The position numbers and the translations under genes are program-made. A stretch of DNA of 26,465 bases from a virus, in the IMG/VR virus record IMGVR_UViG_3300028829_000889, positions 1 to 26,465 of that record; one strand, 5' to 3'. The notes below the pieces were generated by a model, which saw nothing but the letters and a program-made list of their open reading frames with translations, did no database searches and was not told the DNA's origin. Positions 1 through 26,465 of the stretch are shown here, in pieces (positions within the stretch are counted from its first letter, which is position 1; the number at the start of each line of letters is the position of its first letter).

Positions 1-1967
1 CTTCTATTACTACGGGGTACTCTAATGTTTCTATAGGATACAGTGCTTTAGGTGGACAATCAGGGCATACTACTATTGCTATTGGCCATTCTGCTGTTTC
101 TGGTGGTTCTTACACAGGTAACAACAATGTTGGTATTGGTTATGGCGCACTCAGTGCTGCAACTAGTGCATATAATAGCGTAGCAATAGGTACAGAGGCT
201 TTAGACGATATTACTACAGGGAACAGCAACACTGCTGTAGGTTTTCATGCTGGTACAACACTAACTACCGGAACACAAAATGTTATGCTTGGTAGATACG
301 CAATGCGATATAGTACAATCGCAGGAAACAACACTGCTATTGGCACAAATGCAATGCGTAACATGTCTACAGGAACGCATAACATTGGAATAGGCTCAAG
401 CGTTGCTTCTAGTGCTGCAATTACTGGCAGCAACAATGTACTCTTAGGATATCAAACTGCTCATAAAATAACTAGCGGCAGTCATAACATTATGGCAGGA
501 AACCTAGCTGGTTTTGACTTAGAAGCTGGCTCATACAATGTGTTTTTAGGTTACAATTCTGGTTCAGATATAACATCAGGCTCAGACAATATTGCTATTG
601 GGCGCAATGCATTAGCTGATATAACTACTGGCGGTAATATGGTTGCTATTGGGCAAAATGCATTAGGTGATGCAACAACTAGTACAGCTAGTATGGTTGC
701 TATTGGCTACAGCGCAGGAAATTTTAATGCCTACGGCCTCTATAACGTTTCCATAGGCCAAACTGCAGGGACAAGATTTGGCCAAAATGGCAGCAATAAC
801 GTAGCCATTGGTAGAGAAGCGATGGGTTCAAACTCGCAGTCAGGGTATACGAACAGCTATAACGTAGTTGTTGGTTCTTATGCTATGCGAGCCCCAGGAG
901 CGTCAGGCAGCGCATCCCATAATACGATATTAGGTTACTACGCTGGAACTGCAATAACATCAGGAGATGGTAATACAATAACTGGTTCCAATGCTGGAAT
1001 GCGCATTACAACAGGTGGTTACAACGTAGGAACAGGCTCTGAGGCTTTAGCCTATGTTACTACAGCGGATAACAATGTTGCTATAGGTAATATGGCTGGG
1101 AAACAGATTACTACAGGTTCAGAAAACGTTGCAATTGGCTATCAAGCTTTAGATGCTCTGACCACTGGTACTGGTATTGTAGCTGTTGGTAGAAGTGCTG
1201 GTGGTGCTTATACAGGTTCAAACAATTTTGTCGCTATTGGACAATATTGTTTTCCTACTAGTGGAGGTATGAGTGAATCAGTAGGAATTGGTTATGGAGT
1301 TGGTTGGGGAATGACTTCTGGCGGCGCTAACGTTCTTATAGGTTTTTCTACAGCAATAGCAAACACAGGCGGCGGCTCTAATACATATGTAGGATATCGT
1401 GTTTCAGGTAATGCTAACGTTGCAGGGACTGGAAGTAACAACGTAGGAATAGGTTATAACGCTTTATACAACCAAACAAGCGGGTATACTAACACAGCAG
1501 TTGGCGTAAATGCTGGAAATAGCCTTACAACAGGCTCAAACAATACTATTATTGGATATGATGCAGATGCTACATCTGCAACAGTGAATAATGAAATTAC
1601 GTTAGGTAATAGTAGTATTTCTGTTCTCCGTTGCGCAACTCAATCAATTAATGCATTATCTGATGCCCGTGATAAAACAAACATAGCATCACTACAAGCT
1701 GGGCTTAATTTTGTAGAACACTTAAATCCAGTATCGTTTACTTGGAACATGCGTGATGGTGGAAAAGTTGGTATAGAAGACACTGGCTTTATTGCCCAAG
1801 ATTTACAGCAAGTACAGCAAGATACTGGAGTAAATATCCCCGGATTAGTCTATGATGAAAATCCAGAAAAACTAGAAGCCTCTTATGGTAGATTAATTCC
1901 AGTGTTAGTTCAGGCAATTAAAGACTTGTCTGCTAAAGTAAATGAGCTTGAGGCACAAATTAAATAA
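1..1967 (+). CDS. Tail fibre/spike with YadA-like repeats and C-terminal S74 chaperone (5' end cut off)
   Basis: The frame is open to the left edge (first whole codon at base 3), so the start lies outside; 654 residues are visible. An ATG at 285 is internal, because the same repeat pattern continues upstream of it. Most of the protein is a run of imperfect repeats of the type N-N-V-A-I-G-x-x-A-G/L, spaced by T-T-G-S or similar, as in the left-handed beta-roll heads of YadA-like trimeric proteins. The last ~100 residues are a peptidase S74 intramolecular chaperone: the motif SDARDKTNI (bases 1659-1685) contains the Ser-Lys pair used for self-cleavage, followed by F-x-W and a C-terminal coiled coil (LVQAIKDLSAKVNELEAQ). 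By family knowledge the chaperone trimerises the fibre and is then released. Role inferred: host-receptor recognition. The S74 call is firm; fibre versus spike is not resolved. Confidence 0.9.
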   Translation, partial: SITTGYSNVSIGYSALGGQSGHTTIAIGHSAVSGGSYTGNNNVGIGYGALSAATSAYNSVAIGTEALDDITTGNSNTAVGFHAGTTLTTGTQNVMLGRYAMRYSTIAGNNTAIGTNAMRNMSTGTHNIGIGSSVASSAAITGSNNVLLGYQTAHKITSGSHNIMAGNLAGFDLEAGSYNVFLGYNSGSDITSGSDNIAIGRNALADITTGGNMVAIGQNALGDATTSTASMVAIGYSAGNFNAYGLYNVSIGQTAGTRFGQNGSNNVAIGREAMGSNSQSGYTNSYNVVVGSYAMRAPGASGSASHNTILGYYAGTAITSGDGNTITGSNAGMRITTGGYNVGTGSEALAYVTTADNNVAIGNMAGKQITTGSENVAIGYQALDALTTGTGIVAVGRSAGGAYTGSNNFVAIGQYCFPTSGGMSESVGIGYGVGWGMTSGGANVLIGFSTAIANTGGGSNTYVGYRVSGNANVAGTGSNNVGIGYNALYNQTSGYTNTAVGVNAGNSLTTGSNNTIIGYDADATSATVNNEITLGNSSISVLRCATQSINALSDARDKTNIASLQAGLNFVEHLNPVSFTWNMRDGGKVGIEDTGFIAQDLQQVQQDTGVNIPGLVYDENPEKLEASYGRLIPVLVQAIKDLSAKVNELEAQIK

Positions 1968-1979
1968 GGAGAATATCTA

Positions 1980-2222
1980 ATGACTGAAGAAAATACAATT
2001 ACAGCCGAAGAAATTGCACAGCACTATAGTGCATGTATGGATAGCGTAAACTTAATCAACGCAGTTATTGCTACGCCTGATGATTACACAGATGATGAAA
2101 CTGTTTTGCAACGTAATGTAGAACACTTAGAAATCATGGTGCCACAAACTTATTGGACAACAGAAGATATGACACCTCTCAATGCTGCGATTACCGCTGG
2201 CAATGCTGCCATAGCAGGCTAA
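1980..2222 (+). CDS. Small acidic phage protein of unknown function (80 aa)
   Basis: A strong ribosome binding site, AAGGAG at 1966-1971, lies 8 bases before the ATG and overlaps the fibre gene's stop codon, so the two genes are very probably co-translated. The protein is acidic (starts MTEENTITAEEIAQHY), mostly helical by eye, with no cysteine pairs, membrane segment or motif that I recognise except a small alanine/glycine-rich C-terminus. Short proteins directly after the fibre gene are sometimes fibre-assembly chaperones. That is only positional inference here. Confidence 0.75.
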   Translation: MTEENTITAEEIAQHYSACMDSVNLINAVIATPDDYTDDETVLQRNVEHLEIMVPQTYWTTEDMTPLNAAITAGNAAIAG

Positions 2223-2241
2223 ATAAAAAGTGAGTAGATAA

Positions 2242-2448
2242 ATGAAACTAGAGCAGTCTGTAACCCCTGAACTTCGTGTGGCACTAGAACTAGAAGCACA
2301 CGAAAAAGAATGTGCAGTGCGTTACGCTGCTGTAGGTGAGAAACTAGAAGCACTAGACAAACGCATGTGGCGTTTAGAAGCAATGATAATGGGTAGCACT
2401 ATAATGGTAGTAGCTATGGTGGTTACAGTATTTATGGGAATTAATTAA
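2242..2448 (+). CDS. Holin-like small membrane protein (68 aa)
   Basis: Residues 1-46 form a charged amphipathic helix (EKECAVRYAAVGEKLEALDK followed by RMWRLE). Residues about 48-66 form one strongly hydrophobic segment (MIMGSTIMVVAMVVTVFMGI), and the protein ends right after it. A cytoplasmic coiled-coil helix followed by a C-terminal membrane segment is the architecture of XhlA-like holin accessory proteins and of some phage holins. The position among late genes after the tail fibre fits a lysis role. No endolysin or spanin is visible beside it, and the ribosome binding site is weak, so holin is an inference from topology. It could also be a membrane-associated virion component. Confidence 0.6.
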   Translation: MKLEQSVTPELRVALELEAHEKECAVRYAAVGEKLEALDKRMWRLEAMIMGSTIMVVAMVVTVFMGIN

Positions 2449-2449
2449 T

Positions 2450-4258
2450 ATGGCAACACTTACAACAAATCCAGAAGATGAAGTTGGTATAAATCCCCCA
2501 CCTCCTCCAGGAACTGGTGATAACCCAAGAGCTATTGATGAGTATATGGGTGAACAGGCTGTCAACCCCCTTATGCCACTACAGGGGATATACCAACCTG
2601 GCAAACAAACCGTCGGCACAAATGAAATTATTAAGTCTGATTCAGGGCAGGTTACAGGCACAATTCCTACGCCTACAACTCTTGCAGAAATTACACAAGC
2701 AGCTGGTCCTGTAGTAACCCCAGCCGCTGGCTATGATGCAGAAACTATAACTGACTCAGTTACAGGAGTTGACGTAACTAAGGGCGTTGTTTCAGACGAT
2801 GCGCAAGTAAAAGAACAACAAGGTAGTATCACTGAGAAAGCAAAAGCTGCACAAGGAGACCTTAGAGGAACTATAGACCCTTTAACTGGTCGTATGGTAA
2901 GCACAGAAGAAGAAGCCGTCGCTGCAACAGCTAATAAAGCATTCCTAGATACGTATAACGCAGAACAATCTGGCTTCGTAAGTGACGCGCAAGGTGCTAC
3001 TATGCAAGTAACACCTGATATGACCGTAGAAGGTCAGTTAGCTCGCCTATCTCAACAGTTTGCAGGTGGTCAAGTTCCTTCATGGGCAGCAGGAGCACTT
3101 CGTACCGCTAACGCACAGATGGCGGCTCGTGGCCTTTCAGCCTCATCTATGGCAGGTGCCGCAGTTACACAGGCAGCTATGGAAGCAGCCATTCCAATAG
3201 CCACACAAGATTCACAGACATATTATAAAACTGCAATGCAGATTATGTCTAACGAGCAGCAAGCTATGCTCGCGAATACTCAGAATAATATGAATGTTGA
3301 CTTAGCTAATACGTCAAATCGCCAGCAAATGGCCTTGGCTAAAATGCAAGTTAACGCGTCTTTAGCAGGACAAGAACTCAGCAACCAACAACAGGTTAAC
3401 ATCCTCAACGCTGAAAAATATTCTGAGGCAGCAAATATGACGTTCACACAAGAACAACAACGCGTATTTGCAAACTCTAAGATGGTGGAAACACTTAATC
3501 TTAATAATCTGTCCAACCTACAAACCGCCGCTATGGCTAATGCGGCTAGTCTGGCACAGATGGATATGGCGAATCTTAGTGCTCGTCAACAAGCGGCGGT
3601 GCAAAATGCACAATCGTTTATGCAAATGGATATGGCTAACCTATCCAATACACAACAAGGAGCAGTCTTAGAGCAACAAGCAAGACAACAAGCATTGCTT
3701 TCAGACCAAGCTTCCACTAATGCAGCAAGACAGTTCAACGCCACTTCACAAAATCAAGTTGACCAATTCTTTGCTAGCCTTGCTCAGGATATTAATAAGT
3801 ATAATGCTACAGCGGCTAACGCCTCTAACCAGTTTAATGCTGGGCAATCTAACGCTATGCAGCAATTTGCTTCAACTATGGCTAACCAAAGAGAGCAGTT
3901 TAATGCAGTTAATGCTTTATCTATTGAGCAAAGTAATGTACAATGGCGTCGTGAAGTTAATACTGCAAACACAGCTACGCAGAATGCAGCTAATCAAGCA
4001 AATGCTGCAAACTACCTAGCCATTTCAAATACAGCAATGAATAACATATGGCAACAGTTTCGTGATGAAGCTGATTATGCATATTCATCTGCAGAAAATG
4101 CATCAGACAGAACCTTTAACATGGCTATGGCAGTTCTAGAAGCTGATGTAAATAGAGAAAATCAAGAAAAATACCTAGACCAAGCCACGGCTTCATCAAT
4201 TGGCAGTTTTTTGACTACCATCGGTGTAAGCTATTTACAAGCAAAAAATCCAAAATAA
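2450..4258 (+). CDS. Large Gln/Asn/Ala-rich repeat protein, probable virion component (602 aa)
   Basis: It begins one base after the previous stop codon. The N-terminal ~75 residues are disordered-looking, with a run of prolines (INPPPPPGTGDNP). A middle part around residues 190-250 is alanine-rich (MAARGLSASSMAGAAVTQAA). From residue 258 to about 521 it is built of 22-residue repeats with Gln-Gln at positions 13-14 in most of the first copies and a recurring QMDMANLS. Composition is extremely rich in Q, N, A and M and nearly free of cysteine. The 22-residue period equals two hendecads, which predicts a long helical coiled coil. The place between the fibre and the very large virion-arm proteins suggests a structural or internal virion protein, possibly in the role of T7 gp14. 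I do not recognise a specific family. Confidence 0.8.
   Translation: MATLTTNPEDEVGINPPPPPGTGDNPRAIDEYMGEQAVNPLMPLQGIYQPGKQTVGTNEIIKSDSGQVTGTIPTPTTLAEITQAAGPVVTPAAGYDAETITDSVTGVDVTKGVVSDDAQVKEQQGSITEKAKAAQGDLRGTIDPLTGRMVSTEEEAVAATANKAFLDTYNAEQSGFVSDAQGATMQVTPDMTVEGQLARLSQQFAGGQVPSWAAGALRTANAQMAARGLSASSMAGAAVTQAAMEAAIPIATQDSQTYYKTAMQIMSNEQQAMLANTQNNMNVDLANTSNRQQMALAKMQVNASLAGQELSNQQQVNILNAEKYSEAANMTFTQEQQRVFANSKMVETLNLNNLSNLQTAAMANAASLAQMDMANLSARQQAAVQNAQSFMQMDMANLSNTQQGAVLEQQARQQALLSDQASTNAARQFNATSQNQVDQFFASLAQDINKYNATAANASNQFNAGQSNAMQQFASTMANQREQFNAVNALSIEQSNVQWRREVNTANTATQNAANQANAANYLAISNTAMNNIWQQFRDEADYAYSSAENASDRTFNMAMAVLEADVNRENQEKYLDQATASSIGSFLTTIGVSYLQAKNPK
3221..4012 (+). repeat. Twelve consecutive 22-residue (66-base) coding repeats
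   Basis: Cutting the 602-aa protein every 22 residues from residue 258 keeps the register for about 11-12 units without a gap. Units 1-4, 6 and 7 have Gln-Gln at positions 13-14. Units 6 and 7 share QMDMANLS at the same offset, and unit 5 has NLNNLS in its place. Later units (8-12) keep the length and the Q/N/A composition but lose the Gln-Gln pair. At DNA level the units have diverged, so this is an old protein repeat, not a recent tandem duplication. The period of 22 (2 x 11) is a hendecad pattern, distinct from the heptad of ordinary coiled coils. Confidence 0.75.
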
Positions 4259-4273
4259 ACGTAGGAGTGTACA

Positions 4274-4555
4274 ATGAGTTTTTTAGCAAATTTTGGAGCT
4301 GCTTTAGCAGTAAATTTACTAGGGGGCAAAGGAGGTCGCGCACAAGCTACACCTGCACAGCAAGTCCCACAGTTAAATCTTGGTGGTTACAAACGTGCTG
4401 TTGGTCGGCGTGGTTCTCAAGCCACTAAGTCTCGAGCAGCGCCGGTACAAATGGCGCCGGGAGTAAACGCAGACTCCATTGCTAAAATGGCATTATCTAG
4501 AATGCTACGTGAAACAAAGGATAAAGTTGCACAAGCTAAAGCTACGAAGGCATAA
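4274..4555 (+). CDS. Small basic protein of unknown function (93 aa)
   Basis: AGGAG at 4263-4267 lies 6 bases before the ATG, a good ribosome binding site. The N-terminus is a short hydrophobic, glycine-bearing stretch (MSFLANFGAALAVNLLGGKG); the rest is basic and low in complexity (KRAVGRRGSQATKSRAAP), ending in a lysine-rich helix. The pattern resembles small virion-associated or DNA-contacting proteins, but I do not recognise a family. It sits inside the late + strand operon between two virion-arm genes. Confidence 0.7.
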   Translation: MSFLANFGAALAVNLLGGKGGRAQATPAQQVPQLNLGGYKRAVGRRGSQATKSRAAPVQMAPGVNADSIAKMALSRMLRETKDKVAQAKATKA

Positions 4556-4557
4556 AC

Positions 4558-5109
4558 ATGATTGAATTATCTGAAAACCTAACACTACCATCTGGAAAAG
4601 AAAAGTCACGTTTTGATGTGGCTATTCCTGGGCAGTCCTTGACTAAAGAGCCTAAGTCGTATCCGTGGGAGAGCCCCGCTATGTTCACGACTAATGATGA
4701 AGTTATGGAATTCTATTTTGACAAGTTCGAAAATGATGACACTTTGTTTGGGCTATTTGCCATGCTGGAATCGGATATCCCCGTGACAACTATTGTTACA
4801 TCAATGATTATGCACGGCTTTTCAGAAGGTATGTACACCCCAGACTTGGGTATTTTAGTAGCTGAAGAGCTTGGTATGCTTATCATGGCTATCGCTGAAG
4901 AAGCTGAAATAGATTACAAAGTTGGTGCAAAGGCTGGTGTCAGTGATTCTATTAAGAACGCAGTTAAACTAAAAGAATCAATTAAAGCTCGTGATGAAGC
5001 ATTCATGCCAGCAGTCGAAGAAAAAATTGAAGAAATAAAAACTGAACGAACCGGTGGACTTATGGCTCCGGTGGCAGTTGAAGAAGAAGTTGTGGAGGAA
5101 ACTGTATAA
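4558..5109 (+). CDS. Acidic virion-arm protein of unknown function (183 aa)
   Basis: The ATG follows the previous stop codon by 2 bases, and its own stop overlaps the next start in a TAATG, so translation is coupled on both sides. The protein has a basic N-terminal part with a PWESP motif, a helical and partly hydrophobic middle (TTIVTSMIMHGFSEGMY; GILVAEELGMLIMAIAEEAE) and a glutamate-rich tail (VEEEVVEETV). No catalytic motif is visible. Its place in front of the two giant proteins suggests a structural or assembly role. No family recognised. Confidence 0.75.
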   Translation: MIELSENLTLPSGKEKSRFDVAIPGQSLTKEPKSYPWESPAMFTTNDEVMEFYFDKFENDDTLFGLFAMLESDIPVTTIVTSMIMHGFSEGMYTPDLGILVAEELGMLIMAIAEEAEIDYKVGAKAGVSDSIKNAVKLKESIKARDEAFMPAVEEKIEEIKTERTGGLMAPVAVEEEVVEETV

Positions 5110-7556
5110 TGGCATTTCTTGGTGGATTGATGAGCGGCACTACGGGTGCATTCATACGTGGTAGTTTAGATACTGCTACTGATTTAATACAAGCTAAGGC
5201 TGTTCGTGAGGAAGAGGATATCCAAGAACGCGTTCAAGGTTTTGGTGCTAAGAAACAAGCGTATGATACAGGTATAGCTGAGTACTCTAAAGAATCCAAA
5301 GAAATAGATAATATTGCACAGGTATTATCTATGCAAGATGATGACTTTCTTAAAGATGCTAGCCCTGATGAACTAAATAGTATAGCTCGTAATTTAATTA
5401 CTTTATCTGGTGGCAAAGACCCTATTGATTTTTATTTAAAAAGACGAGATGATTTAAATATTAAACGCATAAAACCAAAAGTAGATGTAGCCACACCCCA
5501 AGTGACTCAAACAGATGCTGCGCTTGCTGAAGCAAACACGCAAGATAACAATGAAGAAGGCTTTACTTCATTCTTGGGTACCCTATTTGGTGGACGTAGT
5601 GAAAATTCTATTGAAGAAGCCACAATGAAAAAATTGGGTGTTACTAAACAACAGTATGATGCAGTTATGGCCGGTAAAATGCCCACTCGTGCGCCATTAA
5701 GTGCGGGAGTAACTGTAGCACCTACGGACAAACTAGAAAAAATAATTAATAAAAATTCTGAAGCAGTTGGAAAAATTGTAACCACCCAAGAATTTTTAAA
5801 AATAGATAATCTTGTGTTACCGGATAATACGACTGTTACCGGTAAACAGTTTGCAGGAAGCTTAATTAAAGCAGAACAGGCTTACGCAGAATCTGGTGAA
5901 GGGGGCGAAGCCATCATAGCTATGCAAAATTTTGCCCTTACTGCACTTCTTCCAGATGAAGCAAAAGGTATATTTAAAGATGTATTTGGACCTCAAATAT
6001 CAAAGATACAAACAGCATTAGCCAGTCCCTTACTTCCTCAAAAGCAAGCTGACCGTCTTCAGAACATTAATGACCAGCTTGTTGATGCACAGCTTGCTTC
6101 TTATCAAAATACAGGAAATAATAATGCTGCATTCTTAAAAAATGTAAAGTCTTTAATAAATCAAGGTTTGGGTATTGCTCGTCTTGTCCCAAAAGAAGCG
6201 GGTAAACTTCCCCTACAAGCGCAGTTTATTGATGAAAGTATTAAAGATTTGTTAGGTAAATCAAATAGCACATCAGCTACAGCTCCGCAGCTAAAAGATG
6301 ATGTTAAAGAAGAAGTATATGGGTTAAGGAGTGAGCTTAGAAAAGCACTAGAGAGTGACGATGCGCCGTCTGCCCTTACTGCCTTAGCTGCAAAAGTAAA
6401 GCATCTCAGTGCCACAGCATTTCAACCCGCATCTACTGATGATAAACCAACTGCGGCAGAGACTAACCAAAGTGCAATGTTTGACATTGTTAAGAAAATG
6501 CCCGAATTTAAAAACTACAATAACGAAGCCCTTAATAAAATTGCTTCTCAAATGATGCTCATTAATCCAAAAGGTATTTTTGATGATGATGACAATGGAA
6601 CTTTTGTAATGATTCCAGCATCCCCAAATGATGACACAGGTTTACCTTCAAAACTTTACATAAAAACCATGCTGCCATCAGGCGCCACAACATCAGCAAC
6701 AGGCAAACAAATTAAGGCCGATGCTGACAAAATGTCTAAAAACAACGCAGATTTTTCAAAACTAGCCCGTCTGTATAAGGGTGTTGAAGACAATCCTCTT
6801 GTGTTTACTGCTTTCGGTGCAATGACTGTAGGTGGTCAAACATACGCAGATATAGCTGGGCATCTAAGTAAAACTAGGCTAGGTACACTTTATAGGGATT
6901 ATTTTAATGCTGCTGAACAGGCTGAAATACGGCGTGAGGCAATCTCTTTAGTTGGAAGTGCTAAGGACCGTTTGTTTGACGACCCCCGTTTGTCTGACCA
7001 AGATTTGAAACTTGTGTTAAAATACATTGCTGTTCTTGGAGAAGATGGTTCGGGAATGGGTACAGGTTCCACCGCAGCTTTGGCGGCTTTGCATGGTCTA
7101 CAAATAGCATTATTGCGTGACAACGCAGCAAGATTGTATAGGTCAAAAGGGTTCGCAGATGCACCTGATACCATACTACCTGTAAATCATAAAGGTGGTA
7201 TGTTGATGGCTGGTTCTTTCTATAAAGATGGGAAGTTTGTATCAGATGGCTCAATGGCTTCTACGCTATATCAACAAATCGCACTTGCATATGGAATACC
7301 AATTGAATCTAAAGATTCAATAGCTGCTATGTCACCACAAGAAGAATATCTTTACGGTAAAAAAGTAGATATGATTATGGCAATGACTGATGCAGCTTTA
7401 GAAGATGTAAAAACACATTACATCTACGGGAAGGCTGGAAGACCTCAGAGAGCTAATTTAATGGATATGGGCACTGTTGATGACAAAGGGGTAATGGTAA
7501 TTGATGGTGTTAAGTACACTGTACAAAAACTTGAAGACGTAAGAGGTTCTGCATAA
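5109..7556 (+). CDS. Probable internal virion protein (815 aa)
   Basis: The start overlaps the preceding stop (TAATG at 5107-5111). The N-terminus is glycine-rich and weakly hydrophobic (MAFLGGLMSGTTGAFIRGSL) followed by a charged helix (IQAKAVREEEDIQERV). The body is long, helical and polar with no cysteine motif, signal peptide or clear membrane segment. Size and position, just upstream of an even larger protein at the end of the late operon, match the internal core/ejection proteins of T7-like podoviruses (gp15/gp16). I see no lytic transglycosylase motif. The call is by position, size and character, not by recognised homology. Confidence 0.7.
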   Translation: MAFLGGLMSGTTGAFIRGSLDTATDLIQAKAVREEEDIQERVQGFGAKKQAYDTGIAEYSKESKEIDNIAQVLSMQDDDFLKDASPDELNSIARNLITLSGGKDPIDFYLKRRDDLNIKRIKPKVDVATPQVTQTDAALAEANTQDNNEEGFTSFLGTLFGGRSENSIEEATMKKLGVTKQQYDAVMAGKMPTRAPLSAGVTVAPTDKLEKIINKNSEAVGKIVTTQEFLKIDNLVLPDNTTVTGKQFAGSLIKAEQAYAESGEGGEAIIAMQNFALTALLPDEAKGIFKDVFGPQISKIQTALASPLLPQKQADRLQNINDQLVDAQLASYQNTGNNNAAFLKNVKSLINQGLGIARLVPKEAGKLPLQAQFIDESIKDLLGKSNSTSATAPQLKDDVKEEVYGLRSELRKALESDDAPSALTALAAKVKHLSATAFQPASTDDKPTAAETNQSAMFDIVKKMPEFKNYNNEALNKIASQMMLINPKGIFDDDDNGTFVMIPASPNDDTGLPSKLYIKTMLPSGATTSATGKQIKADADKMSKNNADFSKLARLYKGVEDNPLVFTAFGAMTVGGQTYADIAGHLSKTRLGTLYRDYFNAAEQAEIRREAISLVGSAKDRLFDDPRLSDQDLKLVLKYIAVLGEDGSGMGTGSTAALAALHGLQIALLRDNAARLYRSKGFADAPDTILPVNHKGGMLMAGSFYKDGKFVSDGSMASTLYQQIALAYGIPIESKDSIAAMSPQEEYLYGKKVDMIMAMTDAALEDVKTHYIYGKAGRPQRANLMDMGTVDDKGVMVIDGVKYTVQKLEDVRGSA

Positions 7557-10500
7557 TGAGTCAAAACTTGCAATCTATAGGTATAACCCCAAGAACTCCT
7601 GACGTTGTTGAAGAAACAGAAACAGACACAGGCCCATCCTACCCAATAGAGGTAAGACCTGGTGTTTTCTATGACCAATCAACAGCCGACGCTATGGGCT
7701 TTGAACAAACTCCCACTAATGGAATACTAGATGTATTTGGTAAATTCATTAGTGGTAAAATGAAGACCCCTCCATCAGAAGCATTTATAATGCCTGAAAC
7801 ACCAGACTATTATGAAGATATTCCTGTCATTTCTGCACCTCTACAAGCATTAGGTGAAAAGCTTGAAGATAGGTTTCCAAATCAGACACAGACAGTAACC
7901 CAAGACCAGTATAGAGCATTACAAGAAAACCAACAAAAGAATATGGATGATGCTCGTAGGGATAGACTACTTCCTCAAGCACAGGAATTTGGTGTTAGCA
8001 TTGTTCCTGGCTACGACTCTACGTTAATTTCAGATTTAGTTGCAGAGAAATCAACAGCAATTAACCCAATAGATGGACAGCAACTTTTGTATCTCGCTGA
8101 TACTCCAGAACAGTATGAGAATGCGCTAGGTGAAATATTTGGTGCTGATAATGTACGTATGATTGAGGATAAAGGAAAAAATTACAATTTCTTTGCTCCA
8201 AAATACTATGCCTCAGTAAAGACTGATGATGGGTGGACAGACTTTGCACCTGCTACAGTAGGCACTGCAGATTTCATTAGCCGTTATGCACCAGGATTGG
8301 GTGCAGAAACAGCCGCATATCTTCCAATAGTACCATTAGCTATGAAAGTGGGTGCAGCTGTTTCAGTTGCTACTGGCCCAGCAGCTATTGTTTTTGGTCC
8401 CCTTGCAGTGGGTTATACACTGTTTGCAGGAGCTAAAGGAGTCACAGCGGCTCGTCAGTGGCTACAAGATACATACGGATTAAATGGTGAGCAAGCTGAT
8501 TCTATGCAAGGTTGGTTTGAAACTCTTACAAACGCTACAAAAGAAGTCGTTTTTCCCGAATGGTTACAAGATTCCGCCGATGATATATATATTGCAGAAA
8601 GTATATTTACACCAACTGATAATGAACCCGGCAGTACAAAGCAGGAAAAAGAACAACAAATGGCCGGATATTTTGACGCTGTAACAGGTACGGTACCGGG
8701 CTTACGCAGTATGATTAGGATTGCAAAAAGTAGACTTTTTGAGTCTGGTGCTGTAGAAAAAGTTACAAAATACGTACAATCAGGTGTGGAAACACAAGCT
8801 GCAGCAAAGCAAACTATGGGAAAAGGTATAGACGGAACTGACGACCCCCTATTCCTAGGAACTGATAATGCTTTAAATTCCTTAATTCTTCCACAAGTAG
8901 TAAAATCAAAAGTTATTGACCGTTTAACTAGCTTAGTATCTCAGAATGCTGTGAAGCTTGATGAAACCTTACGTGCACAGATGCAGTCTGTCGTTCGATA
9001 TGCTGGTGCGGCTAAAGATAAAATAGGTTCTGGCGATGTAAAAGCATTCTTATCTAGTATTGAAAATATTGGAGCAAGGCTCAATTCTTATAAAAATGCT
9101 GCACCACCCGAAGTGGCGGCTATGGATAAAAGTCTATTTAAAATTGGAGAAAGCTTAGATAGCCTTGACGAAATGTTTCTTGCTATACGTGGTATGGCAT
9201 CAGAAAAACAATATGCAAATGTGTTTGATAAACTAAAGAATGCTGATTACGATTTAACGGGTATTAGAGAACGCCTGTCAAGTAATCTTAGAACTATAAT
9301 TCCTACAACAGATGCCGCTTCTAAACGTGGGGCAAAAGTAGAACCTGGACAAATGTCACCCGTAAAAGGTGAAATGCAGTTTGATGGGTTAATTGACGAA
9401 ATTATGAGTTTAGGTACACAGCCAGGCTCTGAACTTAGGCTTTTAAATAAGGGACAAGTTAAAACAGCAATTGAAAGATTTCAAAAAGACCATCCGGAAT
9501 TTAATTTTGACCCAGCAGATATAACTAGCCCTGCTGAGTTATTGCATATGTATGCAAAACGTTTCGGTGATTTAGCAGTGAATACTTTTGGTACGGGTGC
9601 ACCTGGTGAGAATAAGGGCCGATATGCACAAGCAATAGGTATGAAAGATGCCATACTAGATTTAATAGGCTCTCCACGTAATATAGATGAGGAAGCCGCA
9701 AAAGCAATACGGCAAGAATTATCTGACGCAAATGCGTATAGTAAAGAGACTTTTAGGCTAACTTCGACAAAAGTTCAGAATGAAACTCGCAATGTTAGAA
9801 GGAGTTCAGAAACTCCAGAACCCGGGCAATTAGCTAAAGACATAACTTATCCAAGAGCAGAAACAACACAAACTGTACTAAACATTGCCGAGCAATCAAG
9901 GCAAGTTAAAATATTTTTAGAAGAACCTAAAAATGTACGAGAGTTGAATGAATATTTAGTTAGGAAAAGCAAAAGCCTGAATGTAGATTCTGCAGCACCT
10001 CCTGCAATTAAAGCATTTGATGACGTACAAGCCTATGTTAAAAGTCGTGTTGATGATGCTTTAAATAGAACAGCTACAGCAGATACTTCTGTACAAAAAC
10101 CTGTAACAGCATTAGATGATGTGTTAGCTGAATTTCCAGACCAAACTGTACGAGATGCTCTAGGGCTGACTGATGATGTAGTAGCACAGTTGCGTGTTGA
10201 TGCATCCTTGCTAGCCAAATTTAGAGACAGTGATGTTATACAAGGTGTCAGAGGTTTAGCACCGGATTCATCATTTAACGATGTGTTTACTCAAATAAAT
10301 TGGGATAGTCGTGCAGAAATAAGAAAAGGCTTAAACGAGCTTGGTATGCCGGCACGAAGAGCCGCTACACCAGAAGCGCAAGCAGAAGCAAAAGAAAATT
10401 TACGTCAGGGATTGTTTAACTACATGTTATCCCCCGAAAGTGGCATTTTTACAAAATCAGCTAAATCTGGTGTACTAGAAGATTACGGTGATGACATCAT

Positions 10501-10978
10501 AGATGGTGCCAAGCTACAAAAGCTTATAGAAGACGTTAAAGCTTCTGGAGGCAAGGATATCCTTAGTGATGTTGATTTTACAATGTTGGATATGATAGCA
10601 GAGTATTCTGCTATTGTAAAAGCACAAATAGCTGACGCTGGTTCAGCCCTTTCTGGTGCACAAATTATTGGTAATCTATTTACATTAGACCCTAGGAAAT
10701 TTGCTTCAGGGATTGCACGATTGACCACACAAAATAGAATTGCAAATCTATTAGTTAGCCAAGATATGATTGATATGGCTCTGGGTCAAGGTAGAAAAAT
10801 GACACGTATGGAAAAATTAAAGAACCTGTTCTTTGGGAAGAATGCATTAGGCAATTTAATATTTATGGAAGCTTACAGAGATGATGGGATGAGTACATCA
10901 GAACAGACAGATGACATGCTTTCTACACAGTCTGTACCTAATGCTAATTTACAATCCATAATGGGTATAAAACCCTAA
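7556..10978 (+). CDS. Giant internal virion / DNA-ejection protein candidate (1140 aa)
   Basis: The start overlaps the stop of the 815-aa gene in a TAATG, so the pair is probably made in a fixed ratio. The protein is mostly polar and helical. A clear hydrophobic, glycine/alanine-rich stretch lies at about residues 254-293 (VGAAVSVATGPAAIVFGP followed by LAVGYTLFAGAKG), long enough for one or two membrane passes in a protein otherwise looking soluble. In T7-like phages the largest internal virion protein crosses the cell envelope during DNA ejection, and such a segment would suit that. No muramidase or protease motif is visible. This is the last gene of the + strand operon; its stop codon overlaps that of the convergent gene. 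Function is inferred from size, position and the hydrophobic segment. Confidence 0.7.
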   Translation: MSQNLQSIGITPRTPDVVEETETDTGPSYPIEVRPGVFYDQSTADAMGFEQTPTNGILDVFGKFISGKMKTPPSEAFIMPETPDYYEDIPVISAPLQALGEKLEDRFPNQTQTVTQDQYRALQENQQKNMDDARRDRLLPQAQEFGVSIVPGYDSTLISDLVAEKSTAINPIDGQQLLYLADTPEQYENALGEIFGADNVRMIEDKGKNYNFFAPKYYASVKTDDGWTDFAPATVGTADFISRYAPGLGAETAAYLPIVPLAMKVGAAVSVATGPAAIVFGPLAVGYTLFAGAKGVTAARQWLQDTYGLNGEQADSMQGWFETLTNATKEVVFPEWLQDSADDIYIAESIFTPTDNEPGSTKQEKEQQMAGYFDAVTGTVPGLRSMIRIAKSRLFESGAVEKVTKYVQSGVETQAAAKQTMGKGIDGTDDPLFLGTDNALNSLILPQVVKSKVIDRLTSLVSQNAVKLDETLRAQMQSVVRYAGAAKDKIGSGDVKAFLSSIENIGARLNSYKNAAPPEVAAMDKSLFKIGESLDSLDEMFLAIRGMASEKQYANVFDKLKNADYDLTGIRERLSSNLRTIIPTTDAASKRGAKVEPGQMSPVKGEMQFDGLIDEIMSLGTQPGSELRLLNKGQVKTAIERFQKDHPEFNFDPADITSPAELLHMYAKRFGDLAVNTFGTGAPGENKGRYAQAIGMKDAILDLIGSPRNIDEEAAKAIRQELSDANAYSKETFRLTSTKVQNETRNVRRSSETPEPGQLAKDITYPRAETTQTVLNIAEQSRQVKIFLEEPKNVRELNEYLVRKSKSLNVDSAAPPAIKAFDDVQAYVKSRVDDALNRTATADTSVQKPVTALDDVLAEFPDQTVRDALGLTDDVVAQLRVDASLLAKFRDSDVIQGVRGLAPDSSFNDVFTQINWDSRAEIRKGLNELGMPARRAATPEAQAEAKENLRQGLFNYMLSPESGIFTKSAKSGVLEDYGDDIIDGAKLQKLIEDVKASGGKDILSDVDFTMLDMIAEYSAIVKAQIADAGSALSGAQIIGNLFTLDPRKFASGIARLTTQNRIANLLVSQDMIDMALGQGRKMTRMEKLKNLFFGKNALGNLIFMEAYRDDGMSTSEQTDDMLSTQSVPNANLQSIMGIKP

Positions 10979-11277
10979 CTAATCTCTACAACATCCATAT
11001 TATCAGTGCGCTGTGCCATTTTACTAGCGGCATAGCGCATTTTTTGTGCCGCCTCTTTGATAAAATTACGGCTGTCGCTACTGATTTTATAGTCATTGCT
11101 GGCTAGCACAGGTACAGCATGCTGTTCAATCATGTCATCAGACAGCTCATCCCATGTGTACTCACTGAACGAAGTATCAGCTTCCTCACCGGATATAGTA
11201 ACACCGATACCTTGCTTGGTAATACTTAAGTGTACATCCAGCTCACTGTGTATTGATAGCGTCTTTATTGATGGCAT
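10975..11277 (-). CDS. Small protein of unknown function, last gene of the - strand arm (100 aa)
   Basis: Two candidate starts lie 6 bases apart (11283 and 11277). The AAGGA ribosome binding site is only 2 bases from the first but 8 from the second, so 11277 is preferred. The protein has a beta-rich first half (VHLSITKQGIGVTISGEE) and an alanine-rich helical end (FIKEAAQKMRYAASKMAQ). I do not recognise a family. Its start overlaps the upstream 149-aa gene by about 35 bases, and its stop overlaps the convergent 1140-aa gene by 4 bases. Its reading frame also encodes the + strand terminator. Confidence 0.7.
   Translation of the reverse strand: MPSIKTLSIHSELDVHLSITKQGIGVTISGEEADTSFSEYTWDELSDDMIEQHAVPVLASNDYKISSDSRNFIKEAAQKMRYAASKMAQRTDNMDVVEIS
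11008..11045 (+). terminator. Rho-independent terminator of the late + strand operon, inside the opposing gene
   Basis: A 10-base-pair stem, GCGCTGTGCC (11008-11017) with GGCATAGCGC (11029-11038), has a single G-T wobble and an 11-base loop. An A and six T follow (11040-11045). Read on the - strand no U tract follows the stem, so it is directional: it would stop transcripts of the structural operon about 30-65 bases past the stop codon at 10978. The whole signal lies within the coding region of the convergent 100-aa gene. Confidence 0.75.
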
Positions 11278-11692
11278 TTTCATTTTCCTTGAAAGCCTTA
11301 ATTACGTCAGATGAAAATAGCTTCTGTATGTTCAGAAGATACATCTGAGAGGCGTAATTGTCACCGCCCTTGACTGTTTTCTTGTAGTCAAGATTAGCGA
11401 TAATTCTTTTTAGTGACTCTGTGCTAAACACAAGTGTAGCAAAAGTAGCATCACCGATACAGAGATTGTGGAACCAGTAATCTGCTTCTGTGGCAGCGAT
11501 GCCACTTGGCTTACCGTAGGATTGATACTCAATAGCAATGTTACCGGTACGTGCCCACATATCTCTTTCTGATTTCACCTCAATCTTTTTATTCTGAAGC
11601 ATATCAGCGATACGCTGCTCACGTACTTTTCCATACTGCAAGTCTAAGTCAAACTTCTTACGGTCTTTCTTTACTGGTTCCAGATGCTCCAT
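11243..11692 (-). CDS. Phage protein with nuclease-like ExK motif (149 aa)
   Basis: The start overlaps the previous stop in a TAATG. The protein carries FDLDLQYGK and E25, then IEVK (E38-x-K40), then TGNIAIEYQSYGKPSGI and TEADYW. I recall this order (EVK...TGN..IEY...GKPSGI..T.ADYW) from small conserved proteins of marine phages. The E-x-K and the basic, compact layout suggest a PD-(D/E)XK-type nuclease core, but the usual aspartate a short way before E-x-K is not clearly placed, so the fold is tentative. The last 40 residues are lysine/asparagine-rich and probably flexible. Its neighbours at the end of the replication operon are uncharacterised. Confidence 0.75.
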   Translation of the reverse strand: MEHLEPVKKDRKKFDLDLQYGKVREQRIADMLQNKKIEVKSERDMWARTGNIAIEYQSYGKPSGIAATEADYWFHNLCIGDATFATLVFSTESLKRIIANLDYKKTVKGGDNYASQMYLLNIQKLFSSDVIKAFKENENAINKDAINTQ

Positions 11693-11919
11693 TATTTCTT
11701 GCTTTTCTCTGGTTCTGGCTTTGTTTCGTTTATAGAAGCTACCAGCATGTCACTAAATGCATTTTGTGCTACACTTAGTTGGTCTAGGTCAAACCGAGCT
11801 TGTGCAATTCTGGTGTTCAAAGAAGAAACATGATTCACCATTATTTTCTGCTTATCTTCTAGTTCTTCAAAGTTGTATTCTTTACCATCAATGGTAATCA
11901 TTTGTGCGTCATCTGACAT
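11692..11919 (-). CDS. Small DUF6447-like coiled-coil protein (75 aa)
   Basis: AGGAG lies 6 bases before the ATG. The N-terminus MITIDGKEYNFEELEDKQK followed by a helix with regular hydrophobic spacing (HVSSLNTRIAQARFDLDQL, then SVAQNAF) resembles, from memory, small proteins grouped as DUF6447: a short beta hairpin holding 'ITIDGKEY' and then a helical coiled coil. The lysine/proline tail is likely disordered. Function is unknown. It is coupled by TAATG to the next gene. Confidence 0.65.
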   Translation of the reverse strand: MSDDAQMITIDGKEYNFEELEDKQKIMVNHVSSLNTRIAQARFDLDQLSVAQNAFSDMLVASINETKPEPEKSKK

Positions 11920-11928
11920 TTAAGTCTC

Positions 11929-12348
11929 CTAAAATAATTCTAATTGGTCGCTTACTAGGTCACCTAGTATTGGTGGCCTATAGTTTGGCCCCTTCATGAC
12001 TTTACCTTCGTCATTCTTGATAGCCTTACCATCAACCATTTTGCTCATGTTGGATTCATGTATCCTATCAAAAGCCCTAGATATAGGCAAGCCAAAAGTT
12101 ACAGCAAAGCCTGACGCAACATACATTACGTCACCTAGTTCTTTTAATAGATTTACATGTACTTGATGTGAAACAGCTTTGGTTTCTTCAAGTTCTTTAA
12201 CAGCCGTCAAGACTTCATCACGCAATTCTTTCACTTCTTCATCAATGAATGACATACGTAATATAAGTTGTTTGCTTGATAGCTCTGTATCAATGGGTTG
12301 CTCCATGGCTTTTTGAAAGCGGCTTACTTGGTTTTCCCTAGCATTCAT
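11929..12348 (-). CDS. mazG: MazG-like nucleoside triphosphate pyrophosphohydrolase (139 aa)
   Basis: The MazG-type four-helix core is visible: F-I-D-E-E-V-K-E-L-R-D-E supplies the first acidic pair, K-E-L-G-D-V-M-Y-V the second (ELGD), and the C-terminal part RIHESNMSK ... DEGKVMKGPNYRPP is the usual ending of the phage/PRA-PH-like subgroup. By family knowledge it hydrolyses NTPs or dNTPs to monophosphates and may affect alarmone or nucleotide pools. I choose the ATG at 12348, not an upstream extension to 12405: it overlaps the previous stop as ATGA, and an AAGGA lies 10 bases before it. It sits with the ribonucleotide reductase, which fits a nucleotide-metabolism block. Confidence 0.88.
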   Translation of the reverse strand: MNARENQVSRFQKAMEQPIDTELSSKQLILRMSFIDEEVKELRDEVLTAVKELEETKAVSHQVHVNLLKELGDVMYVASGFAVTFGLPISRAFDRIHESNMSKMVDGKAIKNDEGKVMKGPNYRPPILGDLVSDQLELF

Positions 12349-12536
12349 CGTGATTGAATCCTTTTTAAATTCTGAAAGTAACTGAGGTTGTACCCTCGTT
12401 GCCATTCTTTACCTCTAAAGGAGTCCATTGAATGTGGGTTAGCAGGTATGTGGTAATAGTCTCCACGTTTTTCTGCCGCACTAAAAGCTTTACGCCCCTC
12501 GTGGTAAAACCTGTCCACTGCTTTTTTATTAGCCAT
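12345..12536 (-). CDS. Small basic protein, weakly RMF-like (63 aa)
   Basis: Reads MANKKAVDRFYHEGRKAF, then a region with ANPHS, then GKEWQRGYNLSYFQNLKRI. The layout of G-x-x-A-F, a central N-P, and a C-terminal W-x-x-G-Y/W followed by a helix is that of ribosome modulation factor-like short proteins, which bind ribosomes and inactivate them in resting cells. Length (RMF is about 55 aa) and basic charge also fit. The match is a pattern seen by eye and may be chance. Its stop overlaps the mazG start as ATGA, and it begins 7 bases after the reductase stop codon. Confidence 0.65.
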   Translation of the reverse strand: MANKKAVDRFYHEGRKAFSAAEKRGDYYHIPANPHSMDSFRGKEWQRGYNLSYFQNLKRIQSR

Positions 12537-12543
12537 TACGTCC

Positions 12544-14472
12544 TCACCCTGCTGAAATATCTACAATTTCACACACACCTGCGGTACACGCTAATTCACG
12601 CCCACCTGATGTAGTATCTTCTTTCTCAAAGTCCTGTAGCTTAGACCATTCTACCTTCTTAGGCATTTTAGTCAAGAACTCTTTGTATTGCACCTCATCA
12701 ATGTCTTGATAGGGTGCTTGCTGGTAGGTGTGCTCACTAAAGGGTAGAAAGCTGATGCCACTAACCTCATCAAAATGCTCGTACACCCAAGCACCTACGT
12801 CCATCCATTCCGATTCCTTAACCGAAATTGTCACGCTAGGCTTATGTTCGCACCAATGGCGCTGATATGTTAGCCACAGTTCAAGCTGTTCAATGGCAGT
12901 CATAGCAGTACGTGTCACCGCACCTTGTGGTGATTTCATAGGAAAGCTAAACACTGTGGTGCTGTCAGGCTTCATTACATCAGGCTCTGCAGGGATACCC
13001 TCAGATATTAGGAACTGTGTGAGCGGGTCTTTGTTGTCACCACGCACAGTACGAATGTAATAAGGATTGTGCCTTGCATGAATGCCGCTGGCAGCGTCTG
13101 TAAGTTGGGATACAGTACCACTAGGCTTCACACATGTAACGGCTGTGGATTGCGGAATGCCCAGCTTTTTAGCGAGTGCTTCATTTGTTTGTACGGAAAC
13201 ATCACGTAGCATTTCAAGCGTCACTTCTAGCTTATTACCCGCTGTAGCAGTTAGTGTGCTATCCATGATGCCAGTAAGTGACACGCCAAGCAATCTTTCT
13301 TCTTCCGTATTTTTCTTCCACACATGGCGAAGATACTTAAAGTTAGTCAATGTAGACTGGAATGTACCAAGAATAGTAGCAAGACGTACCTTGTTCTTCA
13401 ATACATCAATCGTATCATTCTCACGTACCACTACCTCTGACAGATTACAAAACTGGTATGGACGCAAGATAATCTCACTGCAAGGGTTGCAGCCGAAGTC
13501 ATGGTTTATCTCACGCCTACCATTTTTAGCGGCTTGCTTAATTGCAGACTGGCGATTAAAGATACCGCGTTCACCTGACTTACTGTCGTACAGTGACAGC
13601 CACTCACGCATGAACGTACCCATCTCAGGCTTAGTCTTATAAGCTACTGAATTGTTAGCCAGCGCACGTTGACCCTCATTCTCCCACCATTGACCTGACT
13701 TGGCGTGTGCCATCTGGTCATCATTAAGGTTAGATAATGAAATCAATGCGCTGCGGCGTACACCGCCCACAACTACCACTTCACCAATCTTACACATGAT
13801 GTCGTGACATTCGATTGGGTATAACCGGCGCCCTGCGGCACCTTTAAATTTCTGTACAACGAACTCAAACAGCTCAACCAGTGGCTGTGGGCCTGACGCC
13901 CTACCACCAAATGTCTTGAGTCTCGCACCTGCAGGGCGTACATCAGACACATCCCACTTGGGAACTTGACCTGTGTACAGCATAGCAATTAGTTCTTTAA
14001 GAGACTTTGCCCATCCAGGACGGCTGTCGCCAACCTTAATTACTGTGTCTGTTGTGTGAAACTCTTCCGCTACGATGGGTAGCTTTTCGATACAGTGGCG
14101 TTCAACAGAGAAGCCTACCCCTGTACCGCACATAAGAATGTACATTGTCTCATCAAACGCACGCGGGCTATCCACTGGCACGTAAGAACAATTGTACCCA
14201 CCTACATGGCAACGGTCTAATGCAGGACCAGCAGTCATCAAGGCTCTCATGCTAGGCATAATGGCCTGACTTAGGACAGCTTCTTCTAGTTCTTTCTTCA
14301 GTGCGGGCTGTAGCTTATAACCATGTTTAAAATGCAAATGGTCAGCCATATAGTCAAAATATCTGGATACAGTCTCACTCCAAGTCTCACGACGCTGTTC
14401 GTCTTCTTTCCATCTCGCATAGCGAGACAATGCAATAAAATTCTGGTAGTCTGTAGGTAGTTGATTATTCAT
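12544..14472 (-). CDS. nrdJ: Class II (adenosylcobalamin-dependent) ribonucleotide reductase, monomeric RTPR type
   Basis: All catalytic residues can be placed: C95 (GGYNCSYVPVD) and C342 as the redox pair, C331 as the thiyl radical site and E333 in GCNPCSEIILRPYQFCNL. The 11-residue spacing C331-C342 equals that of C408-C419 in the Lactobacillus leichmannii enzyme. The C-terminal shuttle pair is C629/C634 (ACTAGVCEI), with the same 5-residue spacing as C731/C736. No glycyl-radical or diiron subunit is needed. It makes dNTPs for phage DNA synthesis and depends on host B12. At 642 aa it is about 100 residues shorter than the Lactobacillus enzyme. GAGG stands 8 bases before the ATG, and the start lies within the end of a 57-aa gene, so the two are coupled. 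Confidence 0.93.
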   Translation of the reverse strand: MNNQLPTDYQNFIALSRYARWKEDEQRRETWSETVSRYFDYMADHLHFKHGYKLQPALKKELEEAVLSQAIMPSMRALMTAGPALDRCHVGGYNCSYVPVDSPRAFDETMYILMCGTGVGFSVERHCIEKLPIVAEEFHTTDTVIKVGDSRPGWAKSLKELIAMLYTGQVPKWDVSDVRPAGARLKTFGGRASGPQPLVELFEFVVQKFKGAAGRRLYPIECHDIMCKIGEVVVVGGVRRSALISLSNLNDDQMAHAKSGQWWENEGQRALANNSVAYKTKPEMGTFMREWLSLYDSKSGERGIFNRQSAIKQAAKNGRREINHDFGCNPCSEIILRPYQFCNLSEVVVRENDTIDVLKNKVRLATILGTFQSTLTNFKYLRHVWKKNTEEERLLGVSLTGIMDSTLTATAGNKLEVTLEMLRDVSVQTNEALAKKLGIPQSTAVTCVKPSGTVSQLTDAASGIHARHNPYYIRTVRGDNKDPLTQFLISEGIPAEPDVMKPDSTTVFSFPMKSPQGAVTRTAMTAIEQLELWLTYQRHWCEHKPSVTISVKESEWMDVGAWVYEHFDEVSGISFLPFSEHTYQQAPYQDIDEVQYKEFLTKMPKKVEWSKLQDFEKEDTTSGGRELACTAGVCEIVDISAG

Positions 14473-14638
14473 GTGCCATCCTCACGCTAATTTTAGCAGG
14501 TTTTATACCTTCAACATCAAACAATAAATCTTCTAAGTATTCTTTCAAAGTATCAGAAGTTTCATCAATATCAATATTAAACTCATCTAAATCAATAGAT
14601 GCAGATATCGTAATGTTAGCTTTTATCTTCCTGCTCAT
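14465..14638 (-). CDS. Very small acidic protein before the reductase (57 aa)
   Basis: An ATG at 14638 opens a frame of 57 codons with sequence beginning MSRKIKANITISASIDLDEF and a centre rich in Asp/Glu (NIDIDETSDTLKEYLEDLL). It fills what would otherwise be a 143-base gap, overlaps the DUF3310 gene by 23 bases and the reductase start by 8 bases, which is the spacing style of this operon. A beta strand with alternating I/T/S followed by acidic residues is visible. The ribosome binding site is weak (GGA 8 bases upstream). Function is unknown. Confidence 0.65.
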   Translation of the reverse strand: MSRKIKANITISASIDLDEFNIDIDETSDTLKEYLEDLLFDVEGIKPAKISVRMAHE

Positions 14639-14897
14639 TTTTTAGTTCCAAAATTAAACGGTCTGTATAAAACCGCGCTTTCTGCAAATCCTCAACAGAC
14701 TTGCCCTTGTGACGTTCCCGCCACGTGTATTTGATATTGCTACCCTTACAGTAGCCCCTAAACTCTTCTGGAGTCAGGGCAGCTTTAATAGCCTCAATAC
14801 ATTCAATCCCACCCTTTTTATAATGGGGTGGGTGATTGACCATATCAACATTGTGCGCCTCTTTCATAGCTTCTTTCATAAAATCTTCGTGTCTCAT
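14616..14897 (-). CDS. DUF3310 family protein (93 aa)
   Basis: Core reads VNHPPHYKKGGIECIEAI, then TPEEFRGYCKGSNIKYTWR, then DLQKARFYTDRLI. This is the signature of DUF3310 (also called SaV-like), a small domain common in phages and sometimes annotated as a nucleotide kinase without firm evidence. I take the ATG at 14897, which has GAGGA 5 bases before it. A TTG at 14909 in frame would lack a ribosome binding site and overlap the previous gene's stop. Located next to the reductase and methyltransferase, so a role in nucleotide metabolism is often guessed but unproven. Confidence 0.87.
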   Translation of the reverse strand: MRHEDFMKEAMKEAHNVDMVNHPPHYKKGGIECIEAIKAALTPEEFRGYCKGSNIKYTWRERHKGKSVEDLQKARFYTDRLILELKNEQEDKS

Positions 14898-14905
14898 ATT
14901 TATCC

Positions 14906-15082
14906 TCAATCACAAGAGTCCATTCTAGACATGTAAGCGACGTACTTATTATCTTCTAGGGCTGTTTTAATAACTTTTGTATCGTAGCCCAATGATGGAT
15001 ACATTCTGTAGTACCTATCTATATCTTCTTGTAGTTCTGCAGAACTTTCGGCTTCTAACCTACGTCGAATATCTTTTGGCAT
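14906..15082 (-). CDS. Very small protein of unknown function (58 aa)
   Basis: An ATG at 15082, with AAAGG 9 bases upstream, opens 58 codons starting MPKDIRRRLEAESSAELQED and ending MSRMDSCD before a TGA at 14906-14908. It overlaps the methyltransferase's 3' end by 23 bases and ends 8 bases before the DUF3310 start, so it occupies the only space between them. The centre has several tyrosines (DRYYRMYPSLGY). No family recognised. Confidence 0.65.
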   Translation of the reverse strand: MPKDIRRRLEAESSAELQEDIDRYYRMYPSLGYDTKVIKTALEDNKYVAYMSRMDSCD

Positions 15083-16076
15083 TTTCTACTACCTTTATTG
15101 ATTCAGCAATTTGTTGTGCGATTTGAGGGACAATGGCATTGCCTAGTCCTTTAAGTCTGTCCACCCTTTTGGGTATCCCATTAGCCACTCTACCCACATT
15201 GGGTTCAGTTGTCCACCAGTTTTGCTTTGATTGTCCGTGTGTTGCACTGCTACATCCAGTGTGTCCCACGATACCTTGCCGTTGCGTATCCTGCCACCCT
15301 GATAGCCGCCCTTGTGGTCTCTGGTTGTCGGAGTCGGCCACATCCGTACTTGGTCCGCTAGATTCGCTCCAAACTTCAGGTCTGGATTCGTCTTGCTTAT
15401 CCTGCGACCCTTCTCGTCCAGTTGGCGTGGGCCGCCCGTCCCATCCGTGGTCCTTGGAGTTGCCCACATCTTCACGTATTCTGGATTCACCTGTTCCCGC
15501 AGATTGCTGGGACGCTTCCTGCCCTTCCTGTGACCCTCTTTCATTCTCTCCATGCTCTCCTTGGAGCGTAGAGGTAGATGGTCCATTGTGTTCGGTGTAG
15601 CCCACAATCCAGACTCTATCTCGCTTATGGGGTGCGCCGATGCCGCTAGCTGGAACAATAAACGTCCTTGTGGAGTAGCCTTCGGTTTCCAAGTCAAGGA
15701 GCACAGCGTCGAGTCCCAAGCTGATGTGACCATAAACGTTTTCGAAAACAACCCAAGAGGGTCTTTTGGATGCAACAATTTTGCGGATGTGCGGCCAGAT
15801 GTGACGTGGGTCTTCTTTGCCTTTCCGGTTTCCCGCTTGGGAGAAGGGCTGGCAAGGGTATCCTGCTGTGAGGATATCGCAGTCTGGAACAAGGTTGTCT
15901 GGGTCATTAGCTAATTCCTTTACATCTGATTTAATAGGTACGTTATTCCAGTGCTTCTTCAATATGTTCCTGCACCATTCCTCAATATCACAGAACATTA
16001 CTGGGGTTGATAATCCAGCCCACTCAAAACCAAGAGCGAACCCTCCAATACCACTACATAAATCTACGTGTCTCAC
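15060..16076 (-). CDS. DNA (cytosine-5) methyltransferase
   Basis: Motif I is DLCSGIGGF (residues 5-13). Motif IV is GYPCQPFS with catalytic C75. Motif VI is FENV (111-114). Motif VIII is HKRDRVWIVG (150-159), and motif X is GLGNAIVPQIAQQI (310-323). It transfers methyl from SAM to C5 of cytosine, presumably to protect phage DNA from host restriction. The start is GTG at 16076, with CGGAG 7 bases before it; motif I begins at once, so no later start is possible. Residues about 161-286, where the target recognition domain belongs, are low in complexity and rich in G, S, Q, E and D. That same DNA encodes a second frame (15143-15907). Confidence 0.92.
   Translation of the reverse strand: MRHVDLCSGIGGFALGFEWAGLSTPVMFCDIEEWCRNILKKHWNNVPIKSDVKELANDPDNLVPDCDILTAGYPCQPFSQAGNRKGKEDPRHIWPHIRKIVASKRPSWVVFENVYGHISLGLDAVLLDLETEGYSTRTFIVPASGIGAPHKRDRVWIVGYTEHNGPSTSTLQGEHGENERGSQEGQEASQQSAGTGESRIREDVGNSKDHGWDGRPTPTGREGSQDKQDESRPEVWSESSGPSTDVADSDNQRPQGRLSGWQDTQRQGIVGHTGCSSATHGQSKQNWWTTEPNVGRVANGIPKRVDRLKGLGNAIVPQIAQQIAESIKVVENAKRYST
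15143..15907 (-). CDS. Overlapping gene candidate inside the methyltransferase gene (254 aa)
   Basis: The frame is +1 relative to the methyltransferase on the same strand. Its ATG is preceded by AAAGGA at an 8-base spacing, an unusually good ribosome binding site. The product has N-terminal S/T/K-rich sequence, then CSLTWKPKATPQGRLLFQLA. Three W-x-T-P motifs follow at about 45-residue spacing (WATPNTMD at 102, WATPRTTDGTGG at 148, WPTPTTRDHKGG at 190), and the C-terminus is GGQLNPMWVEWLMGYPKGW. I recall this combination from proteins encoded within phage C5-methyltransferase genes. Tryptophan-rich, repeated and patterned sequence is not what a chance frame gives, whereas the methyltransferase frame here is low in complexity. 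Function is unknown. Confidence 0.6.
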   Translation of the reverse strand: MTQTTLFQTAISSQQDTLASPSPKRETGKAKKTHVTSGRTSAKLLHPKDPLGLFSKTFMVTSAWDSTLCSLTWKPKATPQGRLLFQLAASAHPISEIESGLWATPNTMDHLPLRSKESMERMKEGHRKGRKRPSNLREQVNPEYVKMWATPRTTDGTGGPRQLDEKGRRISKTNPDLKFGANLADQVRMWPTPTTRDHKGGYQGGRIRNGKVSWDTLDVAVQHTDNQSKTGGQLNPMWVEWLMGYPKGWTDLKD

Positions 16077-16077
16077 T

Positions 16078-16332
16078 TCAGTGCTCCGTTATGCTAACAT
16101 CTTTATCATCAGTGAGGCTTTCCTCACCAAGCTCTAGTACAGCTTCTGTATCTATGGTGGCTTGGAATGCCATGCCACGTGTCAACAAAGTGTAAAATAT
16201 TAAATCTTCTTCATCCATATTATCTAAAGGATGATGATATATTTCAATTCCAAAACCTTCATTATCGTTATCGTGTCGCACCACAACGGCTGAATCGCCT
16301 GGATTCAAATCTACTGGGTTTTTTTCTGACAT
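16078..16332 (-). CDS. Small acidic protein of unknown function (84 aa)
   Basis: AAAGGTGG stands 4 bases before the ATG. The protein begins with an SH3/HTH-free, beta-looking segment (VDLNPGDSAVVVRHDNDNEG), then GFGIEIYHHP, then a helix with LIFYTLLTRGMAF, and ends in an acidic tail. I recognise no family. Its start overlaps the endonuclease gene by 22 bases, and its stop lies one base before the methyltransferase GTG, so all three are probably translated from one message. Confidence 0.75.
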   Translation of the reverse strand: MSEKNPVDLNPGDSAVVVRHDNDNEGFGIEIYHHPLDNMDEEDLIFYTLLTRGMAFQATIDTEAVLELGEESLTDDKDVSITEH

Positions 16333-16664
16333 ACGGCCACCTTTATGAAATGCTCTGCATCTACAACAGCAAGAGGCTTTTTGTGGTTCATTTTTACAAT
16401 CAACAAAGGTTCTCCACCGGAGTCATGGCTAATTGCCTGTTCATAGTAATTGTATAGTGTAGTCATACGCTCGGCATTCTTACACTCTATGTCATAGGGA
16501 AATTGTGAATAGGCGGCAGTTGACATCTGTACGTCAACACCATTAACCCCCATAGGGGTAGACCTCACATCAAGGGACGTTACTTTTTTTAGAATACTGA
16601 GTAACTGTTCTGCTACCCAGTTTTGTAGCTTACGTCCCTTTGCTTTCGCTGACCTGACTGACAT
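16311..16664 (-). CDS. PD-(D/E)XK endonuclease, Holliday-junction-resolvase-like (117 aa)
   Basis: Core: RSAKAKGRKLQNWVAEQL (N-terminal helix with E), then VRSTPMGVNGVDVQMS with the metal-binding Asp, then FPYDIECKNAERM with the E-x-K pair, then an EQA helix and PLLIVKMNHKKPLAVV. This is the layout of small phage endonucleases of the resolvase kind, playing the part of T7 gp3 in resolving branched DNA and degrading host DNA. I take the ATG at 16664 because the conserved core starts there. In-frame extension to 16826 would give a lysine/serine-rich stretch that is the shadow of the upstream 73-aa gene. No strong ribosome binding site is seen, so the start is less certain (16688 is possible). 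Confidence 0.82.
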   Translation of the reverse strand: MSVRSAKAKGRKLQNWVAEQLLSILKKVTSLDVRSTPMGVNGVDVQMSTAAYSQFPYDIECKNAERMTTLYNYYEQAISHDSGGEPLLIVKMNHKKPLAVVDAEHFIKVAVCQKKTQ

Positions 16665-16851
16665 CCGTTTTTTCGGCACGGACTTCATTGATGTGCTTTG
16701 CGGAGAAGGCGCAGACTTGGCCTTCGCAGTAGAGCGTCGGGAAGGGGACGCCTTCTTTAAGCTCCGTGATGAAGTCGTAGGCTTCCGCTTCAGTTGTTTT
16801 AAAGATTTTTGCTGACGCAGTACCATCAGGTGTCCTGTACTGTATTGTCAT
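16630..16851 (-). CDS. Small protein of unknown function (73 aa)
   Basis: Begins MTIQYRTPDGTASAKIFKT and continues with AYDFITELKEGVPFPTLYCE. It looks like a compact beta-alpha fold and ends in a charged tail. The frame is open further upstream to 17097, but that part overlaps the exonuclease gene and looks like its shadow. The ATG at 16851 overlaps the exonuclease 3' end by 26 bases. The 3' end overlaps the endonuclease start by 35 bases. No good ribosome binding site is visible, so translation may depend on coupling. No family recognised. Confidence 0.65.
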   Translation of the reverse strand: MTIQYRTPDGTASAKIFKTTEAEAYDFITELKEGVPFPTLYCEGQVCAFSAKHINEVRAEKTDVSQVSESKGT

Positions 16852-17719
16852 GATTACGCCAGTAGTCTGTGATGTGGGTGTACCAGACGAACTTGGGGTT
16901 TTTGGATTTGCTTGGTAATTGCTTTCGGAACTCCAAGTTTTTCCAGCAATGTTTTTTGTAGTCGCACCATGTGCACTCAAACCCCAATACCCGATTTCCG
17001 GTTTCTTTCTTGTAGAAAGATTCTGGAGCATCAGAAAACTGTCGTTTAAACGGCTCAGTGGAGTGTGTTGCAGAAATGGATTTCTGTATTTTCTCATTTA
17101 CTTCTTCCTTCTCCGTAGTAGTATCGGGGGCTTCAGTAAAAGCAATTTCTCCAGTAGATTTATTTAAAGCAATCCATCCTTTGAAAGGCTTACCAGCGCC
17201 CATACCGTAGCCAATACCCTGTGCTACGTAACCAAATGAATCCTTGTCTTTAATTCTATTAAAGCCATCAGGCGTATTGAACTTGTGTTCAAAAGCAAAT
17301 GGCGATGCGGTTTTAATATCCCAAATACCATCGTCAAGTTCTACGTCATATTCACCATTGATAACTGTGTCACCAACTTGGTAAGATATTTTTGTGTGTT
17401 TGGATTTTATGTCGATGCCAGCCGCTTCCATCAATGTGAACATGGCAGCTTCCATCAAGTCTCCCATAATCATACGCATTTTAAAATCATATGATGGGGA
17501 TTCTGGTTGTACGCCACTAGCTTGCATCTGTAGCTGGCAGGATGGTTTTCCCACATTACTCATACGTAATGTGAAAGCTTTATCCCTAGGAGCGAACTGT
17601 TTCTCCATAGCATCACGTGCATATTGCGCAAACCTATCAAGGGTGTGGGAAGACATTTCTGCCTCCCCACGAGCCGCCTTTGAAAGGAATGAAAGAAGGC
17701 GGCTTTGATTTACATTCAT
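16826..17719 (-). CDS. RecB/Cas4-like exonuclease with probable iron-sulfur cluster (297 aa)
   Basis: PD-(D/E)XK residues: GDLME (E90), GEYDV (D125), WDIK (D134-x-K136) and the downstream helix YVAQGIGYG (Q167, Y171), the QxxxY motif of the RecB family. Cysteines C61 (SCQLQ) and C249, C252, C258 (CTWCDYKKHC) form the one-plus-three pattern that holds a 4Fe-4S cluster in Cas4 and AddB nucleases. By family this is an ssDNA/dsDNA exonuclease for recombination or host DNA breakdown, the likely counterpart of T7 gp6 in this phage group. The ATG overlaps the previous stop as ATGA. The cluster is inferred from cysteine spacing only. Confidence 0.87.
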   Translation of the reverse strand: MNVNQSRLLSFLSKAARGEAEMSSHTLDRFAQYARDAMEKQFAPRDKAFTLRMSNVGKPSCQLQMQASGVQPESPSYDFKMRMIMGDLMEAAMFTLMEAAGIDIKSKHTKISYQVGDTVINGEYDVELDDGIWDIKTASPFAFEHKFNTPDGFNRIKDKDSFGYVAQGIGYGMGAGKPFKGWIALNKSTGEIAFTEAPDTTTEKEEVNEKIQKSISATHSTEPFKRQFSDAPESFYKKETGNRVLGFECTWCDYKKHCWKNLEFRKQLPSKSKNPKFVWYTHITDYWRNHDNTVQDT

Positions 17720-18573
17720 GATGCCATTGACTCCGGTATGTCATCATTAAGCACATCATCCATTGTAACAGTAGTGGCTTCTGCGTCAATTATATTTCCA
17801 GAAGAACGCAATGCAGAATCGTAATCCTTCATAACATCCTTGTTTTCAGTTTCAATATAAGAATTGAAATCTGCCAACAAATTCTGGTCATCCTCACCAA
17901 AGTCTAGGGGACCATTAGGTGATGAGAATGTCCCAACATAATAAATAACAGAGCCGTTCTTTTCCTTCTTCAAGGAAACAACCATGTCATAATAAATGAA
18001 TGGCTTACGTTGGGCAGTCAATGCATCCAAGGGTACAGAGATAGGCATGAAGTTGGCACCACGTGCTTTCCAAATTATAGGCATATTCGCAACTTCGCGT
18101 TTTTCACCTTTGGCATTAACTGCATCATTGAATGTAACTTTACCAAAAAGCATACGATAACATTTGATATCCTTCTGCTTAGTAGCTTGTTCTACGGTTA
18201 GGTTATCACGCTTCGCAGATGGCACAGAACCACAACGCATAGTTCCAGTTGAATCATGGACTTCAGTTTGTGGATACAAGTTGTTTGCCATAATTGACTT
18301 CCCTACGAACTCACCTTCGGTTTGGTCATAGTGAATATACTGATAACGCTGCATAAACAATTGAAACTTAATTGTTTTAGCATATACATTTTCGCCATCC
18401 ACATTAATTGTGAATGTGCCAGATGGTAATGCGTTGCCATCATCATCTTCAAAGTCACGGTTAATCTTCAACACCTTTAATGTTGAGGTGGCTTTCGATG
18501 GCATTTCTTGACCAGTTAACTGGGCAATTTGTTCGTAAGATAGATTATTATTAATAGTAGGTAATGTAGTCAT
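17716..18573 (-). CDS. Replication-operon protein with acidic tail, possible ssDNA-binding protein (285 aa)
   Basis: AAGGAAGGG lies close before the ATG at 18573; the in-frame extension to 18636 overlaps the polymerase end and is not needed. The protein is beta-rich in the middle (GTFTINVDGENVYAKTIKF; FIYYDMVVSLKKEKNGSVIY) with several aromatic residues, and ends in a long acidic, flexible-looking tail (TVTMDDVLNDDIPES). A beta-rich body with an acidic tail next to polymerase and exonuclease genes is what phage ssDNA-binding proteins (T7 gp2.5) look like. I see no decisive motif, so SSB is a suggestion from composition and context. Confidence 0.8.
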   Translation of the reverse strand: MTTLPTINNNLSYEQIAQLTGQEMPSKATSTLKVLKINRDFEDDDGNALPSGTFTINVDGENVYAKTIKFQLFMQRYQYIHYDQTEGEFVGKSIMANNLYPQTEVHDSTGTMRCGSVPSAKRDNLTVEQATKQKDIKCYRMLFGKVTFNDAVNAKGEKREVANMPIIWKARGANFMPISVPLDALTAQRKPFIYYDMVVSLKKEKNGSVIYYVGTFSSPNGPLDFGEDDQNLLADFNSYIETENKDVMKDYDSALRSSGNIIDAEATTVTMDDVLNDDIPESMAS

Positions 18574-18607
18574 TTTTGACCCTTCCTTTAGTTGAATAGA
18601 GGTTTTA

Positions 18608-20728
18608 TCACATAGCTTGTTGGTAGTCAAGCGCAAAAGTATCCATGTCGAGCCAATTTTTTCCTACCTCGACATCGACTTCAAGTGGCACCACCCACTT
18701 GACATTGTAAAGTTCTTCAAAAGCCTTAGTCACACCAGTCATTGCGTCATATGTAATCCTAGCAACCAATGCCTCCTCACCAGGATACACGTCCAAAACT
18801 ATAGAGTCGTGGACCGTATTGATGACAATAGACTTACAGCTATTATCTCTAAGTGCACGGTGCAACGAAAGCATCGCCAACGGCACCAAGCAACCACCCG
18901 CCATACCTTGTACAGGGTAGTTCTTGATGGAGGGCGCTCCCGATGCAGCACCTGAAGAAAGGCGTCTAGCATCTGGAAAAGCAAATTGCTGACCAGTGAG
19001 CAAAGTAACACTATTGTGTGAAATAGCCTCAGTCTGCAAATCTTGATGCCATTTAGCAAGCTTTGGGTATTTCTCTGTAAACGCTTGGTAGTAAGCCATC
19101 TCGCTTGGTGTGCCGGTAGACCCTCCATAGAGAGGTTTGAACGTGTGCGCTTTGGCGTCTGTTCTTTCATCCTTGGTAACTTCAGCTTCTGGCTTATTAA
19201 AGATAACTGACGCAGTATACTTGTGAACATCAACACCATCTAAAATATCCTTTATCATAGCATCATCACCGCTCATCTGCGCGGCAACACGGAACTCTAG
19301 CTGACTGTAATCAGCCTGTAAAATTGTACCGTTGTCAAACCTAGATATAACAACACGGCGCACTGGGAACGTGTTACCCCGTGGCTGGTTCTGAAAGTTA
19401 GGGTCAGATGAAGACAGGCGAGTGGTACGAGTAATACACTGGTTAAACTTGGGGTGTAGGATGCCGTTAGGCTTCACGTTACGGGCTATACCACCCACAA
19501 AGCTAGAAAGATACACCTCGACTGCGTTGAGCCGTACAGCGGCCTTTAAGAAGGTTTCTGCACTTTCGTTACCCTTGTGAACAGCGGCCTTTAACAGGCG
19601 AAGCAAAGTGGTTTTATCTGTAGAAAAACCGCTGGCAGATACATCCAGCACACCTTGTGGATTCATTGTGAGTCCACCGATTTTAGGTAGTGGCTCCTGT
19701 ATGTATCCTTCTCCAGCACAAGTTCTACACTTAGTGGGTTTCTTCCATAGCTCGCCATTAACCTTAGTTTTCCAGAACTCTCCCTTACCTAAGCATTGGC
19801 GGCAATGCACAGCACGTGTTTTATATATTCTGGTAGTCATTTTTTTGACAGTGGCAGCAAACTGTGCAGTGCTCATCTGTGGACGATGCAGGGGCTTGCC
19901 CTTATCGTTCAGTCCAATATTAAATATCTCCGCCCATTTCTTTTTGTCGGTGATACGGCGTGAATAGATAAGTTCACTCATCTGTGCCGGTGATGCAAAG
20001 TTGACAGGGCGGTCGCCCATAACCTCATGGCACACATCCTCAAGCTTTATCTGTAGCTCAGAGCGTTCAATCTGGTAGTCAGAGCGAACCTTGTGAAGTT
20101 CTGTGAAGTCAATCTTGATTCCATTCTGTTCTAGCGTAGCCAACACAGGCAGGAAGTTGTTCATAAGCTTCAGGTGTTTACGAAGCGGTGCATTTCTGTC
20201 CTCAGAGTATAGCTTACGTTGTGCATAAAATAGCTCACGTGTGGACACAACATCAGCGATGCCGTATTCCTCAACAATATCCTTTGGCATCTTGTCAAAG
20301 CCTATACCACTACGGATGTACTCCTCAATCAAGTCGCCCTTCTTTAAGGATACCTTGCGTCTGGTACAGCTATCTGCCAAGCTTACGCCCCAGTTCTGGC
20401 AGCGCAATAGCAGATATTCACCAATCATGGTGTCATACACATCACCGTCATACTGAAAGCCAGACTCCCATAGCCACACCAAATCAAACTTAATGTTGTG
20501 GCCGATAAGCAGGGTAGTCTTATCTAAAGCATTCTGTACATCATTGTGAACTTCACGTGTGTCAATGGTTTCTGTGTCATGGTGAAACCAACGGAACACC
20601 GGCTCAGCATCCTCAATGGCATACTGTACGGATACAAGCTTGTTGTCCTTGTGAAACGGTGAAGGGTCGGTACGTTTAGTCTCAGGGTTCTTTTGAAACA
20701 TTGTTTCAACATCAAGTGTAGTAATCAT
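18608..20728 (-). CDS. polA: Family A DNA polymerase with DnaJ-type zinc finger insert
   Basis: Exonuclease domain: Exo I LDVET (D6, E8), Exo II GHNIKFD (N78, D82), Exo III YGIAD (Y155, D159). Residues 309-341 hold CRQCLGKGEF and CRTCAGEGY, a DnaJ-like zinc finger. Polymerase motif A is ILQADYSQLEFR (D473), motif B is R522-K526-F530-Y534 and motif C is VHDS (H640, D641). The residue equivalent to E. coli Pol I 762 is Phe (F530). This domain order is, to my knowledge, the mark of HMO-2011-type marine phages. It replicates phage DNA with the primase and helicase upstream. GAGGTG stands 4 bases before the ATG. The start overlaps the previous stop as ATGA. Confidence 0.95.
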   Translation of the reverse strand: MITTLDVETMFQKNPETKRTDPSPFHKDNKLVSVQYAIEDAEPVFRWFHHDTETIDTREVHNDVQNALDKTTLLIGHNIKFDLVWLWESGFQYDGDVYDTMIGEYLLLRCQNWGVSLADSCTRRKVSLKKGDLIEEYIRSGIGFDKMPKDIVEEYGIADVVSTRELFYAQRKLYSEDRNAPLRKHLKLMNNFLPVLATLEQNGIKIDFTELHKVRSDYQIERSELQIKLEDVCHEVMGDRPVNFASPAQMSELIYSRRITDKKKWAEIFNIGLNDKGKPLHRPQMSTAQFAATVKKMTTRIYKTRAVHCRQCLGKGEFWKTKVNGELWKKPTKCRTCAGEGYIQEPLPKIGGLTMNPQGVLDVSASGFSTDKTTLLRLLKAAVHKGNESAETFLKAAVRLNAVEVYLSSFVGGIARNVKPNGILHPKFNQCITRTTRLSSSDPNFQNQPRGNTFPVRRVVISRFDNGTILQADYSQLEFRVAAQMSGDDAMIKDILDGVDVHKYTASVIFNKPEAEVTKDERTDAKAHTFKPLYGGSTGTPSEMAYYQAFTEKYPKLAKWHQDLQTEAISHNSVTLLTGQQFAFPDARRLSSGAASGAPSIKNYPVQGMAGGCLVPLAMLSLHRALRDNSCKSIVINTVHDSIVLDVYPGEEALVARITYDAMTGVTKAFEELYNVKWVVPLEVDVEVGKNWLDMDTFALDYQQAM

Positions 20729-21057
20729 TTTTCACCTCGCAATACATAATTGTTTACAAAATGTGAAATATCATCTTTGTGCATGTACCATTTGCTACGG
20801 CCTTTTGCACGCCATTTATTTGATATTAAGCTTACTACAAATCTGTCATTGATAATTACAAGACCGGAGTTGTAATCTTCTATAGTCACATCATGCTCCA
20901 GTAACCTGATTAACTTTTCTATGCGGGCTACTTCTCTGCTTGGTGCATTACTATACTGTGACTTATTGTAATTAGCTATTTCTAAGCTTTCGGAAGCTCT
21001 TTTATTCTTCTTTAAGTCAAGAAGCAGGGCAGGTAAATCATCCTTTGTATACATCAT
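20725..21057 (-). CDS. Small protein of unknown function between helicase and polymerase (110 aa)
   Basis: Starts with overlapping ATGATG at the helicase stop codon and ends overlapping the polymerase ATG. The first half is helical and lysine-rich (LLLDLKKNKRASESLEIAN; REVARIEKLIRLLEHDV). The second half is a beta segment (GLVIINDRFVVSLISNKWR) followed by KWYMHKDDISHFVNNYV. Its position between the two core replication enzymes suggests a replication role, but I recognise no family. Confidence 0.75.
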   Translation of the reverse strand: MMYTKDDLPALLLDLKKNKRASESLEIANYNKSQYSNAPSREVARIEKLIRLLEHDVTIEDYNSGLVIINDRFVVSLISNKWRAKGRSKWYMHKDDISHFVNNYVLRGEK

Positions 21058-21293
21058 GCTGTGTACCTACTCGTATCTGTGTCTAGGTTGCATACTATAT
21101 TACCATGGAATCCGGTCAACTTGTTTTTAGATATTGTGAGATAGCGCTGTCTTTCATTATCAGAAACGTCTTGTTTGCCAATGCCAATAATCAAATCAGC
21201 TTCAGCAGCTTTACCGGTCTTACTATTCTCCATCATTGCATACGTAACTTTAGTTCTACTCTCTGCATCCGCTGAGGCTTGGCTTATGCCCAC
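21054..21293 (-). CDS. DnaB-like helicase, C-terminal part in a separate frame
   Basis: This frame begins GISQASADAES (RecA-fold motif H3 with its glutamine), then AMMENSKTGKAAEADLIIG and RYLTISKNKLTG, the expected continuation of a hexameric phage helicase. It is +1 relative to the frame holding the Walker motifs. In this frame a TGA lies 12 bases before the possible GTG at 21293, and no good ribosome binding site is seen, so independent initiation looks unlikely. The join with the preceding part seems about ten residues short: the beta strand that should precede GISQ is missing. It could be made by frameshifting, or the gene is broken. The part stops at an ATGA overlap with the next gene. 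Confidence 0.7.
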   Translation of the reverse strand: MGISQASADAESRTKVTYAMMENSKTGKAAEADLIIGIGKQDVSDNERQRYLTISKNKLTGFHGNIVCNLDTDTSRYTA

Positions 21294-21831
21294 GGAACTT
21301 CAGGTATATCTGTCTTAGCTTCTCATCGGTACGGGCGAATGAACCCAGCACATCCAGCTTATCCAGTTGGTCAATGATGATGATGTCAGGCTTATGACGT
21401 TCACAGTGCTTGTTTAACCACTCAATACTGGCATCCACCTTATCAAACATGTTTAGGTTGGCGCCAATCTCTGTGAACTTTTCTTTTGCTAGTGAACGGC
21501 TATTGTATAGTTGTGCGCTATTAAACCCAGTGTACGCCGATATTGCACGTTTCATCGTACGAATAGCCGGCTCTTCATTAGTAATGATGTGGACGTTTGC
21601 GCCTTGTGCACAAAAACCATTTGGTGCAGCGGCTAACGATATATAAAAAGCTGTTTTACCTAATTCTGGCCTAGCAAATGCAATCATAAATTCACCACCA
21701 CGCCCACCACGGACAACTTTAGCTAGGGATGGGATGTTAAACTCCCAACAGTTGGCGTTCTTTTCAAACTCTAGTAGCTCATCCAAGTCAGTGGTGACTG
21801 GTTGTAGTTCATCATCAGGTATGGATTTCAT
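21256..21831 (-). CDS. DnaB-like helicase, Walker A/B part in a separate frame
   Basis: Holds the ATPase core: Walker A FARPELGKTAF (residues 52-62), the catalytic glutamate region NEE (85-87), and Walker B DIIIIDQLDKLD (D154). This matches the RecA-like motor of DnaB/T7 gp4-type replicative helicases that unwind DNA ahead of the polymerase. After LRQIYLKFR the frame runs 11 unrelated residues to a TAG, while the true continuation is in the +1 frame. The ATG at 21831 is a possible start but has no well-spaced ribosome binding site, and the N-terminal domain precedes it in yet another frame. As a stand-alone product it would lack motifs H3 and H4. Confidence 0.75.
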   Translation of the reverse strand: MKSIPDDELQPVTTDLDELLEFEKNANCWEFNIPSLAKVVRGGRGGEFMIAFARPELGKTAFYISLAAAPNGFCAQGANVHIITNEEPAIRTMKRAISAYTGFNSAQLYNSRSLAKEKFTEIGANLNMFDKVDASIEWLNKHCERHKPDIIIIDQLDKLDVLGSFARTDEKLRQIYLKFRGHKPSLSGCRE

Positions 21832-22204
21832 GTATTTTATCAGGATTGCCCTCCATCATGGCTAGTCCCATGTCAGCAATCTGCCTACCAATTTCTTGTT
21901 GCCACATGCTTTTGAGCACATCAGCTGCCACATCATCACCAATAGGTGGGTAGGCTTTTAGGTCATCAATAATCTCAGCAATCAGTTCGCGCTTAGCACG
22001 AGTAGCTGTAGGATTGTGAACCCGAAAGAGTTCACGTAATTCGTTAGCGGTTAAATCACGCTCATACTTTTCATGCCCGACAACAATTGTATCGTACAAG
22101 TCAGACAGTTCAGTTGGAAACATTGAACGCAATACGCGTGTTCTGTTTGTATCGTAAAACTCTTTACCAAGTAGGAGCTTTATCAGTTGTTGTTCTGTAG
22201 TAAT
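21815..22204 (-). CDS. DnaB-like helicase, N-terminal domain in a separate frame
   Basis: The frame is open from 22207 and reads ITTEQQLIKLLLGKEFYDTN, then RTRVLRSMFPTELSDLY, then DLTANELRELFRVHN and a helical region, as expected for the N-terminal domain of this helicase group. It has no ATG before an internal methionine. The first TTG is at 22132, leaving 24 helicase-like codons upstream of it. I set the start at an ATT (22204) because AGGAG stands exactly 8 bases before it. ATT is a rare but real bacterial start codon (infC). The alternative is -1 slippage from the primase frame. The frame ends in TGA at 21815, and the ATPase part resumes in the +1 frame. Confidence 0.6.
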   Translation of the reverse strand: MTTEQQLIKLLLGKEFYDTNRTRVLRSMFPTELSDLYDTIVVGHEKYERDLTANELRELFRVHNPTATRAKRELIAEIIDDLKAYPPIGDDVAADVLKSMWQQEIGRQIADMGLAMMEGNPDKIHEIHT

Positions 22205-22953
22205 TTTTTAATCTCCTGCGCATCATAATATTTCAGGTCATCATCTATTCTTATTATTGTTGTTGACACAAAGTACGATAGGTATTTTTGTAAGTCAAGT
22301 GCCTTACGAGTGGCGTCAGGGTCTAGGCACACAAATACGTGTTCATATTTACGTAGCTGTGTCAAGTCTGCATCTTTCATATTTGTTCCTAATAGCGCAA
22401 CGCCAGTAGCAACAGGGGATATGGCACAGGCAGATGCAGAATCTTCAACAAGCACAGCTGTATCATGTTCACCTGCTGTGAATAGTTTTTGTGATTTACC
22501 ATACCGATACCACTTTGGTATTGTTTTAGGCTTTAGGCTTCTGCCAATAGCATCGTACGTAATGCCGTTTTCTTTTACAAGAAACACAACCCTATCTTGC
22601 TTTGGGTCATACAGAATCCTGGCTCTTCCGTTTTCAAAAGCATCAATACAGTTATTTCGTTTTAGGTAATTTAAAGCACGGACATTATCTGTAAAAGGTG
22701 TGAACCATTCGGGAACTGTAAATTTTTCCGCGTCATGATAGAAAGTGATAGTATCGCGGATTTTTGACGCGATTTCTGTTTTTGAGCGTTCCATTTGCTC
22801 TGAGCCTTTTGTTTTACAGCTTGCTTTGTAGCAATTCCACAACAGCTTGCCATGTATTTTTGAAATGGTGAAGGTTCTACTTGCACAGGAGGGGCAAGCT
22901 ATACGTACAGAATTTCCTTCTGTCGGTGCATTCTTTAGAATGTAGCTTTTCAT
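22183..22953 (-). CDS. DNA primase (zinc ribbon plus Toprim), separate from helicase
   Basis: N-terminal zinc ribbon: C20-P-S-C23 and C41-x4-C46. Toprim: VLVEDSASACAI (E170) and VFVCLDPDA (D211, D213), the metal-binding residues of T7 gp4-type and DnaG-type primases. It makes RNA primers for lagging-strand synthesis. At 256 aa it equals the primase half of T7 gp4; the helicase half follows directly and overlaps it by about 22 bases. It is the first gene after a sigma70-like promoter and so heads the replication operon. Its 3' end contains a run of six A followed by TT, of interest for frameshifting into the helicase frame. Confidence 0.9.
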   Translation of the reverse strand: MKSYILKNAPTEGNSVRIACPSCASRTFTISKIHGKLLWNCYKASCKTKGSEQMERSKTEIASKIRDTITFYHDAEKFTVPEWFTPFTDNVRALNYLKRNNCIDAFENGRARILYDPKQDRVVFLVKENGITYDAIGRSLKPKTIPKWYRYGKSQKLFTAGEHDTAVLVEDSASACAISPVATGVALLGTNMKDADLTQLRKYEHVFVCLDPDATRKALDLQKYLSYFVSTTIIRIDDDLKYYDAQEIKKLLQNNN

Positions 22954-22998
22954 AGCTTCGGTGTTCCCTATATAGTGTATCTCGGCGGGGAGTTAGCC

Positions 22999-23027
22999 CT
23001 TTTACCATATAGAAAAATATACGTCAA
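22999..23027 (-). promoter_or_regulatory. Sigma70-like promoter of the replication operon
   Basis: On the - strand TTGACG (23022-23027, 5 of 6 bases of the -35 consensus) is followed after exactly 17 bases by TAAAAG (22999-23004, 4 of 6 of the -10 consensus). The spacer is A/T-rich. It stands between the terminator of the upstream operon and the primase gene, leaving a leader of about 40 bases. This implies use of the host RNA polymerase. No start site evidence exists beyond the sequence. Confidence 0.55.
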
Positions 23028-23030
23028 TAG

Positions 23031-23070
23031 AAAAAAAAATAAAAAAAAGCCCCCCACCGAAGTGAGGGGC
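23031..23070 (-). terminator. Rho-independent terminator with UUCG loop after the peptidase gene
   Basis: On the - strand GCCCCTCAC-TTCG-GTGGGGGGC (23049-23070) forms a 9-base-pair stem with one T-G wobble and a very stable UUCG tetraloop, followed by T8-A-T9. The stem begins 13 bases after the stop codon of the 474-aa peptidase gene. It separates the upstream operon (612-aa and 474-aa genes) from the replication operon. Confidence 0.92.
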
Positions 23071-23083
23071 AGTTGCGCTGAGA

Positions 23084-24508
23084 TTACATATTCCAGAAGG
23101 CATCATCCTCCCATGTAATTTTGTCATAGGCTGCGTGTTCGTTGGTGTCAACAACCATTTGAGCAATATCACTGAGGTTCATGTCGTCCTTAATGAAGGT
23201 GTATAGTACACGTTGTACTTTTTGTCCATAACTTTCTCCATTGAAGAAGCCTTCACGTGGGTCAAAAGACTCCATCTCGTCAAGGTTGTTCTGTATGCGG
23301 TCTACTCTTGACTGGGTGCGTCTGGCATCTTTTGATGGCGTAACGCTCCTTGTTGAAACCACAGACCCCTGACTCTGGTACGAACTGTTGCGTCCGCCGC
23401 CGAAGTAGCTTCTGTTTGACCGTGGTTTCGCACGAACACCTTGAAAGGGGGCTGCATAGCTTGTGGCCTCCCGCTCCACTGGCAACCCAGCCCAATCAAT
23501 TTTAAGTAGTGCAGGGATGAGGTGACGTTCAAGCCACTCAAGGTCAAACCGTTCTCTAGCTGTATGCTGGGAGAAATAGCCCACTGACACGTTGGTGCAT
23601 TCTGCAATCAAGGATGTGTAGTTTGCACTGTCTGTAAATGAGCCACGGTCAGATGGCGCCATCTTTTGCATCGGTGGAAAGTTGACAGACAGCTGGTCAG
23701 CCAAAGCATTGGCAAAGGTATCTGAACAACAACGCCCACCTGATTGATGTGTGATGATGTCACCGTAATCCATACGGTCAAATGCGATGCAATGCTGTAC
23801 ACCAGTAAAGTATTCTGGCTTGTGTTGCGACAGGTAGGTGGAACCGATGCCGCCAATTTCTTCACCGATATGGAACACGTAAAGGCCGCTGACACCTGCT
23901 TCAAGGAGCTTGCATAGAATGTAGCAACCCAGCTTGTCATCAGCACCCAGTACGCAAGCCTTGGGCTTTACAGCAGTCCTTGTGGCGTATCGTTGATGTG
24001 TATCAACCCAGCCATCGAACTGCTTCTTGGAGCCATACAGACGGCCATCCAACAGCGTGTAGAAAGGAAACGTATTACCAGCATCACGGGCTTCTTGCTT
24101 CATGTCGAGGTCGGTCACGGTGTCACCGGCAATATTCTCGTACCAAGTAACCTCAGATGGAACAGACGCATGAACATACAATTCATCGGATATGTGCAGT
24201 GTGGTAAACTCTTGGTCAATGCCGCTTTGCACGGTGTCAGTGTGGCAGCTGAACATAGTTTTGGGATTTTTACCAATCTGCACAATAAGATTACCCTTGA
24301 CATCAACGTGTGGTGTGATATCTGGTTGCACCTTGGATATAAACGCAAGAAGCAACTCATTGATTTTGGATTCCTTGCCATGGGGTGACACAGTACGCAA
24401 CAAGTCAAACAGCAATGGGTCGATATCTTTGCCGCGTACAGCAACAGGTATTTCTGAAACGTCAGCCACTGGGGTGACTGCTGGTAGATTTGAATATGAT
24501 GTAGTCAT
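23084..24508 (-). CDS. M20/M28-like zinc metallopeptidase (474 aa)
   Basis: The co-catalytic metal ligands of clan MH peptidases appear in order: SCHTDTV (H89, D91), LGADDKLG (D190), HIGEEIGG (E216/E217), AFDRMDYGD (D244) and YFSQHTARE (H315). The family cleaves amino acids from peptides or deacylates amino-acid derivatives; the substrate here is unknown. The catalytic part ends near residue 340. A Gly/Ser/Arg-rich linker (RSYFGGGRNSSYQSQGS) and a small acidic C-terminal domain follow, which is unusual for exopeptidases. AAGGAG stands 7 bases before the ATG. It is the last gene before a strong terminator, 10 bases after the 612-aa gene. The phage may use it to supply amino acids or to process a protein. 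Confidence 0.85.
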   Translation of the reverse strand: MTTSYSNLPAVTPVADVSEIPVAVRGKDIDPLLFDLLRTVSPHGKESKINELLLAFISKVQPDITPHVDVKGNLIVQIGKNPKTMFSCHTDTVQSGIDQEFTTLHISDELYVHASVPSEVTWYENIAGDTVTDLDMKQEARDAGNTFPFYTLLDGRLYGSKKQFDGWVDTHQRYATRTAVKPKACVLGADDKLGCYILCKLLEAGVSGLYVFHIGEEIGGIGSTYLSQHKPEYFTGVQHCIAFDRMDYGDIITHQSGGRCCSDTFANALADQLSVNFPPMQKMAPSDRGSFTDSANYTSLIAECTNVSVGYFSQHTARERFDLEWLERHLIPALLKIDWAGLPVEREATSYAAPFQGVRAKPRSNRSYFGGGRNSSYQSQGSVVSTRSVTPSKDARRTQSRVDRIQNNLDEMESFDPREGFFNGESYGQKVQRVLYTFIKDDMNLSDIAQMVVDTNEHAAYDKITWEDDAFWNM

Positions 24509-24518
24509 GATACTCTCC

Positions 24519-26357
24519 TTAGAATAAGTCGTTGTCTGTGGGTTGTTGAAGTATAGTCACACCAGAAAACAATGGTGCATGAGGTCTTAGTAAATCACCT
24601 AGATAATCGTCAAACATAGAGTCATCAAAATTATCTGGGTTGTCACACGTTGCAATATAACGCATGACAGTAGTTGTGTCATCTACCTTCTTGGGATTGG
24701 TAGTCTCGGAGACGACAGGAAAACTGTGGAACATAAAGTAGCCATCAGTGATATTTGCAGCGAATCTTGGTGAATACTGCTCACAATACATACGCACTGG
24801 GGAAGTGTTCTTGGCATCCCATACATAGAAAGCGTGGCCAGCGTAAGTAAGACCCATGTCATCACCCCTGTTTTCATCATAGTATACAAACATATGAGAC
24901 TCGACATCAGCCCATGGCACAGGATGATACACGTAACCACGAACTCTGGCGGCATTCTCGTTGCTGAAAATGCCATTGCCATGATACGCACGAACAGTAT
25001 GTGTGGTGTCGAGTGTACGATGATACAAAAGGTCCGTGTCACCGGATGTCAAATACCACACAGCGTCACAGTCCTCTGCACAAGTTACTGAACAATACAC
25101 ATCACCTTCGACATTCCAGAGGGAATCGTTCTCAGTGTCAATCTCGTCACCACAATTGGAACACTCCGTACTTTCGTGAGCACAATAAGAACCAGCAGTA
25201 CCTGAAAGGTTAGGATATTGCCAACCTTCACCTTTTGGCGCAATAATATTACGTTCACCGATACGAATGTGAAACATTGTTCTGTCGTTTGACAACTTGA
25301 GAGCCATGGAATCAAACGGCTGTGAATCAAAGTACGGCATTGGACACGCTGCATAATCATTGTACTTACCCGCAGGGATATCGAACTCTGCGGTGAAACG
25401 TACAGGTCTAGAAAGATTGTCAATATCTCTGATGTTGTGTTTCTTGAGATGATTACGTAGCTCTTCACGTGAAGCACTGCGTGATGCGTACACTCGTGAA
25501 TAGTACCACTCACCATCTTTGGGATTGAGCCAGCAAATAGCTCTGGCGGTAACAACACCACTACGAGACAAGTACGCACCCATAGTAATCGGGCAATATC
25601 CGTAGAAGTCAACTGGTCTGTCAGGACGCTGCAAAGCAAAGTTGTGCTTTGAATCCATACATGATGAAGGCGTTTCCGAACTCTCGCGTGTGTACATAAC
25701 CCGCATTTCTTCAGCAGTAGTAGCAAACTGAAAGTCAGCAGGTTGGTGTAGCTCAATCAAGCGAGACGCAGTATTGTCAATGAACTGTGGACACGCCAGC
25801 TTGTCACCCTTCCACAAGATAGCACGCGACAGAGCACGAGATACGGATGTCTCAGTACGAGTACCAAGCCGCTTGATGCCACGAGATATAGGCAACCATG
25901 CTTGACTTTTCTTGGGGTCAGACAAATCGTCACGGATACGCTCGTGAAGTGTCACACTGCATTTTGGAAACCATGGATTCTCGTTACGTAAGCCTACATA
26001 GGGACTTAGTAAATCCATAGTTAGATTAGGAAAACAGATGACACCGTCCTTGTTTGCATTCCAGATGACAGGGTATTGCATAGTGAAGTCCCTGCCGATG
26101 TTGTAGTAATAAGATTTTTGTGTACCATCTGGAAGCCCATGGTTACGTATCACCTCATTCAAGTCATTGAAGAACATCTCAACATACGGCGCCAATATCT
26201 GTAACTTGCGGGCAGCCGAAAGTGAGACTGGGTGCAATTCTGTAGACTGCTCCATGAACCAGTCGCGAGGTAGATGATTCTCGACTGCATATGTATGAAC
26301 GTGCGTATTGATAGCACGCATAGCGTCAGCCATTTGACCAAAGTTTTCTCTAGGCAT
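24519..26357 (-). CDS. Large zinc-finger protein of unknown function (612 aa)
   Basis: GGGAGGG lies 4 bases before the ATG. Residues about 225-305 contain SSCMDSKHNF, then RPVDFYGY, then SGVVTARAICW and EWYYSRVYAS. I recall this order (CM...RPV..Y...VTARA..W...YSRVY) from uncharacterised phage proteins. Further on is a treble-clef-like zinc site: CSNCGDEI and, about 20 residues later, YCSVTCAEDC. Many aromatic residues, no membrane segment. No nuclease, polymerase or ATPase motif is visible. Coupled to the peptidase gene and placed ahead of the replication operon, it may be an early or regulatory protein. That is inference. Confidence 0.8.
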   Translation of the reverse strand: MPRENFGQMADAMRAINTHVHTYAVENHLPRDWFMEQSTELHPVSLSAARKLQILAPYVEMFFNDLNEVIRNHGLPDGTQKSYYYNIGRDFTMQYPVIWNANKDGVICFPNLTMDLLSPYVGLRNENPWFPKCSVTLHERIRDDLSDPKKSQAWLPISRGIKRLGTRTETSVSRALSRAILWKGDKLACPQFIDNTASRLIELHQPADFQFATTAEEMRVMYTRESSETPSSCMDSKHNFALQRPDRPVDFYGYCPITMGAYLSRSGVVTARAICWLNPKDGEWYYSRVYASRSASREELRNHLKKHNIRDIDNLSRPVRFTAEFDIPAGKYNDYAACPMPYFDSQPFDSMALKLSNDRTMFHIRIGERNIIAPKGEGWQYPNLSGTAGSYCAHESTECSNCGDEIDTENDSLWNVEGDVYCSVTCAEDCDAVWYLTSGDTDLLYHRTLDTTHTVRAYHGNGIFSNENAARVRGYVYHPVPWADVESHMFVYYDENRGDDMGLTYAGHAFYVWDAKNTSPVRMYCEQYSPRFAANITDGYFMFHSFPVVSETTNPKKVDDTTTVMRYIATCDNPDNFDDSMFDDYLGDLLRPHAPLFSGVTILQQPTDNDLF

Positions 26358-26367
26358 AATACCCTCC

Positions 26368-26465
26368 CTATGCTTTGCGTTCTAAGTATTCTACTTTGAG
26401 ACCGGCGGTGCCACGCACAGCGATGAGAGAATTCTCAGGAATATCTCGGAATATGTGGGCAGTAT
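26368..26465 (-). CDS. C-terminal end of a gene cut by the window edge
   Basis: One - strand frame is open from the right edge to a TAG at 26368-26370, giving 31 visible residues that end SLIAVRGTAGLKVEYLERKA. The other two frames have a stop in this stretch. The stop codon lies just before the ribosome binding site of the 612-aa gene, the normal spacing of this operon. Too little is visible to name it. Confidence 0.6.
   Translation of the reverse strand, partial: TAHIFRDIPENSLIAVRGTAGLKVEYLERKA

What the first reader, a model, noticed from the sequence alone, without database searches (positions are those of the whole stretch)
15143..15907. A 254-aa gene appears to be nested in another frame of the DNA methyltransferase
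Seen: an open frame of 254 codons on the same strand, +1 to the methyltransferase, with AAAGGA 8 bases before its ATG. It has three W-(A/P)-T-P motifs about 45 residues apart and a strongly patterned end (LNPMWVEWLMGYPKGW). The methyltransferase frame over the same DNA is low-complexity between motifs VIII and X. That suggests selection acts mainly on the nested frame in the middle and on both frames at the two ends. From memory, similar LTWK..ATP...LFQLA / WPTP / LNP.WVEWLMG proteins accompany many phage C5-methyltransferases, so this may be a widespread but uncharacterised overlapping gene. It might be a partner, regulator or anti-restriction factor.
Basis: partly seen in the sequence, partly recalled or inferred. 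Interest (0 to 1): 0.8.

Follow-up and report, generated by a model that had tools for sequence, protein, structure and literature searches.

The report
Nested DNA-recognition subunit of phage methylase
A second gene hidden in another reading frame of a phage DNA methylase very probably makes the missing DNA-recognition half of that enzyme, and in its many relatives this hidden gene is built from short, exchangeable cassettes, which may let phages change which DNA sites they protect.

Summary
A 254-codon frame (beta, 15143-15907 -) lies +1 inside a C5-cytosine methyltransferase (alpha, 15060-16076 -) and is a real gene: between relatives, substitutions switch from alpha-frame to beta-frame pattern after motif VIII. 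Beta lay in the +1 frame of alpha in 80 of the 80 loci kept from each of four scans, anchored on beta, its end, one cassette or alpha.

It is best read as a subunit. Alpha has motifs I-VIII and X but a low-confidence linker where the recognition domain and motif IX belong; beta has a motif-IX-like end and a repeat region at that place. In two bacterial loci motif X is in the beta frame too. The plan resembles M.EcoHK31I, a known two-polypeptide enzyme whose small subunit holds motif IX; sequences were not compared.

New here: the W-x-T-P units are cassettes of roughly 30-45 residues from a shared pool, 1-7 per protein, reordered and swapped even between relatives with 90% identical flanking DNA. 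They probably act as exchangeable recognition units, as in multispecific Bacillus phage methylases, but in a nested frame. No expression or activity was tested.

The parts
15060..16076 (-). alpha: C5-cytosine DNA methyltransferase catalytic subunit (GTG start, 338 aa), motifs I-VIII and X
   Evidence: PF00145 E 2.2e-41 over profile 2-183 of 324; TIGR00675; M.HhaI fold match Z 23.5, rmsd 2.7, 196 residues aligned
15143..15907 (-). beta: nested subunit in the +1 frame (ATG start, 254 aa)
   Evidence: constraint; phrog_1008 E 3e-34
15916..15921 (-). Shine-Dalgarno-like AAAGGA before the beta start
   Evidence: sequence; sites of 5 bases or more before the first ATG/GTG of beta in 24 of 49 loci against 77 of 1625 other ATG/GTG codons
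15168..15584 (-). alpha residues 165-303: linker with low-confidence prediction in place of the recognition domain; carries the beta cassettes in the other frame
   Evidence: AlphaFold2 mean pLDDT 36-54 per ten-residue block over residues 171-300; positional rates
15605..15907 (-). beta N-terminal domain (residues 1-101; predicted helices and a hairpin), overprinted on alpha motifs IV-VIII
15467..15604 (-). beta cassette 1 (residues 102-147, WATPNTMD...NLREQV type)
15341..15466 (-). beta cassette 2 (residues 148-189, WATPRTTDGTGG type)
15209..15340 (-). beta cassette 3 (residues 190-233, WPTPTTRDHKGGYQGG type)
15146..15208 (-). beta residues 234-254: motif-IX-like end LNPMWVEWLMGYPKGWTDLKD
   Evidence: conserved in 94 betas (many of these were found by a pattern from this end, so invariance there is partly by choice; variants); local profile match to canonical motif IX, P 2.9e-4, probability 41%
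15123..15149 (-). alpha motif X (residues 310-318, GLGNAIVPQ)
   Evidence: G312 and N313 conserved in 90% or more of 78 sequences; C-terminal helix predicted with confidence

Best explanation
Alpha and beta are the two subunits of one C5-cytosine DNA methyltransferase encoded by one stretch of DNA. Alpha, the MTase frame, makes the SAM-binding and catalytic domain (motifs I-VIII and X). Beta is started by its own ribosome site inside alpha, in the +1 frame; it makes an N-terminal domain (docking, I suggest), an array of three target-recognition cassettes and motif IX. The two proteins assemble, with beta filling the gap that alpha's linker leaves. Each cassette probably recognises one short DNA target. 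The phage would use the enzyme as an orphan anti-restriction methylase, and cassette exchange would change the targets. Shown here: both frames selected, motif distribution, cassette exchange. Inferred: translation of beta, assembly, DNA recognition by cassettes, methylation and anti-restriction role.
For: Selection in both frames, with alpha kept open through the cassettes in 48 of 48 loci parsed (of 49) where beta-synonymous recoding expects 1.12. Beta in the +1 frame of alpha in 83 of 83 loci, 13 of 13 phage and plasmid loci, 80 of 80 bacterial-genome loci, 80 of 80 cassette-anchored loci and 80 of 80 alpha-anchored loci (79, one by inspection); contigs recur between these sets. Alpha's model matches M.HhaI over 196 residues, with low confidence where the recognition domain and motif IX belong. 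Beta ends in a motif-IX-like block; a weak PADLOC row (E 0.017) puts beta 183-248 on positions 292-354 of 362 of an 'orphan methyltransferase' model. L189 and L207 have alpha ending after motif VIII and beta running through motif X. M.EcoHK31I precedent (PMC3404938, passages). Cassette exchange.
Against: No expression, complex or activity was tested. Beta matches no Pfam or NCBIfam family and no PDB sequence of note. Its model is weak (pLDDT 67, pTM 0.38) and finds no convincing fold. The motif-IX profile match is modest, Pfam does not see it even in chains that carry IX and X together, and a PDB profile search with that end found no methylase. PMC3404938 assigns the predicted recognition domain of M.EcoHK31I to the large subunit, not the small one. 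Constraint on beta's N-terminal part is uneven: the alpha wobble rate is 0.10-0.16 in residues 46-90 but 0.19-0.30 in residues 1-45 and 0.25 in 91-105. Part of the N-terminal likeness between distant betas mirrors conserved alpha motifs: the +1 frame of a canonical methylase hits the beta model there at E 1e-5.
Confidence: 0.87

Rival explanations
1. Beta is not a separate protein: a programmed +1 frameshift after motif VIII joins alpha's catalytic part to the cassettes and motif IX in one chain.
For: A sister copy, L125, is one base shorter than L122-L124 over the match and has exactly that fused chain.
Against: Beta upstream of any such shift is itself selected: the alpha wobble rate falls to 0.10-0.16 in beta residues 46-90 against 0.39 upstream. 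A Shine-Dalgarno site is enriched at the beta start. In L189 and L207 alpha stops after motif VIII. A fused chain would lack motif X.
Confidence: 0.06
2. Beta is an independent regulator or anti-restriction protein that only happens to share DNA with the methylase.
For: Beta shows no known fold and its N-terminal domain is unlike any recognised domain.
Against: It was not seen away from alpha in the samples (one extra beta ORF follows an alpha/beta pair in L343). It carries a motif-IX-like end that alpha lacks, and motif X joins it in L189 and L207.
Confidence: 0.05
3. Beta is the partner subunit, but the W-x-T-P cassettes are structural or protein-binding repeats rather than DNA-recognition units.
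For: The beta profile resembles no known recognition domain by sequence. I know of no target for any member.
Against: They lie exactly between motifs VIII and IX, where C5 methylases carry the recognition domain, and they are exchanged between conserved flanks, as recognition domains are.
Confidence: 0.25
4. The nested frame is not translated; its patterns mirror alpha's conservation.
For: 2 of 11 canonical methylases also have unusually long +1 runs, and one of these hits the beta model by mirroring motif IV.
Against: Over the cassettes alpha is the unconstrained frame. Cassettes are conserved in the beta reading and move between genes.
Confidence: 0.01

Closest known systems
M.EcoHK31I (YGGCCR), two-polypeptide C5 methyltransferase
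   Same: Large polypeptide with motifs I-VIII and X, small polypeptide with motif IX (PMC3404938, passages); from memory, not read, the small one is also coded in an alternative frame inside the large one
   Different: PMC3404938 places the predicted recognition domain in the large subunit; here the region between VIII and IX is selected in the small one and is an array of exchangeable cassettes. Sequence relation not tested: the original paper is not held and I had no way to look its sequence up by name
M.AquI, split C5 methyltransferase
   Same: Two polypeptides, broken within the variable region between motifs VIII and IX (PMC3404938); L189 and L207 resemble this most, with motif X in the second chain
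   Different: In the window motif X stays in the first chain, and beta overlaps most of the second two thirds of alpha
Multispecific Bacillus phage C5 methyltransferases (such as those of SPR, phi3T, rho11, H2)
   Same: Several recognition domains in tandem (PMC8936443, Discussion passage and references)
   Different: There the array is in frame in a single chain; here it is in another frame and a second protein. One SPbeta-like methylase looked at here (L411) has no beta-model match and no long +1 run
phrog_1008 ('DNA methyltransferase')
   Same: All 94 betas of alignment A3 match it
   Different: A sequence cluster with a label; the listing says nothing of nesting, motif IX or cassettes

Membership tests
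C5-cytosine DNA methyltransferase (PF00145) | SAM-binding and catalytic motifs I-VIII in alpha | tested here: met
   PF00145 E 2.2e-41 over profile positions 2-183 of 324; P74, C75, Q76, E112, R152 and R154 invariant in 78 alphas
C5-cytosine DNA methyltransferase (PF00145) | Recognition domain and motif IX in the same chain | tested here: not met
   PF00145 match ends at profile position 183; alpha residues 171-300 predicted with low confidence; motif-IX-like block lies in the beta frame
M.EcoHK31I-type split C5 methyltransferase | Large subunit with motifs I-VIII and X but no motif IX | tested here: met
M.EcoHK31I-type split C5 methyltransferase | Motif IX in the small subunit | tested here: met
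   LNPxWVEWLMGxPxGW end; local profile match to canonical motif IX P 2.9e-4, probability 41%. Modest: Pfam, NCBIfam and PDB profiles do not see it; position and L189/L207 add weight
M.EcoHK31I-type split C5 methyltransferase | Small subunit nested in an alternative frame (recalled, not read) | tested here: met
M.EcoHK31I-type split C5 methyltransferase | Predicted recognition domain in the large subunit (PMC3404938) | tested here: not met
   The region between VIII and IX is constrained in the beta frame, not in alpha
M.EcoHK31I-type split C5 methyltransferase | Sequence homology to M.EcoHK31I | not tested
   Its sequence was not at hand
M.EcoHK31I-type split C5 methyltransferase | Both polypeptides needed for methylation | not testable with these tools
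   needs protein
Multispecific phage C5 methyltransferase | Tandem recognition units between motifs VIII and IX | tested here: inconclusive
   365 tandem cassettes in 125 of 129 betas; that each recognises DNA is inferred
Multispecific phage C5 methyltransferase | Single chain | tested here: not met
phrog_1008 | Match to the profile | tested here: met
   E 3e-34; 94 of 94 betas

The most novel reading that the evidence does not exclude
A large family of phage and prophage methylases stores its DNA specificity as an out-of-frame cassette array: recognition units of roughly 30-45 residues, drawn from a common pool, are gained, lost, reordered and swapped inside a nested gene while the catalytic gene is read straight through the same DNA in another frame. 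One locus would then give a multispecific, quickly retargetable two-subunit methylase, and the pair would be one of the most widespread long same-strand overlaps in prokaryotes and their viruses.
Probability: 0.5. Interest if true: 0.85.

Novelty: new variant of a known kind. Interest (0 to 1): 0.67.

Why it matters
If right, many phage and prophage genes annotated as a lone 'DNA methyltransferase' are only half an enzyme; cloning them without the nested frame would give dead or wrong enzymes. The cassettes could become a readable code linking short peptide modules to DNA targets. The family also offers a well-sampled natural case of recombination under two reading frames at once, useful for the open question of how overlapping genes arise and keep evolving.

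Tried and rejected
Beta by sequence in Pfam, NCBIfam and PDB: no useful match (one unrelated row of E 0.21). Its last 32 residues as a PDB profile: two unrelated weak rows. Beta model by Foldseek and VIA-align: best E 0.65 and best Z 3.2 over 42 residues, no methylase listed; with a model of pLDDT 67 this says little. Pfam and NCBIfam on the L189 and L207 betas, which carry IX and X in one chain: no match. Alpha and beta as duplicates of each other: no.

Restriction neighbours: 77 neighbouring ORFs of the bacterial loci (of 131 candidates) gave, among the families shown, other DNA methylases (PF01555 in 5, PF02086 in 4), IstB/DnaA-like and other phage replication genes, and ResIII helicase-type matches in 3. 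Only 25 of 87 PADLOC and 25 of 41 Pfam families were shown, so a nearby restriction enzyme is not excluded.

Considered and set aside: programmed frameshift, independent regulator, mirror artefact (see rivals). The first measure of backbone identity for cassette mosaicism misplaced some segments, so searches use the alpha catalytic domain instead. The 36 pairs include near-duplicates; the 19 pairs are used. Canonical controls were chosen by hand: Dcm, 4 of the 27 loci (a fifth) and 6 of the 338 phage records.

Literature: searches listed no paper on a nested cassette array in these methylases that I recognised from title and abstract start; most hits were not opened. The library holds open-licence papers only, and the original M.EcoHK31I paper is not held.

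Full report
What is in the window. On the minus strand, 15060-16076 codes a 338-aa protein (alpha) and 15143-15907 a 254-aa protein (beta) in alpha's +1 frame. AAAGGA stands 8 bases before the beta ATG. Alpha is a C5-cytosine DNA methyltransferase: PF00145 E 2.2e-41, but only over profile positions 2-183 of 324. Beta matches no Pfam or NCBIfam family and one PHROG well, phrog_1008 'DNA methyltransferase', E 3e-34. Among ten other window ORFs scanned, those with Pfam matches include a B12-type ribonucleotide reductase, DUF3310 and a family A DNA polymerase.

Is beta more than chance? Re-dealing alpha's synonymous codons keeps its protein and codon usage; a +1 run of 255 codons came back in 1 of 5000 trials, and in 43 of 49 representative loci the observed run exceeded all 300 trials. 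The reverse test is stronger: re-dealing beta's synonymous codons across its repeat region would leave the alpha frame open in 1.12 of 48 loci, and it is open in 48 of 48 (one of 49 could not be parsed). As a caution, among 11 canonical single-chain methylases 9 had +1 runs within the range of recoding (16 or more of 300 reached them), but two (L409, L410) had runs of 189 and 174 codons that no recoding reached. Openness alone therefore does not prove a gene.

Substitution pattern. In the +1 relation alpha's wobble base is beta's second codon base and beta's wobble base is alpha's first. Over 19 pairs of relatives, upstream of beta the rates at alpha positions 1, 2, 3 are 0.169, 0.093, 0.393. 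Within beta residues 106-195 they become 0.31-0.43, 0.09-0.18 and 0.05-0.09, so the freest position is beta's wobble base and alpha's is nearly frozen. In beta's N-terminal part both frames are constrained, unevenly: alpha's wobble rate is 0.10-0.16 over residues 46-90, 0.19-0.30 over 1-45 and 0.25 over 91-105. Over residues 226-240 beta's wobble base is again the freest, 0.289 (all). Three pairs of canonical methylases keep the third position highest in every region, 0.57-0.80. A Shine-Dalgarno site of 5 bases or more precedes the first ATG or GTG of beta in 24 of 49 loci, against 77 of 1625 other ATG/GTG codons in the same genes; with 4 bases or more it is 34 of 49 against 243 of 1625.

How widespread. 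tblastn with beta confirmed 588 viral stretches (80 kept), and found 157 phage records at E 0.01 and 14 plasmids at E 0.001. Both frames are open, up to contig ends, in 83 of 83 loci, and beta is the long +1 frame in 13 of 13 phage and plasmid loci, including coliphage N15 gene 58, where only alpha is annotated. A scan of bacterial genomes with a pattern from the beta end (LNPx..., confirmed by tblastn) kept 80 loci, titled from many phyla (Bacillota, Bacteroidetes, Acidobacteria, Proteobacteria, Chloroflexi, Spirochaetes, Verrucomicrobia and others, many of them MAGs); in 80 of 80 beta overlaps alpha in +1. These include repeats from one genome (L157-L161, L175-L177), and at least 4 are irregular: L141 and L179 interrupted, L189 and L207 of another plan. 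Alpha-anchored scans agree. Single alpha queries gave 45 loci, of which L095-L110 are contigs already fetched and L117 is N15 again; all 45 hold a beta match. Among them L125, L128 and L136 have frames broken or joined in unusual ways, and L136 and L137 carry inserts. A scan with generic C5 motifs kept 80 loci, 79 with beta in +1 by script and L343 by inspection; two of these, L304 and L360, have the end parts moved between frames. No locus with an intact alpha of this type and no beta was seen. The tool keeps the 80 nearest hits, so more distant methylases are not sampled, and contigs recur between scans.

Which half is which. Alpha's AlphaFold2 model is mostly confident for residues 1-160 and for the C-terminal helix, and poor (mean pLDDT 36-54 per block) for residues 171-300. 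It matches M.HhaI, Z 23.5, rmsd 2.7, 196 residues aligned. So alpha is the catalytic domain with a linker in place of the recognition domain and motif IX. Beta ends in LNPMWVEWLMGYPKGW; L234, N235, P236 and M243 are invariant in the 94 betas of A3, though about half of those were found by a pattern holding these letters. E. coli Dcm reads LTPRECARLMGF at motif IX. A local profile comparison of the two ends gives P 2.9e-4, probability 41%, and a weak PADLOC row (E 0.017) lays beta 183-248 on the C-terminal part of an orphan methyltransferase model. This is modest, but betas found through alpha have ends such as LSPLFVEEMMGFPKNWT, closer to the canonical motif. The clearest evidence is natural: in Brevibacillus L189 and a Bacillota MAG, L207, alpha ends after motif VIII (176-177 codons) and the beta frame runs through its repeats, motif IX and motif X. 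That is a plain split of a C5 methylase with an overlapping start.

The repeats are cassettes. Between the N-terminal domain and motif IX beta carries units beginning W-x-T-P. In 125 of 129 non-redundant betas a simple parser found 365 units, 1-7 per protein, with median 38 and interquartile range 32-44 residues for units other than the last. The window has three, of 46, 42 and 44 residues. Units fall into 47 clusters of two or more plus 104 singletons, and each of the 14 largest clusters listed occurs at two or more positions in the array. Of module pairs at least 60% identical, 59 come from loci whose alpha catalytic domains are under 40% identical, 43 of them at different positions (alpha identity was available for 1060 of 1505 pairs). 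With the best 30-residue match as measure, over 7260 pairs of 150 loci (pairs with too short a segment dropped): at alpha identity under 0.45 (1653 pairs) cassettes reach 70% in 59 pairs and the N-terminal domain in 1; at alpha identity of 0.65 or more (439 pairs) 182 share a cassette at 70% or more, while 75 keep the N-terminal domain at 70% or more and share no cassette stretch of 45%. The cassette region is longer than the N-terminal segment compared, and the parser misplaces some N-terminal segments, so these counts are approximate. At DNA level L329 and L338 are 90.6% identical over 480 bases up to the first cassette and 90.9% identical over 110 bases from the end of the array, with different cassettes between.

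How it most likely works. Beta is started inside alpha and folds with alpha's catalytic domain to make one enzyme; motif IX and the cassettes take the place of the missing recognition domain; each cassette probably reads one target, so arrays of several would be multispecific. Some neighbouring ORFs are other methylases or phage replication genes, which fits an orphan, anti-restriction role. Selection, motif placement and cassette exchange are shown; translation, assembly, DNA reading and role are inferred.

What is known. PMC3404938 (passages read) states that M.EcoHK31I has motifs I-VIII, X and the predicted recognition domain in its large subunit and only motif IX in the small one, and that M.AquI is split within the variable region. 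From memory, not read, the small subunit of M.EcoHK31I is also nested in another frame; the original paper is not held. PMC3439449 (passage) calls M.EcoHK31I naturally split. Tandem recognition domains in Bacillus phage methylases are described in PMC8936443 (passages). Of the 60 phage rows listed, 13 show two features under the match (3 records have no annotation and one row no feature), so some annotators do call both frames; two K1-type coliphage records call beta 'Mte8-like'. The split and nested plan is therefore known in kind. What I did not find described, in the searches, is the cassette array in the nested frame and the placing of the recognition region in the small subunit. Because the recognition region differs from that statement and the sequences were not compared, I do not file the pair as a member of the M.EcoHK31I family, only as working like it.

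Limits. The beta model is poor (pLDDT 67) and no fold match helps. Nothing here shows beta protein, a complex or methylation. Some likeness among beta N-terminal parts mirrors conserved alpha motifs. Irregular loci may be sequencing errors.

Noticed in passing
L136 and L137, alpha ORFs 1474-3321 and 1486-3696: An intein-like insert splits catalytic motif IV between the proline and the CQPF block. Weak NCBIfam rows: an intein-containing RtcB family for L136 (E 8e-4) and a replication factor C family, intein-bearing as I recall, for L137 (E 4e-6). Beta there starts near the end of the insert.
   Followed up: partly
L136 downstream of alpha: The motif-IX-like block lies in the alpha frame and motif X in a third frame beyond a further ORF.
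   Followed up: no
L189 2238-3522 and L207 4760-6059: Alternative plan: alpha with motifs I-VIII only, second chain with cassettes, motif IX and motif X, overlap 317 and 338 nt.
   Followed up: yes
L125 against L122-L124: Copies from one isolate's contigs; L125 is one base shorter over the match, and its catalytic half and cassettes with motif IX are in one frame. Possibly a sequencing error.
   Followed up: partly
L343 911-1952: A second beta-like ORF directly follows the alpha/beta pair.
   Followed up: no
L084 1851-2576 (phage N15, AF064539): The 242-codon beta frame inside gene 58 is not annotated in the deposited record.
   Followed up: yes
L409 and L410 (Streptococcus phage Javan246, Weissella phage PWc): Canonical single-chain C5 methylases with +1 open runs of 189 and 174 codons over motifs IV-VIII that none of 300 recodings reached. 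Cause unknown.
   Followed up: partly
window 12544-14472 and 18608-20728: The methylase lies between a B12-type ribonucleotide reductase gene and, some genes further, a family A DNA polymerase gene.
   Followed up: no
PHROGs phrog_1008: The nested family is labelled 'DNA methyltransferase' although beta shows no catalytic motif; how the label arose is unknown to me.
   Followed up: no

Follow-up and report, generated by a model that had tools for sequence, protein, structure and literature searches.

A DnaB-like helicase gene lying in three reading frames around two 32-bp gaps, probably of technical origin, in a virus record with an HMO-2011-type replication module

All HMO-2011-type phages have the replicative helicase among their core genes (PMC9038755). 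In the cultured phages HTVC033P, HMO-2011 (a Puniceispirillum phage) and CRP-235 it is annotated as a single gene, and the order primase, helicase and family A DNA polymerase with a DnaJ-like insert is found in the annotation of HTVC033P and HMO-2011. Two mechanisms known from bacterial genes are relevant to the locus that we describe here: the site of the programmed +1 frameshift of prfB is made up of a CUU-UGA slip site and a spaced Shine-Dalgarno element, and AUU start codons, which are rare, are tied in the known bacterial cases to control by IF3.

We have analysed the linear virus record IMGVR_UViG_3300028829_000889 over its whole length of 26,465 bp (hereafter, the window), the nearest named phages of which are Pelagibacter phage HTVC033P, Roseobacter phage CRP-235 and other HMO-2011-type phages. 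The window carries, on its minus strand, an HMO-2011-type replication module that shares with the named phages the order given above and includes further nucleic-acid genes and a B12-type ribonucleotide reductase; its helicase is homologous to the HMO-2011-type helicases over their full length and has the DnaB_C domain. The isolates and 80 metagenomic relatives have one uninterrupted helicase ORF, whereas the window is short by twice 32 bp. The features of the locus are listed in Table 1, where relatives are denoted by L and a number.

Table 1. Positions of the helicase pieces, of the two junctions and of the adjoining genes in the window.
Feature	Position	Strand	Evidence
DNA primase, intact, overlaps the helicase start	22183–22953	minus	ORF and domain annotation
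Helicase (three frames)	21054–22204	minus	between primase and small ORF
Apparent AUU start inside the primase 3' end: AGGAG (22213–22217), 8 nt, ATT (22202–22204)	22202–22217	minus	window and close relatives
N-terminal piece, ATT (22202–22204) to TGA (21815–21817)	21815–22204	minus	97% identical to residues 1–127 of the intact L007/L082 protein
First junction: 32 bp missing between 21824 and 21823, 11 residues lost (KELVDKSENGF in L002/L007)	21823–21824	minus	alignment with six close relatives
Core piece, an open frame that includes Walker A (ARPELGKT) and Walker B (IIIIDQ)	21256–21831	minus	Pfam DnaB_C, 2.5e-9
Second junction: 32 bp missing between 21291 and 21290, 11 residues lost (EVCKRHNVFGI)	21290–21291	minus	alignment with six close relatives
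C-terminal piece, GISQASADAE... up to the stop codon; its ORF begins at the junction with a fortuitous GTG	21054–21293	minus	homology to intact relative
Family A DNA polymerase with DnaJ-like insert, intact, downstream in the same module	18608–20728	minus	ORF and domain annotation

A sequence-only reading of this DNA had recognised a single DnaB-like helicase distributed over three minus-strand frames, with neighbouring large genes that are intact. Both the gene, with its extent, and the state of its neighbours have been confirmed: the protein of one intact relative, used as a query, matches the window in three different frames with its residues 1–127, 139–315 and 320–404 (the upstream end of the last match is stretched by a few residues, by chance), the identity to the N-terminal, RecA and C-terminal parts of the intact protein is 89–97% in all three pieces, and the primase, the polymerase and the other large ORFs of the window are uninterrupted. 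The helicase of the window is neither a continuous ORF nor a complete RecA fold; two 32-bp losses have taken 22 residues from it.

The comparison with intact genes has been conducted on relatives obtained from IMG/VR by searching with the core piece; 80 were recovered, the nearest of them 91–93% identical. The helicase is one uninterrupted frame in every one of the 80, apart from truncation at contig ends, and the stop codon of the first join does not exist in them. A pattern search has found neither junction in any other IMG/VR contig, so that the junctions which the earlier reading had proposed to compare with related phages are not conserved; a junction pattern with one G fewer, i.e. an in-frame 33-bp version, has no match in IMG/VR either. 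A core 35-mer specific to the window is likewise without a match elsewhere in IMG/VR, which therefore offers no near-identical contig for comparison. Across 475 gene-by-locus comparisons, we have found only one other frame break, an apparent single-base slip that seems to break the Cas4-like exonuclease gene of L035 (plus strand, about 5140–5155), and no fixed-length gap in other contigs.

The DNA alignment of the window with six close relatives (L002, L003, L005, L006, L007 and L008; 91–93% amino-acid identity over the central piece) is co-linear through the helicase except for two gaps, each of exactly 32 bases, and for a difference of 3 bases with respect to L003 and L008. Both 32-base gaps recur in blastn alignments with four longer records. 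Each gap removes 11 residues and leaves one extra base over, which shifts the frame, and its placement is unambiguous, since no sliding to the left or to the right is possible at either join. The small deletion that had been suspected at the second join, where residues seemed to be missing before GISQ, is real in the sense of the alignment, where it costs 11 residues, with part of a helix and half a core strand; the loss is not limited to that join, the only one at which missing residues had been noted, because the first join is short by 11 residues as well. Neither join has microhomology, and slippage between repeats has for this reason been rejected as the cause of the deletions; the absence of flanking homology is nevertheless weak evidence, since about half of random deletions show none by chance. 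With 14-mer seeds, no copy of either removed 32-mer has been found elsewhere in the window. A connection with CRISPR spacers, suggested by the spacer-like length of 32 bp, has been dropped, there being no motif common to the flanks, and we know of no process that excises exact protospacers. A mosaic origin has also been rejected, because divergence climbs from about position 21830 onward without a sharp switch at the joins.

The consequences of the two losses have been considered on a structure model of an intact relative (mean pLDDT 75, about 76–91 around the second join). This relative's protein contains a DnaB_C domain, and its alignment to solved DnaB-like helicases extends across the region that is missing in the window, its RecA-type core (residues 145–373) being aligned with the structures PDB 3bh0/3bgw (E 5e-7); compared with these, the window has lost half of the strand that precedes the GISQ motif. 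According to the model, the second loss corresponds to residues 315–325, i.e. the end of the helix 302–319 and half of the strand 323–329, located just before GISQ; it includes E315, K318, R319 and I325, which are invariant in 26 sequences of relatives. The first loss covers the end of the helix 120–133 and part of the linker, where the confidence of the model is low. From the gene as written, no functional helicase is to be expected.

The pieces are nevertheless under strong purifying selection: against most relatives, their dN/dS is about 0.03–0.08, like that of the polymerase and the reductase, at dS up to 0.9; the C-terminal piece reaches up to 0.17 against L083, a comparison in which pairs of relatives give about 0.13. 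Over the stretch aligned to L082 (10970–22602), no further coding indel that breaks a frame has been seen. The low dN/dS, together with the lack of any other such indel, argues that the breaks are either very recent or artefactual; by the measure of its substitutions, the gene would have worked until very recently, or would still work, the record being wrong.

We consider it likely that the locus is the ordinary replicative helicase gene of a marine phage of the HMO-2011 type, from which two 32-bp stretches have been lost at two places through an error of assembly or of record processing. Two gaps of equal length, without flanking homology, in one core gene of a record that shows no other damage are better explained by a systematic join error than by two independent mutations, and it is on this ground that we infer a technical origin; two equal lengths can, on the other hand, coincide. 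Identical gaps would arise if pieces of the assembly graph were joined with a fixed-length overlap trimmed from both sides, although this assembler mechanism is a guess. The earlier judgement that sequencing noise explains the locus poorly is correct as regards random errors of single bases, but does not extend to a join error in the assembly, which is the best explanation. That the deletions are real is a possibility to which we give distinctly less credence: the genome would be a recently mutated, defective one or a minority variant, the first deletion having inactivated the helicase and the second having followed under relaxed selection, and the genome possibly being propagated with the help of intact relatives. 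Both deletions do fall within a single gene, which would be expected after its inactivation, and the record reads cleanly across both joins; yet the helicase is a core gene (PMC9038755), there is no other decay and dN/dS is still low, the deletions are identical in length, and their junctions occur in no other contig. A second DnaB-type helicase is absent from the record, which covers only about half a genome, so that one could lie outside it. Very improbable, in our view, is a real event in which the two 32-bp losses have a common cause, namely a process that removes stretches of phage DNA of fixed length.

The readings in which the three frames are themselves functional fare worse. The sequence-only reading had noted that, past the stop of the N-terminal frame at the first join, skipping one base gives a direct continuation, and had conceived of a programmed +1 shift like that of prfB; a full-length helicase made by such shifting at one or both joins has a practically negligible probability. 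The window does resemble prfB in having a stop codon where a one-base skip would continue the protein, and such a skip rejoins the frame at each join, but 11 residues per join would still be missing after the shift, so that the continuation at the first join is not direct and the product is not equal to the full-length homologue. Moreover, the stop, the skipped base and the junctions are absent from all relatives, the ACC TGA of the window has neither the slip site nor the stimulatory element of prfB, and RNA structure at the two joins does not exceed chance (z 1.1 and 0.1). Hardly more credible is the production of three polypeptides that assemble from parts, by reinitiation at overlapping internal starts (ATG 21831 and GTG 21293): overlap of the ORFs and a nominal start codon in each speak for it, but no good Shine-Dalgarno sequence is found at the usual spacing before either internal start, the three pieces together fall short of a whole RecA fold, and none of the relatives has this arrangement. 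Since the shift does not restore the residues and the internal Shine-Dalgarno sequences are poor, neither recoding nor a helicase in three pieces is plausible, and the split gene reveals no new mechanism of gene expression. It serves rather as a warning: where a core gene is broken by equal-length gaps in one metagenome contig and is intact in dozens of relatives, a fault of assembly should be suspected before recoding.

The start of the gene is of separate interest. Upstream of the conserved N terminus, neither ATG nor GTG nor TTG occurs in the helicase frame; instead, both the window and its close relatives have an ATT 8 nt after GGAG, within the 3' end of the primase gene. We have scanned IMG/VR with a pattern that does not fix the start codon (GGAGAT, nine unspecified bases and the conserved codons after them) and obtained 78 sequences, 54 of which encode the helicase: all 54 (28 of them distinct) have ATT at the start position, whereas the unrelated matches have TTG, GTG, ATG, TGG or CGC. 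One subclade has an additional ATG two codons after the ATT, L028 starts at ATG, its ATT being lost, and ATG is also the start in most of the more distant relatives. In this subgroup, the intact helicase thus apparently starts at a conserved AUU codon, though part of the ATT overlaps a leucine codon of the primase, which could account for some of the conservation. A fusion of primase and helicase by slippage on the A6 run before the ATT has been rejected, since the run is not conserved while the ATT is. In a short literature search, we have found no report of a phage helicase that starts with AUU. If confirmed, the AUU start would matter more than the split helicase, because such starts are rare and gene callers miss them.

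Additional observations concern other parts of the window. An ORF of 110 amino acids (20725–21057, minus strand), which separates the helicase from the polymerase, has a counterpart in L082, while in L083, L084 and L085 it is absent and the alignment passes directly from the helicase to the polymerase; its dN/dS of 0.42 indicates weak constraint. In the cytosine-5 DNA methylase gene (15060–16076, minus strand), Pfam DNA_methylase covers residues 1–186 only; a second long open frame of 254 amino acids (15143–15907, minus strand), without a Pfam match, overlaps this gene by 765 bases in a different frame and may be an overprinted gene, and two relatives differ from the window by many indels in this region. 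Lastly, the start of the window cuts a tail-fibre-like protein (3–1967, plus strand) with GIGY/AIG repeats and a C-terminal endosialidase chaperone domain (Peptidase_S74).
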